Assembly: GCF_001567585.1 (NCBI RefSeq) | Contig: NZ_LRQV01000021.1 | Location: 1-64,000 of the forward strand | Source: Micromonospora rosaria | Lineage (GTDB): Bacteria > Actinomycetota > Actinomycetes > Mycobacteriales > Micromonosporaceae | DNA: 64,000 nucleotides | Direction: 5' to 3' | Shown: positions 1-64,000 of the stretch, piece by piece | How the letters are laid out: every line of letters begins with the position of its first letter | How positions within the stretch are numbered: position 1 is the stretch's first letter | Notes under the pieces: model-generated | Databases searched by the model: none | Told to the model about the DNA's origin: nothing | What the model saw: only the letters and a program-made list of their open reading frames with translations | Translations under genes and position numbers: made by a program

Positions 1-59
1 CCGACGTCCCCGCCCTGCTGCGCACCCACGCCGGCCCCCAGGCCACCATCGGCCAGTAG
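1..59 (+). CDS. C-terminal end of an unidentified protein (partial)
   Basis: An open frame enters from the left edge and ends at TAG (57-59), giving the last 18 residues, DVPALLRTHAGPQATIGQ. A perfect 13-bp hairpin follows 16 bases later, which fits a gene end. Too little is present to name the family. Confidence 0.5.
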   Translation, partial: DVPALLRTHAGPQATIGQ

Positions 60-75
60 GGACCAACACCAGAAC

Positions 76-107
76 GGTGGCCCGCCCGCGCCGACGGGCG
101 GGCCACC
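76..107 (+). terminator. Terminator hairpin after the partial left-edge gene
   Basis: GGTGGCCCGCCCG (76-88) pairs perfectly with 95-107 around a 6-base loop. There is no U tract, as is usual in high-GC actinobacteria. The remaining bases to 329 hold no convincing gene. Confidence 0.6.
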
Positions 108-267
108 CCGGGTCGGTACCACTGGTCGGGATTCCCGGCGGATTCCGGTTATGCCTGGCCTTCTCGCCCGTCTGTAGGGTGGTGGCCGCGTGCGCCCACG
201 GCCCGACGGGAGGGCTGGGCCGACGTCCCGCAGCCCGTCGGTGTCGGGGTGGGCCGAGCCCACGGGT

Positions 268-293
268 GCGGCCCGGCACTCGGGCCGGGCCGC
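268..293 (-). terminator. Hairpin downstream of the lipoprotein gene
   Basis: GCGGCCCGG (268-276) pairs with CCGGGCCGC (285-293) over an 8-base loop, 36 bases past the stop of the minus-strand lipoprotein gene. Confidence 0.5.
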
Positions 294-329
294 AGGGGGG
301 TGCTGACGCGGTACGCGCGGTCGGGTGCG

Positions 330-1025
330 TTACTCCCGGTCGGGCGCGGGGCCGTTGTCGTTGAACCGGAAGCCGCTCGACGGCTCGGCGTCTCCCAACT
401 CTTCGAGGATCAGCCCGGACTGCGCGGAGTACCGCAGGTACGCCGACCGGTTGCTGATCTGGTAGGTGCGCTCGCCCCCGGCGGCCGGGGCGATCGTGAA
501 CTGCTGACCGGCGTCGCCCTCGTCGCAGGTGGCACCCCGCACCGTCAGCGGTCCCGTGTCCTGCGGGTTGTGCACCTGCCAGCAGACCGGCTCGCCGGTG
601 CCCGGCCCACCACCGGCCCCACGGTACGACCTGATCAGGAACGTGCCGCCGGTGAGCGGTGTCGGGACGAACAACTGCCGGCCGCTGTCGCCGTCCGCCT
701 CGCCCAGCCGGCCCTCGTCGGTCAGGGTCAGTCCCGACTCGAACGCGTCCACCCGGACGATGGTGACCTGCCGGGTGCCCGACAGCACCGGGTCGGTACC
801 GGAGGTCGCGGTGGGCCGGGGCGAGGGCGGCGCGGTGCCGGTCGGCGACGGGCTGCCGGTCGGTGGCGTGGCGGAGCCGGTGGGCGCGGGGTCGGCGGAG
901 GTCGTGGCGGCCGGTGTCGGTGCCGAGGCGCCCGTGTCGTCGGGCGACGTGCCCTCCGCGCACGCCACCATGGGGCTGGTCAGCACCAGCACGCCCGCAC
1001 CGGCGAGCCATCTACGCATCGACAT
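330..1025 (-). CDS. Putative secreted lipoprotein with Thr/Pro/Ser-rich stalk
   Basis: This 231-residue protein starts at ATG 1025, 7-8 bases after a GGAGGAGG ribosome site; the longer frame upstream has no such site. Residues 1-22 form a lipoprotein signal ending in the lipobox MVAC, so Cys22 should be lipidated and the protein held on the outer face of the membrane. Residues about 25-75 are a low-complexity Ala/Thr/Pro/Ser stalk. The rest is a compact domain of about 150 residues that I do not recognise; its spacing of QQF and FRF motifs faintly resembles a beta-trefoil lectin, but the match is weak. No function is assigned. It is a single gene, followed by a hairpin. Confidence 0.75.
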   Translation of the reverse strand: MSMRRWLAGAGVLVLTSPMVACAEGTSPDDTGASAPTPAATTSADPAPTGSATPPTGSPSPTGTAPPSPRPTATSGTDPVLSGTRQVTIVRVDAFESGLTLTDEGRLGEADGDSGRQLFVPTPLTGGTFLIRSYRGAGGGPGTGEPVCWQVHNPQDTGPLTVRGATCDEGDAGQQFTIAPAAGGERTYQISNRSAYLRYSAQSGLILEELGDAEPSSGFRFNDNGPAPDRE

Positions 1026-1245
1026 CCGGCACTCCTCCTCCGTCGGCGGTCCGTTGGCAGTGGGGGCGGTCCCGTGGTCGCGTACCCGCAGCCATTGATC
1101 CACATACCCTGGCCGCCGCGGGTTATACCGCCCGCGCGGCACGCCCGCCGGGTGTCCACTGTCGTCACCGGTGGCCCGGTCCCGCCCGGCGGCCCGGGGC
1201 CCGCCGTCGGCGGCGGCCCGCCCGGCCAGGGCCACCGGGGGGCGG

Positions 1246-1770
1246 TCAGGCTCCCGGGTTCGAGCGGGCTCCCGGGTCCGGGCGGGCCAGTTCGGCGATC
1301 GCGTGGCGGTGCGGGTCCTCGCGGGCGAGCCGGGTGAGCACCGCCTCGCTGACGTCCCCGAGCGTGTCCATCTGCTCGGGGGTGAGCAGGTCGAGCAGGT
1401 ACGACCGGATCGCGGCGACCCGGTGACCGGCGGCTGCCGTGACGGCGGCCCGGCCGGCGTCGGTCAGCCGGAAGACCGCGCCCCGCGAGTCCTCCGGGCA
1501 CTCCTCGCGCGCCACCAGCCCCCGCTGCTGCATCCGGGCGAGGTGGTGGGAGAGGCGGCTCTTCTCCCACTGCACCTCACAGCGCAGGGCGAGGCTGCGC
1601 AGTCGGTGGTCGGGGGCGGCGAGCAGGGCGTCGAGGATGACGAAATCGGCCTCGGAGAGTCCCGTCTCGCGCAGCAGGTGGCGGTTGAGCTGGCTGGCCA
1701 GCAGGCCCTGCATGCGCCGGTACCCCTCCCAGGCGCGCTGTTCCCGGGCGGTCAGCGGGTGGGTCTCCAT
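1246..1770 (-). CDS. MarR-family transcriptional regulator
   Basis: A 174-residue winged-helix regulator. The core reads as MarR: an N-terminal dimerisation helix, then FVILDALLAAPDHRLRSLAL as the first DNA-binding helices, then WEKSRLSHHLARMQQRGLV and a wing with EDSRGAVFRLTDAGR. I chose ATG 1770 (METHPLTAREQ) because the conserved part begins there; a frame 12 codons longer would overlap the operator. It is divergent from the luciferase-hemerythrin gene, and the shared 80-base gap carries two copies of GGTTGACG(T/C)(G/A)TCA. That fits the usual MarR arrangement of repressing itself and the divergent enzyme until a ligand binds. The ligand is unknown. Confidence 0.88.
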   Translation of the reverse strand: METHPLTAREQRAWEGYRRMQGLLASQLNRHLLRETGLSEADFVILDALLAAPDHRLRSLALRCEVQWEKSRLSHHLARMQQRGLVAREECPEDSRGAVFRLTDAGRAAVTAAAGHRVAAIRSYLLDLLTPEQMDTLGDVSEAVLTRLAREDPHRHAIAELARPDPGARSNPGA

Positions 1771-1788
1771 GGTGTGACGATAGCCATT

Positions 1789-1831
1789 GGTTGACGTGTC
1801 ATCCAACCGCGATATGGTTGACGCATCAACC
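1789..1831. promoter_or_regulatory. MarR operator pair and promoter for the divergent oxidoreductase
   Basis: GGTTGACG(T/C)(G/A)TCA occurs at 1789-1801 and 1816-1828. The second copy is a near-perfect palindrome, GGTTGACGCATCAACC (1816-1831). TTGACG (1791-1796) with TATGGT (1813-1818), 16 bases apart, forms a plausible promoter for the plus-strand gene. Both operator copies overlap it, so binding would block transcription. Confidence 0.6.
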
Positions 1832-1850
1832 AGGTTTCGGAGGTGCCACC

Positions 1851-3494
1851 ATGGCCGACTACGGGCACGAGCTGCTGTTCGGTTCCTTCCTCACGCCGCA
1901 GGCCGAGCGCGCCGACGAGGTCGTGGCCCTGGCCCAGCTCGCCGAGCGGGTCGGGCTGGACCTGGTGACCGTGCAGGACCACCCGTACCAGCCGGCGTTC
2001 CTCGACACCTGGACGCTGCTGTCGGTGATCGCCGCGCGTACCGAGCGGGTGCGCGTCGCGCCCAACGTCGCCAACCTGCCGCTGCGCCCGCCGGCGGTGC
2101 TCGCCCGCTCGGCGGCGAGCCTCGACCTGCTCAGCGGCGGACGGGTCGAGCTGGGCCTGGGGGCCGGGGCCTTCTGGGAGGCGATCGTCGCCAACGGCGG
2201 CCCGCACCGGACCCCGGCCGAGGCGGTGGTCGCGTTGGACGAGGCGATCAGGATCATCCGGGCGCTCTGGGGGCGGGCCGGCCGCACCGTCAAGGTCGAG
2301 GGCGATCACTACCGGGTCACCGGCGCGAAGGTGGGGCCGCTGCCGGCCCACGACATCGGCATCTGGGTCGGCGCCTACAAGCCCCGGATGCTCCGGCTCG
2401 TCGGCCGGCTCGCCGACGGCTGGCTGCCCAGCCTCGGCTACCTCGACATCGACCGGTTGCCGGAGCTGAACGCGATCATCGACGAGGCGGCGGGCCGCGC
2501 CGGCCGCTCCCCCGCCGACGTGCGCCGGCTGCTCAACATCACCGGTACCTTCGGCCGGGGCGGCTCCGGCGGCATCAGCGGCTCACCCGACGACTGGGCC
2601 GAGCGGCTGGCCGACCTCACGCTGGTGCACGGCGTCACCGGCTTCATCCTGGGCAGCGACGACCCGACCGACATCCAGCGCTTCGGCGCCGAGGTCGCGC
2701 CGGCGGTCCGCGAGCTGGTCGACGCGGCCCGCGCCGGCACCGTGCCGACGACCGCCGACGGCCCGGGACCGGGCACCGCGCCGGACGCCCGGCCGGACCG
2801 GGCCCCGTCGTCGACCGGTACCGGGGCATCCGGGCACCCGGACGGCGGCGGGTCGGGCGGCGGGCCCACGGACAGCACGGTGGCGCGGGAGATCCCCGGC
2901 CTCGGTGTCACGCCGACCCCCGACGACGGCAAGCGGCACAGCGACACCGCCGCCTGGGACGAAGGCACCCGACCCACCGGACCGGCCCCGCAGGAGGGCC
3001 GTACCTACTCGGCGCGGGAACGGGCCCAGGGTCAGCACCTCATCGACGTGCACGACCACCTGCGACAGGAGCTGACCCAGCTCCGTGACCTGGTCGACCA
3101 GGTCGAGGCCGGTGTGCTCGACGTGGGTACCGCCCGGTCGCACCTCAACGAGATGACCCTGCGGCAGAACAACTGGACCCTCGGCGCCTACTGCGAGTCG
3201 TACTGCCGGGTGGTGACCACCCACCACACGATCGAGGACGCCACGATGCTGCCCCATTTGCGCCGCGCCGACCCCCGCCTGGGGCCGGTGACCCGGCGTC
3301 TGGAGGAGGAGCACCGGGTCATCCACGGTGTCATCGAGGCGGTCGACCGCGCGCTGGTGGCGCTGGTCAGCGGTGACGGCGACATCGGTGGCCTGCGCTC
3401 GGCGGTCGACCTGCTGACCGACGCCCTGCTGTCCCACCTGTCCTACGAGGAACGCGAACTGGTCGAGCCGCTGGCCCGCCTCAGCTACCACTGA
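1851..3494 (+). CDS. Luciferase-like flavin-dependent oxidoreductase fused to a hemerythrin domain
   Basis: A 547-residue protein starting at ATG 1851 after a GGAGGTG site. Residues 1-298 are an LLM-class (F420 or FMN) TIM-barrel oxidoreductase: GSFLTPQ near the start, VTVQDHPYQPAFLDTW, an RVAPNVANLPLRPPAVLARS segment and a C-terminal GxxGFILG motif. Residues about 299-386 are a Pro/Gly/Thr-rich linker. Residues about 388-546 form a four-helix hemerythrin HHE domain with the expected ligand helices (HDHLRQEL, HHTIEDATMLPHL, EEEHRVIH, HLSYEERELVEPL). The usual LLM protein has only the first part. The diiron domain could sense or deliver O2 for the flavin reaction; this is inference. Expression is probably controlled by the divergent MarR protein. 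Confidence 0.88.
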   Translation: MADYGHELLFGSFLTPQAERADEVVALAQLAERVGLDLVTVQDHPYQPAFLDTWTLLSVIAARTERVRVAPNVANLPLRPPAVLARSAASLDLLSGGRVELGLGAGAFWEAIVANGGPHRTPAEAVVALDEAIRIIRALWGRAGRTVKVEGDHYRVTGAKVGPLPAHDIGIWVGAYKPRMLRLVGRLADGWLPSLGYLDIDRLPELNAIIDEAAGRAGRSPADVRRLLNITGTFGRGGSGGISGSPDDWAERLADLTLVHGVTGFILGSDDPTDIQRFGAEVAPAVRELVDAARAGTVPTTADGPGPGTAPDARPDRAPSSTGTGASGHPDGGGSGGGPTDSTVAREIPGLGVTPTPDDGKRHSDTAAWDEGTRPTGPAPQEGRTYSARERAQGQHLIDVHDHLRQELTQLRDLVDQVEAGVLDVGTARSHLNEMTLRQNNWTLGAYCESYCRVVTTHHTIEDATMLPHLRRADPRLGPVTRRLEEEHRVIHGVIEAVDRALVALVSGDGDIGGLRSAVDLLTDALLSHLSYEERELVEPLARLSYH

Positions 3495-3511
3495 CCCCGG
3501 CACCTCCCCCT

Positions 3512-3530
3512 GACCCGGCGTACCCGGGTC
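3512..3530. terminator. Hairpin between convergent genes
   Basis: GACCCGG (3512-3518) pairs with CCGGGTC (3524-3530) over a 5-base loop. It lies in the 40-base gap between two convergent genes and could serve both strands. Confidence 0.5.
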
Positions 3531-3534
3531 GGGG

Positions 3535-4284
3535 TCACCCGGCGGCGGCCCGCAGGCGGCCCCGGGCCACCAGCTCGACGGTCAGGAAGACGGCGACCGC
3601 CTCGACGGCGAGCAGGCCGACCAGGACGAACAGTTGGGTGATCCCGGCGGCCAGCGGGCTCGCGCCGCCGAGCAGCACCCCGACGAAGGCGCCGGGCAGG
3701 GTCACCAGGCCCACCGTGCGGGTCTGGTCGAGCGCCGGGACCAGCGCCTGGGCGGCGGCGGGCCGGCAGACGAGCAGGACCGCGTCCCGGGGCGTCAGGC
3801 CCAGGGCGAGGGCCGCCTCGACCTCGCCGCGCCGGGTGGCGACCTCGTCCAGGGACCGCCGCCCGGCCAGCGAGGTGGCGGTCATCGCGCCGCCGATGAG
3901 GATGCCCGCGACCGGGATGATCGCGATCCCGCGCAGCGGGACCACCCCCGCCAGCAGCAGCCCGCCCACCACCGACAGGCTGCCGACCAGGATCGGCACC
4001 CCCACCCACCAGCCCCGGCGGCTCCCGGTGACGCGGCGGGCGGAGGTGACCGTCGCCACCGCGCACATCACCGTCACGAAGGCGGCGGTGGCCCACAGCG
4101 AGGCCACGATCGCGGCGATCAGCAGCGACACGGCGGCCAGTTGCGCCGCGGCCCGGCCCGCCGCGACCGCGATCTGCCGCCCGTGCCCCAGCCGGCCGAG
4201 GGTCGCCACCGCCGCCGCGGCGGCGGTGAGCACGACCAGGGCCACCGCCAGCTTCGGACCGACCACCAGCATCGTCGAGGACAT
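3535..4284 (-). CDS. fetB: FetB-like (UPF0014) ABC transporter permease
   Basis: A 249-residue membrane protein with about seven hydrophobic segments. The family signature is clear in the middle: GILIGGAMTATSLAGRRSLDEV, then RRGEVEAALALGLTPRDAV and LVTLPGAFVGVLLGGASPLAAGI. These match the UPF0014/FetB permeases, of which E. coli FetAB exports iron or responds to oxidative stress. The ATPase partner FetA normally sits beside it; here the flanks are the luciferase-hemerythrin gene (convergent) and the DUF4956 operon (divergent), so the permease looks orphaned. Substrate assignment rests only on the family. ATG 4284 gives the full conserved N-terminus. Confidence 0.8.
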   Translation of the reverse strand: MSSTMLVVGPKLAVALVVLTAAAAAVATLGRLGHGRQIAVAAGRAAAQLAAVSLLIAAIVASLWATAAFVTVMCAVATVTSARRVTGSRRGWWVGVPILVGSLSVVGGLLLAGVVPLRGIAIIPVAGILIGGAMTATSLAGRRSLDEVATRRGEVEAALALGLTPRDAVLLVCRPAAAQALVPALDQTRTVGLVTLPGAFVGVLLGGASPLAAGITQLFVLVGLLAVEAVAVFLTVELVARGRLRAAAG

Positions 4285-4728
4285 CCCGACAGTCTGTCCC
4301 GCGCGGTCGCGGCGCGGGCCGGGACGGACCGGTTCCGCCGCTGCGAGACGCCGTACGGATGGTGCCGGCGCGGGCGCGGGAGAAGCGCGCGGGCGCGGGC
4401 CGGCGACCGACCGTCGCGCTGACCGAACCGAAACTTTCGGATTCGGATAGCGCCACCTCGACCACGCTCACGGTGATCGAAGCGCGCTGAACAGCCACGA
4501 CACCATCCACTCTCGCGCCTGAACCGCGATGTTAACGTTCGCATAATTGGCCTGCCACGCCCTGCACGGCATTGACGGGCGACAATTTAACGGATTACCT
4601 TTTTCCGGGGAGTTCCCGAAAATTCACCGAAAGTATCGGCCACGTTCGGCTTCTGCGCGCGGATTCGTCCCGGGACGGTGTACCCCGGCGCCGCGTGACC
4701 CGACGACGACCTGGGAGGAAGGTACGAG
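4285..4728. promoter_or_regulatory. Operator-rich control region of the DUF4956-VTC-CotH operon
   Basis: This 444-base gap holds no gene. It contains a perfect palindrome CCGAAACTTTCGG (4428-4440), a LacI-like palindrome TGTTAACGTTCGCA (4530-4543), and a promoter TTGACG (4572-4577) / TACCTT (4596-4601) with an 18-base spacer. A second near-palindrome, CCGAAAGTATCGG (4627-4639), lies just downstream of the predicted transcription start. The two CCGAAA boxes are 199 bp apart and related boxes occur in front of the CE15 gene. Control by a LacI-type repressor is inferred. Confidence 0.6.
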
Positions 4729-5331
4729 ATGTCGCAGCTCGTCCTGTTCGCCATTGACATCTGCGCGGTGGTGCTACTCGTCTTCGGGCTCTACTTCCCC
4801 CGGCACCGCCGTCGGGACCTCGTCGTCGCCTACCTGGGGGTCAACGTCGGCGTCCTCGCCGTGGCGAGCGCGCTGAGCGCCAGCAATGTCGGCGCCGGGC
4901 TCGGGCTCGGGCTGGCGCTGTTCGGCGTGCTGTCCATCATCCGCCTCCGGTCGACCGAGCTCGACCAGCACGAGGTCGCGTACTACTTCTCCGCCCTCGC
5001 CCTGGGCATCCTCGGCGCGTTGAGCACCACCTCGGTATGGCTCAGCGCCGGCCTGATGGCGCTCATCCTCGCGGTGATGTACCTCGGCGACCACCGGCGG
5101 CTGCTGCGCCACTACCGGCACCAGATCCTGGTGCTCGACTCGGCCGTCACCGATCACGTCGCGCTCGTCGCCCAGGTGGAGCAGCTGCTCAACGCCCGGG
5201 TGCACGCCGCCACCGTCCAGCGGCTCGACCTGGTCAACGAGACCACCGTGGTCGACGTCCGGTACTCGGTCGCCGGCCGGGGCCTGACCGCCGGGGCCGG
5301 CAGACCCGCGCAGGCCGGAGCGCACCGGTGA
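4729..5331 (+). CDS. DUF4956 membrane protein
   Basis: A 200-residue protein starting at ATG 4729 after a GGGAGGAAGG site. The first 125 residues hold about four hydrophobic segments; the motif GLALFGVLSIIRLRSTELDQHEVAYYF is typical of DUF4956, with an Arg-rich cytoplasmic turn. The last 70 residues are soluble and look like a small alpha/beta domain (VEQLLNARVHAATVQRLDLV). Its biochemical role is unknown. It is first in an operon with a VTC-domain protein (overlapping by GTGA) and a CotH protein. As I recall, these three families commonly occur together in bacteria, so it probably forms the membrane part of that system. Confidence 0.82.
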   Translation: MSQLVLFAIDICAVVLLVFGLYFPRHRRRDLVVAYLGVNVGVLAVASALSASNVGAGLGLGLALFGVLSIIRLRSTELDQHEVAYYFSALALGILGALSTTSVWLSAGLMALILAVMYLGDHRRLLRHYRHQILVLDSAVTDHVALVAQVEQLLNARVHAATVQRLDLVNETTVVDVRYSVAGRGLTAGAGRPAQAGAHR

Positions 5332-6161
5332 ACCCGCCGAGCGTCGCGTCGGCGCTGGCCGCGCTGGACCCGGTGGGGCTGACCGAGCTGATCGACCGGG
5401 CCGCCCTGCAGACCAGGGTGGACCGCAAGTACGTCGTCGCGGTGGCCGACCTGCCGGACCTGCTGGACCGGCTCACCCCGTACGCCCGGGTGCTGGACAT
5501 CGACGGCGAACGCGAGTTCCGCTACGAGTCGGTGTACTTCGACACCCCCTGGCTGGCCAGCTACCACTGCGCGGCGTACCGGCGGCGCCGGCGGTTCAAG
5601 GTGCGCACCCGCACCTACCTCGACTCGGCCCAGTGCTGGCTGGAGGTCAAGCTCAGCGGGGCGCGGGGCACCGTCACCAAGCACCGGCTGCCGTACCGGC
5701 CGCAGGACCGCGACACGGTGGGCCCGGGGCGCGGCTTCGTCGACGCGGCGCTCACGCGCGAGCAGATCCACCCGACCGCCGGCGGCACCCTCGTCCCGTC
5801 GCTGGTCACCGGCTACCGCCGGGCCACCCTGCTGCTGCCCACCACCGCGAGCCGGGTCACCATCGACACCGGGCTCACCTGGCGGCACGGCCCCACCACG
5901 CTGCACCTGCCGGACCTCGCCGTGGTCGAGACCAAGACCAGCGCGGTCGCCTCACCGGTCGACCGCCTGCTCTGGCAACGCGGGACGAGACCCGCCCGGA
6001 TCTCGAAGTACGCCACCGGGCTGGCCGCTCTCCGTCCGGAACTGCCGGACGTGCCGTGGCGGCGGACGCTACGCCGCCACTTCCACGCCGCGACCTCTGC
6101 GGCGGGCACCACCACACCGGCCACCACCCCTCGACACGAACAGGAGGCATCGTGCGTATGA
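5328..6161 (+). CDS. VTC-domain (polyphosphate polymerase-like) protein
   Basis: A 277-residue protein whose GTG start (5328) overlaps the previous stop by four bases, implying translational coupling. It has the triphosphate-tunnel features of VTC domains: RVDRKYVV near residue 25, a basic strand run (YRRRRRFKVRTRTY), CWLEVKLSGARG, VVETKT and RISKYATGLA near the end. Yeast Vtc4 uses this fold to make polyphosphate from ATP. In bacteria the domain usually lies next to DUF4956 and CotH genes, as here, and the true substrate is not established. No transmembrane segment is visible, so it should be cytoplasmic and probably acts beside the DUF4956 membrane protein. Confidence 0.85.
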   Translation: MNPPSVASALAALDPVGLTELIDRAALQTRVDRKYVVAVADLPDLLDRLTPYARVLDIDGEREFRYESVYFDTPWLASYHCAAYRRRRRFKVRTRTYLDSAQCWLEVKLSGARGTVTKHRLPYRPQDRDTVGPGRGFVDAALTREQIHPTAGGTLVPSLVTGYRRATLLLPTTASRVTIDTGLTWRHGPTTLHLPDLAVVETKTSAVASPVDRLLWQRGTRPARISKYATGLAALRPELPDVPWRRTLRRHFHAATSAAGTTTPATTPRHEQEASCV

Positions 6162-8239
6162 CCGTCCGCAGTACCGGCGTCGCGACGGCGACCGCCCGCA
6201 CCGCACGGGTCGCGGCAGCAGCCCTGCTGGTCGCCGGGCTCCTCGTCCCCGGCTCGCCACCGGCGGGCGCCGAACCGGCCGCCGGCTCCGTGCCCACCAC
6301 CGGCACCGTCCCCACCGGCGCGACCCCCGACGCCGCCGAGGCAGCCGCCGCGGCCGAGGACCTGGTCGGCGACATCACCTTCTCCGTGCCCAGCGGCACC
6401 TTCCAGGGGGAGGTCACGGTGTCGCTGGGCACCACGGTCAGCGGCGCGCAGATCCGGTACACCACCGACGGGCGGCTCCCCACCGTCCAGTCGCCGCTCT
6501 ACCCGGGCAGCCCGCTGCGGTTCACCCGCACCACCCAACTTCGGGCGCAGGCCTTCGTCGGACAGACGGCCTCCGGAGCGCCCGGGACCGCCATGTACGT
6601 CGCCCGCGCCTCCGCCACCGCCCATGACCTGCCGGTGATTCTGATCGACTCGTACGGCGCGGGTCGGCCCGACCGCGAGTACCTCGACGCCGCCACCATG
6701 ATCTTCCAGCCCGGGGGCGGCAGCACGACGTCGCTGGCCGCCGCCCCGGCGGTCGCCACCCGGGCCGGATTCCGGCTGCGCGGGCAGTCGTCGTCGACGT
6801 TCGACAAGACGCCGTACCGCCTCGAGTTCTGGGACAACGAGGACGACGACGCCGACCACCCTGTGCTGGGCATGCCCGCCGACTCCGACTGGGTGCTGCG
6901 CGGCCCGTTCACCGACAAGGCGCTGATCCGGGAGGCCCTCGTCTACGACGTCGGACGCGAGATGGGGCTGCCGGCCCCCCGGTACGCGTTCGCGGAGTTC
7001 TATCTGAACACCGACGCGGGACCGGTGGGCGCGGACGACTACATGGGCGTCTACATGATCGTCGAGACGATCAAGAACTCGAAGAACCGGCTCGACCTCA
7101 AGCAGTTGCGTGAGGGCGACCGGACCCTGCCCCGGATCACCGGCGGATACATCTGGAAGTTCGAGTGGATGGCCGCCGAGGAGCCGACGCTGCCGTGCAC
7201 CGGCCCCGCCGCCACCTGCTGGAACTACCTGGAAGTGGCCGACCCGTCACCGCTGCAACCCGAGCAGCGCGACTGGTTGCGCAGCCACATCCAGCAGTTC
7301 CACGACGTGCTGCGGGCACCGAACTTCGCCGATCCGGTCAGCGGCTACCGAGCGTACATCGACGTCGACTCCTTCGTGGACCAGTTGATCGTCAACGAGC
7401 TGAGCCGCGAGATGGACTCGTACATCCGCAGCGCGTACTTCTACAAGGACCGGGACAGCAAGATCTTCGCCGGTCCGCTCTGGGACTACGACCTCACCTT
7501 CGGGGTGGGCGGGTTCTTCGGCAACGACCAGATCGCCGGCTGGCAGCACCAGCAGACCCGCCAGCCCCTGGGCAACGACTGGTTCACCCAGTTGCTGCAC
7601 GACCCGGCCTTCGTCAACCAGGTCCGGGCGCGCTGGCAGGCACTGCGTCGCGGCCTGCTCTCCGACGCCGCCCTGCGCACCCGGATCGACACCCTCACCG
7701 CGCCGCTGACCAACGCCGCCCAGCGCAACTTCCAGCGCTGGCCCAACCTGACGACGCCGATGATCGGCTACTTCTTCACTCCGACCGCTCCCACCTGGCA
7801 GGGCCAGGTGCAGTTCATGCGGGACTGGATGCTGCGCCGCGCGGCGTGGCTGGACTCGACCGCCGGCTGGGGCGGCCCGGTCACCACACCACCGCCCACC
7901 CCGACGCCCACCGCCACGACGCCCCCGCCGACGGGCGGGGCCGGCTGTACCGCGACGTACGCCGTGACCAGCCAGTGGACCGGCGGGTTCCAGGGCGAGG
8001 TACGGGTCACCGCGGGCACCTCCGCGATCAACGGCTGGACCGTGACCTGGACATTCGGCGCCGGACAGACGATCACCCAGGTGTGGAACGCGACCGTCAC
8101 CAGCCAGGGCTCGACGGTCACCGCCCGGAACGTCACCTACAACGGCACACTCGCCGCCAGGGCCAGCACGACGTTCGGGTTCCTCGGGTCGTCCTCCGGC
8201 GCGCCGAGCACACCGACCCTGACCTGCACGGCGAGCTGA
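6158..8239 (+). CDS. Secreted CotH-kinase protein with chitobiase-like domain and C-terminal CBM2
   Basis: A 693-residue protein. ATG 6158 overlaps the previous stop (ATGA); GTG 6152, closer to AGGAGG (6142-6147), is an alternative. Residues 1-45 are a signal peptide. Residues about 70-135 match the chitobiase C-terminal-like domain (IRYTTDGRLPTVQSPLY). Residues about 157-567 are the CotH kinase domain (RLRGQSSSTFDKTPYRLEFW, DSDWVLRGPFTDKALIREAL, then IFAGPLWDYDLTFG). A TPT linker leads to a CBM2 cellulose-binding module (596-693, start CTATYAVTSQWTGGFQGEV). CotH proteins are atypical kinases that phosphorylate secreted proteins. The CBM2 suggests this one acts outside the cell on, or bound to, cellulose. 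Third gene of the DUF4956-VTC operon. Confidence 0.87.
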   Translation: MTVRSTGVATATARTARVAAAALLVAGLLVPGSPPAGAEPAAGSVPTTGTVPTGATPDAAEAAAAAEDLVGDITFSVPSGTFQGEVTVSLGTTVSGAQIRYTTDGRLPTVQSPLYPGSPLRFTRTTQLRAQAFVGQTASGAPGTAMYVARASATAHDLPVILIDSYGAGRPDREYLDAATMIFQPGGGSTTSLAAAPAVATRAGFRLRGQSSSTFDKTPYRLEFWDNEDDDADHPVLGMPADSDWVLRGPFTDKALIREALVYDVGREMGLPAPRYAFAEFYLNTDAGPVGADDYMGVYMIVETIKNSKNRLDLKQLREGDRTLPRITGGYIWKFEWMAAEEPTLPCTGPAATCWNYLEVADPSPLQPEQRDWLRSHIQQFHDVLRAPNFADPVSGYRAYIDVDSFVDQLIVNELSREMDSYIRSAYFYKDRDSKIFAGPLWDYDLTFGVGGFFGNDQIAGWQHQQTRQPLGNDWFTQLLHDPAFVNQVRARWQALRRGLLSDAALRTRIDTLTAPLTNAAQRNFQRWPNLTTPMIGYFFTPTAPTWQGQVQFMRDWMLRRAAWLDSTAGWGGPVTTPPPTPTPTATTPPPTGGAGCTATYAVTSQWTGGFQGEVRVTAGTSAINGWTVTWTFGAGQTITQVWNATVTSQGSTVTARNVTYNGTLAARASTTFGFLGSSSGAPSTPTLTCTAS

Positions 8240-8250
8240 CGCCGCCCGAG

Positions 8251-8294
8251 GCGCGTACCCGGCACCCCGCCGCACGGGGGTGCCGGGTACGCGC
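8251..8294 (+). terminator. Strong 18-bp terminator hairpin after the CotH operon
   Basis: GCGCGTACCCGGCACCCC (8251-8268) pairs perfectly with 8277-8294 over an 8-base loop, 11 bases past the CotH stop codon. Confidence 0.75.
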
Positions 8295-8463
8295 TGGCGC
8301 ACGCCCGTGACGGTGCCGGCACGCGCCGGTGGTCGTCCGGGGCCGGTGCCAGGTAGGCGCACCGGTGCCTGGTCCGTGGCCGGCGCCACCATCGGCGTCG
8401 GGGCATCGGCGCGGTCGACGGACGTCGGTGAGTGTCGGTACCGGCCGACTCTGCGCACAGTAG

Positions 8464-8505
8464 CCGGACGAGGGGCGGAAGCCCTGGCCTCCGCCCCTCG
8501 TCCGG
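8464..8505 (-). terminator. 16-bp terminator hairpin after the CE15 gene
   Basis: CCGGACGAGGGGCGGA (8464-8479) pairs perfectly with 8490-8505 over a 10-base loop, 22 bases past the minus-strand CE15 stop. With the hairpin at 8251-8294 it insulates two convergent units. Confidence 0.72.
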
Positions 8506-8527
8506 GGACGTCGCCGCCTGCGGAGAC

Positions 8528-10168
8528 CTACCTGGCAGCGCAGGTGGCTGTCATTGCGGTCCCGGTGCCGGTGCCCTGGAAGCCGAACTCGGTCGACTGG
8601 CCGGGTGCGAGGGAGCCGTTGTAGGCGACGTTGGTGAACCGCACCGTGCCGGTGGTCCCACTGCCGGTGGCGTTCCAGGCGTTGGTGACGCCGGCACCCG
8701 ACGGCAGGAGCGCCGTCACCGTCCAGCCGGTGACCGGCGACGCACCGGCGGTGACCCGTACCGTGGCGACGAAGCCGCCCGTCCACTGGTTGACCGACAC
8801 CGATGCCGAGCAGCCATCGCCCGCCGGCGGCGTGGTCGGCGGCGTCGTCGGCGGCGTCGTGGGCGGCGTGGTCGGCGGCGTCGTGGGCGGCGTGGTCGGG
8901 CCGTCGGTGAGGGTGGGGGTCTGCCAGTCCCGCCACTCGGACAGGTTGCCCGCCGCCCGGCTGGAGATCCTGATCGTGCCGGGCGTGTTTGCCGTCTTCG
9001 ACAGGAACTTCTGGATGTGTTGCTGCAACGGGGTCCGCCACTCGGGGCGGACCGCGCAGTGGTTGCCGTCCTGGACGTCCGACCAGTAGGTGAGGTTGTC
9101 ACCCGCGCCGAGCGCCCGGTAGACCTCCGCGCCGCCGAGCGCCGCCACACTGGAGGAGCGCGGCGCCAGCCAGGCGATGTGCGGATTGTCCATGACGAAC
9201 AGCCCCCGGGGTGCCACCATGGCGACGATCTGGTGGGTGTCCACCGGCAGGGTGTTCGGGCTGCCGGTGAAGGCGCCGAACGCGTCACCCAGCCACGGCT
9301 GCTCCCCGTAGGCGCTGCTCAACGGCTGGGCACCGGACTCGCCGGGCAACCCGCGGTAGATGGGAGCGCCGGCGCTGCCCGACTCGATCGGCATGGTCAG
9401 CGCGATGCGCTGGTCGAACGCGCCGGTGACGAAGGCACCCTTGCCGTAGCGGGAGCAGCCCGTGACGCCGGTGGCGTCCCCCCGGAGGATGTCGCCGCCG
9501 GACTGCTCGATGACGTCGATGATCCGGCTCACCCCCCAGGCCCAGGCGAGGAGCAGCCCGGTGCTGCTCGACGAGCCGTAGAGGCTGTAGAAGGCACCCT
9601 GTTTGTTGCTGCGTGGAGTGCCCTCCCGGCCCACCGCGAGGGGGTCGTAGGTGACGACGGCGGCACCGGCGGACCTGATGGTGGTCGTGTCCGCCCCGAA
9701 CCCGCCCAGCACGACGACGACCGGGAACGGCCCGTTCCCGCTGGGCAGGCTGACCCCGGCGGAGAAGCTGGCGTTCCTGCCGTTGTGCGTCACGTTCACG
9801 GTGACAGTGCTCCTCGACACCGTTCCCGTGACGGTGGCCGGTTTGGCGGGCTTCTCGCCGTAGACGTACCGCTCCGCCAGTTCCCTGATCTCCGCCCGGC
9901 GGCACCGCCAGTCCGACGTGGTGGCGATCCGGGTGCCGTCGAGCTTCCGGAAGGGGTCGGGCAGGCGGGGGTTGGCCGCCAGTGAGCCCGGGAGGGAGAC
10001 CGGGCAGTCCGCGCCCTCGTCCTCGACGGAGGCGGCGGCGGGGCCGTCGGCGGCCCGGGCGGCGGTGGTGGTGGCGACCGCCGTCACCGCTGCGGCGGCG
10101 GTGAGCGCCGTGACCGCCAGCGCGACGACCGTCGAGCGGATCCGAGAGCGGCCCGAGGTGATGACCAT
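8528..10168 (-). CDS. Secreted glucuronoyl esterase (CE15) with C-terminal CBM2
   Basis: A 546-residue protein starting at ATG 10168 after an AAGGAGAG site. Residues 1-40 are a signal peptide. The catalytic domain (about 50-400) has the CE15 nucleophile motif GVTGCSRYGKGAF near residue 235 and a late histidine in DGNHCAV near 369. A TTPP-repeat linker (about 423-447, encoded around 8829-8900) joins a CBM2 module (450-546, SVSVNQWTGGFVATVRVTAG). CE15 enzymes cut ester bonds between lignin alcohols and the glucuronic acid of xylan, freeing hemicellulose from lignin. Expression is probably governed by the operator-like boxes upstream, which resemble those of the CotH operon. It is a single-gene unit. 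Confidence 0.9.
   Translation of the reverse strand: MVITSGRSRIRSTVVALAVTALTAAAAVTAVATTTAARAADGPAAASVEDEGADCPVSLPGSLAANPRLPDPFRKLDGTRIATTSDWRCRRAEIRELAERYVYGEKPAKPATVTGTVSRSTVTVNVTHNGRNASFSAGVSLPSGNGPFPVVVVLGGFGADTTTIRSAGAAVVTYDPLAVGREGTPRSNKQGAFYSLYGSSSSTGLLLAWAWGVSRIIDVIEQSGGDILRGDATGVTGCSRYGKGAFVTGAFDQRIALTMPIESGSAGAPIYRGLPGESGAQPLSSAYGEQPWLGDAFGAFTGSPNTLPVDTHQIVAMVAPRGLFVMDNPHIAWLAPRSSSVAALGGAEVYRALGAGDNLTYWSDVQDGNHCAVRPEWRTPLQQHIQKFLSKTANTPGTIRISSRAAGNLSEWRDWQTPTLTDGPTTPPTTPPTTPPTTPPTTPPTTPPAGDGCSASVSVNQWTGGFVATVRVTAGASPVTGWTVTALLPSGAGVTNAWNATGSGTTGTVRFTNVAYNGSLAPGQSTEFGFQGTGTGTAMTATCAAR
8829..8900 (-). repeat. TTPP-coding 12-base tandem repeat (linker)
   Basis: Tandem 12-base units coding Thr-Thr-Pro-Pro make the flexible linker between the esterase and CBM2 domains. 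It is a coding microsatellite, not a CRISPR array. Confidence 0.7.
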
Positions 10169-10545
10169 CAGGGCTCTCCTTTCCAGGAGATGTGGGGGTG
10201 GTGGTGGAATCTGGTGCGGCGAGCGGCACCAACGAGTTTCGGAAAATATCGGAAACTCGATGCGGAAACAGTAATCATATTAATCGTTAAGCGTCAATGT
10301 TCTTATGTCGCGACGACGTCGGCTCCGCTGACCCGTGACCCGGGCGACGAGCCGCGTCACGACTCGTGCCGCAGGCCAGCAGGGGCTGCGCGGCAGCGTC
10401 GGGGCGGCCCCAGCGGAACACGGCCGAAACTATCGGTGTCGATGAGTTCCCGCCGCCGGTGGGCCGTCGGGACCGCCGGCGGAGCGTCGACCCGTTCCCG
10501 GCAGCGGGCCCGTGTCGTGTCGTACCCGGGCGGTAGGTTCCCCGG
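10169..10545. promoter_or_regulatory. CE15 promoter with palindromic operator, and divergent leaderless promoter
   Basis: On the minus strand TTGACG (10292-10297) and TACTGT (10268-10273), 18 bases apart, form a good promoter. A 25-bp palindrome (10234-10258; arms GAGTTTC and GAAACTC) lies just downstream of the predicted start and contains a CCGATA/CCGAAA-type core. A second box, CCGAAACTATCGG, sits at 10424-10436, 184 bp away. On the plus strand TAGGTT (10534-10539) lies six bases before the GTG at 10546, the usual spacing for leaderless actinobacterial transcripts. No gene is visible in this gap. Confidence 0.6.
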
Positions 10546-11706
10546 GTGACCGACATCGACACCGGGCGGTTCGCCACGTTGCTGCACGCCTACGGGCGGG
10601 CCACCGACACCCCCGGGCACCTGGCCGCACTCGCCGGCGGCGACGCGGCCAGCCGGAACGCGGCGCTGGAGCACCTCTGGTCGGCCGTGATCCACCAGGG
10701 CACACCGTGGACGGCGACGCCGCCCGCCGCTGCCGCCGTCGCCGCGCTGATCAACGACCCGCGCCTCTGCGGCGCCGCCGACGCGGCGCTGCGGGCGAAC
10801 CTGCTCTCCTTCCTCGCAGCCGTCGCCGAGAGCGGCCGGTCGTCCCCCGAGCTCGCCGACCTCGCCGATCCGGCCGGCGTCGACGTGGACGCCGCCCTGG
10901 TCGCCGCGCTCGACGCGGGCGACGAGGACGAGGTCTTCGCCGACGAGGTGCTGGCCAACGCGCTGTACGCCCGCGCCGTGCTCGGCTGCCGGGACGTCGT
11001 CCCCACCGTGCTCGACGCGGCCACGGCCGCGCTGGCCGACCCCGCGCCGACGGTGCGCGCGGCGGCGGCGCACGCGGTGAGCGTCTGCCGTCCGGCGCTG
11101 ACCGGGACGGCCACGATCGCGCGGCGCCTCGACGCCCTGGCCGCCGGGGCGGGGCCGGACGAACGGGCCGCCCTCGTCCTGGCCATGGGCGAGCTCGGCC
11201 TCGCACCGCGCGCGTACCTGGCCGACCCGCATCCGGGGGTGCGGGCCTGCGCCGCCCTGGCGCCCGCCCTGGCCGACGACCCGGTCGCGACCACCGAGAT
11301 CCTCACCGCCCTGGCGGACCCGGTCGCCACCGACGACTGGTTCACCCAGCGCCCGCCCCAGCTCCACAGCCGGATCCGGTTCGCGCTCGTCGACGCGGCG
11401 GTCGCCCGGGTCGACGACCCCGACCGCCTGCTGCCGGCGGCGCTCGCCCTCGCCCCGATCGTCAGCCCGCACACGGTCAGGGGCGACTGGGGAGCGCTGC
11501 TGCGCGCCCTCTTCGCCGGCCGCGCCGACGACCCGCTCTCCCCCGCCCAGCGTCGCTATCTCGGCGCGCTGGTCGACAACGCCGACCTGTGGGACGCCCG
11601 CAACGGCAGCGTCGGCCTGGCGTTCCGCGACGCCGGGCTGCCCCACGACCGGGCGGCCTGCCGCGCCCTGGTCACCGGCAGCGTCCCGGGGCCGCCACCT
11701 CGGTGA
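10546..11706 (+). CDS. HEAT-repeat-like hypothetical protein
   Basis: A 386-residue, almost entirely helical protein very rich in Ala, Leu and Asp. Repeated helix pairs of about 35-45 residues such as AATAALADPAPTVRAAAAHA and AYLADPHPGVRACAALAPAL look like degenerate HEAT or PBS-lyase-type repeats. There is no signal peptide, membrane segment or catalytic motif. It is likely a cytoplasmic protein-protein interaction scaffold; the partner is unknown. GTG 10546 follows a TAGGTT box by six bases, so the transcript may be leaderless. A 13-bp terminator hairpin follows. Confidence 0.72.
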   Translation: MTDIDTGRFATLLHAYGRATDTPGHLAALAGGDAASRNAALEHLWSAVIHQGTPWTATPPAAAAVAALINDPRLCGAADAALRANLLSFLAAVAESGRSSPELADLADPAGVDVDAALVAALDAGDEDEVFADEVLANALYARAVLGCRDVVPTVLDAATAALADPAPTVRAAAAHAVSVCRPALTGTATIARRLDALAAGAGPDERAALVLAMGELGLAPRAYLADPHPGVRACAALAPALADDPVATTEILTALADPVATDDWFTQRPPQLHSRIRFALVDAAVARVDDPDRLLPAALALAPIVSPHTVRGDWGALLRALFAGRADDPLSPAQRRYLGALVDNADLWDARNGSVGLAFRDAGLPHDRAACRALVTGSVPGPPPR

Positions 11707-11731
11707 CCCCGCCGGGGCCGGTCAACGGAAC

Positions 11732-11764
11732 GGGGAGCGTCCCGTGGCGCGCGGGACGCTCCCC
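11732..11764. terminator. 13-bp hairpin between convergent genes
   Basis: GGGGAGCGTCCCG (11732-11744) pairs perfectly with 11752-11764 over a 7-base loop. It lies between two convergent stops and probably serves both. Confidence 0.7.
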
Positions 11765-11791
11765 TGGCTCCGGCCGGGGCCGGTGGTCCGA

Positions 11792-14611
11792 TCAGGTGAA
11801 TGTGAAGTAGGAGCGGTACTGGTAGCCGTCGTCCAGGGTCAGGACGAACTCACGGCAGGTGCCGGCCCAGCTTCCGTCGGTCTTCCAGACGAAGTTGTAC
11901 TGGCCGTTGGCGTTGGCCGACAGGCCCGAGTTGCCGGGGCTGACGGCGGCGACGGGGGTGGGTCGGGGGGTGACGGAGCCGTCGGGGTTGACGGTCCGCA
12001 GGGTGTCGCAGTCGACCAGGCGCGAGTACGGCGAGTTGCTGGCCAGGATGTCCAGGCCCCGGTTGGCGGACAGCGCGAACTTCATCGGTGCGGCGCTGCC
12101 GGCCTTGACGGTGTTGAGGGCCGGCTGGGCGGCGCGGTTGAGGAAGTCACCACCGCAGGACGGGTGGGTGTCGAAGGCCTCGGTGTTGTCGTCCCGGTTG
12201 GTGGTGCCCTGGACGGCGCTGTAGCCGAGACCACGGCGGGCGAAGGAGGCCCACAGGGTGCAGGCGTTCTCGCCACCGGTGAGGGCGGCGTCGGCGGCGA
12301 TGATGGCGTTGCGGCCGGTGACGAAACCGGGGCCGCAGCCCTGCATCTTCAACCCGTCCATCACCAGTTGCATGGCGAGGTTGTTGCCGCCGCTGTTCCA
12401 CGGGCCGTAGACGTTGGGGTTGACCCCGTGCTTGTCGATGAGGTCCCAGGTCATGTCCCACAGCACGGCGGCCCAGCCGTGGCCGATGCCGTGCGGGGCG
12501 GCCAGCGAGGTGCCGTTCAGCCAGCCACCGGTCTTGATGCTGTCGTAGGTGAACGGCTGCTTGTCCATGTCGCGCGAGTACGGCCGGGGGCGCAGGCCGT
12601 TGCCGCTCCGGTCCTCCTGGTAGAGGACGTACGGGACCAGGCCACGGGTGCCCTCGGCGGTGTCGAGCCGCGGGTCGAGCAGCGTGTTGATCGCGAAGAA
12701 GTCGCTCCAGCCCTCACCCATCTGCTCGTTGCCGGTGAGGCAGTTGATGCCCGGCCCGCCGGTGAGCCGCAGCGAGATGCCGTGACCGTACTCGTGGATG
12801 ACGATGCCGGCGTCGAGGTCGCCGTCGCGGATGCCCGGGTGGCTGGGGTGCTTGCGCAGCGAGCCGGTGACCGCGCCGTCGGCGATCGCGGTCTTGAGGG
12901 CGGCCCCGTCGGCCTGGGTCACCGCGACCGCCGGGATGGTGACCGGGGCGGTGGTCATGGCGCCGGTCAGCACCGGCGCGGCCCCGGTGGCGTTGTGCGC
13001 GACCACGACCGCCTTCGCCCCGAGGGACTCGGCGACCTGGGTCCGCAGCAGGTAGGTGCAGGCGGTGGTGCCGCCGTCGACCACCGCGATCCAGCCGCCG
13101 GTCGGCAGCGTGCCGGGGTACGACGAGGCGGCGCAGCCGGTGCCGCCGTAGACGAACCGGTGTCCGGGCAGGCCGGTGGTCGTGGGGGCCGGGCTGAACC
13201 GCGCCCAGGAGGCGTCGAACGAGCCCACGCCGTCGACGACGACCTGGTTCTGCGCGCCGAACTGGTTGCCCGGCCACAGGAACATCTGCATGCGCGGGGC
13301 GCCGCCGTCGGCGGCCGGGGTGGAGAAGTTGGCGTTGTTCGTGCCGGCGCCGTCGGCGGCCTCGGCGCGGACGTAGTCGCCGCCGGTGCCGCCCCGGCCG
13401 TAGTTGTTCACCTGGAAGTTGCCGGACGCCTCGTCGAAGCCGTAGCGGTAGGAGACGTCGTGGATGATGTTGTTCCAGTAGAACAGGTTGGCGGTGGCGG
13501 AGTCCCGGTAGCTCTGCGCGTGCTCGCCCAGGTTGAGCGGGAAGTTGAAGGTCAGGCTCGGGCCGCCGTCCGGGCTGCTGCCGAAGTCGGGCGCGTTGTT
13601 GGCGTCCTGGTCCTGGTAGGCGTGGACGTTGTTGCCCTGGGTGGTGGTGTGCTCCGGGCCCGGGACACCGTCGGTGTCGTGCCAGCCGTACGGCGACGCG
13701 AGGCTGTCCGCCGGGTTGGTCACCGTGGTCCGGGGGCCGTCGTTGGGGCTCTCCGTCGGGTAGCCGAAGACGCGGTAGCTCGACCCGTCCTGGACCGGGT
13801 CGGGCGAGCCGAGCACGGTCGTGGGGGCGGCCAGGGTCCGGCCGGCGACGTGCCCACCGAGGGTGTCGTGGAGGTCGTCCGTCTCGTCGTGGGTGGTCCA
13901 GTCCTCGGCGTCGAGCAGGTCACCGGTCTTCGCGTCGACCGTGGCGTTCCAGAGGTGGCTGTCGGAGGAGTCGTCGATCACGACCTGCCAGGCCAGGCGC
14001 AGCCCGTCCTCGGTGGGCTGCCAGCCGAGCTTGGCGGGGATCGGCTCGTCGGAGATGCCGCTGCCGCTGACGACGGTGCGCTGGGCGGCGCCGCCCGCGC
14101 GGCTCATCACCCGCGGGTTCTTCGGCGCGGCCAGGTCGAGCGCGTCGGCGGCGGCCTCCACCGCGTCGACCGCGTCGAGGTCGGCGGCACCGGAGGGGCT
14201 GACGGCGAGGCCGGAGACGAGGCTGTCGCCGACGAAGACGACGCTGCCGTCCCGGGCGACGTTGACCGTGGCGGCGGCGCCGAACACCTCCCGCTCCTGG
14301 TAGCGCTGGGCGAGGTTGACGTGGGTGACGCCGTTGTGGCGACTGGTGTAGCTGGACAGCACGGCGAGGTCACCGACGTCGGCCGTGGTCACGCCGTGCT
14401 GCTCGGGGTTGCCCCGCAGGTACCGGATGGCGATCTCCTCCGGGCTGCCCTCGTTCGGGCCGGTGAGGAAGATCGGGTTCGATCGGTCGGGGTCGTCCGG
14501 GGCGGCTGCGGCCGGCGTCGCGGCCACGGATGTCAGGGACACGACGAGGGTCGTGGAGAGCAGCAACGCGAGGTTGCGGCGGCCACGGAGGGGGAACGGT
14601 CGGAGGGGCAC
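11792..14611 (-). CDS. Secreted M36 (fungalysin-type) metalloprotease with PA domain
   Basis: A 939-residue protein; GTG 14611 is preferred over an upstream ATG because AAGGAG lies five bases before it and the signal peptide follows directly (residues 1-38, ending AAAA). A propeptide of the FTP type covers about 60-230. The zinc site HEYGH is near residue 604 and the third ligand lies in MGEGWSDFFA near 637, the M36 pattern. A protease-associated domain (about 470-577; GWIAVVDGGTTACTYLLR) is inserted before the zinc helix, as in bacterial M36 proteins. The enzyme should be an extracellular endopeptidase that degrades protein for nutrition. It is a single gene, divergent from the AraC gene. 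Confidence 0.9.
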   Translation of the reverse strand: MPLRPFPLRGRRNLALLLSTTLVVSLTSVAATPAAAAPDDPDRSNPIFLTGPNEGSPEEIAIRYLRGNPEQHGVTTADVGDLAVLSSYTSRHNGVTHVNLAQRYQEREVFGAAATVNVARDGSVVFVGDSLVSGLAVSPSGAADLDAVDAVEAAADALDLAAPKNPRVMSRAGGAAQRTVVSGSGISDEPIPAKLGWQPTEDGLRLAWQVVIDDSSDSHLWNATVDAKTGDLLDAEDWTTHDETDDLHDTLGGHVAGRTLAAPTTVLGSPDPVQDGSSYRVFGYPTESPNDGPRTTVTNPADSLASPYGWHDTDGVPGPEHTTTQGNNVHAYQDQDANNAPDFGSSPDGGPSLTFNFPLNLGEHAQSYRDSATANLFYWNNIIHDVSYRYGFDEASGNFQVNNYGRGGTGGDYVRAEAADGAGTNNANFSTPAADGGAPRMQMFLWPGNQFGAQNQVVVDGVGSFDASWARFSPAPTTTGLPGHRFVYGGTGCAASSYPGTLPTGGWIAVVDGGTTACTYLLRTQVAESLGAKAVVVAHNATGAAPVLTGAMTTAPVTIPAVAVTQADGAALKTAIADGAVTGSLRKHPSHPGIRDGDLDAGIVIHEYGHGISLRLTGGPGINCLTGNEQMGEGWSDFFAINTLLDPRLDTAEGTRGLVPYVLYQEDRSGNGLRPRPYSRDMDKQPFTYDSIKTGGWLNGTSLAAPHGIGHGWAAVLWDMTWDLIDKHGVNPNVYGPWNSGGNNLAMQLVMDGLKMQGCGPGFVTGRNAIIAADAALTGGENACTLWASFARRGLGYSAVQGTTNRDDNTEAFDTHPSCGGDFLNRAAQPALNTVKAGSAAPMKFALSANRGLDILASNSPYSRLVDCDTLRTVNPDGSVTPRPTPVAAVSPGNSGLSANANGQYNFVWKTDGSWAGTCREFVLTLDDGYQYRSYFTFT

Positions 14612-15010
14612 CGCTGCTCCTTCTTGGGGGTCGGAAAAGACAGCATGGAGCGCCGATCCACCACCGCCGGAGCGGTCCGTCACGGATCGTCCCGCAACGC
14701 CCGCCCGGTCGTTACGATCCGCAATCGAGCCGGTGCGGGGTGAATTGCATCGACGCTACGGTGCAGGTCACGGGCCGATCATCCGACGGATGTTTAAATA
14801 TTTCCATCGCCCACCCCTACGTCTGTCGCTGGACGCCGGGCCGGCCGGCGACGGCGGACCGCCTCCTGGCAGCGCCACCGCGCCCCGGGCGGCGGGGCCG
14901 TCCGGCCCGGCACCAGAACGGCCGGTCACCACCGGGCCACCCGGGCGGGACGCCGGCCGGAAGGGGGCAGAACGGGGCAGAGCGGACGCACCGGGGAGCG
15001 GGGTGGCATC
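14612..15010. promoter_or_regulatory. Divergent control region of M36 protease and AraC genes
   Basis: The 399-base gap has no gene. It holds a perfect 13-base palindrome CATCCGACGGATG (14780-14792) followed by an AT-rich stretch (14791-14806), unusual in this GC-rich region and a likely regulatory site. I could not place a convincing -35/-10 pair. Confidence 0.4.
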
Positions 15011-15469
15011 ATGTGGCAGGTGACCAGCGCTCCCGCCGCCGCCCAGCACCTGCGCGACCTCGCCCGGCTGCGCCGGGTCCGTGACCGGATCGACCGGGAG
15101 TACGCGCAGCCCCTGAACGTCGAGGCGCTCGCCCGGGGCGTGAACATGTCGGCCGGACACCTCAGCCGCCAGTTCCGCCTCGCCTACGGGGAGTCACCGT
15201 ACGCGTACCTGATGACCCGGCGCATCGAACGGGCGATGGCCTTGCTGCGGCGGGGGGACCTCAGCGTCACGGAGGTCTGTTTCGCGGTCGGCTGCGCCTC
15301 GCTGGGCACCTTCAGCACCCGGTTCACCGAACTGGTCGGGGTGCCGCCCAGCACCTACCGGAGCCTGACCCGCCCGGCGACGGCGGAGCTGCCGTCGTGC
15401 GTCACGAAGCAGGTGACCAGACCGATCAGGAATCGAGAAGCGCAGGTCACCGGGCTGAAACTAGCCTGA
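15011..15469 (+). CDS. Short AraC-family regulator (DNA-binding domain only)
   Basis: A 152-residue protein made of one AraC double helix-turn-helix domain (about 20-120): LNVEALARGVNMSAGHLSRQ for the first and VTEVCFAVGCASLGTFSTRF for the second, then GVPPSTYR. It lacks the usual sensor domain, so it is a stand-alone binder. Five bases after its stop begins a VOC gene, then a UvrA-like gene. As I recall, this AraC-VOC-UvrA arrangement recurs in actinomycetes; the regulator probably switches on the two downstream genes. Confidence 0.88.
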   Translation: MWQVTSAPAAAQHLRDLARLRRVRDRIDREYAQPLNVEALARGVNMSAGHLSRQFRLAYGESPYAYLMTRRIERAMALLRRGDLSVTEVCFAVGCASLGTFSTRFTELVGVPPSTYRSLTRPATAELPSCVTKQVTRPIRNREAQVTGLKLA

Positions 15470-15474
15470 CTGCC

Positions 15475-15888
15475 ATGGACGTCACCATTCACGCCAGCTT
15501 CCTGCCGCACACGGACCCGGACGCCTCCCTGGCCTTCTACCGGGACACCCTCGGCTTCGAGGTCCGCAACGACGTCGGGTACGGCGGCATGCGCTGGATC
15601 ACGGTCGGGCCCGCCGGTCAGCCCGGCACCTCGATCGTCCTGCATCCGCCGGCCGCCGACCCCGGCATCACCGACGACGAACGTCGCACCATCGCCGAGA
15701 TGATGGCCAAGGGCACCTACGCCAGTATCGTCCTGGCCACCGCCGACCTCGACGGCGCCTTCGAGCGGCTCCAGGCCGCCGACAGCGCCGAGGTCGTCCA
15801 GGAGCCGACCGAGCAGCCGTACGGGATCCGCGACGCCGCCGTCCGCGACCCCGCCGGCAACATGATCCGGCTCCAGGAACTGCGCTGA
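15475..15888 (+). CDS. VOC-family (glyoxalase/bleomycin-resistance-like) protein
   Basis: A 137-residue protein with the paired beta-alpha-beta-beta-beta fold of the VOC family: [18 protein letters not shown] in the first half, [20 protein letters not shown] in the second, carrying the late metal-site glutamate. ATG 15475 is seven bases after TAGCCT (15462-15467), so it may have its own leaderless promoter inside the end of the AraC gene. VOC proteins act as metal-dependent lyases or bind toxic drugs. The UvrA-like neighbour makes drug binding or detoxification the more attractive guess. Confidence 0.85.
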
Positions 15889-15928
15889 ACCGGCCGCGCC
15901 GACGGCCCCCAAACCATGTGGAGCAACG

Positions 15929-18316
<2,388 letters not shown>

Positions 18317-18538
18317 CCGGCCCCTGACGGTCACCGTGCGTCGACCCCGCGCACCCGCGCCGCCAGCGCGCGCTGCGGTCCGTCGGGGCACGGTGACCCG
18401 CTGCGGTCGGAGACCGCTTTCCCGGGCCCGATCCTGCGTCGACGTGAAGATCGCCCCGCCCGCGCCGATCCGCCCGGCGGCCGTCCCCGTACCTCCCGGT
18501 GGCTGCAACCGGGCAGCGGACGAGTGAGGGAGCGGTGC

Positions 18539-19177
18539 ATGAACAGGCGAGGCGGGAGAGGCGGCCGGGCCCGGACGGTGGTCCTGGGCGTGGCCGCGGC
18601 GGCCCTGGTCGGCGGCGCGGTGGCCGTCGGCACCGGGCTGGGCAACGCGGGCGAGAGCTGCGCCGGCCTGGACACCGCGTTGCGCAACAACCTCACCTTC
18701 ATCGCCGGCCAGCAGGCCAGCCCGGATGCGCTCTCCGCCGACCGGATCGCCAACCGGCAGGCCGTGGTCGACCTCCTCCAGCAACGCCGGGCCGCCGCCG
18801 GCTGCACCGCCGACGTCCGGGCCGAGGCCCCCGACCGGCCCGCCGCCCCACCGGCCGACGCCGGTACCACCGCGCCGGGCGGGACCGGGGCGACCGGCGG
18901 CGGGACGGGTGACGGCGGGACCGGGGCGGGCGAGGTGGTCTGCCGGGGCTCGACGGTCACCCTGTTCAACGAGGCCGCCGGCCCGGCCGCGTCCAGCGGG
19001 ACCTTCCCGGTCGGTACCAGGCTCAAGGTCACGAACCTGGACAACGGCAAGAGCGTCACGGTCACCGTGACCAGCCCGTCCGGGAGCTGCGTCCTGCTCA
19101 ACGACGCGGCGTTCGAGCAGGTCCGGGAGCCGGGCCGGTTCGTGGTCCGGCGGGCGGTGGTCGAGCGGATCGGCTGA
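18539..19177 (+). CDS. Small secreted protein with double-psi beta-barrel domain
   Basis: A 212-residue protein from ATG 18539 (GAGGGAG upstream). It has a basic N-terminus and one hydrophobic helix (about 15-37) acting as signal or anchor, a helical region with two cysteines, then a Gly/Thr/Ala-rich linker. The C-terminal 80 residues ([20 protein letters not shown] to [11 protein letters not shown]) match the RlpA-like double-psi beta-barrel, including [20 protein letters not shown] and the late LNDAAFEQV. Related domains bind peptidoglycan or polysaccharide. The catalytic Asp pair of lytic RlpA proteins is not obvious, so binding is more likely than cleavage. Confidence 0.75.
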
Positions 19178-19191
19178 CCGGGGGTACCCGC

Positions 19192-19224
19192 GACGGGTCC
19201 GGACCGACGGGGTCCGGGCCCGTC
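19192..19224 (+). terminator. Hairpin after the DPBB gene
   Basis: A 14-base arm beginning GACGGGTCC (19192-19205) pairs, with one mismatch, with 19211-19224 over a 5-base loop, 14 bases past the stop. The rest of the gap to 19449 holds only a TAGACT box (19426-19431) that may be a -10 element. Confidence 0.55.
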
Positions 19225-19449
19225 GTGCGCGTGGGCCCGGGCGGGCCGGCGCGACCGGGGTGACGACGGGCTCCGCCGGCCGGCCGACAGCTCGCGCGCC
19301 GGCCGGCGCGACCGTCGTGGCGGGTGGGCCGAGGCGGGGCCGCACCTGGTCCCGGCGGCCCGGGACGTACCGTGGGTGACGGCCACGGGTGGGTCGGGGC
19401 CGCGTCGACGGTTCGGGGTGCCTTCTAGACTGCGGGCAGGCCACGACGA

Positions 19450-21339
19450 ATGGCCGCCGCCCCGGGCGGGGGCGGTCGACCGGCGCCCGCGGGGGCATGC
19501 CCGGCGGGTGCGGTGAGGTGGGTGCGAGTGCAGGGCGTGGCGGTCGGTGCGGGGGACGCGAACGAGCCGGCCCGGGTGGCGGCGGTACGCGCGACCGGGC
19601 TGGACGCGGTGCCGGACGCGGTCCTGGACCGGTTCGTCGGACTCGTCGCCCGGGTGCTCGCGGTGCCGGTGGCGCTGGTGTCCCTGGTCGACGACGTCCG
19701 GCAGTTCTTCCCCGGCGCCGTGGGGTTGGCCGCGCCGTGGCAGCAGGGCCGCACGACGCCCCTGACGCACTCCTTCTGCCAGCGGGTGGTCCGCACCGGG
19801 CAGCCGCTGGTCGTGTCGGACGCCCGGACCGACGCGCGGGTCTGCGACAGCCCGGCGATCGAGGACCTGCGCGTCGTCGCCTACGCCGGCATGCCGTTGA
19901 CCGACGAGACGGGCCACGTGCTGGGGTCCCTGTGCGCGATCGACGACCGGCCACGCGAGTGGAGCGACCCGGAGTTGGCGTTGTTGACGGAGCTGGCGTC
20001 GACCTGCTCGGTGCTGTTGGGGGCACGGGTCGCCTCGGCGCGGGCCGAGGAGGCGCGGACGGGCCAGCGGCAGGCGCAGGCGGTGGCGCGGACGTTCTCG
20101 GCGCGGGTGAACGCGGCGTTGCGGCGCAGCCAGTTGCTGCTCGCGGCGAGTCAGGACTTCACCCGTACGGTCACCGTGCCCGACGTCATCGCGGCGGTGC
20201 AGCACCTGGTCGTCGGCGAGTTCACGGCGGTGCACGTCAGCGTCGCGCTGCGGGACGACAACGGCGGGGTCACGGTGTTCGGGGCCGAGGGCCTGCCGGC
20301 GGCGGTGTCCGCGTGGGCGCGCTTCCCCGCCGACGCGCCGGGACCCCTCGCGGACGTGCTGCGCGAGCGCCGGCTGCTGTTCTGCACGGACCGCGCGGAG
20401 TTGTTGGCGGCGTACCCGACGCTGCGGGACACGGCGGAGGCGGCGGGTTGGCAGGCGCTGGTCGTCGCACCCCTGTTCGGCTTCGCCGGGATCATCGGGA
20501 CGTTGAACATCGCCTGGGAGCAGCCCCGCCCGGCGGACGTCGAGGAGCAGGCGGTGATCGTCAGCGTCGCCGGCTACGTCAGCCAGGCGATGCAGCGCGC
20601 CCGGCACCTCACCGATCGGGTGCAGGCCGCCGCGACGCTGCAACGGGCGATGCTCACCCCGCTGCCCACCGTCGAACGCCTGGAGATCACCACCCGGTAC
20701 CAGCCCGCGCAGAGCCTCGACCAGGTGGGCGGTGACTGGTACGACGTCGTGGTGACCGGTGCGGGGGCGCTGAGCCTGGTCATCGGCGACGTCACCGGGC
20801 ACGACCTGCACGCGGCGGCCCAGATGTCCCAGCTCCGCTCGATGCTGCGCGGCTACCTGATCGACCGGCACGAGCCGCCGTCGGCGTTGCTGCGCCGCCT
20901 CGACCAGGCCAACTTCGCCCTCGGGGCCCGCACCATCGCCACCGCGCTCGTCGCGCACCTGACCCACGGCGACGGCGAGCCGGTCACGGTGAGCTGGTCC
21001 AACGCCGGGCATCCGGCGCCGCTGGTCGTGGCGCCCGACGGTGGCGTACACCCCCTCACCGGCCGCGACCCGCTGCTCGGCGTCACGCGGCTCACCCACC
21101 GCACCACCCGGAGCACGGTCCTGCCGCCGGGCGCGACGCTGCTGCTGCACACCGACGGGCTGCTCGAACGCCGCGACCGGTCACCGGACGAGATGACCGT
21201 CCGGCTGCGCCGGGTGCTGGCCGGGCACGCCACGGCCCCCCTGGACGACCTGGTCGACGGCGTCCTCGCCGCCGTGCCCGCCACCGACCACGAGGACGAC
21301 GTGGCGCTGCTCGCCCTCCGCGTCCCCGACGAGGGGTGA
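19450..21339 (+). CDS. GAF-domain PP2C (SpoIIE-type) serine phosphatase
   Basis: A 629-residue signalling protein. Residues about 40-195 are a GAF sensor domain ([53 protein letters not shown]). Residues about 215-390 look like a second GAF domain. Residues about 396-629 are a SpoIIE/PP2C phosphatase with both acid motifs: [11 protein letters not shown] and [20 protein letters not shown], then [15 protein letters not shown] and [13 protein letters not shown]. Actinobacteria use such enzymes to dephosphorylate anti-sigma-factor antagonists and start stress responses. There is no membrane segment. ATG 19450 is 18 bases after a possible -10 box, but a GTG within the next 25 codons could be the true start. 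Confidence 0.88.
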
Positions 21340-21467
21340 CCGGCACCCCCGCACCGCGGACCCGCCACCCCTGCCCCGGCTGACCGGCCCCGGGGCGCGC
21401 GGTGGCGGCCGACGCGCGAGCGCCCCGACGACGCCGTGGTTCCGCACTGTCGTGGTCCCCACGACGG

Positions 21468-21505
21468 CCGTGGTCCCGCGCCGGCGAACCGGCGCGGGAC
21501 CACGG
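21468..21505. terminator. 17-bp hairpin between convergent genes
   Basis: CCGTGGTCCCGCGCCGG (21468-21484) pairs perfectly with 21489-21505 over a cgaa loop. It separates the phosphatase and subtilase genes. Confidence 0.7.
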
Positions 21506-21516
21506 GTGACGGTGGG

Positions 21517-24084
21517 TCAGGGCGTGAGGTGCTGGATCAGCACCGGTACCGAGTCCGTGCCGACCAGGCCGGTAGAGTCGAAGACCTCCAGCCACACCGA
21601 CCACGTGGTGGTGGCGTTGCCGCTGTCCAGCGTGTCCAGCTGCGCGGTGAAGGACGCGCAGCTCTTCGGGATGACCACGTCGCCGATCGGGCCGCCGGTG
21701 GGCACCGCGCTGCCCTGGCAGAGCACCTTCTTGGCGCCGCCGTCGCCGTGGGCGGTCCACCGGTACCGGGTACCGGAGATCGCCCCGTCCTCGGCGTCGG
21801 TGCCGGAGCCGGCGAGCGCGACCGACACCTCCGACCCGATCGTCGTCACCGTCAGCGCCGACGTCGGCTTGGTGATCGTGGCGGTCGGGCGGGACTGCCC
21901 GGCCGGCACCGAGGTGACGGTGAAGGCGCGCTGCACGCTGGTGCCGCCCGCCGTGAACGTCACCGTGTAGGTCCCCGGGGTGACCGTGGCCGCCGGCAGG
22001 AGCGCCTGGTGGTGGGTCTTCTGGAGGACCACCGTGTTGCCCCGCCGGACCGTCCAGGAGGCCTCCGCGTCGGGTACCGGGCCGAAGGTGTCCGGGTCGT
22101 GGGAGGTGCCGAGCAGGCCGACGGACTGTCCGGCGGGGAGGGCCAGCCCGGCCGGCGGCGAGATGATGGCCGCCGTGGTCGGGCCGTCGACGACCGTGAC
22201 GGTGACCGCTGCCGAGCCGGTCCGGCCGAGGCTGTCGGTGGCGCTGGCCGTGATGACGTGGGTACCGGCCGACAGCGCCGGCACGAACGTCTGCGACCCG
22301 GTGGCCACCACCCCGTCGCGGCTGCTGGTCCAGGTCAGCGGGATCTCCTTGCCGAGGAAGTCGGTCGCGGTGCCCCACAGGTCCACGGACTGGCCGACCC
22401 CGACCTTCTGCCCGGTCTTCGGCGTACTGATGGTCACCGTCGGCTTGCCGACCTTGACGCCCAGCGCGGCGGCGACCGCCGCCAGGGCGTCGATCCGGCG
22501 TTGGCTGCCGGTCACCGTCGCGCCGAGCCCACCGACGTGGGCGGTGTCGTTGAGCAGGTCGCGGACCTGGCTGGCGGTCAGGTCCGGGTCGGCGGCCATC
22601 ACCAGCGCGGCGACTCCGCCGACGAACGGCGCGGCGACACTGGTGCCGCAGGAGTCCGGCGTCGTCGTGCCGTCCGCCGGGTTGCCGGCGTGGACGAGGC
22701 CCCGCACGCACATCGGGCCGTAGATCTCCACCGAGGTGGGGACGTCGCTGGTGCCGAAGCTCGAGTCAGCCGCGAGCATGGCGTTCGACCGCATCCCACC
22801 CACGCACATCACGTGGGTGCTCTCGCAGGGCACCCAGAGCGTGCCGGTGTCGACGTTCTGGGCGTAGTTGCCGGCGGACGCGACGATCAGCGCCCCGGTG
22901 TCCCGTACGTGCTTCATCCGCCGGTCGGTCCAGGTGCGGGCGTGCTTCGTGCCGATGTTCACGTCGCGGGTGAAGCTGAGGTTGACCACGTCCGGGCGGG
23001 TCTGCTCGGCGGCCTTCTCCAGCCGCCGCAGCACCGTCCAGTAGTCGATGCCGTTGCGCACCGCGACCAGTTCGTCGACGACCGGTCCGGCCGGCCCGGC
23101 GGTACCGTAGCCGTTGTCGACCCGGCCCATCCCGGCGAGCACCACGTTGGTGGCGTGCCACGGGCAGGGCGTGCCGTTGGTGCAGTCGTTGACGTTGGCC
23201 TCGCCCCACTCCGCCGCGTGCAGCGACACGGAGTTCGGGAAGTCGGGGTTGTGCTGGAACCCGCCGTCCTGCACCAGGTACTTGATCTGCTTGGTCAGCT
23301 TGCCCTTGGACTGGAGCAGTTGCCACGCCGGTGCGACGCCGGTGTCCATCGCGCCACCGGCCCGCATGAACGACCAGTCGAAGACGTTCGTCGCGATGTC
23401 GGGCGCCTCGAACACCTCACCGTCGGCGATGCCGGCCGGCTCCACCAGCCAGTCGAGGACCAGTTCGGTGCCGGCCCGCCACTCGGCGGCGGCCAGCGCG
23501 AGCAGCCGCAGCGCCCGCTCGTCGCCGACCCGGTACGCGCCGGACTGGTGCGGCTCGGCGGCGAGCAGGTCGGCGACCAGCCCGGCCGGGTCGGCGCGGG
23601 CGGCGTCCACCCGGACCAGGTGGTCCTGTCCCTGCCGGTCCGGCGGGAACGAGTCGAGCACCTGGCCGCCCCAGCGGGCCAGGAAGGCGTCCAGTTCGGT
23701 GGGGTCGCTCACCCGCACCATCACCTCGTCGAGCACCAGGCCGGCCGGCCTGCCGTCGGGCCCGGCCACCACACCGACCTGCCGGTCGGTGCCGAGCCGG
23801 CCGACGGGGTCGATCGGCAGCCTCGGCGCGGCCAGCCCCGGATCGACCCGGACGGTCAACGGCTGGGTACTGGTGCTGCCCGGCGTCGGGCTGGTGCCCC
23901 CGGGCGTCGGGCTGGTGCTGCCCGGCATCGGGCTGGCGCTCGCGGTCGGGGCGGTGGGGGCCGGCGCGGCGGCGTCCGCCCCGCTGGGCGGGACGAGTCC
24001 GCCGGCGAGCGCCGCCGCCACGGCGACGATCAGGAAGCGGCGCCGGCCGGTGACCGGTCGGGGGGCGGAACGGGTCGGTGTCAT
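21517..24084 (-). CDS. Secreted subtilisin-family (S8) protease with C-terminal Ig-like domains
   Basis: An 855-residue protein from ATG 24084 with GGAGGA upstream. A twin-arginine-like signal (TGRRRFLIVAVAAALAGG) is followed by a Pro/Thr/Ser-rich stretch with tandem GSTSPTPG-type units. The catalytic triad reads Asp near 271 (LVQDGGFQHNPDF), His near 309 (WHATNVVLAGMG, degenerate from the usual GHGTHVAG) and Ser near 482 (CGTSVAAPFVGGVAAL). The last 300 residues are two or three Ig/PKD-like beta domains. It should be an extracellular protease, perhaps anchored by the beta domains. It is divergent from a membrane-tethered sigma factor with a 132-base shared promoter region, hinting at co-regulation. 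Confidence 0.85.
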   Translation of the reverse strand: MTPTRSAPRPVTGRRRFLIVAVAAALAGGLVPPSGADAAAPAPTAPTASASPMPGSTSPTPGGTSPTPGSTSTQPLTVRVDPGLAAPRLPIDPVGRLGTDRQVGVVAGPDGRPAGLVLDEVMVRVSDPTELDAFLARWGGQVLDSFPPDRQGQDHLVRVDAARADPAGLVADLLAAEPHQSGAYRVGDERALRLLALAAAEWRAGTELVLDWLVEPAGIADGEVFEAPDIATNVFDWSFMRAGGAMDTGVAPAWQLLQSKGKLTKQIKYLVQDGGFQHNPDFPNSVSLHAAEWGEANVNDCTNGTPCPWHATNVVLAGMGRVDNGYGTAGPAGPVVDELVAVRNGIDYWTVLRRLEKAAEQTRPDVVNLSFTRDVNIGTKHARTWTDRRMKHVRDTGALIVASAGNYAQNVDTGTLWVPCESTHVMCVGGMRSNAMLAADSSFGTSDVPTSVEIYGPMCVRGLVHAGNPADGTTTPDSCGTSVAAPFVGGVAALVMAADPDLTASQVRDLLNDTAHVGGLGATVTGSQRRIDALAAVAAALGVKVGKPTVTISTPKTGQKVGVGQSVDLWGTATDFLGKEIPLTWTSSRDGVVATGSQTFVPALSAGTHVITASATDSLGRTGSAAVTVTVVDGPTTAAIISPPAGLALPAGQSVGLLGTSHDPDTFGPVPDAEASWTVRRGNTVVLQKTHHQALLPAATVTPGTYTVTFTAGGTSVQRAFTVTSVPAGQSRPTATITKPTSALTVTTIGSEVSVALAGSGTDAEDGAISGTRYRWTAHGDGGAKKVLCQGSAVPTGGPIGDVVIPKSCASFTAQLDTLDSGNATTTWSVWLEVFDSTGLVGTDSVPVLIQHLTP

Positions 24085-24216
24085 GGGTCTGTCCTCCGGG
24101 TCGCTGGTGCGTTGACACCCGTAGGAGCGCGGCCGGGTCGGCATGCCAACAGAAAGTTCTCGGAGAAATTTTTCTTCGCTTTACTGAGGACGGTCGACGA
24201 TCGGTGGGAGTCAGGG
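24085..24216. promoter_or_regulatory. Shared promoter region of subtilase and tethered sigma factor
   Basis: A 132-base divergent gap with an AT-rich island (24150-24185) including AGAAATTTTTCT, a near-palindrome. TTGACA on the plus strand (24112-24117) has no good partner -10. If the sigma factor is autoregulated, its promoter should lie here. Confidence 0.4.
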
Positions 24217-26238
24217 ATGGGTACGGCGGCACAGGACAACAGGGCGCTCGTCGAGGCGGTCCGTCGGGGCGACCGCGTCGGTCTGGAGGGCATGTACCGG
24301 CGGTACGCCGACCGGCTGTACACGTACGCCCGGGTGATGGTGCGCGAGCCGGAGGCCGCCGCCGACGCCGTCCACGACGCGTTCCTCACCGCCTCCCAGC
24401 GCATCGACCAGCTTCGGGACCCCGACCGGCTCCGGCCCTGGCTGTACGCCATCGTGCGCAGCGAGTGCCTGCGGCACCTGCGGGAACGGGCCCGCGCCGC
24501 GCCGCTGGAGGAGGCCGACGAACCGGTGGCCGAGACCGCCGACCCGGCCAGCGGTGTCAACGCCGAGCAGGTCCGCGCCCTCGTGCACGCGGCGGCGGAC
24601 GCCCTCAACCCCGGCGACCGCGAGGTGGTCCACCTGGCGATCCGCCACGACCTGTCGTCCGCCGAGATCGGGGCGGCCCTCGGGGTTCCCGCCAACCACG
24701 CGCACGCCCGGCTGTCCCGGGCCCGCGCCCAGCTCGAACGGGCGCTCGGCGCGCTGCTCGTGGCCCGCAGCGAGGGCCGGGACTGCCCGATCCTGGCCGA
24801 CCTGCTGGACGGCTGGCAGGGCCGGCTCACCCCGCTCCTGCGCAAGCGGGTCTCCCGGCACATCGACGGTTGCGCCGTCTGCGGGCTGCTCCGCCGCGAC
24901 CAGCTCAGCCCGGCGGCCCTGCTCTCCGCGTACACCGCACCGGGGTTCCTGGTCGTCGCCGAGTCGGTGTGGCCGCGCCTGGCCGGCACCGACGCGGCCG
25001 TCGACCCGGTGCCGGACGCCGCCGGTCCCGTGCCGGACGCCGCCGGTCCCGTGCCGGACGCCGCCGGTCCGGTGCCGGACGGCCGGGACACGGTCGATCC
25101 GCTGGCCGCCGATCCGGTCGCCGGCCCGACCGGTGGACGAACCGGGATCGAGCCGCCGGCAGAGGCGGCGACCGCACCGTCCTCCTCTGCCGAGCCGGTC
25201 GGCCCGCCCGACGGCACGGCCCCCTCCGGACCGACCGCCGAATCGAAGGACGGCCAGGCCGCCGAACTGAACGACCACCCGGGAGACGGCCCCCCGGGCC
25301 CGGAGGACGGAGCGACCGCCGGGCCAGGAGGCGGGGCGGAAGGTGGTCCCGCAGCGCAGGGCGGCGGGACCGTCGAAGCGCACGGAGCCGGGAACGCCGC
25401 AGCGGTGGCAGCGGGGACGGACGACAGGTCCGTCGCGGCCGTCACGACAGACGGCCCGACGGACCGTCGCGCGCCCCGGCCGGTGCGCGCGACGGCGGCG
25501 GCTACCACGACGGGGCCGGCGACGAGAGGCGACCGGCGACGACGGCGGGTGGCCGCAACCGCCGGCCTGCTGGTGCTCCTCGCCCTGGCCGGCACCTGGG
25601 CGATCGGGCCCGGTCGGCCGACCGCCGAGCAGGTGCCGGCGACGTCCGGCACACCGGCCGGCGAGCCGGTGGCCCGATCGGCGACCCCGCCGGAGACCGG
25701 GCCGGCTGCCGGGCCCATGGACCGGACGGAGCCGGCACCCGGCCCGACCGACGCCAGCGGCACGCCCGCCGTCCCCGGTCCCCCGCCCGGCACCGTGCCG
25801 AGCGACGCCGCACCGGTCCCGCCCGGTCCCCGACCGGACGGCGACGGTCCAGCCGCCGAACCGCGCCCGACGGCCGTACCGACCACGCGGCCGGGCACGC
25901 CCCGACCGACCGCGCCCCGGCCGACCGCCACGCCGCAGCTCGCCGCAGCGTTCACGGTGACGGCGAGGGCGCACGTCCGCTGTGGCGCGGAGACGTACAG
26001 CCTGGTCGTGCAGGCCACCGGCAGCGCCGCGATCGGCGACGCGCAGGTGCGCTGGACGCCGGCCGGCGGCGCCCCGTCGAGCCAGGCCATGACGGTGGAC
26101 GGCTCGTCCGCGCGGGCCACCGTGGGGCGGCTCCGCGCCTCAACCGTGACCTGGACCGTACGGGCGACCGCCACCGACGGCCGAAGCGCCCAGAGCCCGT
26201 CGTACACGATCACCGATCCCTGCGTCCGGCCGGGCTGA
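24217..26238 (+). CDS. ECF sigma factor fused to zinc anti-sigma motif, transmembrane helix and extracellular domain
   Basis: A 673-residue protein starting at ATG 24217 (GGGAG upstream). Residues about 10-80 are sigma region 2 (GMYRRYADRLYTYARVM, DAVHDAFLTASQRI). Residues about 110-170 are region 4 (LNPGDREVVHLAIRHDLSSA, AHARLSRARAQLERALG). Next comes an HxxxCxxC anti-sigma zinc motif (HIDGCAVCGLL, about 213-223), then a 220-residue acidic Pro/Gly region with four copies of VPDAAGP. One transmembrane helix (about 447-466, AATAGLLVLLALAGTWAIG) is preceded by arginines, so the sigma part is inside. The outer C-terminus (about 575-673) is a beta-sandwich-like domain. A sigma factor held at the membrane in this way would need cleavage or a shape change to act. 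Confidence 0.85.
   Translation: MGTAAQDNRALVEAVRRGDRVGLEGMYRRYADRLYTYARVMVREPEAAADAVHDAFLTASQRIDQLRDPDRLRPWLYAIVRSECLRHLRERARAAPLEEADEPVAETADPASGVNAEQVRALVHAAADALNPGDREVVHLAIRHDLSSAEIGAALGVPANHAHARLSRARAQLERALGALLVARSEGRDCPILADLLDGWQGRLTPLLRKRVSRHIDGCAVCGLLRRDQLSPAALLSAYTAPGFLVVAESVWPRLAGTDAAVDPVPDAAGPVPDAAGPVPDAAGPVPDGRDTVDPLAADPVAGPTGGRTGIEPPAEAATAPSSSAEPVGPPDGTAPSGPTAESKDGQAAELNDHPGDGPPGPEDGATAGPGGGAEGGPAAQGGGTVEAHGAGNAAAVAAGTDDRSVAAVTTDGPTDRRAPRPVRATAAATTTGPATRGDRRRRRVAATAGLLVLLALAGTWAIGPGRPTAEQVPATSGTPAGEPVARSATPPETGPAAGPMDRTEPAPGPTDASGTPAVPGPPPGTVPSDAAPVPPGPRPDGDGPAAEPRPTAVPTTRPGTPRPTAPRPTATPQLAAAFTVTARAHVRCGAETYSLVVQATGSAAIGDAQVRWTPAGGAPSSQAMTVDGSSARATVGRLRASTVTWTVRATATDGRSAQSPSYTITDPCVRPG
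25009..25080 (+). repeat. 21-base tandem repeat coding VPDAAGP
   Basis: Units of 21 bases begin at 25009, 25030 and 25051, with a partial fourth at 25072. Each codes Val-Pro-Asp-Ala-Ala-Gly-Pro in the linker of the tethered sigma factor. Near-identical units suggest recent slippage and possible length variation. Confidence 0.8.
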
Positions 26239-26264
26239 CAGGTGGACTGACGACGATCCTGAGT

Positions 26265-26314
26265 AGACCTTGGAAGGAAACGGCCCCTCCGGGGGCCGAA
26301 TTCTTCCAAGGTCT
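26265..26314. terminator. Long interrupted hairpin between convergent genes
   Basis: AGACCTTGGAAG (26265-26276) pairs perfectly with CTTCCAAGGTCT (26303-26314). Inside it GGCCCC (26282-26287) pairs with GGGGCC (26292-26297), the two stems being separated by five-base loops on both sides (gaaac/gaatt). The right arm continues into TTTG. It may be a two-way terminator, but its low-GC outer stem and position at the edge of the regulator cassette make it worth noting. Confidence 0.6.
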
Positions 26315-26344
26315 TTGCGCCCACGACGGGTGCCTGCGGTAGGG

Positions 26345-27055
26345 CTACCCGGAGGTCGGGTTCACGACGTGGTGGTACTGCACCTCGTACATGTGCCCGG
26401 CCTTCACCATCACGGTTGCCTCGATCGGGCGGCCGTCGGCGTAGACGACCCGGAACGTCCGCATGATCGAGATGTCCGGCGGTAGCTCCAGGGTGGTGAA
26501 CTCCTCGGGGGTCGGCGGGCGCGTCGAGAGCTGGTCGACGAACTCGTGGGGCGTGATCCCCAGGTCGGTGAGGGCGCGCGGCGTGCCGCCCTTGATGCGC
26601 CGCTTCTCGGCGAGCGCGGTCCCGCGCGCGATGTCGACCGGATAGTAGGAGTGCACCAGCTCGGCCGGCTCGTCGTCGAGTCGCATGAGTTGCTTGCGCA
26701 GCACCGCCACGTCGCCGTCCCCGAGGCCGAACGCGAGTCGTACCTGAGCGGGTGGGACCACCTCGGCGACGTGCAACAGGTCGACCGATCCGGTGAGCCC
26801 GCGCCGTTCGGCCTCGCTGAGCCAGGGGTACGGCTGCCCGGCCGGCGCAGGGGTGATGAAGGCGGCTGGCGTGACGACGTGCTGCGGTCGTTCACGGACG
26901 AACACGCCCTTGCCCGGCGCGCTCTCGGCGTAGCCCTCGCGCTTGAGGACGGCGACGGCGTTCTGCACGGTCTGGTTGGGGACGCCGTACTCCTGCTGTA
27001 GCTGCGCGGTGCTCGGCAGTTTGCTGCCCGGCGGCAGGTCCTTGGACAGGATCAT
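26345..27055 (-). CDS. GntR/UTRA regulator with apparently frameshifted 5' end
   Basis: The open frame from ATG 27055 codes 236 residues: most of a GntR winged helix (KLPSTAQLQQEYGVPNQTVQ, GYAESAPGKGVFVRERP) and a complete UTRA ligand domain (about 75-230; LVHSYYPVDIARGT, TPEEFTTLEL). The usual first helix of GntR domains is missing from this frame start, but the same frame reads HQQIAADLRAMILSKD just upstream with no start codon. An ATG at 27117, right after the UTRA-only gene, begins MPDPARTR in another frame; one inserted base near 27090-27100 would join it to HQQIAADLRA. So a one-base deletion, real or from assembly, is likely. If real, the repressor is probably inactive. Confidence 0.72.
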   Translation of the reverse strand: MILSKDLPPGSKLPSTAQLQQEYGVPNQTVQNAVAVLKREGYAESAPGKGVFVRERPQHVVTPAAFITPAPAGQPYPWLSEAERRGLTGSVDLLHVAEVVPPAQVRLAFGLGDGDVAVLRKQLMRLDDEPAELVHSYYPVDIARGTALAEKRRIKGGTPRALTDLGITPHEFVDQLSTRPPTPEEFTTLELPPDISIMRTFRVVYADGRPIEATVMVKAGHMYEVQYHHVVNPTSG

Positions 27056-27119
27056 CGCCCGCAGGTCGGCGGCGATCTGCTGGTGACGGGAACGCGGGTC
27101 CGTGCCGGGTCGGGCATGG

Positions 27120-27641
27120 TCACGCCCTGGTCTGGTAGCGGAGGTGCCGGCCGGCGGCCGTCATGGTCATGACGCTGTACTCGAACGGGGTGCCGGCCGC
27201 GTCGACCGTGAGCCGGGTGAGCACGATCACCGGGTCCCGCTCGGAGATGTGCAGTTCATGTTGCTCCTCGGGGGTGGGCAGGCGCGCGGTGATGTCGTCC
27301 ACCGCCCGGTCGGGGGTGTAACCGAGGTTGGCGAGCAGGGTGACGGAGCCGCCGGGGATCTTGGCGCGGTCGGCCAGCGGTGTGCCGGCGGCGATGCCGC
27401 TCGGGTAGTAGGAGTCGGTCAGCTCGACGGCATGACCATCCAGCAGCATCACGCGCCGCCGGAGCACGACAGGCTCGTTCGGCGTCAGACCCAGGGCGTC
27501 GGCGACCTCTGACGGCGCGGGAATCTCTTCGGCTGCAGTGATGCGCTGGGTACCCTGCTGACCTGTCGAGGCTGCTTCGTTGGCCCACACATCGCCACCG
27601 TCGGGGGTCAGGTAGCGGTCTGACGTGCTGTTCTGCTGCAT
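27120..27641 (-). CDS. UTRA-domain protein without a DNA-binding domain
   Basis: A 173-residue protein that begins one base after the stop of the DUF5753 gene. Residues about 35-170 are a UTRA effector domain close in pattern to that of the next gene (LTDSYYPSGIAAGTPLADR against LVHSYYPVDIARGTALAEK; TPEEQHEL against TPEEFTTL). The first 35 residues (MQQNSTSDRYLTPDGGDVWANE) are not a winged helix. It could be a ligand-binding partner that forms dimers with the neighbouring GntR protein, or a regulator that has lost its DNA-binding half. Confidence 0.7.
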   Translation of the reverse strand: MQQNSTSDRYLTPDGGDVWANEAASTGQQGTQRITAAEEIPAPSEVADALGLTPNEPVVLRRRVMLLDGHAVELTDSYYPSGIAAGTPLADRAKIPGGSVTLLANLGYTPDRAVDDITARLPTPEEQHELHISERDPVIVLTRLTVDAAGTPFEYSVMTMTAAGRHLRYQTRA

Positions 27642-28569
27642 CTATGCCGGCTCCGTCCCTGGATAGCGAAAGTGCCCGGCTCCGGCGAGGGAAGTCGAAG
27701 TCGAGGCAAACGCCAGGCTCCTGGCCACCTCGGTGATCAGTTGACGAGACTTCGTTGAGCTGAGGGCCGAGCTGTGCAGGTGTGTGTACGCCAGGGTAAC
27801 CCGCCGCATGTCCTCCGCCCGTTCTAGATACACGTCACCGGCGAAGCTCTCGACGTAGGCGACCGGGGTGTGCACGTCCTCCGGGAACTCCAGGATGGCG
27901 ACCGAGCCGAGCATCCCCGGGTGGGCTCCCTCGCCGTAGGGCAAGACCTGGATGTCGATGTTGTCGCGCTTGCTCATCTCGACCAGGTGGAGGAGTTGCT
28001 CCCGTAACACCTCGCGCCCGCCCACCTCACGGTGAAGTGCGCTCTCGTCAATGATCGTCCAGAGGTTGAGCAGTGGCTCCTCGGTGAGGCACGCCCGTCG
28101 CGCCATGCGTACCTGGAATCGCTTCTCCCGCTCGGCTGCCGCCTCTGTCATCCGTTGCTGATCGAAGATGGCGCGGGCGTACCGCTCGGTCTGGAGCAGG
28201 CCTGGGACGGCGGCCAGCCCGAAGTTCCGCACCGCCGTCGCAGCGGACTCCAGCCCGATGTACACGCTGTACGGGTTCGGAAGCTGACCGAACTTCGCCC
28301 ACCAGCCGCGCTCCTTGCCTTGCCGCTGGAGGTCCAGCGTGGTCTGCCGGATGTGGTCGTCGTCAACTCCGTACCGCGTCAGCATCACGATCACGTCGGC
28401 TCGGGCTGACGCCGACGTCGCCGGACTCGATCTTGTAGACCTTGGATTCCGAGCAGCCCAGCTCTGCCGCGATCTCCTTGTGTGAAACGCCTGCTGCTTC
28501 GCGGAGCCGGTGCAGCTCCCGGCCGAGCTGCCATCGCGCGATCGTCGGGCCACTTGCCCCCGGGCGTAC
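27642..28569 (-). pseudogene. Scr1/DUF5753-family XRE regulator broken by a frameshift
   Basis: The C-terminal 250 residues (DUF5753; GLESAATAVRNFGLAAVPGL, TERYARAIFDQQR, MLGSVAILEFPEDV, VAYVESFAGDVYLE) lie in one frame. The N-terminal helix-turn-helix (WQLGRELHRLREAAGVSHKE, LGCSESKVYKIESGDVGVS) lies in another. They join cleanly at a GGG/CCC run (28403-28405): removing one C gives VGVSRADVIVMLTRYG. No start codon lies where the family normally begins (about 28566); the nearest in-frame GTG is 28686. The gene therefore looks inactivated twice, at its start and by the frameshift. Proteins of this type usually regulate a small adjacent partner gene, and none is seen. Confidence 0.75.
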
Positions 28570-28704
28570 GTCACCTGGGAACCCCGCGCCGGCGGGCCCG
28601 AGGAGTTCTACCTGAAGCTGGGTTTCCGGCCGACCGGCGAGCGCAGCGGCGGCCAGATCGTCGGCGTCCGGGATCTTCGAGACCACCGTCAGCCGGGCCG
28701 CTGA
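28567..28704 (+). pseudogene. C-terminal remnant of a GNAT acetyltransferase
   Basis: The plus strand codes YVTWEPRAGGPEEFYLKLGF followed by RPTGERSGGQIVGVRDL, the typical C-terminal strand-helix-strand of a GNAT N-acetyltransferase (GGPEEFYLKLGFxPTGE). Homology stops abruptly at about 28567, exactly where the antisense regulator gene begins. No acetyl-CoA-binding part is present nearby. This is best read as a gene cut when the regulator cassette arrived. Confidence 0.6.
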
Positions 28705-29024
28705 CGCGGACCGGGGCCGCGCTCCCCTCGCCCCGGCGGTCGCCGGACCGGCCGCCCGGTCGCCGGTCCGCTGGCGCGGGCGGGCTGTTTGTTTCCACGG
28801 TTGTGCAAATGTTTCGTAGGCGGGTCGATTCACCGGCGGGCACCGGGACAACGGAACGCCGAAATTGGTCAAATTGATCAGCAATCGTCAATAAGTTAGT
28901 GACGTGGAACACACTTGCATCGACCTTGGTCGAGGTCCATCCTGATCTGCGAGCATTCCTGATCTCCGGAATTCCCTCTCCCGTTGCATTGGGCCACAAC
29001 CATCAACAAGGATGCCGGGGCCAC
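28705..29024 (+). promoter_or_regulatory. Promoter region of the ATP-grasp natural-product cluster
   Basis: This 320-base gap has lower GC than its flanks. It contains TTGATC (28874-28879) and TAGTGA (28897-28902) 17 bases apart, a near-palindrome GGTCAAATTGATC (28867-28879) and an inverted repeat CGTCA-N9-TGACG (28886-28904). The reading frame across it lacks coding character, so the first gene is taken to start at 29025. Confidence 0.5.
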
Positions 29025-29954
29025 GTGGTGGAATCGAAATGCGACATCACTTTGCTGGACGTCACCTTGCGCGACGGCGGCTACGTCAACGGACACAGCT
29101 GGACCACGCGGGAGGCCGAGGCGATCGTCCGGGCCGTCGGTGCGGCCGGCGTCCCGTACGTCGAGGTGGGCTACCTGCGGGAGGCCCACCAGCCGCACCG
29201 GCCCAGCGCCAGTTGTCCCCCCGGCTACCTCGACGCGCTCGCCGCCGTGGCCGACCGTCCACAGCTCACCGTGATGGTCCGACCGGGTGAGGTGCCGGTG
29301 TCCCGGATCGCCGAGTTGCCCGGCTGCGGGGTGTCGATGGTGCGGGTGCTGGTGCCGGGCGGCGCGGTCGCCACGGCGGCCCCCTACGTCGAGGCGGCCC
29401 GCGCCACCGGGCTCGCCGTGGCGACCAACCTGACCCGGGTCAGCGAGCGCAAACAGGACGAGATCGCGGCCGTGATCGCCGCCTGCGTCGAGGCGGGCGC
29501 GCACCTGGTGTACCTCGCCGACTCCAACGGCAGCCTCGATCCGGAGACGGTCGCCGCGCAGGTCGGCGCGGCCACGGCGGCCTGCCCGGTGCCGGTCGGC
29601 TTCCACCCGCACGACAACCTCGGGCTGGCGTTCATCAACACCAAGGCGGCGATGGCGGCGGGCGCCACCGCGGTGGACGCCTCGATCGCGGGCATCGGCA
29701 AGGGCGGCGGGAACCTGCGGCTGGAGGTCGTCGTCGCCCATCTGATCGTCCGGCACGGTGCGGACCTGCGGCTCGACCCCATCGCCGCCGACCAGACGAC
29801 GCTGGCCACGCAGTTGCGGATGCTCGCCGACGGCACCACCAAGGCGGTCCTCACCGGCCTGCTCGACCTCAACCTCGACGGCGCGGCCGAGTTCGACGAC
29901 CTGGTCGCCGAGAACGGGTACGACGCGGCCCTGTTGACCTTGTCCCATCGATGA
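29025..29954 (+). CDS. HMGL-like (DRE-TIM) aldolase, first gene of the biosynthetic cluster
   Basis: A 309-residue TIM-barrel enzyme. Motifs match the 4-hydroxy-2-oxovalerate aldolase side of the DRE-TIM family: [16 protein letters not shown] at the start (Arg/Asp catalytic and metal site), [33 protein letters not shown] with the HxH metal ligands, and [14 protein letters not shown]. Relatives join pyruvate to an aldehyde, or split the product, giving 4-hydroxy-2-oxo acids. Beside an aminotransferase, this suggests construction of a hydroxylated amino acid skeleton. GTG 29025 is chosen because AAGGA lies upstream and conserved sequence starts there; GTG 29028 is possible. Substrates are not predictable from sequence alone. 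Confidence 0.85.
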
Positions 29955-30036
29955 CCGCTGTCCGGAGCCGGGCGGCGTGCGGCGTCGTGCGCCCGGCCGG
30001 GTCCGGGTGGCCAGCTCAGGAGGAGGGGAGAACCCG

Positions 30037-30789
30037 GTGAGCGAATTCGTGGCCGAACTCGACCGGATGATCGGCGAGCGCAAGAAGATGACCAGCGAGC
30101 TGTACCAGACGATCCTCGCCGGCAAGGCGACGGAGCGGCTGCTGCGCAACTTCGTCCTGCACCGGTGGCCGATCAAGAGCTTCTGGACCCGCAACATCCT
30201 CGGCATCGCCGCCCGGATCGAGGACTACCGGCTGCGGGTGCTGCTGGTGGAGAACATCTACGAGGAGGAGACCGGCCGGTTGTCGGGCTCCGGCCGGCAC
30301 CTGGACACCTTCGCCGCCTTCGGGGCGGCGGTCGGGGTGACCGCCGAGGAGCTGGCGAACGCGCCGCTGGCCCCGGAGACCACCGCCGTCATCGAGCACA
30401 ACGTCCGGGTCTGCAACGGCGCCACGCACGTCACCGAGGGCGTCGCCTCGGTGCTGCTGCTGATGGAGGGGCAGCCCCCGATCGTCAACGACGACGGCAA
30501 GAGCATGCTCACCGTGATGCGGGACGTCTACCGGCTGCCCGCCTCCGGCTACGAGTTCTTCGTCCACCACGCCTCGGCGGACGCGGGCGACGACGCGGTC
30601 AGCGAACTGGAGGACGAGCACGCCGCGGCGGCCCGCGAGCTGCTGCGCCGCTACTGCGACACGCCAGAGCTGCGGGAGAACGCCATCACCGCGCTGGCCA
30701 CCGCGCTGGAGCTGCGGCACCGGCACTTCGACATGATCCTCTCGACGTCGTACGACCCTGCGGAGCCCGTGTTCCGCCACCCCGCGTGA
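30037..30789 (+). CDS. Heme-oxygenase-like (TenA/PqqC fold) iron enzyme
   Basis: A 250-residue all-helical protein from GTG 30037 behind AGGAGGAGGGGAG. It resembles the heme-oxygenase-like diiron oxidase (HDO) group that includes SznF, BesC and UndA. Candidate iron ligands are a Glu in ENIYEEETG, a His in SGRHLDTF, a Glu in THVTEGVAS, and His/Asp in FFVHHASAD. The family pattern on the last helix is HxxxDxxH, but here it reads HASADAGD, so the final His appears to be Asp. Known HDOs use O2 to oxidise amines or cleave C-C bonds of amino-acid substrates. In this cluster it likely oxidises the amino-acid building block. Its stop overlaps the next start (GTGA). Confidence 0.8.
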
Positions 30790-31736
30790 GGGCGCCGGTG
30801 GTCGACGGCCGGGCCGCCGCCTGGCCGCTGGCGTACCACCGGGGCGCGCTGGTGCCCCGGGCGCAGGCGACCCTGCCGATGGGGAGCATCGCCCTGCGGT
30901 ACGGCATCTCGGTGTTCGAGGGGATCCGGCTCTACCAGCAGGACTCCGGTGGGGTCGTGCCGTGGCTGCTGGCCCCGCACCTGGACCGGCTGCGCAACTC
31001 CTGCCGCCTGATGGGGCTGGACGAGAGCTGCGGCGACCAGGTCCCGGCGATCATCGACGACCTGGTGGCGGCGCAGGCGATCGACGCGGACGGCTACGTG
31101 CGGGTCGCGGTCAGCGCGGCGAACGTCGGGGACATCGACGACGAGGCCGAGACCGCGCTGACCGTCACCGTCACCCCGGCCGGGCGCAAACGCTGGCTGG
31201 CCCGGGGCGAGGGCATCCGGCTGGGCGTGAGCGCCTGGCAGCGGCCGGCGGAGGCGGTGTTCCCCAGCGCGGCGAAGAACGTCTCGGCGTACGCGGGCCC
31301 GCGTCTCGCGCTGGCCGAGGCGCGGCGGGCGGGTTTCGACTCGTGCGTGCTGCGGACCGCCGAGGGGCTGATCAGCGAGGCCCCGACCGCCACCGTGTTC
31401 CTGGTCGAGGATGGCCGGCTGGTCACCCCCCGGCTGGCCGACCACGTGCTGCCGGGGGTGACCCGGGCCTGGGTGCTGGCCACCGCGCGGGCGCTGGGGA
31501 TCGACGCGGTCGAGGAGCCGGTCACCGAGGAACGGCTCGTCGCCGCCGACGAGGTGGTGCTCTGCGGCACGGGGCTGGAGTTCGGCCCGGTGCGCTCGGT
31601 GGCGGGCGTGGAGCTGTCCGGCTGGCCCGTCTGCCCGGTCACCACCGACCTGGTGGACGCCTACTTCGACCAGGTCCGGGGGCGCGCGCCGGCCACCGCC
31701 GTGGACTGGGCCGCCGCCTGCGGGAGGGCGGGGTGA
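30786..31736 (+). CDS. Class IV aminotransferase (BCAT/ADC-lyase-like)
   Basis: A 316-residue PLP enzyme starting at GTG 30786, overlapping the previous stop. It has the fold-type IV motifs: [13 protein letters not shown] near the start, [11 protein letters not shown] in the middle, the PLP lysine in [27 protein letters not shown], and [18 protein letters not shown]. Family members transaminate branched-chain or other 2-oxo acids, make D-amino acids, or act as aminodeoxychorismate lyase. Downstream of an aldolase, conversion of a 4-hydroxy-2-oxo acid into an amino acid is the natural guess. It is translationally coupled on both sides. Confidence 0.88.
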
Positions 31737-33109
31737 GCGTCGCCGGGCTGATCGACTGGCCGGCCGCCCTGCTGCTGACCCACGCCACGGTGTCCCGGGT
31801 GACGGAGACCGAGCAGGCGGTCGGCGAGGCGCTGGCCCACGGCCCGGTGTTCCGCAACCGGGACTTCCCCCTGTCGCCGGTGCCGGTGCTGGTCCGGCAG
31901 GACCGGGCCGCCCTGCTGCGACCGCTGCTCGCCCGGTACGTGGACCTGCTCGGCACGGTGGTGGCGCGGTGGCGGGAGCAGGCCCGGGTGCGGGACTTCT
32001 TCCGGCTGGGGCCGGCCGCCGAGCGGCTGGTCGCCGCCGACCGGGCGCTCGGTGACGCGCCGTGGGTGTGCCGGCTCGACGGCTACCTGGAGGCGGGCAG
32101 CGAGCGGCTGCGGGTGCTGGAGAACAATGCCGACTCGCCGGCCGGCACCCTCTTCACCGCCCGGATCAACGAGACCGTCGCGGCGGTGGTCCGGCGGCTG
32201 CACCACGGGGCGGGCCGGCTCGCCGACCTGACCTACACCGGTGAGGACCGCTTCCTCGACGGTCTGCGCGCGGCGGCGCGGGCGGCGGCGGCCCGCGAGC
32301 CCGGCCGGTGCGCCGACCCGGCGCGGATCGCCGTGCTGCAGCCCACGGGCGCGGCCAACCGGGAGAGCGTGGAACTGGTCGACCGGATGCGGGCGGTCGG
32401 GGTGGACGCCTTCCTCGCCGATCCCCGGACCGTCGAGGTGGTCGGCGGGCGGACCCGGTTCGGTGCCCGCCCGGCCGACCTCTGCTGGAACAAGGTCAAC
32501 ACGGTCTCCTGGATGGCGTACTGCGCCGATCCCGACTTCGTGACGCGGTGGGAGCGGGCGGTCCGGGACACCGCGCTGGTGCACGTCAACCCGTTCGGGG
32601 CCCGGTACGTGGCGGAGAACAAGCTGACCCTGGCCCTCGTCCAGGAGCCCGGCTTCGCCGACCTGTTCACCCCGCAGCAGCGGGCGCTGGTCGACGCGCT
32701 GCTGCCGTGGTCGCGCAAGCTGACCCCCGACGCGGTGGACGACGGCGGGACCCCGCTGGTCGACCGGTTGCTCGCCGACCCCCGCGACTTCGTGCTCAAG
32801 CAGCCCTACGACATCCGGGGCGACGGGGTGACCATCGGCCACGACTGCCCGCCGGGCCGGTGGCGCGCGGCGGTGGCCGAGGGGGTGCGGGACGGGCACC
32901 TCGTGCAGCGGCGGGTCGCGCCGACCAGCTATCCGGTGGTCGTGCCCGGCGCGGAACGGGTCACCGCCCTGCCGATCAGCCTGGACACCTACCTGCTGGG
33001 CGGCCACGTCGCCGGCTTCGGCGCGAAGGCCAGCCGGAACTCGAAGATCAACATTTTTCAGGGAGGCCAGAAGTTGGCGGTACACGTCGTCGCGGGTGGG
33101 TTCCGGTGA
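31733..33109 (+). CDS. Circularly permuted ATP-grasp-like ligase (first copy)
   Basis: A 458-residue protein, GTG 31733 overlapping the previous stop. It resembles the pre-ATP-grasp/ATP-grasp arrangement of glutathionylspermidine-synthase-like and related permuted ligases: CRLDGYLEAGSERLRVLENN then DSPAGTLF, with HVNPFGARYVAENKLTLALV and LLPWSRKLT in the middle, and the ATP-binding FVLKQPYDIRGDGVTIG with LVQRRVAPTSYPVVV near the end. Enzymes of this class join a carboxylate to an amine using ATP. A related protein is coded at 36241-37632. Its position between the aminotransferase and the RraA-like gene suggests it acts on the newly made amino acid. Confidence 0.75.
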   Translation: MSVAGLIDWPAALLLTHATVSRVTETEQAVGEALAHGPVFRNRDFPLSPVPVLVRQDRAALLRPLLARYVDLLGTVVARWREQARVRDFFRLGPAAERLVAADRALGDAPWVCRLDGYLEAGSERLRVLENNADSPAGTLFTARINETVAAVVRRLHHGAGRLADLTYTGEDRFLDGLRAAARAAAAREPGRCADPARIAVLQPTGAANRESVELVDRMRAVGVDAFLADPRTVEVVGGRTRFGARPADLCWNKVNTVSWMAYCADPDFVTRWERAVRDTALVHVNPFGARYVAENKLTLALVQEPGFADLFTPQQRALVDALLPWSRKLTPDAVDDGGTPLVDRLLADPRDFVLKQPYDIRGDGVTIGHDCPPGRWRAAVAEGVRDGHLVQRRVAPTSYPVVVPGAERVTALPISLDTYLLGGHVAGFGAKASRNSKINIFQGGQKLAVHVVAGGFR

Positions 33110-33783
33110 GCGACGCCGGCACGGTCCTGGCCGGCCACGGTACGGCCGCGGTCAGCGACGCGCTCGACCTGGCCGGCGTCTCCGGCGGCCTGTGGGGCGT
33201 CCAGCGCCTGTCCGGCACCGGCACGGTCGTCGGCCCCGCCTTCACCGTCCGGTTCGAGCCGGTCGCCGACGGGGTACGCGCTCCGGCGGCGGACTTCGTC
33301 GACGACGTCCCGCCGGGGTCGGTGGTCGTCCTCGCCAACGAGGGCCGGCACTGCACCGTGTGGGGCGACATCCTCGCCGAGGTCGCGCTGGCCCGGCAGC
33401 TCGCCGGCACGGTCGTCGACGGGTACTGCCGCGACGTGGACGGCATCCGCGCGCTGGGCTACTCGATGTGGGCGCGGGGCGCGTTCATGCGCTCCGGCAA
33501 GAACCGGGTGCGGATGGCCGCCGTGCAGCAGCCGGTCCGCGTCGGCGCCGACGGTGACCAGCTCACCGTCCACCCCGGGGACCTGGTCACTGCCGACGGC
33601 AGCGGGGTGGTCGTCGTACCCGTGGGCCTGGTGGACGAGGTCGCGGCGACGGTGACGCGCGTCGCGGCGATGGAGGAGCGGGTGCTCGCGGACGTCCGCG
33701 CCGGCACGCCGCTGCGCGCCGCCCGAGCCACCCACGGCTACCACGAGGTGGCACGGCGGATCATCGCCGGCAGCCCGACGTGA
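33106..33783 (+). CDS. RraA-like / HMG-aldolase-family protein
   Basis: A 225-residue protein, GTG 33106 overlapping the previous stop. It shows the RraA fold: GTAAVSDALDLAG near the start, GPAFTVRFEPV, DDVPPGSVVVLANEG, WGDILAEVALARQLAGTVVD then GYCRDVDGIRALGY, and HPGDLVTADGSGVVVVP. The family includes 4-hydroxy-4-methyl-2-oxoglutarate aldolases, oxaloacetate decarboxylases and proteins with no enzymatic role. The Arg/Asp pair in GYCRDVDG agrees with a metal-dependent lyase. In this operon it may cleave or decarboxylate an intermediate of the aldolase/aminotransferase branch. Confidence 0.85.
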   Translation: MSDAGTVLAGHGTAAVSDALDLAGVSGGLWGVQRLSGTGTVVGPAFTVRFEPVADGVRAPAADFVDDVPPGSVVVLANEGRHCTVWGDILAEVALARQLAGTVVDGYCRDVDGIRALGYSMWARGAFMRSGKNRVRMAAVQQPVRVGADGDQLTVHPGDLVTADGSGVVVVPVGLVDEVAATVTRVAAMEERVLADVRAGTPLRAARATHGYHEVARRIIAGSPT

Positions 33784-33835
33784 CCGGCATCGGGGGACGC
33801 GGGCGCGGCGTCGGGGTGACCGGGACGGTGACCCG

Positions 33836-35125
33836 GTGCTGAGCGCCGGGCAGCGCGCCGCCGACCCGGCGGCGGTCGCCGAGCGGCCCCGGCTGGGGCG
33901 CGAGTTCGGCAGGTTCTGGACGGCCACCGCCTGCTCCGGCATCGGCGACGGGATGTCGCTGGCCGCCGCCCCGCTGATGGCGAGCACGCTCACCGACGAC
34001 CCCCGGCTGATCGCGGGCGTGACCATGGCCCTGACCCTGCCGTACGTCGTCTTCGGCATCCCGGCGGGCGTCCTGGTGGACCGGTTCGACCGCCGTCGCG
34101 CGATGGCGGTCATCGACGTCGTCCGGTTCGGCGCGATGGCCGGGTTCGCGGTGACCCTCCTGCTCGACCGGGCCCACCTCGGCGTGCTCTACCTGTGCCT
34201 GTTCGTCATCGGCACCGGGGAGACGTACTACCGCAACGCCTCGCAGGCGCTGGTGCCCGCGCTCGTCACGCGGGACGGGCTGATGCACGCCAACGGCCGG
34301 TTGGTGGCCACCCAGAGCGCCACCACCCAGTTCGTCGGCCCCCTGGCCGGTGCCGGGCTGTTCGCGCTGGCCCCGGTCCTGCCGTTCGGCGTGGACGCGG
34401 TGACGTTCCTGGTCTCGGCGGTGCTGCTGACCCGGTTGCGGGTGGCCGGCCGGCCACGGCCCGTCGCGGCCCCGCCGGGCGGGTCGGGGGTGACCCGGCG
34501 GCTGCTCGCCGACATGACCACCGGGGCACGCTGGCTGTGGCGGCACCACCTGCTGCGCAACCTCGCCCTGATGGCCGGGGCGCTGAACTTCGTCGCGGCC
34601 GGCGCGATGGCCGTCCTGGTGGTGTACGCCCACCGCAGTCTCGGGCTCAGCGACCTCGGGTACGGCATGCTGCTGGCGGCCGAGGCGGTCGGCGCGGTGC
34701 TCGCCGCCCCGGTGGCGCCCGCCCTGGTCCGCCGGGTCGGCCGGGACCACGCCCTGGTGGCCGTGGCGGGGGCGCACGTGGTGGCCAGCCTGCTGCTCTG
34801 GCTGGTGCCGTCCTGGCCGGTGGCGGTCGTCGCGTTCTTCGTCGCCGCCTGCGGCTCGGTCACCTGGGACGTGGTGGTGGTCGCCCTGCGGCAAACCCTC
34901 ATCCCCGACGGGTTGCAGGGGCGGGTCAACAGCGTCTACCGGCTCGTCGCCTGGGGGGCCATCCCGCTGGGCGCGGCGGCGGCCGGGGTGGTCTCGCACC
35001 GCTACGGCCCACCGGCGGTGTACGGCTTCGGCGCCGCGCTGATGCTGCTGATCATGCTGCGGATGCTGGTCGGCGCCCGGCGGCGCTGGATCACCCGGGC
35101 CCTGGAGACGGAGGTGACGGGGTGA
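33836..35125 (+). CDS. MFS transporter, probable exporter of the cluster product
   Basis: A 429-residue membrane protein with about 12 hydrophobic segments, similar in layout to EntS-type (MFS_3) exporters: FWTATACSGIGDGMSLAAAP in helix 1, GIPAGVLVDRFDRRRAM as the signature loop after helix 2, RNASQALVPALV, and GRVNSVYRLVAWGAIPLGA near the end. The gene lies within the ATP-grasp cluster and its stop overlaps the M20 peptidase start, so it most likely exports the product or gives self-resistance. The start is GTG 33836; upstream alternatives exist in a GTG-rich stretch. Confidence 0.86.
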   Translation: MLSAGQRAADPAAVAERPRLGREFGRFWTATACSGIGDGMSLAAAPLMASTLTDDPRLIAGVTMALTLPYVVFGIPAGVLVDRFDRRRAMAVIDVVRFGAMAGFAVTLLLDRAHLGVLYLCLFVIGTGETYYRNASQALVPALVTRDGLMHANGRLVATQSATTQFVGPLAGAGLFALAPVLPFGVDAVTFLVSAVLLTRLRVAGRPRPVAAPPGGSGVTRRLLADMTTGARWLWRHHLLRNLALMAGALNFVAAGAMAVLVVYAHRSLGLSDLGYGMLLAAEAVGAVLAAPVAPALVRRVGRDHALVAVAGAHVVASLLLWLVPSWPVAVVAFFVAACGSVTWDVVVVALRQTLIPDGLQGRVNSVYRLVAWGAIPLGAAAAGVVSHRYGPPAVYGFGAALMLLIMLRMLVGARRRWITRALETEVTG

Positions 35126-36216
35126 GCGGAGCCTCGGTGCTGACCGCCGAGTCGGTCTTCGACCTGACGGCGGCGCTGGTCGCGGTCGGCTCGGTGAGCC
35201 GGGACGAGGCCGGCCTGGCCGACCTGGTCGAGGCCCGGCTCGTCGCCCGCGCCCCGCACCTGCGGGTGAGCCGGGTGGGCAACAACGTCGTGGCCCGGAC
35301 CGGTCACGGGCGGCCCGCCCGGATCATGCTCGCCGGTCACCTCGACACCGTGCCCGGCGTCCCGCCCGGGTCACCGGCGCACGGCGACGTGGTCGAGGGC
35401 CCCGGCGCGGTCGACATGAAGGGGGGCGTCGCGGTGATGCTGGTGCTCGCCGATTTCCTCCGCGACCCGGCCCACGACCTCACCTTCGCCTTCTACGACC
35501 GGGAGGAGATCGGCTCCCACCAGAGCGGGATGCGGTGGCTCTTCGCCGAGCACCGCGAACTGGTGGCGGCCGACGCCGCCGTCCTGCTGGAGCCGACCGA
35601 CGGCCGGCTGGAGGCCGGCTGCCAGGGCAACCTGGTCGTCGAGTTCGTCTTCACCGGGGCACGGGCGCACACCGCGCGGCCGTGGCGCGGGCGCAACGCC
35701 GTGCACCGGGCGACCCCGGCCCTGGCCCGGTTCGCCGCCTTCGACCCGCCGCCGGTCGAGGTCGACGGCCTGGTCTACCGGCAGTCCGCGTCGGTGGTCG
35801 CGGTCACCGGCGGGGTGCAGGGCAACGTCGTACCGGACCGGTGCGCCGTGCGGGTCAACTACCGGCACGCGCCCCACCTGGCCACGCCGGACGCGATCGA
35901 GGAGCTGACCGCCCTGGCCCCGGAGGCGGACGAGGTACACGTGCTGCTCACCTCCCCGCCGGCCGCGCCGGCGCTCGACCACCCGCTGCTCGGGGCGCTG
36001 CACCGCGACAACGCCCTGGCGGTACGCCCCAAGCTCGGCTGGACCGACGTGGGGCGGTTCGCCGCGCACGGCATCCCCGCGGTGAACTTCGGGCCGGGCG
36101 ACCCCGAGCTGGCGCACACCCCGCACGAGGTGGTCGGCCGGGACGCGCTGGCGCACTGCCTGGCCGTGCTGCACCGGTTCCTCGACGCCGCCGACCCCGG
36201 CGCCGTACCCCGCTGA
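35122..36216 (+). CDS. M20-family peptidase/deacylase (DapE-like)
   Basis: A 364-residue dinuclear zinc hydrolase, GTG 35122 overlapping the MFS stop. The M20 residues are all visible: AGHLDTVPG (zinc His and catalytic Asp), GAVDMKGGVAVML (bridging Asp), FAFYDREEIGSHQSG (catalytic and zinc Glu), LLEPTDGRLEAGCQGNL, the dimerisation-lid His in ARAHTARPWRG, and FGPGDPELAHTPHEVV (last His). Closest in pattern is succinyl-diaminopimelate desuccinylase. Lysine biosynthesis is unlikely in this context. It probably removes an acyl or aminoacyl group from the cluster intermediate, either as deprotection or on export. Confidence 0.87.
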   Translation: MSGASVLTAESVFDLTAALVAVGSVSRDEAGLADLVEARLVARAPHLRVSRVGNNVVARTGHGRPARIMLAGHLDTVPGVPPGSPAHGDVVEGPGAVDMKGGVAVMLVLADFLRDPAHDLTFAFYDREEIGSHQSGMRWLFAEHRELVAADAAVLLEPTDGRLEAGCQGNLVVEFVFTGARAHTARPWRGRNAVHRATPALARFAAFDPPPVEVDGLVYRQSASVVAVTGGVQGNVVPDRCAVRVNYRHAPHLATPDAIEELTALAPEADEVHVLLTSPPAAPALDHPLLGALHRDNALAVRPKLGWTDVGRFAAHGIPAVNFGPGDPELAHTPHEVVGRDALAHCLAVLHRFLDAADPGAVPR

Positions 36217-36240
36217 CCGAGCGACGGGAGACCTCGACCC

Positions 36241-37632
36241 ATGGCAACCCACGCCACCGCCCCGGCGGGCCGCGACCTCGCCGTCGGGTACCTCGAACAC
36301 CTCGACCGGCTGGGCGTGGACCCGGCCGGGTTGACCGCGCACGCGGTCGACTCGGCGCGGCTGGCGGTGGCCTACCGGGGGCGGTTCCTGCCGTGCCCGG
36401 TGTTCCTGGAGCCGGGCGAGAGCGCCCGGCTCGGCGCGGACCTGCTGCTGACCCACCAGCTGCTCACCGAGCTGCCGCAGCGCCTGTTCGACGGCGACCG
36501 GGCCGCCTTCGGGCGGGCACTCGGGCTCACCGGGCCGCAGGTCGACCTGGTCCGGCGGGCCCCCACCGGCCCGCTGACCGTGCTGGCCCGCTCCGACCTG
36601 TACCGGGCGGCGGACGGGTTCAAGCTGCTGGAGCTGAACATCACCTCGGCGCTGGGCGGGTTCGAGAACGCCGACATCAACCGGGCGATGCTGCGCCACC
36701 CGGCGCTGGCCGGGTACGTCGCCCGGCGCGGGTTGGCGTACCACGACACGTTCCGGACGATCGTCGAGACCATGCGGTACGACCTCGGTGACCGGGTGAG
36801 CGGGCGGCGGCCGGTGATCGCGCTGGCCGACTGGCCGGAGAGCTACCGGTCGTACGCGCCCCGGCTGGGGGTGATGGCCGGGCTGTTCGACGAGTTCGAC
36901 GTCGACGCCGTCCCCTGTCACGTGGGCGAGATCGAGGAGAAGGACGGCCGGTTGACCGTGCACGGCCGGGTGCTGGACCTGGTCTACCGGTTCTTCCTGG
37001 TGGAGGAGATCCGTACCCCGCAGGACCTCGCCCTGCTGGAGCCGGTGATGTCCGCCGTGTCACGGGGGACGGTCGTGCTCTTCTCCCGGGTGGACGCCGA
37101 GATGTACGGCAACAAGGGCGCGCTGGCGATGCTCTCCGACGACCGTCACGCCCACCTGTTCACCGACCGGGAGCGGGCGTGCCTGCGCCGGCTGCTGCCC
37201 TGGACCCGGTACGTGCGGGAGCGGACGACCGACCCCGGGGGCACGCCGGTGGACCTCGTCGGGTACGCGACGGCGCACCGGGAGGACCTCGTCCTCAAGC
37301 CGGTCAACCTGCACGGCGGCGCCGGGATCGTGCCGGGGTGGCGGGTCGGCGCCGCCGAGTGGGCGGCGCGGCTGGCCGAGGCGGTGGACGGGCCCTGGGT
37401 GCTGCAACAGCGGGTGCGGCCGGTGCCCGAGCCGTTCCCGGTCGTCGGTGGCGACGGCTACCAGGACGTCTACCTGAACTGGGGGGCGTTCGTCGCCGAC
37501 CCACGGGCGGTCGGCGGGGACGGCTACGCCGGGTGCATCGTGCGGGGGACGGTGGACGCCCAGGTGGGGGTGGTGAGCATGGGGTCGGGGGCGCTCGTCG
37601 GCTGCTGCTTCCACCCCGGCCACGACGGCTGA
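36241..37632 (+). CDS. Circularly permuted ATP-grasp-like ligase (second copy)
   Basis: A 463-residue protein from ATG 36241. It shares its plan with the 31733-33109 product: FKLLELNITSALGGFENADI in the first half, LFSRVDAEMYGNKGALAMLS followed by LRRLLPWTRYVRE in the middle, and the ATP-binding LVLKPVNLHGGAGIVPGW with WVLQQRVRPVPEPF near the end. The two differ too much to be a recent duplication and probably join different amines or acids. The C-terminus is Gly/Val-rich with several Cys. The gene lies 24 bases after the M20 gene and 62 before the third ATP-grasp gene. Confidence 0.75.
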   Translation: MATHATAPAGRDLAVGYLEHLDRLGVDPAGLTAHAVDSARLAVAYRGRFLPCPVFLEPGESARLGADLLLTHQLLTELPQRLFDGDRAAFGRALGLTGPQVDLVRRAPTGPLTVLARSDLYRAADGFKLLELNITSALGGFENADINRAMLRHPALAGYVARRGLAYHDTFRTIVETMRYDLGDRVSGRRPVIALADWPESYRSYAPRLGVMAGLFDEFDVDAVPCHVGEIEEKDGRLTVHGRVLDLVYRFFLVEEIRTPQDLALLEPVMSAVSRGTVVLFSRVDAEMYGNKGALAMLSDDRHAHLFTDRERACLRRLLPWTRYVRERTTDPGGTPVDLVGYATAHREDLVLKPVNLHGGAGIVPGWRVGAAEWAARLAEAVDGPWVLQQRVRPVPEPFPVVGGDGYQDVYLNWGAFVADPRAVGGDGYAGCIVRGTVDAQVGVVSMGSGALVGCCFHPGHDG

Positions 37633-37694
37633 GACGACGCGGTTCCCGGCGCGGCCCGGCGTGGCCCGCCGACGGCCGGAGGGAGGTGGGTGGC

Positions 37695-38933
37695 GTGCCG
37701 ACCATCGTCGTGGTGGACGGCTACTCCACGGGCAGCGCGCTGAGCCGGGCGCTGGCCGGGCGGGGGGTCACCTGTGTGCACGTGCGCAGCGCGCAGACCG
37801 TCGGAGAGTACTTCCGGGCGACCTTCCGCCCCGGTGACTACGAGGTCGACCTCGGCTTCGTCGCCGACTGGCGGGCCCTGGTCGACCGGCTGCGGACGCT
37901 CGGGGTCGACCAGGTCGTGGCGGGCACCGAGTCGGGGGTGATCCTCGCCGACACCCTCAACCACCTGCTCGGCACGCCCGGCAACGAGATCGCCACGGTC
38001 CTGGCCCGGCGGGACAAGGCGGCGATGGCCGAGGCGGCACGCGCCGCGGGGCTCGCCACCCCCACCGGCCGGGCCTTCGACACGGTGGCCGCCGCGACCG
38101 CCTGGTACGCCGCCGCGCTCGGCGGCCCGGCGGTGGTCAAGCCGGTGGACAGCGCCGGTACCGACACCGTGCGGTTCTGCCGGGACGTCGACGAGGTCCG
38201 GGCGGCCTGCGCCGAGGTGCTCGCCGCGCGCAACCTGTACCGCGTCCCCAACCGGCGGGTGCTGGTGCAGGAACGCCTCGTCGGGACCGAGTTCTACGTC
38301 AACAGCGTGTCCCACGGCGGGACGCACCGCGTCGCCGAGGTGTGGCGGTACACCAAGCGGCCCGGTCCGGCGGGCGCCCCGATCTACGACTACGAGGAGC
38401 CCGTCGAGCCGGGGTCGGCGTCGGCCGCGCCGATCCGGGACTTCGTCGTCGCCGTCCTCGACGCGGTGGGCGTCCGCTCGTCGGCGGCGCACACCGAGGT
38501 CATGCTCACCGACCGGGGGCCGGTGCTGATCGAGACCGGGGCCCGCCTGGGCGGGGCGACGCTGCCCGACGTGGTGGCGAAGCTCTCCGGGGTCTCCCAG
38601 ACGTCGTTGCAGGTGCAGTGCCTGGTCGACCCGGTCGGGTTCGCCGGCTTCGACGACCGGGCGCCGCGCTGGTCGGCCTCGGTCCGCAACGTCTCGCTGA
38701 TCAACCCGACCCGGGTCGCCGCCCAGGCACCCCACTGGTGCGAGCGCCTGCGCGAATTGCCGACGGCGGTGGCGGTCGCCGCGCACGGCGTGCCCGGCGC
38801 GGCGTTGCCGCAGACCGTCGACCTGATCAGCGCGCCCGGCTTCGTCTACCTCGCCGCCGAGGACCCGGCGGAGGTGGGGCGGGACTACCGGACGGTGCGC
38901 CGGTGGGAGCGCGACGGCCTGTACGGCCGCTGA
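37695..38933 (+). CDS. ATP-grasp L-amino-acid ligase-like enzyme
   Basis: A 412-residue protein from GTG 37695 behind GGAGGGAGG. It shows the normal (unpermuted) ATP-grasp order: an N-terminal Rossmann-like part (TIVVVDGYSTGSALSRALAG), DQVVAGTESGVILADTL then RRDKAAMAEAARAAGL, the ATP lysine in PAVVKPVDSAGTDTV, RVLVQERLVGTEFYVNSVS, and the magnesium-binding HTEVMLTDRGPVLIETGARLG. This matches the BacD/L-amino acid alpha-ligase group, which makes dipeptides from free amino acids with ADP release. It is the third ATP-grasp enzyme of the cluster and probably forms the peptide bond of the final product. Confidence 0.87.
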   Translation: MPTIVVVDGYSTGSALSRALAGRGVTCVHVRSAQTVGEYFRATFRPGDYEVDLGFVADWRALVDRLRTLGVDQVVAGTESGVILADTLNHLLGTPGNEIATVLARRDKAAMAEAARAAGLATPTGRAFDTVAAATAWYAAALGGPAVVKPVDSAGTDTVRFCRDVDEVRAACAEVLAARNLYRVPNRRVLVQERLVGTEFYVNSVSHGGTHRVAEVWRYTKRPGPAGAPIYDYEEPVEPGSASAAPIRDFVVAVLDAVGVRSSAAHTEVMLTDRGPVLIETGARLGGATLPDVVAKLSGVSQTSLQVQCLVDPVGFAGFDDRAPRWSASVRNVSLINPTRVAAQAPHWCERLRELPTAVAVAAHGVPGAALPQTVDLISAPGFVYLAAEDPAEVGRDYRTVRRWERDGLYGR

Positions 38934-39267
38934 GGGGCCGTCCGGCGGTCGACGGGTGGGGCCGGCGTGGGCGCCACCCCGGCAGTCCCGCCGGTCAGCG
39001 GCCCGCGCGGGTCGTCGTCACCGGCGGATGGAGCGGCCTGTGTCGATGGCGAAGATCACCGTCCATCGTGCTCGACCGCTCGCCGGTCCACTCAGGAAAG
39101 GGCTATCCTGGGCGTCCGGGCGGCGCGTCGGCGCGGCCGTCGGGTCACGTCGCCGCACTCCACCCGTGATCCGGGGCAGCACCGCCGGTTCCCCGTGGAC
39201 CGGCTCCGACGTCGGCGTCCGGTCCGGCCGGCGGCGGCCCCGACCAGTCCGATCGCCACGGGGAGTG
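38934..39267 (+). promoter_or_regulatory. Region upstream of the SARP gene
   Basis: A 334-base gap without a gene; I looked here for a small carrier protein and found none. TATCCT (39104-39109) is a plausible -10 box, though no clear -35 accompanies it. Confidence 0.35.
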
Positions 39268-40077
39268 ATGAGGGTGCAGTTCCGGGTACTCGGATCCGTC
39301 GAGATCGTCGACGACCTGGGGCACGTGCACACCCCCAACGGCCGGACCGCCAGCCTGCTCGCCGCGCTGCTGGTGCAGCCCGACGTGCCGGTCGACCGGC
39401 AGGACCTCGTCCGCGCCCTCTGGCCGGCCGGCAGCCCCGCCTCGGCGGCGGCGAACCTGCGCCAGTACGCCGCCCGGTGCCGTCAACTGCTCAACGCGTG
39501 CGCCGACGGGATCGGCTACCGGCTGCGGTCCGCGCCGGCCGGCTACCGGCTGCACGTGCGGCGCGACGAACTCGACCTGACCCTCTTCGAGGACCGCGCG
39601 GAGCAGGGCCGGCAGGCCGCCACCCGGGGCGACCTCGCGCAGGCCCGCGACCACCTGGAGGCCGCCCTGGGCCTGTGGCGCGGCCGGCTGGGTCAGGGCG
39701 CCACCCTCGGCACGGAGATCGAGCACCGGGCCCTGTACTGGGACGAGCTGCGCCTGGGCGCGCACCACCTGCTCGCCCAGACCCGGCTGGGTCTGGGCGA
39801 GTACCAGCAGGCCATCGCCGAGCTGCGACCGCTGCTGTCGGCCCACCCCTTCCGGGAGGAGTTCGCCGGGATGCTCATGCTGGCGTTGTACCGCTCCTAC
39901 CGCAAGGGGGAGGCGCTGCGCATCTACAGCCAGACCCGGCGACGGTTCGTCGAGAGCCTCGGCCTGGAACCGACGAGGGACCTCCAGCAACTCCAGCAGG
40001 GCATCCTCGCGGAGAACCTGCCGTTGGACGATCGGGGTTTCGCCTGGCTCCGGCAACCGTCCACCGACCCCGCCTGA
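39268..40077 (+). CDS. SARP-family pathway-specific activator
   Basis: A 269-residue regulator from ATG 39268 (GGGGAG upstream). Residues 1-95 are an OmpR-type winged helix (VQFRVLGSVEIVDDLGHVHT, RTASLLAALLVQPDVPVDRQ, GYRLRSAPAGYRLHV). Residues about 100-250 are the bacterial transcriptional activation domain (LFEDRAEQGRQAATRGDLAQ, HPFREEFAGMLMLALYRSYR then LRIYSQTRRRFVESLGLEP). This is the short SARP layout of ActII-ORF4 and RedD, which switch on antibiotic clusters by binding heptamer repeats spaced 11 bp apart. Such repeats are seen at 41447-41490. Its presence strongly supports reading the surrounding genes as a secondary-metabolite cluster. Confidence 0.92.
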   Translation: MRVQFRVLGSVEIVDDLGHVHTPNGRTASLLAALLVQPDVPVDRQDLVRALWPAGSPASAAANLRQYAARCRQLLNACADGIGYRLRSAPAGYRLHVRRDELDLTLFEDRAEQGRQAATRGDLAQARDHLEAALGLWRGRLGQGATLGTEIEHRALYWDELRLGAHHLLAQTRLGLGEYQQAIAELRPLLSAHPFREEFAGMLMLALYRSYRKGEALRIYSQTRRRFVESLGLEPTRDLQQLQQGILAENLPLDDRGFAWLRQPSTDPA

Positions 40078-40092
40078 GCAGGTACCCGCTGG

Positions 40093-41286
40093 TCAGGCGG
40101 GATGCGGCGGCGCGGGCGGACCGGCCGTCGGGCCCGGCGTGGCCCGGTACGCCGGCCGGGCCCACGCCACCCCCAGCTCGGAGAAGAGGGCACCGGCGGC
40201 CACCGCGGCCCGGATCACGTCGACGACCCCGGTGAGCACCTGACCGTCGCCGTCCGGATGCGGGCTCAGGTGCCGGCGGGGCACCGGCACCGGCTCCGGG
40301 GCCGCGTGCAGGACGCCGAGCAGGTCGACCACGGGTGCGGTGACCGGCAGCGGGGCCAGCAACGGCACCGCGCGGTCACGACGGTGGGCGACGAGGTTCT
40401 CCAGCATCGTGACCCGGCCGGTGACGGTGCGGAACTCCGGGTCGCCGGGGAGCTTGAGCCGGTCGGTCGGGAACTCCAGCCGGGCGCTGCCCCGGTCCCC
40501 GTGCACCGCCAGGTCGCCGTAGACGAACTCGGCGGCGCAGACCGAGACGGCCACCAGGACCCGGACCCCGGTGCTGAGGGTCAGCCGCAGACAGGCGGTG
40601 TCCTCCACCTCGATGTCGCGGGTCCGGTACCGCTCCAGTTCGACGAGGTCGATCCGGTACGGGCCGCCGACCCGCTCCGCCACGGCCAGGCACTGCATCA
40701 CCGCGTGGGCGAACTGGTTGCCCAGCGCGCCGTCGGCGGTGGCCACCCCGTCGACGGCGCGCCGCCCGGCCCAGGGTGAGCGCCGGTAGTACGCGTCCGG
40801 ACGCCACCAGGCGCCGGCCACCGACACGAGCGTCGGGGTGCCGAGAGCGCCCCGCGTCGCGGCGGCGCCCAGCCGGGCCAGGGCCGGTGACGCCAGGGAC
40901 TGGAAGTTCACCTGGCAGGCCGCCCCGGTGCGGGCCAGGGCGGCGGCCAGGACGGCGTACTCGTCCGGGCTGACCACCGGCGGCTTCTCCAGCAACAGGT
41001 CGCGGCCGGACTCGACGACCGCCCGGGCGATCGGCAGGTGGGTGTGCGGCGGGGTGCAGACCACGACGATCTCGGCGTCGCTCTCCCGCAGCAGGCGGCG
41101 GTGGTCGTCGAAGACGGCCACCCCGTCCAGTGGCGCGTCCGCCTCCGGGGTGACCGGCCGCCGGTTCGCCACCGCGACCAGCCGGGCGAGGCCCCGTTCC
41201 CGCAGCGACGCGATCGCGCGCCGGTGCCGCAGACCGTGCCCGAGCGCGCCGACCAGCGCGACACGGGTCGGGTCGGGCGGGCTCAC
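40093..41286 (-). CDS. Gfo/Idh/MocA-family oxidoreductase
   Basis: A 397-residue NAD(P)-dependent enzyme from GTG 41286. The Rossmann half reads RVALVGALGHGLRHRRAIAS, ADAPLDGVAVFDDHRRLL, EIVVVCTPPHTHLPIARAVV and then the catalytic-type LLLEKPPVVSPDEY. The C-terminal beta-sheet domain includes GALGNQFAHAVMQCLAV and AEFVYGDLAVHGDRGSARLE. Members oxidise or reduce sugars, inositols or other alcohols. It lies convergent with the SARP gene and divergent from the FAD oxidoreductase gene. A promoter TTGAGG (41400-41405) / TAGGAT (41376-41381) with an 18-base spacer lies upstream. It may supply or tailor a cluster building block. Confidence 0.86.
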   Translation of the reverse strand: MSPPDPTRVALVGALGHGLRHRRAIASLRERGLARLVAVANRRPVTPEADAPLDGVAVFDDHRRLLRESDAEIVVVCTPPHTHLPIARAVVESGRDLLLEKPPVVSPDEYAVLAAALARTGAACQVNFQSLASPALARLGAAATRGALGTPTLVSVAGAWWRPDAYYRRSPWAGRRAVDGVATADGALGNQFAHAVMQCLAVAERVGGPYRIDLVELERYRTRDIEVEDTACLRLTLSTGVRVLVAVSVCAAEFVYGDLAVHGDRGSARLEFPTDRLKLPGDPEFRTVTGRVTMLENLVAHRRDRAVPLLAPLPVTAPVVDLLGVLHAAPEPVPVPRRHLSPHPDGDGQVLTGVVDVIRAAVAAGALFSELGVAWARPAYRATPGPTAGPPAPPHPA

Positions 41287-41607
41287 CGGGACACCCCGTT
41301 CCCGGAGTCACCCGGTCGGACGAGTTCCACGAGTCACTCCGGCGGGAATGGACGAACAGTGAATGGCGGAAATCGATCCTACGATGATGTCGGCGACGCC
41401 CTCAAGAGCACCCCGAACGACACCGTCGTCGCCCTTCGGCGGCCACGCATAATCGGCGCATAACGCGGCGTTCCCGCACGCATATCCGCGCAATTTCCGA
41501 CGGCCGGTGGTCGAAATACTGATATAGAGTCCCGCCGAAACGGTCCGGTCCGTGCAGGGCCGGCGGTTGGCGCGCGACGGCCGGCGGCGTCGACAGGGGG
41601 TGCAGCG
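41287..41607. promoter_or_regulatory. Divergent control region with SARP-like 11-bp direct repeats
   Basis: Heptamers GCATAAT (41447), GCATAAC (41458) and GCATATC (41480) are spaced 11 and 22 bp, the geometry of SARP binding sites. In the same phase a position at 41502 would end eight bases before TACTGA (41517-41522), a possible -10 for the FAD enzyme gene. On the other strand TTGAGG/TAGGAT (41400-41405 and 41376-41381) drives the Gfo/Idh/MocA gene. No gene is present in the gap. Confidence 0.5.
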
Positions 41608-42762
41608 ATGGCGGACCGCACCGGACCCCGTGTCGCCGTGGTGGGCGGGGGCGTCTTCGGGGTCACCGCCGCTCTGCACCTCGCCCGCGCCGGCTGCGCC
41701 GTCACCCTGTACGAGCAGGGCGCGGACCTGCTGCTCGGGGCCAGCAACGTCAACCAGCGCCGGCTGCACCGCGGTTACCACTACCCGCGCAGCCCGGAGA
41801 CCGCCCGCGAGGTCGTCGAGGGCATCCGGACCTTCGTCGAGGAGTACCCCGAGGCGGTCGTGGCCGACCAGCGCCACTACATGGCGATCGCGCGCACGGG
41901 CAGCCTGACCACCGCCGAGCAGTACCTGCGTTTCTGCGACGAGGTGGGCCTGGAATACCGGGAGGAGCGGCCGTCCTTCCTGCGCCGCCGGTCGGTCGAG
42001 GTGTCGCTGCGCGTGCGGGAGTACGGACTCGACGTCGACACGCTGCGCCGGATCTGCTGGCGGCGGCTGCGCCGCGCCGGGGTGACCGTCCGGCTGCGGC
42101 ACCGGGTCGGCCTGACCGACCTGCGCGACTACGACCGCGTCACGCTCGCCGCCTACGCCGGGCTCAACCACCTGGCCCGCGGCATTCCCGGGCCGGGTGA
42201 CGAGTACCAGTTCGAGGTCTGCGAGAAGCCGGTGGTGCGCCTGCCCGCACCGTACCGGGGCACCAGCGTCGTGGTGCTCGACGGCCCGTTCCTGTCCGTC
42301 GACCCGTTGGCGAACACCGACCTCTTCCTGGTCGGCAACGTCACGCACGCGATCCACGCGACGACGGTCGGGGTCCTGCCACTGGTCCCCCGGGGCGTGG
42401 CCGGCCTGCTGGACAACGGCGTGCACCCGCCCTGCGCGCACAGCCGGTTCCGCGCCTTCGTGGCCGCCGGCCGGGAGTTCTTCGTGGGATTCGAGCAGGC
42501 CCGGCACGACGGTTCGATGTTCACCGTCCGCAGTGTGCTGCCGAACCTGGACCGGACCGACGCCCGGCCGACCCTGGTGCGGCGACTCGACGAGCGTACC
42601 GTCTCGATCTTCTCCGGCAAGATCGCGACCTGCGTCGACGCGGCCCGGCAGGCGGTCCGGCTGGTGACCGGCGACGGTGCGCCGCCCTCGGCGTTGGCGG
42701 ACCGGGCTCCGCCGCGGTGGGCGTCGGGCCGCACGGCGACCCGGTCCGGAGCACCGACCTGA
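41608..42762 (+). CDS. FAD-dependent oxidoreductase (DAO-like)
   Basis: A 384-residue protein from ATG 41608 behind AGGGGGTG. The N-terminal dinucleotide fold is clear (RVAVVGGGVFGVTAALHLAR, then VTLYEQGADLLLGASNVNQR), placing it with glycine/D-amino-acid oxidase-type flavoproteins. The middle (LDVDTLRRICWRRLRRAGVT) fits the FAD-binding fold. The C-terminal GKIATCVDAARQAVRLV matches the final FAD contact. Substrate unknown; oxidation of an amine or amino acid is typical of the group. SARP-like repeats upstream suggest that it belongs to the adjacent cluster. Confidence 0.82.
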   Translation: MADRTGPRVAVVGGGVFGVTAALHLARAGCAVTLYEQGADLLLGASNVNQRRLHRGYHYPRSPETAREVVEGIRTFVEEYPEAVVADQRHYMAIARTGSLTTAEQYLRFCDEVGLEYREERPSFLRRRSVEVSLRVREYGLDVDTLRRICWRRLRRAGVTVRLRHRVGLTDLRDYDRVTLAAYAGLNHLARGIPGPGDEYQFEVCEKPVVRLPAPYRGTSVVVLDGPFLSVDPLANTDLFLVGNVTHAIHATTVGVLPLVPRGVAGLLDNGVHPPCAHSRFRAFVAAGREFFVGFEQARHDGSMFTVRSVLPNLDRTDARPTLVRRLDERTVSIFSGKIATCVDAARQAVRLVTGDGAPPSALADRAPPRWASGRTATRSGAPT

Positions 42763-42865
42763 CCTGGCGGGGCCGCCGCGAGAACGGCCGTCCACCCCGG
42801 ACCCGACCAACCCGCATCGACGCAGCTCGACAGCGCCACCACGTCGACCCGGGACATCGACGGGG

Positions 42866-42924
42866 TTGAGCATCCTTCGCCCGTGTGGTGGAATACGTTT
42901 TCCCGCCGGCGATGAAACGTTTTA
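42866..42924 (+). promoter_or_regulatory. Sugar ABC operon promoter with two LacI-type operators
   Basis: TTGAGC (42866-42871) and TGGAAT (42889-42894), 17 bases apart, form a likely promoter. It is overlapped by the near-palindrome GGAATACGTTTTCC (42890-42903) and followed by TGAAACGTTTTA (42913-42924). The second 12-mer is identical to one in front of the LacI gene at 58924-58935. The two operator centres are 22 bp apart. Confidence 0.68.
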
Positions 42925-43037
42925 AACCCGCCACCCACGCCGCCCGGGGGCCCGCCCGGCGCGGACCCCGTCGGCCGCCGGTCGACCCTGAGCCCCGGCC
43001 GGCCCGCGCCGACGACAGTCAGGAGAGGAGGGACCGG

Positions 43038-43964
43038 ATGAGCGCGCTCGGCGAACTCCGGCGGCTCCGCGCCCCCGGCGCGAGGACACGGCGGCACCGC
43101 GACAACAGGGCGGCCTTCCTCTTCCTGTCGCCCTGGTTCGCCGGGCTGCTGCTGATCACGGCGGGACCGATCGCGGTCTCGTTCCTGCTGGGCTTCACCG
43201 ACTACAACCTGATCCAGCCGCCGGCCTTCACCGGGCTGGACAACGTCACCCGGATGCTCTCCGACGAGCGGCTGCACCAGTCGCTCGGGGTGACCGTCAC
43301 CTACGTGCTCGTCTCGGTCCCCCTCCAGTTGGCCTGCGCGCTCGGCCTGGCGATGCTGCTCGACCGGGGGCTGCGGGGCCTGGCCTTCTACCGGTCGGCC
43401 TTCTACCTGCCGTCCCTGCTCGGCTCCAGCGTGGCGATCGCCGTCCTCTGGCGACAGATCTTCGGGGCCGACGGCCTCGTCAACCAGCTGCTCGACGTCG
43501 TCGGCGTCGCGGGACGCGGCTGGATCTCCGACCCCGGCACCGCCCTGTCGACCCTGGTCGTGCTCAACGTCTGGACGTTCGGCGCCCCGATGGTCATCTT
43601 CCTGGCCGGGCTGCGGCAGATCCCGGTGATGTACTACGAGGCCGCCGCGGTCGACGGGGCGAGCCGGTGGACGCAGTTCCGGCGGATCACCGTCCCGCTG
43701 CTGTCGCCGATCATCTTCTTCAACCTGGTCCTGCAGATCATCCACGCCTTCCAGTCGTTCACCCAGGCCTTCGTGGTCTCCGGGGGCAGCGGCGGCCCGT
43801 CGGACTCGACCCTGTTCGCCACGCTCTACCTGTACCAGCGGGGATTCAACAACTTCGACATGGGGTACGCCTCGGCGCTCGCCTGGCTGCTGTTGGCGAT
43901 CATCGCCGTCTTCACCGCCGTGAACTTCTGGGCCGCCAAGTACTGGGTCTTCTACGATGACTGA
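43038..43964 (+). CDS. Carbohydrate ABC transporter permease (MalF type)
   Basis: A 308-residue inner-membrane protein from ATG 43038 behind a GGAGGGA site, with six hydrophobic helices. The permease loop motif EAAAVDGASRWTQFRRITVP followed by LLSPI is the EAA contact site for the ATPase. NRAAFLFLSPWFAGLLLI and SFLLGFTDYNLIQPPAFTGL are typical of CUT1 sugar importers. It overlaps the second permease by eight bases and is followed by a solute-binding protein. The operon has no ATPase, so a shared ATPase such as MsiK, known from streptomycetes, is presumably used. Confidence 0.93.
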   Translation: MSALGELRRLRAPGARTRRHRDNRAAFLFLSPWFAGLLLITAGPIAVSFLLGFTDYNLIQPPAFTGLDNVTRMLSDERLHQSLGVTVTYVLVSVPLQLACALGLAMLLDRGLRGLAFYRSAFYLPSLLGSSVAIAVLWRQIFGADGLVNQLLDVVGVAGRGWISDPGTALSTLVVLNVWTFGAPMVIFLAGLRQIPVMYYEAAAVDGASRWTQFRRITVPLLSPIIFFNLVLQIIHAFQSFTQAFVVSGGSGGPSDSTLFATLYLYQRGFNNFDMGYASALAWLLLAIIAVFTAVNFWAAKYWVFYDD

Positions 43965-44880
43965 CCGCCCCGACCGACGGCCGCCCCCCACCGCCCGGAC
44001 GGCGGTCGGCGGCCCGGCCCGCCGTCGTCGGGCCCGCCGGCCGGGGGCGGTCGGCGGCCTGGTGCGCCGCACCGCCACGCACGTCGGTCTCGTCCTGCTG
44101 GCGCTGGTGATGCTCTACCCGGTGCTGTGGATGGTGGTCAGTTCCCTGCGGCCGAACGACACGATCTTCCGGGATTCGGGGCTGCTCCTGACCGACCTGC
44201 GGACCAGCAACTACACCGACGGCTGGGACGCGCTGGCCGCGCCGTTCGGCCACTACCTGGTCAACTCGGCGATCGTGGTGGCCGGCTGCATCATCGGCAA
44301 CCTCGTCTCATGCGCCCTGGCCGCGTACGCCTTCGCCCGGCTCGACTTCGCCGGCCGACGATGGTGGTTCGCGATCATGCTCGGCACGATCATGCTGCCG
44401 ATCCACGTGATCATCGTGCCGCAGTACGTCCTCTTCTCCCAACTGGGCTGGGTGAACACCTTCCTGCCCCTGGTCGTCCCGAAGATGCTGGCCACCGACG
44501 CGTTCTTCGTCTTCCTCATGGTGCAGTTCATCCGGGGGCTGCCCAGGGAACTCGACGAGGCGGCCCGGATCGACGGCTGCGGTCATCCCCGGATCTTCCT
44601 CCGGATCGTGCTGCCGCTGATGACGCCGGCCCTGGCGACCACCGCCATCTTCACCTTCATCTGGACCTGGAACGACTTCTTCAGCCAACTGATCTACCTG
44701 ACCGACCCGCAGATGTACACCGTCCCCGTGGCGCTGCGCTCCTTCGTCGACTCCACGGTCGCCACGTCGTGGGGTTCCATGTTCGCGATGAGCGTGGTCT
44801 CCCTGATCCCGGTCTTCCTCGCCTTCCTCCTCGGCCAGCGGTACCTGATCCGGGGCATCGCGACCACGGGAGGCAAGTAG
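43957..44880 (+). CDS. Carbohydrate ABC transporter permease (MalG type)
   Basis: A 307-residue partner permease, ATG 43957 lying inside the end of the previous gene. It has a basic disordered N-terminus (about 35 residues), six hydrophobic helices, the EAA loop DEAARIDGCGHPRIFLRIVL followed by PLMTPAL, and the CUT1 C-terminus LLGQRYLIRGIATTGGK. With the first permease it forms the channel of a sugar importer. Substrate cannot be read from permease sequence. Confidence 0.93.
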   Translation: MTDRPDRRPPPTARTAVGGPARRRRARRPGAVGGLVRRTATHVGLVLLALVMLYPVLWMVVSSLRPNDTIFRDSGLLLTDLRTSNYTDGWDALAAPFGHYLVNSAIVVAGCIIGNLVSCALAAYAFARLDFAGRRWWFAIMLGTIMLPIHVIIVPQYVLFSQLGWVNTFLPLVVPKMLATDAFFVFLMVQFIRGLPRELDEAARIDGCGHPRIFLRIVLPLMTPALATTAIFTFIWTWNDFFSQLIYLTDPQMYTVPVALRSFVDSTVATSWGSMFAMSVVSLIPVFLAFLLGQRYLIRGIATTGGK

Positions 44881-44922
44881 ACCGGCCCCTCACCGTCCCC
44901 GCCCGACGCCGGAAGGCCCCCC

Positions 44923-46230
44923 ATGCCCCCACACCTCACCCGCCGCGCCGCGCTGGTGGCGCTCGTCTCGCTGACCGCCGGCACCGCGCTCGCCGCCTGC
45001 GGCGGCGGCTCCGACGCCAGTCAGGACCTCTCCGACGAGCCGGTCACCCTCCGGTTCACCTGGTGGGGTTCGGACGCCCGCCACGAGCGCACCCGACGGG
45101 TCATCGAGCTTTTCCAGAAGGCCCACCCGACCATCACGGTCACCGGCGAGTTCAAGGAGTGGAACGGCTACTGGGACAGCCTCGCCACCACCGTCGCCGC
45201 CAACGACGCCCCCGACGTCATCCAGATGGACGAGCTCTACCTCGCCTCGTACGCCGAGCGGGGCGCCCTGCTCGATCTCGGCACGGCCCGACGGCACCTG
45301 ACGACCGCGGACTTCGACGCCGACGCCCTCGCCACCGGAGCCATCGACGGCAAGCAGTACGGCCTACCCGTCGGCCTCGCGATCTACTCGGTCGTGGTCA
45401 ACACCGACCTGCTCACGCGGTACGGCGTGGCGCTGCCCGACGACGCCACGTGGACCTGGGAGGACCTCACGCGCCTCGGCGCGCAGGTGTCCCGGGCCGG
45501 CGGCGGCACGGTGACCGGCGTGCAGGCCTGGGGTTTCGACACCGGCGGCCTCACCCTCTGGGCCCGCCAGGCCGGTGCCGCGCTCTACGACGACGCGGGC
45601 GACGTGGCGATCCCGCCGCAGGTGCTGGCCGGCTACTGGCAGTACCTCGCCGACCTCACCCGGCAGGGCATCGCGCCCCCGGCGTCGGTCACCGTCGAGC
45701 GGGCCAGCGGCGCCCTGGACCAGTCCGGCCTGGCGACCAACGCCTCCGCCTTCGCCACCTGGTGGAACACCCAGCTCACGTCGCTGGCCACGGCCAGCGG
45801 CAGTCAACTGCGGCTGCTCCGGTTCCCCGGTGAGGCGCAGTCCGCCACGCCGGGCGCCTACTACAAGCCGTCGATGTTCTGGTCGGTCTCCGCGCGCAGC
45901 AGGCACCCCGCCGAGGCGGCGCTCTTCGTCGACTTCCTCGCCAACAACGAGGAGGCCGCCGCCATCCTGCAGACCGACCGGGGCGTACCGGCCAACACGA
46001 AGATCCGCAACGCCATCGCCGGCCAACTCTCCCCCACCGACCGGGCCGCCCTGGAGTACCTCGACTCCGTGCCGGTCACCGCGCCGCCCCGGGTCACCCC
46101 GAAGGGGGCCAGCGGCGTCGAGGCCATCCTCAAGCGGTACACCGAGCAGGTGCTGTTCGGCCGCACCACGCCCGAGCAGGCGGCGAAGGACTTCATCGCC
46201 GAACTCCAGCGCGAGATCGACGCGGCCTGA
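44923..46230 (+). CDS. Sugar ABC transporter solute-binding lipoprotein
   Basis: A 435-residue lipoprotein from ATG 44923. Its signal ends in LAAC (Cys26). The mature part is a family-1 extracellular solute-binding protein: VTLRFTWWGSDARHERTRRV, DAPDVIQMDELYLASYAERG, QYGLPVGLAIYSVVVNTDLL, WGFDTGGLTLWARQ, and FWSVSARSRHPAEAALFVDF. It captures the sugar outside and delivers it to the two permeases upstream. Control by the LacI regulator at 59029-60051 is likely from matching operators. Confidence 0.92.
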   Translation: MPPHLTRRAALVALVSLTAGTALAACGGGSDASQDLSDEPVTLRFTWWGSDARHERTRRVIELFQKAHPTITVTGEFKEWNGYWDSLATTVAANDAPDVIQMDELYLASYAERGALLDLGTARRHLTTADFDADALATGAIDGKQYGLPVGLAIYSVVVNTDLLTRYGVALPDDATWTWEDLTRLGAQVSRAGGGTVTGVQAWGFDTGGLTLWARQAGAALYDDAGDVAIPPQVLAGYWQYLADLTRQGIAPPASVTVERASGALDQSGLATNASAFATWWNTQLTSLATASGSQLRLLRFPGEAQSATPGAYYKPSMFWSVSARSRHPAEAALFVDFLANNEEAAAILQTDRGVPANTKIRNAIAGQLSPTDRAALEYLDSVPVTAPPRVTPKGASGVEAILKRYTEQVLFGRTTPEQAAKDFIAELQREIDAA

Positions 46231-46276
46231 CCCGACCGTCCCGGGCCGACCACCGTCGAGCCCGGGACCGGTCGGG
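46231..46276. terminator. Hairpin with one bulge between convergent genes
   Basis: CCCGACCGTCCCGGGC (46231-46246) pairs with 46260-46276 with one extra C on the right arm, directly after the solute-binding protein stop. Confidence 0.6.
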
Positions 46277-46326
46277 TCCCGGCGCGCCCCCGGCCGGCCC
46301 CGCAGCCACCGACGGGGTCGTCCTCG

Positions 46327-47706
46327 CTACCGGCGGAACGGTCCCGTGATGGCGAACGTCGTCCCGGGCTCGTAGCAGTTGACGTACATCGTCCGCCGGT
46401 CGTCGGAGAAGCAGACCCCGGCGAACTCGCCGTACTCGGGCGAGGCCTCGGTGCCGATGTTCTGCCGGTTCCGGGCGAACAGGTACGGCTCACCGTCCAC
46501 GGTGGTGCCCATGAGGTAGCTGTCCCCCACCCCGTCCTGGCAGAGCATCAGGCCCCCGAACGGGGTCATGCAGATGTTGTCCGGGGTCGTGAACAGATCC
46601 GTGTACGGGTCGCCGTGGAAGATCACCACCAGGGTCAGCGCCCCGGTCGACGGCCGGTACCGCCACACCTGGCCCAGGTGGTCCCCGGCCGAGCCGTACG
46701 AGCGCAGCGCGAAGGAGGAGACGAAGTACGCCGCGCCGTCGGTGCCCCACCAGGCGCCCTCCAGCTTCTGGGCGTGGGTGACGCCCCGGGGGCCGTAGTC
46801 CTGCAGGCGCACCGGCTCGGTGGTGGCCAGCGGGTCCGGCACGTCGACCCACTGCACGCCCCGGAAGGTGGTGCCGGGCTCCTGGACGGCGGAGAGGTCG
46901 GGCACCCCGGGCACCCGCATCACCTGCAACCGGCCACCGGCGCGCAGGCTGCCGTACCCGCCGAGGGGCCGGCGCGGCAGGAAGCGGTAGAAGCAGCCGT
47001 GCTTGTCCCCACCGACGGAGTCCTCGGTCTCGTACACCACGCCGGTGCGGGGGTCGACGCAGACCGCCTCGTGCGCGAAGCGGCCCATCGCCGTGAGCGG
47101 GGTGGGGTCCTCGTCGCGGGCGGGCCGGAACGGGTCGACCTCGAAGATCCAGCCGTGGTCCTTCTCGTGGCCGCCCTCGCCCCGGCGGACCTCGGACTCC
47201 TCACAGGACAGCCAGGTCCGCCAGGGCGTCAGCCCACCGGCGCAGTTGGTCGACGTCCCGCCGAGGTTGATCCGCTGCTCGACGCGGTGCGGGCCGACGA
47301 CCAGGGTGCTGACCCCGCCGCCGGCTCCCGGTCCCGGGTCGAAGGTCAGCGCCCGGGGGGCGACGACCGGCGCGGAGTCCGGCTCCCAGATCTCGTGGTT
47401 GCGCACGAGCCGGACCTCGCGGCCGGTTCCCGCGAACGCGGCCATCCCGTCGAAGTTTCCGGCGACGGCGCCACCGGGGATCGGATCGCCCTCCCGGGAC
47501 AGCACCGTGTACCGGAAGCCGCGCGGCAGGTCCAACAGCCCCGCCGGGTCCGGTACGAGGTCGCCGTACCCGCCCCGACCGGCCGCCAGGGTGGGGTCCG
47601 CCGTGAAGAGCGCGTCGACCGCGCCCGCGAGGGCGACCCCCATCCCCACCAGACCCGACTGCGCCAGGAGACGTCGACGATCGAGAGTCAATGCCTGCTC
47701 CTTCAT
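46327..47706 (-). CDS. PhoX/DUF839-family secreted protein
   Basis: A 459-residue protein from ATG 47706; a frame 21 codons longer lacks export features. Residues 1-40 hold a Tat-like signal (DRRRLLAQSGLVGMGVALAG). The rest matches the PhoX beta-propeller family: FDGMAAFAGTGREVRLVRNH with EIWEPDS, GTSTNCAGGLTPWRTWLSCE, FAHEAVCVDPRTGVVYETED, THAQKLEGAWWGTDGAAYF, and TPFGGLMLCQDGVGDSYLMG. PhoX is a calcium/iron-dependent alkaline phosphatase of the cell envelope; many actinobacterial relatives are annotated only as DUF839. Phosphatase activity is plausible, not proven. No clear PHO box is seen. Confidence 0.83.
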   Translation of the reverse strand: MKEQALTLDRRRLLAQSGLVGMGVALAGAVDALFTADPTLAAGRGGYGDLVPDPAGLLDLPRGFRYTVLSREGDPIPGGAVAGNFDGMAAFAGTGREVRLVRNHEIWEPDSAPVVAPRALTFDPGPGAGGGVSTLVVGPHRVEQRINLGGTSTNCAGGLTPWRTWLSCEESEVRRGEGGHEKDHGWIFEVDPFRPARDEDPTPLTAMGRFAHEAVCVDPRTGVVYETEDSVGGDKHGCFYRFLPRRPLGGYGSLRAGGRLQVMRVPGVPDLSAVQEPGTTFRGVQWVDVPDPLATTEPVRLQDYGPRGVTHAQKLEGAWWGTDGAAYFVSSFALRSYGSAGDHLGQVWRYRPSTGALTLVVIFHGDPYTDLFTTPDNICMTPFGGLMLCQDGVGDSYLMGTTVDGEPYLFARNRQNIGTEASPEYGEFAGVCFSDDRRTMYVNCYEPGTTFAITGPFRR

Positions 47707-47839
47707 TCGAGAGGCGGCCCATAGTAGCTGATCAATCCTGCGGCTGTCCCGGCGCGCGCACCCCTCCACCGACCCCGGCGCCCCCGCCCCCGGCGGGTCC
47801 GGAGCCGCGCCGACCCGCGGACCAAAACTGTTAACACTC

Positions 47840-47890
47840 TTGACAATATCGGGTGCTATCGACAGAGTTCGCTAGAAGAGAGCGCTCTCT
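47840..47890 (+). promoter_or_regulatory. CebR-like LacI operator before the protease-glucanase pair
   Basis: AGAGAGCGCTCTCT (47877-47890) is a perfect 14-bp palindrome with the GAGCGCTC core of CebR/CelR-type operators in actinomycetes. TTGACA (47840-47845) just upstream may be the -35 box. It lies 36 bases before the start codon. Confidence 0.65.
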
Positions 47891-47925
47891 GGCGCTCGTC
47901 GCTTCCTCGTACCGGGAGGATGACC

Positions 47926-49479
47926 ATGCCTCGACCACTGCGTGCGCTCGGCACCGCCGTCGCCGCCCTCCTGCTCGTCGGCCTCTCCCCGGCGCCCGGC
48001 CACGCCGCCGGCACCCCGGGCGGGGCCCCCGCCGACGACCCGGCCGCGGTCACGGGACTCGCCCCGCAGGTGGCCGACGCCCTCCGCCGTGACCTAGGGC
48101 TGACCACCAGGCAGGTCACCGACCGCCTGCGCGTCGAGGCGGCCGCGCCCACCGTCGAGAAGCACCTGCGCGCCCGGCTCGGCGCCGCCTTCGCCGGCGC
48201 GTGGATCCCGTCGACCGGCCACCGGCTGACCGTGGCGGTCACCGACCCGGCGCTCGTCCCCACCGTCCGCGCCGCCGGGGCCGACGCCACCGTCGTCGCC
48301 CGGCCCGAGGCGGCCCTCACCGCCGGCAAGGCGGCCCTCGACCGGCACCGCGCGCGGGCCGACCCGCAGCGGCTGCACGGCTGGTACGTCGACGTGCCCG
48401 GCAACAGCGTCGTCGTGACGGCCGCACCGGGCGCCGCCGCCGAGGCCCGCGCCTTCGCCGCCGCGAGCGGCGTCGCCGCCGACGCCGTCCGCGTCGTCGA
48501 GTCCACCGAGGCGCCCCGCACGCTGTACGACATCCGCGGCGGCGACCAGTACGTCATCAACGGCAACACGCTGTGCTCCGTCGGCTTCGCCGTCGCCGGC
48601 GGTTTCGTCACCGCCGGTCACTGCGGCGGAGTGGGCAGCCCGACGCTCGGGTACAACAACGTCGCCCAGGGCACGGTGGCCGGCTCGTCCTTCCCCGGCA
48701 ACGACTACGGCTGGGTCCGCACCACCAGCACCTGGACGCCCCGCCCCTGGGTCAACAACTACTCCGGCGGCACCGTCTCCGTGGCCGGCTCGCGGGACGC
48801 GGCGATCGGCAGCTCGGTCTGCCGCTCCGGGCGTACCACCGGGTGGCGCTGCGGCACCATCCTCGGCCGCAACGAGACCGTCAACTACCAGCAGGGCGCG
48901 GTCTCCGGCCTGACCCGCAGCAACGCCTGCGCCCAGGGCGGCGACTCCGGCGGGGCGTGGATCAGCGGCGACCAGGCGCAGGGCGTCACCTCCGGCGGGT
49001 CCGGCAACTGCTCCACCGGCGGCACCACCTGGTACCAGCCGGTGAACGAGATCCTCGGCGCCTACGGGTTGTCGCTGACCACCACCGGCGGCGGCAGCAC
49101 CAGCCGGGTCGTCAGCACCTGGAACAACAAGTGCATCGACGTGCCGAGCTCCAACTTCTCCGACGGCGTGCCGCTGCAGATGTGGAACTGCAACGGCACC
49201 AACGCGCAGGCCTGGACCTTCACCGGCGGCACCCTGCGCACCCAGAACAACAAGTGCATGGACGTGGCCTGGGGGTCGACCGCCAACGGCGCGGTGATCC
49301 AGATCGCCAACTGCAGCGGCAACCCGGCCCAGCAGTTCGTCCTCTCCGCCGCCGGTGACCTGGTCAACCCGCAGGCCAACAAGTGCGTCGACATCGTCGA
49401 GTGGAACGGGTCCGACGGCGCCCGCCTCCAGTTGTGGGACTGCGCCGGCACCGCCAACCAGAAGTGGCGGCGCGGCTGA
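47926..49479 (+). CDS. Secreted chymotrypsin-like (S1) protease with ricin-type lectin domain
   Basis: A 517-residue protein from ATG 47926, five bases after GGGAGGA. Residues 1-30 are a signal peptide. Residues about 40-190 are a propeptide of the alpha-lytic/streptogrisin kind. The protease domain (about 200-385) has the triad in VTAGHCG (His), NDYGWVR (Asp) and GGDSGGAW (Ser). Residues about 392-517 are a ricin-B beta-trefoil with three CxD...QxW-type repeats (NNKCIDVPSSNFSDGVPLQM, NNKCMDVAW, NKCVDIVEWNGSDGARLQLW). The lectin domain should hold the enzyme on polysaccharide such as fungal wall. It is followed 44 bases later by a GH16 gene with the same lectin type. Confidence 0.92.
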   Translation: MPRPLRALGTAVAALLLVGLSPAPGHAAGTPGGAPADDPAAVTGLAPQVADALRRDLGLTTRQVTDRLRVEAAAPTVEKHLRARLGAAFAGAWIPSTGHRLTVAVTDPALVPTVRAAGADATVVARPEAALTAGKAALDRHRARADPQRLHGWYVDVPGNSVVVTAAPGAAAEARAFAAASGVAADAVRVVESTEAPRTLYDIRGGDQYVINGNTLCSVGFAVAGGFVTAGHCGGVGSPTLGYNNVAQGTVAGSSFPGNDYGWVRTTSTWTPRPWVNNYSGGTVSVAGSRDAAIGSSVCRSGRTTGWRCGTILGRNETVNYQQGAVSGLTRSNACAQGGDSGGAWISGDQAQGVTSGGSGNCSTGGTTWYQPVNEILGAYGLSLTTTGGGSTSRVVSTWNNKCIDVPSSNFSDGVPLQMWNCNGTNAQAWTFTGGTLRTQNNKCMDVAWGSTANGAVIQIANCSGNPAQQFVLSAAGDLVNPQANKCVDIVEWNGSDGARLQLWDCAGTANQKWRRG

Positions 49480-49523
49480 CGGCCGAGCCGCACCGCGCCC
49501 ACCCCTCGCGCAAGGAGACCCCC

Positions 49524-50774
49524 GTGCACAGAACAACACCGGTCCGCCGGGCGCTCGCCCTGGCCACGGCCGCACTGACCACCCTCACCCTCACCCTCGT
49601 CGGCCCCGGTCAGGCCGAGCCCGCCCAGGCGGCGATCGGCGGCATCACCTGGCAGGACGAGTTCAACGCCCCCGCCGGCACCCCCGTCGACCAGAGCAAG
49701 TGGCGGTTCGACATCGGTGGTGGCGGCTGGGGCAACAACGAGCGGCAGTACTACACCAGCAGCACCAGCAACGCCGTGCACGACGGGCAGGGCAACCTCG
49801 TCATCACGGCACGCCGGGAGAACCCGAACAACTACCAGTGCCACTACGGTCGGTGCGAGTACACCTCGGCGCGGCTGCTGACCGCCCAGACCTTCACCCA
49901 GACGTACGGGCGCTTCGAGGCCCGCATCAAGATCCCCCGCGGCCAGGGCATCTGGCCGGCCTTCTGGATGCTCGGCAACGACATCGGCAGCGTCGGCTGG
50001 CCCAACTCCGGCGAGATCGACATCATGGAGAACATCGGCCGGGAGCCCACCACCGTGCACGGCACCATCCACGGCCCCGGCTACTCGGGCGGCGGCGGCA
50101 TCACCGGCAGCCGGACCGTCGGCGCCCCGCTCGCCGACGGCTTCCACACGTACCGGGTGGACTGGGAGCCGAACTCGATCATCTGGTTCCTCGACGGCGT
50201 CGAGTTCTTCCGGGTCGACCCGAGCCGGCTCGGTGGCAACCGCTGGGTCTTCGACCACCCGTTCTTCATGATCCTCAACGTGGCCGTCGGCGGGAACTGG
50301 CCGGGCTACCCCGACGCCTCCACCCAGTTCCCGCAGCAGATGCTGGTCGACTACGTCCGGGTGTCCAGCTACGTGCCGGGCGGCAACACCGGCACCACCC
50401 GGCTGCGGCAGGCCCACAGCGGCCGGTGCGTCGACATCCCCAGCGCCAACCCGGTCGACGGCGCGAAGCTGCAGATCTGGGACTGCAACACCACCGCCGC
50501 GCAACAGTGGACGTTCGCCTCCGACGGCACGGTCCGGGCGATGGGCAAGTGCATGGACCCGGCCTGGGCCGGCACCGCCAACGGCACCGAGGTCAACCTC
50601 GTCACCTGCAACGGCAACCCGGTGCAGCGCTTCACCCTCTCCCCCGCCGGTGACCTGGTGAACATCAGTGCCAACCGGTGCGTCGACGTCCGGGACCGGG
50701 CCACCGGCAACGGCGGCAAGCTCCACCTGTGGGACTGCACGGGCCATGCGAGCCAGAAGTGGTCCCGCTACTGA
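49524..50774 (+). CDS. Secreted GH16 beta-glucanase with ricin-type lectin domain
   Basis: A 416-residue protein from GTG 49524 behind AAGGAG. Residues 1-38 are a signal peptide. Residues about 40-285 are a GH16 jelly-roll with the catalytic motif GEIDIMENIG and the flanking FEARIKIPRGQGIWPAFWML, VHGTIHGPGYSGG and FFMILNVAVGGNWPGYP typical of laminarinases (beta-1,3-glucanases). Residues about 292-416 are a ricin-B beta-trefoil closely resembling that of the upstream protease. Together the two enzymes look like an attack on fungal or other beta-glucan/protein walls. Probably co-transcribed with the protease under a LacI-type operator. Confidence 0.93.
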   Translation: MHRTTPVRRALALATAALTTLTLTLVGPGQAEPAQAAIGGITWQDEFNAPAGTPVDQSKWRFDIGGGGWGNNERQYYTSSTSNAVHDGQGNLVITARRENPNNYQCHYGRCEYTSARLLTAQTFTQTYGRFEARIKIPRGQGIWPAFWMLGNDIGSVGWPNSGEIDIMENIGREPTTVHGTIHGPGYSGGGGITGSRTVGAPLADGFHTYRVDWEPNSIIWFLDGVEFFRVDPSRLGGNRWVFDHPFFMILNVAVGGNWPGYPDASTQFPQQMLVDYVRVSSYVPGGNTGTTRLRQAHSGRCVDIPSANPVDGAKLQIWDCNTTAAQQWTFASDGTVRAMGKCMDPAWAGTANGTEVNLVTCNGNPVQRFTLSPAGDLVNISANRCVDVRDRATGNGGKLHLWDCTGHASQKWSRY

Positions 50775-50786
50775 CCGTCGCTCCGT

Positions 50787-50819
50787 CCGGGCCGGCCGCC
50801 ACCTGCGGGGCCGGCCCGG
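50787..50819 (+). terminator. 11-bp hairpin after the GH16 gene
   Basis: CCGGGCCGGCC (50787-50797) pairs perfectly with 50809-50819 over an 11-base loop, 12 bases past the GH16 stop. Confidence 0.6.
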
Positions 50820-51007
50820 CGTCCGCCCGGCCCGGACGGCCTCGCCGACGTGGCGGCGCTGAAAGCGGCGACGTCCGGGGCAGGGTCCCTTCGCGAGCGA
50901 GACACCTGCGCGGAACACCTATTCCGATCAGGAATATCACTGTCGAGGGGTGAGCCGGCCGGCGGTTCGCCGCACTTCGTGGCCATACATCCACCTATAG
51001 TGTTCGG

Positions 51008-51850
51008 ATGATCACGGTATCGCCGGAGCACGCAGGGGTTCCCCGGCCCCAGGTCCATCAGGTCCGGGACCTCGCGGAGTCCTTCGGCGTCGACGCGGCG
51101 CGCTACGACCGGACCCGGCCCCGCTATCCCGACGCCCTGGTGCGGCGGATCCGCGCCGCCAGCCCCGGGCCCGAGATCGTGGACGTCGGCTGCGGCACCG
51201 GCATCGCGGCCCGCCAGTTCCAGGCGGCCGGCTGCACGGTCCTCGGCGTCGAGCCCGACCCACGGATGGCCGACGTCGCCCGCCGCAGCGGGGTCGAGGT
51301 CGAGACGGCGACCTTCGAGACCTGGGCACCCGCCGGGCGTACCTTCGACGCGGTCGTCGCCGGGACGGCCTGGCACTGGGTCGACCCGACCGCCGGTGCG
51401 GCCAAGGCCGGCGAGATCCTCCGTCCCGGCGGCCTGCTCGCGCCCTTCTGGCACGTGTTCCAGCTCCCGCCGGCCGTGGCGGCCACCCTCGCCGCCGGGT
51501 ACCAGCGGGTGGCCCCCGACTCGCCGTTGACCTTCCACGCGGACCGGCAGGGCCTGGCCGCCTACCAGCCGTTGTTCACCGCCGCCGTGGAGGGGATCCG
51601 CACGGCGGGCGGATTCGGTGAGCCGACGCAGTGGCACGTCGACTGGGACCAGCCCTACACCCGCGACGAGCTGCTGGAGATGCTCTCCACCCACGGCCAG
51701 TTCACCGCCCTCGCGCCGGAGGCGGTGGCGCAGGTCCTGGCGGAGGTCGGCGCGGCCGTCGACGCGCGGGGCGGCAGCCTGACGGTGCGCTACACCACCG
51801 TGGCCGTCACCGCGGTACGGCAGTCCCCTCGGCCCGGCTCCCGGAGCTGA
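51008..51850 (+). CDS. Class I SAM-dependent methyltransferase
   Basis: A 280-residue enzyme. Motif I is IVDVGCGTGIAARQF, followed by VLGVEPDPRMADVARRSG and FDAVVAGTAWHWVDP, as in methyltransferase families 11/25. Near the N-terminus AARYDRTRPRYPDALV matches small-molecule methyltransferases of the UbiE/Tam type. The substrate is unknown. ATG 51008 sits six bases after TATAGT (50996-51001), so the transcript is probably leaderless. No functional link with neighbours is evident. Confidence 0.87.
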   Translation: MITVSPEHAGVPRPQVHQVRDLAESFGVDAARYDRTRPRYPDALVRRIRAASPGPEIVDVGCGTGIAARQFQAAGCTVLGVEPDPRMADVARRSGVEVETATFETWAPAGRTFDAVVAGTAWHWVDPTAGAAKAGEILRPGGLLAPFWHVFQLPPAVAATLAAGYQRVAPDSPLTFHADRQGLAAYQPLFTAAVEGIRTAGGFGEPTQWHVDWDQPYTRDELLEMLSTHGQFTALAPEAVAQVLAEVGAAVDARGGSLTVRYTTVAVTAVRQSPRPGSRS

Positions 51851-52044
51851 CAGGACACCCCGGGCCACACCGATCCGGTGGGGAGTGTCACCTGCTCGGC
51901 CATGCCGCCCCGGGGTCCGCGCCCTCTACGCTCGGGTCCGCGCCCGGTGCCCACGGGGCCGGCGGGGAGGCAGCCGGCTCGTCGGCCCACGCGGTGAGCC
52001 CGCTCACCATGGCGGGGCGGAGCATCGGGCGACCGGAGGACAGC

Positions 52045-52434
52045 ATGGTAGGCACGACCGGTCCGCAGGGTGTGACAGCCCCGCGAGGGGACCAGCGCCG
52101 CAGCGGTACGGCGGCCACGATCGGCGCGGTCGTCGCCGTCGTCGTGCTCGTGGCGCTCGCCGTGCTCGTCGTCCTGGTCGGGATGTTCCTGCCGATGGCC
52201 GCCGCCGGCTGCGGCACCGGCAACGTCGTCGACGAACCGCTGATCTGCGGCCCCGTCGGTCAACTGGTGGTGCTCACCGCCCCGGTGGGCGGCGCCGCGC
52301 TGGGGGTGCTCGTCGCGCTGGCGGGTTTCGTCCCGTTCCCGCTGCGCCACCGACGCGCGATCTTCATCGGCGTCGGCTACCTGCTCACGCTCGGCGGCCT
52401 GGGGCTGGGCTTCCTGGTCTCGTTCACCGGCTGA
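52045..52434 (+). CDS. Small membrane protein, function unknown
   Basis: A 129-residue protein from ATG 52045 with GGAGGA four bases upstream. After a short hydrophilic N-terminus it has three hydrophobic helices (about 28-52, 68-92, 103-126) and two Cys in the first loop (AAGCGTGNVVDEPLICGPVG) that may form a disulfide. I do not recognise the family. Its only neighbour hints are an unrelated methyltransferase upstream and a convergent VOC gene. Confidence 0.65.
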   Translation: MVGTTGPQGVTAPRGDQRRSGTAATIGAVVAVVVLVALAVLVVLVGMFLPMAAAGCGTGNVVDEPLICGPVGQLVVLTAPVGGAALGVLVALAGFVPFPLRHRRAIFIGVGYLLTLGGLGLGFLVSFTG

Positions 52435-52473
52435 CCCGGCCCGGCGGCGGCCGGACGCCCCGGGACCGCCCGG

Positions 52474-52887
52474 TCAGGCCGGCTGCTGGGCAATGTTGAC
52501 CATCCAGGGGGTACCGAAGCGGTCCTCGCACTGCCCGAACTCGTCCCCCCACATCTGCCGTTCCAGGGGCACGTGCACCACCCCGCCCTCGGCGAGCTGC
52601 GCCCACCACCGGCGTAGCTCGTCGGCGTCGTCCCCGCTGAGGCAGACGGTGTTCGCGTTACCCCGCCGGATCTCCGTGCCCGGCGGCAGGTCCGAGGCCA
52701 TCAGGACGTGCCCGGTGGGGGTACGCAACCTGCCGTGCATGATCTGGTCGGCGATCGCCGGGTCCGTCGTGCCGAACTTTGCGAAGGTGGTCAGCGCGAA
52801 CTCACCCCCGAACACGCGGTGGTAGAACCCCATCGCCTCACGCGTGTTCCCGGCGAAGTTCAGGTACGGGTTGAGCTGCGACGTCAC
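52474..52887 (-). CDS. PhnB-like VOC-family protein
   Basis: A 137-residue protein from GTG 52887 behind AGGAGGG. It matches the PhnB/3-demethylubiquinone-methyltransferase-like branch of the VOC family: LNPYLNFAGNTREAMGFYHR then VFGGEFALTTF, GHVLMASDLPPGTE, and MWGDEFGQCEDRFGTPWMVN. Despite the PhnB name, no phosphonate genes are present and the activity of this branch is mostly unknown. It is a single-gene unit. Confidence 0.86.
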   Translation of the reverse strand: MTSQLNPYLNFAGNTREAMGFYHRVFGGEFALTTFAKFGTTDPAIADQIMHGRLRTPTGHVLMASDLPPGTEIRRGNANTVCLSGDDADELRRWWAQLAEGGVVHVPLERQMWGDEFGQCEDRFGTPWMVNIAQQPA

Positions 52888-53072
52888 GGTGCCCTCCTGG
52901 AGTCGTCCGCCCGTATCGTCGCACCTGCCGCACCACCGCCGCCGGCGTACGCGCCGCAGGTCAGCGGTCAGGCGCGGGTCCAGAGCTTGTGCAGGACGCC
53001 GGGTCGACCGGGGCCGCCGACGGCGAAGCCCGCCGTGACGACAGCCAGGGTCCGGTCCGCTACGCGACAGGG

Positions 53073-53105
53073 GTCGCCGGAGGGGAACCCGTCCCCTCCG
53101 GCGAC
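53073..53105 (-). terminator. 13-bp terminator hairpin after the carboxylase gene
   Basis: GTCGCCGGAGGGG (53073-53085) pairs perfectly with 53093-53105 over a 7-base loop, 22 bases past the minus-strand stop. The rest of the 240-base gap to 52888 holds no gene. Confidence 0.7.
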
Positions 53106-53127
53106 CGCCGATCCGCAGCGACCGCCG

Positions 53128-56100
53128 TCAGCCCCGGCGGGACCCGATGGCCTCGATGATCCGGGGCCGCAGTTCCGCGGCGCGGATGACGGCGTCGACG
53201 GAGCCCACCTCCACCGCGCGGTGGATGTTGTGCACCCGGTCGAACTCCGTGGCCACCTCGCCGAGCTTCTCCGCGCGCACCGACAGGCGCAGCTCGTCGA
53301 GCTCCGCGGTCAGCGCGGCGCGGTCGGCGCCGGTGGCCGCCGCCACCCGGGCCTCCAGATCCCGTACCCGCGGGTCGGCCGCGGTCCGGGCGTTGACGTC
53401 ACCGGAGAACACCACCGCGGCGGCGGGGGCGCCACCGAGCACCGAGGCGAACGAGCCCTCCAGCGCCAGCACGGTCATGTTCGGGTTCAGCGCCTTGGAG
53501 AACACCACGAACGCGCCGCCGTGGTACCGCGAGATCACGCAGAACACGATGGGCCCACGGAAGTTCACGATCGCGCGGCCGATCTCGGCGCCGTACTCCA
53601 GTTGCAGCTTGCGCATCGACTCGGGCGAGCCGTCGAAGCCGGACAGGTTCGCCAGCACCACCAGCGGCCGGTTGCCGCTGGCCGCGTTGATCGCCCGCGC
53701 GGCCTTCTTCGACGACTGCGGGAAGAGGGTGCCCGCGGTGTAGGTGTCCGGGCCGTCGGTGGGCGGGAAGCCCCGCCGGGGCACCGCCCGGGACTCGATG
53801 CCGATCAGGCACACCGGCGTGCCGCCGAGGTGCACGTCCTGCACGGAGACGGTCTCCGCGTCGGCCATCCCCGCCCAGCGTTCCAGGACCGGGTGGTCCT
53901 GGTCGGACAGCGCCCGCATCACCGTCCGGATGTCGAACGGCTTCTTGCGGTCCGGGTTGGCCGTGGCGGAGAAGATCTCGCCGACGGTGGTGAAGTCGCT
54001 GCCCGCCACGACGTGCGGGAAGTCGGAGACGTCCCGGTCGACGGGGTCGGTGGTCGGCACCCGTCGCGGGGACTCCTCGCCGGGTACGACGTAGGTGTGG
54101 TCGTAGTAGGACATCAGCACGTCCCGGGCGGCGGCAAGGTTCGGCGCCCAGTACTGCGCCTGGCCGTTCGGGCCCATCACCCGGTCGTAGCCGCCGATGC
54201 CGAAGTTGTCCTCGGCGGAGACGCCACCGGAGAAGTCGAGCGACTGCTTGCCGGTGAGCACCATCGCCGAGTCCGGCGTCATCACCAGGATGCCCCGGGT
54301 GTGCATGAGCATCGTCGCCTCGGCGTTCCAGTACGGCTGCGCCCCGACGGTGATGCCCGCGACCACGATGTTGATCTCGCCGCCGGCCTGAGTGAACTCG
54401 ACGATCCGCTTGAGCGCCGCGGCCACCCAGTCCATGTTCTCCGTACCCGACTCCATGGAGATCCGGGCGCCGGCGGACAGCGCCCACCACTCCAGCGGCA
54501 CCCGCATCCGCTCGGCCAGGTCCAGGGCGGCGACCACCCGACGGCACTCCGGCTCGGAGAGCGCGCCGAGCGACTTCGTCGGGTCGCCGAGCAGGACGAC
54601 CCGGGTGACGCCCTCCGGGTGACGCCGGGTCGGCGTGCTGAGCACGCCGGCCACGATCGCCGCCCGGTTGCGGCCCTTCGGCCGGTCGACCGGTACCAGC
54701 GTGTGGGTGTCGTCGAGGTCGTGCTCGACGAAGTCGCCGAGCGCGGTGGTCAGCTCGTACGGGTAGACGGTGTTGCGGCTGCTCGCCCGCAGCACCTTCT
54801 GCCGGTAGTCGTCCAGCGGCTCGATCGGCTCGTCCGACGGCTCCCCGACGGTCAGCTCGGTGCCACCGGCCGCGTCGATCGAGATCCGTACGGCGATCTT
54901 GGTGAGCTCGCCGGTCTCCGGGTCGCGCTGCCGCGCGATGAACAGGATCTCCTCCAGCCCGGCGCCCGCCGTCGTCGGCAGCACCCGGGCGGCGATCGTC
55001 TCCAGCTCGGCCCGGGTGAGGTCGCTCGGCGGCCAGACGTAGAGCACGATCCGGTTGGTGGTGAACCGCTTTTTCGACGGTCGCCGCGCCTGCGCCCGGC
55101 GGATCGAGTCGAGGCAGGTGGCGAGGGTGTCCTCGGCGGTCGGGAGGGCGACCAGCCGGCCGTCGTGCTCGCGCAGCGCGGTCAGGTCACGGACCTGCGC
55201 GAAGGCGACGAGCCGGTCGTCCGACGGGTTCTCCCGCGCCACGCACTGGAACAGGTAGACCTCCTCGTCCGCCGACGGCAGCCGGGTGAGGTCGAACTTG
55301 CTCAGCCGCTCCAACTGCATCCGCTGTGCGATGTACGGGTGCAGGCCACGGATCAGCCGCTCCTCGGTCATCCCGGTGGTGGACGGGCGGAACGTGAAGT
55401 GGTGGTGCATCACCGCGCCGCTGCGGCCCGCGACGGCGAGGGTGAGCCGGCGGACCGGGTGCGGCAGCGGGTGCGCGCTGACGACCTCGTGCAGCGCGGT
55501 GGCCATCGCCTCGGAGTCCGCCGGCTGGTTCTCCCAGGCGAGGTAGATGTCCGCGTCGATGGCGGCCTCGCCGTCGGCCAGCTCCGCGAGGCCACGCAGC
55601 GCGCTGCCCAGCGCGTCGAAGCCCACCGCGCAGGAGACCACGGAGGAGTCCGCCCGCTCGGCGACCACGAACGTGCAGCCGGAGACCTCGCGGGTCCGCA
55701 CGGCGGTGAGCCCCTTGTTGCCGTAGTACCGCCGGGTCAGCACCTCCAGCATGACCACGTTGTCGAGGTCGGCGCGGCCCAGCCGCTGGCCGAGCAGCCG
55801 GACCAGCGGCTCGGTGCTGCGGACCATCTCGGCGATCCGCTCGGCGCGGTCCGGGGCGTCCGGGTGCGCGTCCAGGTGCCGCAGGTGCCGGCGGACGCCG
55901 GCGTAGACGCGGGCCCGGTTACGGCGCAGCAGCGGCTGGCCGAACCAGGCGAACACCACGCCACGGGCGAGGTCGGAGACCACCGGGAACCGGACCTGCG
56001 TCGCGGCCACCAGCCGCTCCAGCGCCAGGCCGGCGGGCTCCCGCAGCGTCTCGTCCGGCGGCGCCTCCCGCAGCCACGCGCGCAGCAACGTCGCGACGAC

Positions 56101-58605
56101 GGCGGCGTCGGCGGACGCGCGCTGCAGGGCGAGGAAGATCCGGAACACCGCGGCTTCCAGGTCGGGGCTGCGGTCCAGCTCGGTGACGCCGTAGTGCCCG
56201 AGCGCCGTGGCGAGCTTGGCCTGGAACGTCTCCGGCAGGCCGGCCCGCTCCACGTCGAGGCTCTGCAGGTAGGTGTGGAAGTACTCGCGGGCGCTGTGCA
56301 CGTGGCTGCCGTCACCGCCGTCCTCGCCCGTGGGCCGGTTCCGGCTCAGCTCGGCGAGATCGGCGAACATGTCGATGAGGTCGATCTCCCCGGCCAGCGG
56401 CCGGTAACCCTGCGCGGTGGCGACCTGCCGGGCGACGAGGTAGTCGTCGAGCACCCGCCGGTCGTCGTGCGGGTCGACGTCGAAGCCCAGCAGCAGGCTG
56501 CGCAGGTCCTCCTGGCCACGCCGGGTACGGGACCGCACGGGGGCGTCCCCCGGCGCGACGGGCAGGTCCAGCTCCACGGCCTCGGTGGCCGAGGTGTCCT
56601 CGGCGGCGTCGTCGGCGAGCGGCTCCAGCCGCAGCAGCGGCGCGCCGGTCTCCACCTGGCTGCCCACCGACACGACGCATTCCTTGAGCCGTGCCTTGAA
56701 CGGCGCCCGCAGCACCGTCTCCATCTTCATGCTCTCCAGCACCAGCACCGGCGCGCCCGCCTCGACCTCGGCGCCGACCTCCAGCGGCGTGGCGACGACC
56801 AGCGCGGGCATGGAGGAGCGGATCACGCCGCCCTCGTCCCGGCTGACCCGGTGCGTCACGCCGTCCACCTCGACCAGGTGGACCGGGCCGTGCGTCCCGG
56901 TGAGCAGGCGGTACCGGGTGCCGTTGACGACGATCTGCCCGGTGTGCCGGTCGAAGCGGTCCAGCTCGACGTCGGCGGTACGGACGTCGCCGCCGACCTC
57001 GATGCCGACCCGGAACCGGTGTGCGCCGATCCGGGCGACACGCACCCGGTAGCCGATCCCCCGCAGCTTGAGGTCCAGCGGCCGGCCGCTGGAGTGCTGC
57101 ACCTGCGGACGGCCGCCGAACGCCGTGGAGAGCAGCCGCTGCCGCTCGACGCGCTCCTCCTCCTCGTACGCCTCGATGGCGGCGGCGGCCAGCGCGACGG
57201 CCGAGTGCCGGTGCGAGACCAGCCGGCCCTCGCCCCGGACCCGGTCGATCCAGCCGGTGTCCGCGCTGGCGTCGATCACCTCGGGCTGGTCGAGCAGGTC
57301 GAGCACGAAGCTCTTGTTCGTCGCACCCCCGTCGATGATCACCGTGGTCTCCGCCATCGCCCGCCGGAGCCGCCCGAGCGCCTCGTGCCGGTCCCGGCCG
57401 TAGGCGATGATCTTCGCGATCATGGAGTCGAAGTCGCCGGGGATGGTGTCGCCCTCGCTGACGCCGGTGTCCACCCGGATGCCCGGCCCGGCGGGCAGGT
57501 CCAGCCGGGCGATCCGGCCCGGGGAGGGCGCGAAGTCACGGTCGGGGTCCTCGGCGTTGAGCCGGGCCTCCACGGCGTGTCCGCGCTCCACCGGCGGCCG
57601 GCCGTCCAGGCGCCCGCCGGAGGCCACGTGCAGTTGCGCCTTGACCAGGTCGAACCCGGTGGTCAGCTCGGTGATCGGATGCTCGACCTGCAGGCGGGTG
57701 TTCACCTCGAGGAAGGCGAACAGCCGGTCGCCGGGGTGGTAGAGGAACTCGACGGTCGCCGCTCCCCGGTACCCGACCGCGACGGCCAGGCGCTCGGCCG
57801 ACGCCTTGAGCTCGGCGACCTGCTCCGGGCCGAGCACCGGCGACGACGACTCCTCGATGATCTTCTGGTTGCGCCGCTGCACCGAGCAGTCCCGGACCCC
57901 GAGCGCCCACGCGGTGCCCTGGCCGTCGGCGATCACCTGGACCTCGACGTGCCGGGCCCCGGTGACCAGCCGCTCCAGGAACACGACGCCGCTACCGAAG
58001 GCGCGCGCGGCCTCCTGGATGGTGCGCTCGTAGGCGTCCGCCAGCTCGGCCGCGTTGGTGATCACGCGGATGCCGCGCCCGCCACCGCCCGCGGTCGCCT
58101 TGAGCATCAACGGGTAGCCGATCTCGGTCGCCGCCGCCAGCGCGGCGTCCAGGGTGTCGACCGCGCCCCGGCTCCAGGGCGCGACCGGCACGCCGACCTC
58201 CTCGGCGATCAGCTTCGCGCCGATCTTGTCGCCGAGCTTGCGCATGGCCTCCGGGCTCGGGCCGACGAAGGTGACCCCGACCCGCTCGCACAGCTCCGCG
58301 AACGCCGGGTCCTCCGCGACGAAGCCCCAGCCGACCCACGCGGCGTCGGCCCGGGTCTCCACCAGGGCGCGTTCCAGCGCCTTCAGGTCGAGGTACGGAC
58401 GCGCGGCGGCGGGGCCGAGGTCGTACGACAGGTCCGCCTCGCGGACGAAGGTGGCCGCGCGGTCGACGTCGGTGTGCAGGGCGACGGTCTCGATCCGGGT
58501 GCCGGTCTCCGCGGCCAGCTCCCGGACGGCGTGAATGAGCCGCATCGCGGCCTCACCACGGTTGACGATGGCGACACGACTGAACACCCGACCGTACCCT
58601 CCCAT
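53128..58605 (-). CDS. Single-chain biotin-dependent acyl-CoA carboxylase (BC-BCCP-CT fusion)
   Basis: A 1825-residue multidomain enzyme. Residues about 5-460 are biotin carboxylase (RVAIVNRGEAAMRLI, GYPLMLKATAGGGGRGIRV for ATP, FLEVNTRLQVEHPITE). The biotin lysine lies in VLVLESMKMETVL near residue 624. A long central helical region (about 740-1250) follows. The carboxyltransferase occupies about the last 500 residues (SGARISMESGTENMDWVAAA, SLDFSGGVSAEDNFGIGGYD, YHGGAFVVFSKALNPNMTVL). Most bacteria code these parts separately; this layout recalls eukaryotic acetyl-CoA carboxylase and large actinobacterial carboxylases. It makes malonyl- or methylmalonyl-type CoA from acyl-CoA. ATG 58605 lies eight bases after TACAAC (58614-58619 on the complementary strand), suggesting a leaderless transcript. 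Confidence 0.92.
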   Translation of the reverse strand: MGGYGRVFSRVAIVNRGEAAMRLIHAVRELAAETGTRIETVALHTDVDRAATFVREADLSYDLGPAAARPYLDLKALERALVETRADAAWVGWGFVAEDPAFAELCERVGVTFVGPSPEAMRKLGDKIGAKLIAEEVGVPVAPWSRGAVDTLDAALAAATEIGYPLMLKATAGGGGRGIRVITNAAELADAYERTIQEAARAFGSGVVFLERLVTGARHVEVQVIADGQGTAWALGVRDCSVQRRNQKIIEESSSPVLGPEQVAELKASAERLAVAVGYRGAATVEFLYHPGDRLFAFLEVNTRLQVEHPITELTTGFDLVKAQLHVASGGRLDGRPPVERGHAVEARLNAEDPDRDFAPSPGRIARLDLPAGPGIRVDTGVSEGDTIPGDFDSMIAKIIAYGRDRHEALGRLRRAMAETTVIIDGGATNKSFVLDLLDQPEVIDASADTGWIDRVRGEGRLVSHRHSAVALAAAAIEAYEEEERVERQRLLSTAFGGRPQVQHSSGRPLDLKLRGIGYRVRVARIGAHRFRVGIEVGGDVRTADVELDRFDRHTGQIVVNGTRYRLLTGTHGPVHLVEVDGVTHRVSRDEGGVIRSSMPALVVATPLEVGAEVEAGAPVLVLESMKMETVLRAPFKARLKECVVSVGSQVETGAPLLRLEPLADDAAEDTSATEAVELDLPVAPGDAPVRSRTRRGQEDLRSLLLGFDVDPHDDRRVLDDYLVARQVATAQGYRPLAGEIDLIDMFADLAELSRNRPTGEDGGDGSHVHSAREYFHTYLQSLDVERAGLPETFQAKLATALGHYGVTELDRSPDLEAAVFRIFLALQRASADAAVVATLLRAWLREAPPDETLREPAGLALERLVAATQVRFPVVSDLARGVVFAWFGQPLLRRNRARVYAGVRRHLRHLDAHPDAPDRAERIAEMVRSTEPLVRLLGQRLGRADLDNVVMLEVLTRRYYGNKGLTAVRTREVSGCTFVVAERADSSVVSCAVGFDALGSALRGLAELADGEAAIDADIYLAWENQPADSEAMATALHEVVSAHPLPHPVRRLTLAVAGRSGAVMHHHFTFRPSTTGMTEERLIRGLHPYIAQRMQLERLSKFDLTRLPSADEEVYLFQCVARENPSDDRLVAFAQVRDLTALREHDGRLVALPTAEDTLATCLDSIRRAQARRPSKKRFTTNRIVLYVWPPSDLTRAELETIAARVLPTTAGAGLEEILFIARQRDPETGELTKIAVRISIDAAGGTELTVGEPSDEPIEPLDDYRQKVLRASSRNTVYPYELTTALGDFVEHDLDDTHTLVPVDRPKGRNRAAIVAGVLSTPTRRHPEGVTRVVLLGDPTKSLGALSEPECRRVVAALDLAERMRVPLEWWALSAGARISMESGTENMDWVAAALKRIVEFTQAGGEINIVVAGITVGAQPYWNAEATMLMHTRGILVMTPDSAMVLTGKQSLDFSGGVSAEDNFGIGGYDRVMGPNGQAQYWAPNLAAARDVLMSYYDHTYVVPGEESPRRVPTTDPVDRDVSDFPHVVAGSDFTTVGEIFSATANPDRKKPFDIRTVMRALSDQDHPVLERWAGMADAETVSVQDVHLGGTPVCLIGIESRAVPRRGFPPTDGPDTYTAGTLFPQSSKKAARAINAASGNRPLVVLANLSGFDGSPESMRKLQLEYGAEIGRAIVNFRGPIVFCVISRYHGGAFVVFSKALNPNMTVLALEGSFASVLGGAPAAAVVFSGDVNARTAADPRVRDLEARVAAATGADRAALTAELDELRLSVRAEKLGEVATEFDRVHNIHRAVEVGSVDAVIRAAELRPRIIEAIGSRRG

Positions 58606-59028
58606 AGACCAACGTTGTACGCGCCGCGACTCTGCGACCCCCGGCAGTAGACAGCCTCCCTTACTACCGACGGGTAGCGCCATGTCGCAGACAGCGCACA
58701 ATCCACCGCCCGCGTTGTGGGAACCAACCAAGAGTCTTTGGCGAGTCGCGCCCGACCAGATGAGGTGTGCCCCGGATTGACCGGATGCCGGGACCGCGCG
58801 ACGCACGAGGATGGTACCGGCGGGGGGTCGGGTCAGGTCGCCGCGCCCACCCGCTGGAACGTTTCACGCCCGCGCCCCAGGAACGCTGGGGCCGGACCCG
58901 CGCAGCGCCCGACGCCGGGCGGCTGAAACGTTTTACGGGCGATACACTGCTTCCGACCGTCCCGCCCCCGGCCCCTCCCCCACCGAGGCCCCCGCCGTCG
59001 GGACGTCAGGACCCACCGGCGAGGAGCC
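58606..59028. promoter_or_regulatory. Divergent control region of carboxylase and LacI genes with two operators
   Basis: The 423-base gap has no gene. It contains palindromes TGGAACGTTTCA (58855-58866) and TGAAACGTTTTA (58924-58935), then TACACT (58943-58948), a likely -10 box for the LacI gene. The second operator overlaps the promoter, as expected for self-repression. The same 12-mer precedes the sugar ABC operon. For the carboxylase strand TACAAC lies at 58614-58619. Confidence 0.65.
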
Positions 59029-60051
59029 ATGGCAGCGACCAGCATCAAGGAGGTGGCCCGACACGCGGGCGTCTCCCTCGGCACCGTCAGCAACGTGCTC
59101 AACCGGCCGAACACCGTGTCGCCGGCGACCCGCCAACGGGTGCTCGACGCCATCGCCGCACTCGGCTACGTCCGCAACGACTCCGCCCGGCAACTGCGCG
59201 CCGGCCAGAGCCGCACCATCGCCATCGTCGTGCTCGACGTGGCCAACCCCTTCTTCACCGACGTGGTCCGCGGCGCCGAGCAGGTGGTCGAGGAGGCCGG
59301 CGCCATGCTCGTCGTCTGCAACAGCGGCGAGGACGGCGCGCGGGAACGCCGCCACCTGGACCTGCTGGAGGAGCAGCGGGTCCGCGGGGTGCTCATCACG
59401 CCGGTCGGTCACGGACGGCATCCCGGGCTCGAACGGCTCCACGAACGCGGCATCCCGGTGGTCCTCGTCGACCGGGGATCCGGCCGGGCCAGCCGTTGCT
59501 CGGTGGCCGTCGACGACGTGCTGGGCGGCCGGCTCGCCGTGGAGCACCTCCTCGACCGGGGGCACCGGCGGATCGCCTACCTCGGCGGCCCGCTCACCAT
59601 TCCCCAGGTGGCCGACCGGCACGCCGGCGCGGCGGCGGCGCTGGCCGAGCGGCACCCGGACACGCCGCTGCGGGTCGCCACCACGAACACCCTGACGGTG
59701 GCCGCCGGGCGGCGGGCCGCCGAGGACCTGTTGGCCCTGCCCGCCCGACAGCAGCCCAGCGCGGTCTTCTGCGCCAACGACCTGATCGCCCTCGGCGTGC
59801 TCCAACAGTTGACCGAACGCGGGGTCCGGGTGCCCGACGACATGGCGATCGTCGGGTACGACGACATCGAGTTCGCCGGGGCGGCGGCGGTCCCGCTGTC
59901 GTCGGTGCGCCAGCCCCGGGAGTTGCTGGGCCGTACGGCGGCCCAACTGCTGCTGGAGGAGAGCACCGCCGGCGCGGAGCACCGGCACCGGCACGTGGTC
60001 TTCCAGCCCGAACTCGTCGTGCGCCGCTCCAGCGACCACCGCCGCCCCTGA
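59029..60051 (+). CDS. LacI-family transcriptional repressor
   Basis: A 340-residue regulator. The N-terminal helix-turn-helix and hinge read SIKEVARHAGVSLGTVSNVL and NRPNTVSPATRQRVLDAI. The sugar-binding half is periplasmic-binding-protein-like (RTIAIVVLDVANPFFTDVVR, GVLITPVGHGRH, RIAYLGGPLTIPQVADRHAG, PSAVFCANDLIALGVLQQL, AIVGYDDIEFAGAAAVPLSS). GAGGAG lies upstream of ATG 59029. Two LacI-type palindromes precede the gene. An identical operator lies before the ABC importer at 43038-46230, so that importer is a likely target. The convergent GH127 gene may be functionally related but carries a different operator. Confidence 0.92.
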   Translation: MAATSIKEVARHAGVSLGTVSNVLNRPNTVSPATRQRVLDAIAALGYVRNDSARQLRAGQSRTIAIVVLDVANPFFTDVVRGAEQVVEEAGAMLVVCNSGEDGARERRHLDLLEEQRVRGVLITPVGHGRHPGLERLHERGIPVVLVDRGSGRASRCSVAVDDVLGGRLAVEHLLDRGHRRIAYLGGPLTIPQVADRHAGAAAALAERHPDTPLRVATTNTLTVAAGRRAAEDLLALPARQQPSAVFCANDLIALGVLQQLTERGVRVPDDMAIVGYDDIEFAGAAAVPLSSVRQPRELLGRTAAQLLLEESTAGAEHRHRHVVFQPELVVRRSSDHRRP

Positions 60052-60063
60052 CCCGCTCCCGCC

Positions 60064-62802
60064 CTAGACGAAACGCCAGAGGTGGTCGGTGGTGCCGTTG
60101 TCGTCCCAGAGCACGATCTGGGCGCCACTGGCGGTGGAGGCGCCGGTGACGCCGAGGACCCGGCCGCCGTTGGCGCACTGGATGCGGAAGTACCCGTTGG
60201 CACCGTGACGCAGCCGCCACCGGTGGTCGGTGGCGCCGGTGTCGGACCACTGCACCACCCGGGCGCCGTTGGCGTTGGCACCGCCCTCGACGCCGAGCAC
60301 CTTGCCGCTGTGGGAGTTGCGCAGCCGCAGGTAGCCGCCGGTGTCCACGACCGCCGTCCAGAGGTGGTCGGCGGTGCCGGTGTCGCCCCACTGGATGACC
60401 GGCCCGCCGTCGGCGGTGGACATCTCCCGCACGCCGAGCACCAGCCCGCTGGCCAGGTTCTGGATCCGGCGGGCGCCGTGGGGCACGAACCGCCACTGGT
60501 TGTCCGGGCTGCCGTTGTCCGGGTCCTGCACGGCCAGGGCACCGGCGGCGGTGGAGCCACCGGCGATGGCCAGCAGCTTGCCGCTGTGGACGTTGCGCAG
60601 CTTGTGGGAGCCGTCGCCGACGTCGACGACCGTCCAACGGTGGTCGGCGGTGCCGGTGTCGGACCACTGCAGCACCCGCGCGTTGTCCGCGGTGGACATG
60701 TTCTCGACCCCGAGCACCTTGCCGCTGTGCCGGTTGCGCAGCCGCACGGCGCTGCCGTCGACCACGAGCTCCCACCGGTGGTCGGCGGTACCGGTGTCGT
60801 TCCACTGCAGCGCGAGCCCGCCGTCGGCGGTGGACATGTCCTGGACGCCGAGGACGAGCCCGCTGGCCACGTTCACCAGGCGGAAGTCGGCACCGTCGCC
60901 GCCACCGGGACCGCTGCGCCAGTACACCGTGTAGTTGTGGCCGTGGGCGTCGTAGAAGGGACCGAGGTTGACGGTGGCGCCGTTGGCGACGGCGGTGAAG
61001 GCGAGCGTGGTGGCGCTGGTCCGGGTGACCGACGCGGGGTCCAGGGTGGGCAGTCCGCTCAGCGTGGTGTTGCCGTAGTTGCCGGACAGGACCACCGGGC
61101 CGTAGGTGACCGCCACGACCGCGGGGTTGTCGTTGGCGGCCTGCGTGACGACCCGCATCGGCAGCCGGACGGTGACGACGTCCCCGGAGGTCCAGGAGCG
61201 GGTGAGGCTGGCGTAGCTGCCCGGTGTGGTGGCGACGTTCTGGGTGGTGCCGTTGACGCTGACGGTGGCGCCACTCGTCCAGGCCGGGATCCGGATCCGC
61301 ATCGTCCAGCTCCCGCCGACCGCGCCGGTGACGGTGAGGGTGGTCAGGTCGCTGGCCGGGTAGCTGGTGGTCTGCGTGACGGTGATGCCGCGTTGGGACC
61401 AGGTGAGCACCGAGGGCAGGAACAGGTTCACCGTCAGGGTGCTGCCGTTGTGGAAGTAGATGGAGTCCATCAGCTTGGTGTTGGTCTCGATGCCGGTGCC
61501 CTGGCAGCACCAGAAGGAGTTGTAGTCGGTGCTCCAGGTGCCGCCGCCCCAGGCCGGGCCCACCCCCCGGCGACCGCCCGGGTTCAGCGGCGTGAAGTAG
61601 GTGACGTGACCGTGGTTGTCGGCCGGGTTCTGCTGGCCGACGAGGTGGTTGAGCAGCGCCCGCTCGTAGTAGTCGACGTAGGCGGTCCGGCCGGGCTCCA
61701 GCAGCCACAGCTCGCGGGTGAGCTTGAGCATGTTGTACGTGTTGCAGGCCTCGCAGGCGTCGTTCGACAGGTACCCGGCGATGGCGTGGGGGGCCCGGAA
61801 GTGCTCGCCCTGACTGTTGCCGCCGATGACGTACGTGTGGGCGTTGACGGTCATGGCCCAGGCGTTGCTGGCGATGTCCCGGTACCGGGTGGTGCCGGTG
61901 GCCTTGAACTCCCGGGCCGCGCCGATCCACTTGGGCACCTGGGTGTTGGCGTGCAGTCCGGCGAGCCGGTCCTGGTTGGCGGCGAGCGGGTCGAACACGG
62001 CGGCGTGGTCGAACCGTTGGGCGGTCCTGAGCCAGCGGGCGTCCCCGGTCTGCTGGTAGATGTCGGTCAGCACCGCGTTCATGCCGCCGAACTCGGTGGC
62101 CAGCATGGCCTGCATCTGGGCGGTGGTCAGCCGGCCGGTGCGCCAGTCGACCCAGCCGGCGAGCGCGAGCAGGACGTCGCGGGCCTGGTTGTTGCCGATG
62201 TGCCGCCACACGTCGAGCAGCCCGGCGAGGGTCTTGTCGATGCAGTAGTACGGCACGTTGCCGTTGGTCAGGGTGCGCTGCTCGACGGCGGTGAAGTCGG
62301 ACTCCGGGAACCCGGAGAGGTAGCCCGCGTTGAAGCCGGCGGCGGCGTTGTTGGCCTGGCATCTGGCCAGCTCGGCCACCATCTGGTTGGCCTTGTCCCG
62401 GCAGGTGGTGTCGCCGAGCACCGCCCACGCCTGGGCCCAGGCGGTCAGGAAGTGGCCCTGCATGTGGGTACGGAACGGGAACGTCGGCGCGTCCCAGCCA
62501 CCGTTGGCCGCCGCGCCGTTGGTGGAGAGCCGGTGGTTGGCGCGGAAGTTGTAGAGCAGCCGGTCGACGCTGACGAACCGCAGGTAGGCGACGGTACGGG
62601 TCTGGTTGTCCAGCCACCGGCTGGCGGTGAGCCGGACCTGGCCGAGATCGAACGGGTAGGCCCCGACGCCGAGGTCGGGTCGGGCGGGTGGCAGCGCGGC
62701 GCTCGCCGACGCCGCGCCGACGATCGGACCGGCGGCTGCGGCGACGGCGGTGACACCGGCGGCCTGCAGCAGACGCCGTCGGCTGAGGGATCCAGGCGAC
62801 AC
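60064..62802 (-). CDS. Secreted GH127 beta-L-arabinofuranosidase with two tandem beta-trefoil domains
   Basis: A 912-residue protein. GTG 62802 follows AAGGAGGTACC and opens a twin-arginine signal (LSRRRLLQAAGVTAVAAAAG); an upstream ATG lacks these. Residues about 40-640 are the GH127 (alpha/alpha)6 domain. The zinc-thiolate site of HypBA1-type enzymes is intact: Glu and Cys in ACEACNTYNMLKLTRE, and the Cys pair in FWCCQGTGIETN. EFGGMN carries a further conserved Glu. Residues about 650-912 hold six repeats of the HSGKVLGVEN / QWSDTGTADHRW kind, that is, two ricin-like beta-trefoils. It should release L-arabinofuranose from plant arabinan or glycoproteins. A LacI-type operator lies downstream of its promoter. 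Confidence 0.9.
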   Translation of the reverse strand: MSPGSLSRRRLLQAAGVTAVAAAAGPIVGAASASAALPPARPDLGVGAYPFDLGQVRLTASRWLDNQTRTVAYLRFVSVDRLLYNFRANHRLSTNGAAANGGWDAPTFPFRTHMQGHFLTAWAQAWAVLGDTTCRDKANQMVAELARCQANNAAAGFNAGYLSGFPESDFTAVEQRTLTNGNVPYYCIDKTLAGLLDVWRHIGNNQARDVLLALAGWVDWRTGRLTTAQMQAMLATEFGGMNAVLTDIYQQTGDARWLRTAQRFDHAAVFDPLAANQDRLAGLHANTQVPKWIGAAREFKATGTTRYRDIASNAWAMTVNAHTYVIGGNSQGEHFRAPHAIAGYLSNDACEACNTYNMLKLTRELWLLEPGRTAYVDYYERALLNHLVGQQNPADNHGHVTYFTPLNPGGRRGVGPAWGGGTWSTDYNSFWCCQGTGIETNTKLMDSIYFHNGSTLTVNLFLPSVLTWSQRGITVTQTTSYPASDLTTLTVTGAVGGSWTMRIRIPAWTSGATVSVNGTTQNVATTPGSYASLTRSWTSGDVVTVRLPMRVVTQAANDNPAVVAVTYGPVVLSGNYGNTTLSGLPTLDPASVTRTSATTLAFTAVANGATVNLGPFYDAHGHNYTVYWRSGPGGGDGADFRLVNVASGLVLGVQDMSTADGGLALQWNDTGTADHRWELVVDGSAVRLRNRHSGKVLGVENMSTADNARVLQWSDTGTADHRWTVVDVGDGSHKLRNVHSGKLLAIAGGSTAAGALAVQDPDNGSPDNQWRFVPHGARRIQNLASGLVLGVREMSTADGGPVIQWGDTGTADHLWTAVVDTGGYLRLRNSHSGKVLGVEGGANANGARVVQWSDTGATDHRWRLRHGANGYFRIQCANGGRVLGVTGASTASGAQIVLWDDNGTTDHLWRFV

Positions 62803-62894
62803 GGTACCTCCTTGGCGGACGGGCAGGGTTCCGGAGCGTGACGAGCGCGCACATGGGCACGGCGGTGCAGGCTCATCACCTGCACGTCCATGAA

Positions 62895-62954
62895 TGTTAG
62901 CGCTCACATTTCGAGAGTGTTAGAAACCTATGACGGAACATAGGCCGGAGTCAA
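62895..62954 (-). promoter_or_regulatory. GH127 promoter and LacI-type operator
   Basis: On the minus strand TTGACT (62949-62954) and TAGGTT (62925-62930), 18 bases apart, form a good promoter. TGTTAGCGCTCACA (62895-62908) is a near-palindrome with the AGCGCT core of LacI/CebR-type operators and lies just downstream of the predicted start, so binding would block transcription. Confidence 0.7.
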
Positions 62955-62983
62955 TAGCGAAGCCCCGTGGCGACCGGTCGGCC

Positions 62984-63628
62984 TCAGCGCAGGATGCCCT
63001 CGTGCAGGGCCCGCAGCACCGCGTTGGTACGGTCCCGGGCCCCGAGCTTCAGCAGGATCGTCGACACGTGGTTCTTGACCGTGCCCTCGGCGAGGAACAG
63101 GAGCCCGGCGATCTCCCGGTTGGTGTACCCCCCGGCGACCAGGCGCAGCACCTCCAGTTCACGCTCGGTCAGCTCCTGCGGCGGCGGGCTGTCGACACCG
63201 ACCGGCCACGGCGCGGAACGGATGGCGCGCACCAGCCGGTCGGTGACCGAGGCGGCGATCAGCGTCCCACCCGCCGCCAGGGTCTCGACCGCCCGGGTCA
63301 ACTGCTCCAGCGTGACGTCCTTGAGCAGGTAGCCCCGGGCCCCGGCGCGCAGCGCGTCGAGGACGAGGGCGTCGTCGTCGAAGGTGGTGAGGACGAGCAC
63401 CGGCACGTCCACGGCGCGGTCGCGGAGCTGCCGCAAGGTCCAGATGCCGTCGCGGTGCGGCATGCGCAGGTCGAGCAGGACCACGTCGGGCCGGACCTCG
63501 ACGATCACGTCCAGCGCCGCGGCGCCGTCGTCGGCCTCCCCCACGACGGTGATGCCCGCCATGGCGAGCAGGCTGCGGATGCCTTGCCGGACCAGCGTCT
63601 GGTCGTCGACCACCACCACCCGGGTCAT
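62984..63628 (-). CDS. LuxR/NarL-type response regulator
   Basis: A 214-residue two-component regulator from ATG 63628. The receiver domain has the acidic pair in VVVVDDQTLVRQG, the phosphorylated Asp in DVVLLDLRMPHRDG, Thr in VLVLTTFDDD and Lys in GYLLKDVTLEQL. The C-terminal helix-turn-helix reads LTERELEVLRLVAGGYTNRE then VKNHVSTILLKLGARDR. Its start overlaps the stop of the histidine kinase gene, so the two are coupled. Target genes are unknown. Confidence 0.94.
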   Translation of the reverse strand: MTRVVVVDDQTLVRQGIRSLLAMAGITVVGEADDGAAALDVIVEVRPDVVLLDLRMPHRDGIWTLRQLRDRAVDVPVLVLTTFDDDALVLDALRAGARGYLLKDVTLEQLTRAVETLAAGGTLIAASVTDRLVRAIRSAPWPVGVDSPPPQELTERELEVLRLVAGGYTNREIAGLLFLAEGTVKNHVSTILLKLGARDRTNAVLRALHEGILR

Positions 63629-64000
63629 CGGACCGGCACCCGGGCACGTACCCGGAAACCCGCCCGGCCGTCGTACGCGACCTCCCCGCCGAGGGCCGCC
63701 AGCCGTTCCGCGATCCCCCGCAGCCCGTTGCCGGGCACCACCTCGGCGGCGCCCTGCCCGTCGTCGGCCGCGGTCAGCCGGATCGCGTCGCCGTCGCGCG
63801 TGACGGCGACCCACAGCTCGCGGGCCCCGGCGTGCCGTAGCGTGTTGGTGACGATCTCCTGCACCGTCCGCACCAGCGCGGCGGTCTGTTCCTCGTCCGC
63901 CTCGACCTCCTCGCTCACCTCCACCGAGACGTCCAACCCCGGGACGTCCCGGCCGATCGCGCGCAACGCCTCGGCGAGGTCGGTGGCCGGACCGACGCGC
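63625..64000 (-). CDS. Sensor histidine kinase, C-terminal part (runs off the window)
   Basis: The visible 125 codons are the end of a NarL-system kinase. They include the HATPase domain with the N box VQEIVTNTLRHAGAREL, the G1 box ADDGQG and G2 box PGNGLRGIAERLAALGG, then VRARVPVR at the end. The frame stays open to the right edge, where the dimerisation helix (ATDLAEALRAIGRDV) begins. The gene overlaps the response regulator start, forming a two-gene operon. Confidence 0.88.
   Translation of the reverse strand, partial: RVGPATDLAEALRAIGRDVPGLDVSVEVSEEVEADEEQTAALVRTVQEIVTNTLRHAGARELWVAVTRDGDAIRLTAADDGQGAAEVVPGNGLRGIAERLAALGGEVAYDGRAGFRVRARVPVR

Follow-up and report, generated by a model that had tools for sequence, protein, structure and literature searches.

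The genome of Micromonospora rosaria encodes a three-gene operon for a DUF4956 membrane protein, a VTC-family enzyme and a secreted CotH protein, which probably belongs to a xylan regulon as judged from its upstream operator sequences. In the compared genomes, the fixed unit is the near-obligate DUF4956-VTC pair, whereas the third position beside it can be taken by CotH or by at least one other gene. Our leading but still tentative explanation is that the VTC-DUF4956 pair forms a machine serving a secreted, fibre-acting third protein within a program for xylan degradation. The features discussed below lie in a 64,000-nucleotide stretch of contig NZ_LRQV01000021.1, hereafter the window:

4428..4440, unstranded: CCGAAACTTTCGG, an exact palindrome containing an operator core of BxlR type, CGAAACTTTCG, and lying 301 bp ahead of the DUF4956 gene
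4572..4601, + strand: probable promoter TTGACG-18-TACCTT, with conserved ATTGAC
4627..4639, unstranded: second operator-like palindrome CCGAAAGTATCGG, differing at one position of the 13-mer and lying 102 bp ahead of the DUF4956 gene
4729..5331, + strand: DUF4956 membrane protein, 200 aa (Pfam, structure model, hydropathy)
5328..6161, + strand: VTC / triphosphate-tunnel enzyme, 277 aa (Pfam, profile alignment, hydropathy)
6158..8239, + strand: secreted CotH protein, 693 aa (Pfam)
6158..6271, + strand: likely Sec signal peptide, A-G-A at residues 36-38 (hydropathy; cleavage by eye)
6389..6580, + strand: CHB_HEX_C_1 (chitobiase-like), residues 78-141 (Pfam)
6773..7852, + strand: CotH kinase-like domain, residues 206-565 (Pfam, alignment)
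7946..8218, + strand: CBM2 module, residues 597-687, behind a Pro/Thr linker (Pfam, sequence search)
8528..10168, - strand: convergent neighbour, GCE_fung (glucuronoyl-esterase family) with CBM2

Operon structure and the secreted CotH protein

Each junction in the operon is a 4-base overlap; the GTG start of the VTC gene overlaps the TGA stop of DUF4956, and the VTC stop and CotH start overlap as ATGA. Pfam assigns DUF4956 (1.2e-57, 194.7 bits, cut-off 30.6), VTC (9.1e-25, 88 bits, cut-off 23) and CotH (PF08757; 3.2e-65, 221.2 bits, cut-off 23.8, profile positions 2-322 of 322). Together with the recurrence of this order in relatives, these matches and overlaps confirm the operon that the original prediction had proposed.

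The prediction of an exported CotH protein with chitobiase-like and CBM2 modules is likewise borne out. A Sec-type signal is indicated by a hydrophobic peak at residues 20-38 of a 695-aa gene call, likely cut after A38 as judged by eye, and CHB_HEX_C_1 (1.8e-15) and CBM_2 (9.3e-27) were found on the same 693-aa protein as the CotH domain. No dockerin was detected in the Pfam scan of this protein, and the sole match in an NCBIfam scan was to the CBM2 stretch of an exoglucanase model. CBM2 is standard on operonic CotH proteins (54 of 62, with two duplicate CotH loci left unmerged). The window module matches ChiC (4.7e-17), and since proteins that bind chitin or xylan can carry CBM2 as well, 'cellulose-binding' is to be read as a family name and a predicted specificity only.

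The CotH profile matches the Bacillus CotH spore-coat kinase (PDB 5jd9) at 2.9e-15, and the catalytic Asp pair D420/D443 has the same spacing (23) as D228/D251 of B. subtilis. K217, D420, D443 and D445 are invariant in 16 of 16 CotH rows of type A, the window's type. Loss of active-site residues, named beforehand as an observation that would speak against a modifying role, was looked for and the Asp pair was found to be kept. The window CotH may phosphorylate secreted substrates. It differs from its Bacillus counterpart in being exported, in carrying CHB_HEX_C_1 and CBM2, in its actinomycete host and in its position beside VTC-DUF4956. With cellulosomal CotH proteins, such as CseP of C. thermocellum (PMC6083626, PMC12484212), it would share the delivery of CotH to the plant cell wall, but it has CBM2 in place of a dockerin and is linked to VTC-DUF4956.

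VTC and DUF4956 proteins

The VTC protein has neither a hydrophobic segment nor a signal by hydropathy. Its profile matches yeast Vtc4 structures (3g3q, 8i6v) at 2.2e-15, whereas a PDB search with the single sequence gave no match. In alignment with the Vtc4 polyphosphate polymerase, the tunnel Lys/Arg/Glu are kept as K34, R93, R95, K108, K118, R165, R176, E201 and K227; we take their counterparts, in order K200, R264, R266, K281, K294, R361, R373, E426 and K458, to have a phosphate-tunnel role. Unlike the yeast Vtc4/VTC complex, the window protein lacks SPX and a fused membrane domain (only the VTC domain was found by Pfam), and its proposed membrane partner is the separate DUF4956 protein. 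Polyphosphate synthesis is a plausible activity for such an enzyme. With PPK1 also encoded in the genome, the making of ordinary polyphosphate does not require VTC.

Hydropathy predicts four membrane segments in DUF4956, compared with five helices in the structure model, which was rebuilt on 88 rows (pLDDT 78, from 67 in the first version). In the model, about five helices are followed by a beta-alpha-beta-beta (ACT-like) C-terminal domain, predicted to be cytosolic by the positive-inside rule from hydropathy and loop charges. SIR_1592 of S. intermedius has been described as combining an MgtC-like membrane part with an ACT domain (PMC12345266). The DUF4956 profile gave a single PDB match (E 0.42), and a Foldseek search with the model returned nothing at E<=0.001. 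Z scores in the fold comparisons stayed under 8, with weak ACT-like matches to the C-terminal part and otherwise helical proteins of no relation. As none of these fold matches is informative, an export role for DUF4956 is a guess.

A fixed pair with an exchangeable third gene

Across 150 family genomes, VTC lies within 2.5 kb of 122 of 123 strong DUF4956 matches and is present in all 76 genomes that have such a match; eight second-half VTC rows and three weak DUF4956 matches were dropped before counting, as were weaker second-stretch rows of Cthe_2159 (52 kept). Among the 72 type-A loci, the third gene is CotH in 27 (five on the opposite strand), Cthe_2159, a carbohydrate-binding protein family, in 30, and neither in 15, while type B has CotH in 51/51. 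Of the type-A loci, 45 have no CotH within 6 kb of DUF4956, and CotH was rejected as an obligate part of the module; 20 of these 45 were fetched, and 14 of the 20 contain Cthe_2159. A tree built from DUF4956+VTC of 102 loci shows at least three changes between CotH and Cthe_2159. Both this tree and the operator counts given below leave out 35 of 137 loci, which are of type B, were fetched through CotH and have no DUF4956, or have no called type-A DUF4956+VTC pair; the last include several Arthrobacter, where the simple gene caller fails.

The same gene order occurs in 22 same-strand type-A trios of the 150 genomes, and 38 of 80 named loci likewise have it (DUF4956, VTC, CotH with or without CBM2), so that the arrangement is not due to chance. 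The original description of a recurrent trio therefore holds as far as recurrence goes, but its fixed part is DUF4956-VTC, and CotH can be swapped with Cthe_2159.

The trio is known from Gram-positive pel loci, where the same three families are adjacent as a CotH-PPP-DUF4956 accessory module (PMC7112168; SIR_1592-1594 of S. intermedius, PMC12345266), similarly with a secreted CotH, a membrane DUF4956-type protein with an ACT-like end and a polyphosphate-polymerase domain. The window trio differs in lacking PelG, in the CBM2 on its CotH, in its xylan-type operators and in a third gene replaceable by Cthe_2159. A PelG search found no homolog in any of the 150 family genomes, its own included, with a positive control in Thermotoga maritima, and an association of the window trio with Pel was rejected on this result. 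The recurrence counts given above show that the trio does occur outside pel, where a 2025 report states that it was not found (PMC12345266). In S. intermedius, DUF4956 and CotH mutants show altered Pel level and aggregation, and a strain deleted for the VTC gene still aggregates and still produces Pel (PMC12345266), which leaves the need for VTC unproven.

Xylan-type operators

The palindrome at 4428 is identical to the published operator of BxlR, a xylobiose repressor (PMC4743123), and a similar motif has been described in PMC12772271; in the window, the core CGAAACTTTCG is exact at 4429-4439. The exact sequence CGAAANTTTCG occurs five times in the 7.38-Mb genome, including the 4428 site, with none in the reversed control. 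The second palindrome sits just downstream of the -10 of the probable promoter, whose ATTGAC is shared by 90% or more of the 24 upstream regions that were aligned; a generic sigma-70 scan called no promoter at the operon, 4572..4601 included. With up to one mismatch, the genome contains 12 operator sites (reversed control 0), three in this locus and nine elsewhere. Six of these nine lie at genes for xylanases, acetyl-xylan esterases and a LacI protein (GH10-CBM2//AXE1-GH43, LacI-AXE1//GH3, GH11//GH62 and GH10), and three of the 12 are beside genes without a visible xylan link. Operator-like sites at 10240-10252 and 10424-10436 precede the convergent GCE_fung-CBM2 gene, a probable member of the same regulon outside the operon itself. 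A literature query with the operator letters returned xylanase papers only.

Among relatives, upstream sites are found in 25 of 59 CotH loci (two duplicates merged), 0 of 32 Cthe_2159 loci and 0 of 9 others (Fisher 2.9e-6, a value inflated by relatedness). The upstream copies, the sites at xylan genes and the bias towards CotH loci together place the operon probably in the xylan regulon. Since its control signal is likely xylan-linked, the relevant condition would be xylan or xylobiose and not cellulose alone. The Streptomyces BxlR xylobiose regulon (PMC4743123, PMC12772271) has the same operator palindrome and likewise includes GH10 and GH11 xylanases, an enzyme of family GH3 and a gene of the LacI family, but a VTC-DUF4956-CotH operon was not found among its members in the literature consulted.

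Proposed function and alternative explanations

According to the explanation that we favour, a LacI-family repressor would release the operon when xylobiose appears, so that it is induced alongside the xylanase and acetyl-xylan-esterase genes and the adjacent glucuronoyl-esterase gene. The cytosolic VTC enzyme would be held at the membrane by DUF4956 and turn ATP into a phosphate polymer or related phospho-product, which DUF4956 may sense or pass out. The secreted third protein would work at the plant fibre, where CotH may bind via CBM2 and phosphorylate co-secreted proteins or glycan; in other loci, Cthe_2159 would replace CotH as the protein that this pair serves. A bolder version, which we regard as quite improbable, is that VTC and DUF4956 make and export polyphosphate and that this polymer, not ATP, is the extracellular, xylan-switched donor for the fibre-bound CotH kinase.

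It is unlikely, but deserves consideration, that CotH is no enzyme and that its kinase fold is structural, in which case it would be a CBM2-anchored adhesin or matrix organizer tying cells or enzymes to the fibre. The carbohydrate-binding nature of its alternative partner and the CBM2 on most operonic CotH fit such a role, aggregation is reduced in the CotH mutant of S. intermedius (PMC12345266), and a review (PMC12484212) suggests a structural role for cellulosomal CotH, alongside a kinase role. However, the invariance of the Asp pair and Lys217 in all 16 type-A rows argues against this, and an adhesin leaves the adjacency to a phosphate-handling enzyme unexplained. Fam20B, a secretory xylose kinase, provides a precedent for CotH acting on sugar and not protein, the substrate being xylan, a xylo-oligosaccharide or a polysaccharide that the cell itself makes. 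The tie of the window operon to xylan genes agrees with this, as do the Pel polysaccharide genes adjoining related trios (PMC7112168) and the shift in Pel level upon deletion (PMC12345266). We nevertheless judge it improbable: the only CotH substrates named in the literature consulted are spore-coat proteins, e.g. CotB with Ser-rich repeats (PMC7821199), and no further conserved gene was found in the operon in the compared loci.

Comparably improbable is that VTC-DUF4956 serves phosphate or metal homeostasis (through a store of polyphosphate, a tripolyphosphatase activity or control of the MgtC type), its place in the operon reflecting only a need for this during growth on fibre. The domain composition of SIR_1592 and the beta-alpha-beta-beta domain in the window DUF4956 model are in line with this, but CotH or Cthe_2159 lies near 108 of 123 strong DUF4956 loci, and PPK1 could already cover storage. 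Finally, the operator-like sites might have arisen by chance or might act on neighbouring genes alone (UPF0014, esterase), with the trio outside the xylan regulon. The exact 4428 site is 144 bp from the divergent UPF0014 gene, closer than to DUF4956, and in 34 of 59 CotH loci a site is missing from the 500 bp upstream. Yet site density in CotH loci is 1.017 per kb upstream of DUF4956 and 0.0078 per kb in the rest, a ~130-fold enrichment with a reversed-pattern control of 0, which makes this reading very unlikely.

The results correct the printed idea of a trio confined to pel loci and reveal one large branch of DUF4956-VTC loci that carries a xylan-type operator, with a fixed pair and exchangeable secreted partners. 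If the polyphosphate-export version were true, Cthe_2159 loci would use the same polymer otherwise, e.g. for calcium binding. The favoured explanation could add secreted phosphorylation to the attack on plant walls by free-living actinomycetes.

Gene content and organization of the operon

The M. rosaria window encodes a putative operon of three plus-strand genes, which are joined by four-base overlaps:

4729-5331, +, DUF4956 gene (Pfam DUF4956, 1.2e-57)
5328-6161, +, VTC gene (Pfam VTC, 9.1e-25)
6158-8239, +, CotH gene (Pfam CHB_HEX_C_1, CotH (3.2e-65) and CBM_2 in one protein)

Hydropathy analysis identified four hydrophobic stretches in the DUF4956 protein (five helices in a structure model), a signal-like hydrophobic stretch at the N-terminus of CotH, and none in the VTC protein. 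The 7.38-Mb host genome contains 38 CBM2 matches, so this organism is likely a plant-fibre degrader. Four neighbouring genes were also identified:

3535-4284, -, UPF0014 gene, divergent from the operon
8528-10168, -, glucuronoyl-esterase family protein with CBM2, convergent with the operon
10546-11706, +, 386-aa protein, no Pfam match at 1e-4
11792-14611, -, M36 fungalysin metallopeptidase with PA domain

A conserved DUF4956-VTC pair with an exchangeable third gene

Among 150 family genomes, 123 strong DUF4956 matches were identified (three weak ones were left out), comprising 72 of the window's kind (type A) and 51 of a second, distant kind (type B). All but one of these (122) have VTC no more than 2.5 kb away, and the exception (G033:C3) starts approximately 2 kb from the end of its contig. 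VTC occurs in 77 genomes, among them all 76 that carry a strong DUF4956 match. CotH is found within 6 kb of 27/72 type-A genes (22 downstream on the same strand, and five type-B-like CotH on the opposite strand), and Cthe_2159 (PF14262; 8.9e-87 for one example), a beta-helix protein, within 5 kb of 30/72, while 15/72 have neither. Of 52 strong Cthe_2159 matches, 30 are near a DUF4956 gene. The original prediction of the DUF4956-VTC-CotH operon was right as an observation and partly right as a reading: the same three families do recur together, but the unit is the DUF4956-VTC pair, with CotH replaceable by Cthe_2159.

Type-B loci (six fetched examples, L088-L093, and the 51 family-genome places) have the order VTC-DUF4956-CotH in 51/51 cases, and some genomes (e.g. 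G001 and G003) hold both types. CotH lacks CBM2 in all six fetched type-B examples; those inspected contain inserts rich in Gly, Gln and Pro, and a hydrophobic segment at the N-terminus. Five Cthe_2159-type loci (L048, L050, L051, L053 and L059) have a phosphodiester glycosidase (NAGPA) and a GtrA/GT2 protein nearby (one member of each tested), and the first three also a response-regulator/histidine-kinase pair, as judged by reading the sequence.

The same third-gene alternatives were found among the best 80 of 552 confirmed actinobacterial matches, in which the closest named DUF4956 relatives are Micromonospora (≤93% identity). In this set, Micromonospora, Saccharothrix, Microbispora and Plantactinospora mostly encode CotH-CBM2 (three Micromonospora loci have Cthe_2159), Streptomyces encode CotH, several without CBM2, and Cthe_2159 at two loci, and Actinoplanes and Paractinoplanes mostly encode Cthe_2159, which is also found in Brachybacterium, several Arthrobacter and Cellulomonas sp. 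Leaf334. A quick DUF4956+VTC tree of 102 of the 137 loci placed the window in a clade of 32 rows, all with CotH, and indicated at least three changes between CotH and Cthe_2159; the main CotH group is nested among Cthe_2159 rows, where several supports are only 83-92. Saccharothrix, Microbispora and Actinosynnema operons (L104-L106, L111, L115, L118 and L119) nest inside a Micromonospora-rich clade with DUF4956 identities of 80-87%, a pattern that points to horizontal operon transfer.

CBM2 is present on 54/62 operonic CotH proteins (the other eight belong to seven Streptomyces loci), on two divergent CotH (L096 and L097) and on one Cthe_2159 protein, and the third protein therefore appears to have been attached to fibre repeatedly. 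The latter locus (L128, 2134-5675, a Dactylosporangium MAG) consists of DUF4956 followed by the Cthe_2159-CBM2 fusion, with no VTC called in the gap between them.

Conservation of active-site residues

The VTC profile matched yeast Vtc4 (2.2e-15), and 25 columns are unvarying in the 22-row alignment, including the phosphate-tunnel Lys, Arg and Glu positions known from Vtc4. The CotH profile matched 5jd9, the structure of B. cereus CotH (2.9e-15). Changing either D228 or D251 alone inactivates B. subtilis CotH (PMC7821199). The kinase-like protein of the original prediction retains their counterparts, D420 and D443, with a spacing of 23 in both proteins, and K217, D420, D443 and D445 are unvarying in 16/16 type-A CotH rows. 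In the eight CotH rows that are more divergent, the WD motif is retained and an Asp pair precedes a GPG loop, but K217 is not conserved.

Xylan-type operators upstream of CotH operons

Upstream regions of 24 CotH operons, including the window's, share an ATTGAC motif and a run of CGAAA/TTT half-sites 3' of the likely -10 (11 rows viewed). Operator-like sites in the window are as follows:

4428, CCGAAACTTTCGG, upstream of the operon
4627, CCGAAAGTATCGG, upstream of the operon
10240 and 10424, weaker copies, upstream of the glucuronoyl-esterase-CBM2 gene

These four sites with ≤2 mismatches compare with 0.76 expected and were equalled in 1/100 shuffles. The exact site at 4428 lies in the region shared with UPF0014, 144 bp from the start of that gene, and the site at 10424 is 110 bp upstream of the 386-aa protein. 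The palindrome at 4428 contains the operator core published for BxlR, the xylobiose repressor of Streptomyces thermoviolaceus (PMC4743123), and CGAANNTTTCG precedes two xylanase genes in SirexAA-E (PMC12772271).

Genome-wide, the exact 11-mer occurs five times and the 13-mer with ≤1 mismatch 12 times, three of them at this locus, while the reversed control pattern is absent. Six of the 12 sites fall at four loci (GH10-CBM2//AXE1-GH43, LacI-AXE1//GH3, GH11//GH62 and GH10), and three show no xylan link among the five flanking genes scanned. In 11 related genomes, the exact 13-mer occurs 0-3 times per genome (reversed control, 0). Such a site is located ≤500 bp upstream of DUF4956 in 25/59 CotH operons, compared with 0/32 Cthe_2159 operons and 0/9 others (Fisher 2.9e-6, kinship uncorrected).

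Relation to published systems and proposed function

CotH, polyphosphate polymerase, DUF4956 and DUF4832 have been described beside pel (PMC7112168), and C. perfringens NELoc-2 likewise contains CotH with polyphosphate-polymerase proteins (PMC11677781). S. intermedius deletion mutants of SIR_1592 (DUF4956 position) and CotH produced more and less Pel, respectively, and both showed reduced aggregation in 10% ASM; a SIR_1593 mutant (VTC position) retained aggregation and Pel production (PMC12345266). SIR_1592 is labelled MgtC/ACT rather than DUF4956 in that source; we equate the two based on PMC7112168. PMC12345266 also states that the trio arrangement is not found outside pel, which is contradicted for actinobacteria by the trios described above and by a PelG search that found no match in any of the 150 family genomes. 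CotH is already known in cellulosomes (PMC6083626, PMC12484212). In the titles and abstracts listed by literature searches of one library, neither a connection between this trio and a xylan regulon nor a CotH/Cthe_2159 swap was found; what the present analysis adds is a third gene that can be exchanged and an operator of the xylan type.

Architecture, conservation, linkage and operators are established by sequence analysis, and the following model is proposed. VTC and DUF4956 may form a membrane-held machine making a phosphate polymer, which would be passed through, or sensed by, DUF4956. This machine would serve a secreted, fibre-bound partner, CotH in the window, which may act as a kinase on a secreted protein or glycan, and the operon would be induced together with xylan degradation. 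Because ATP is scarce outside cells, exported polyphosphate could, in the boldest reading, be the phosphate donor.
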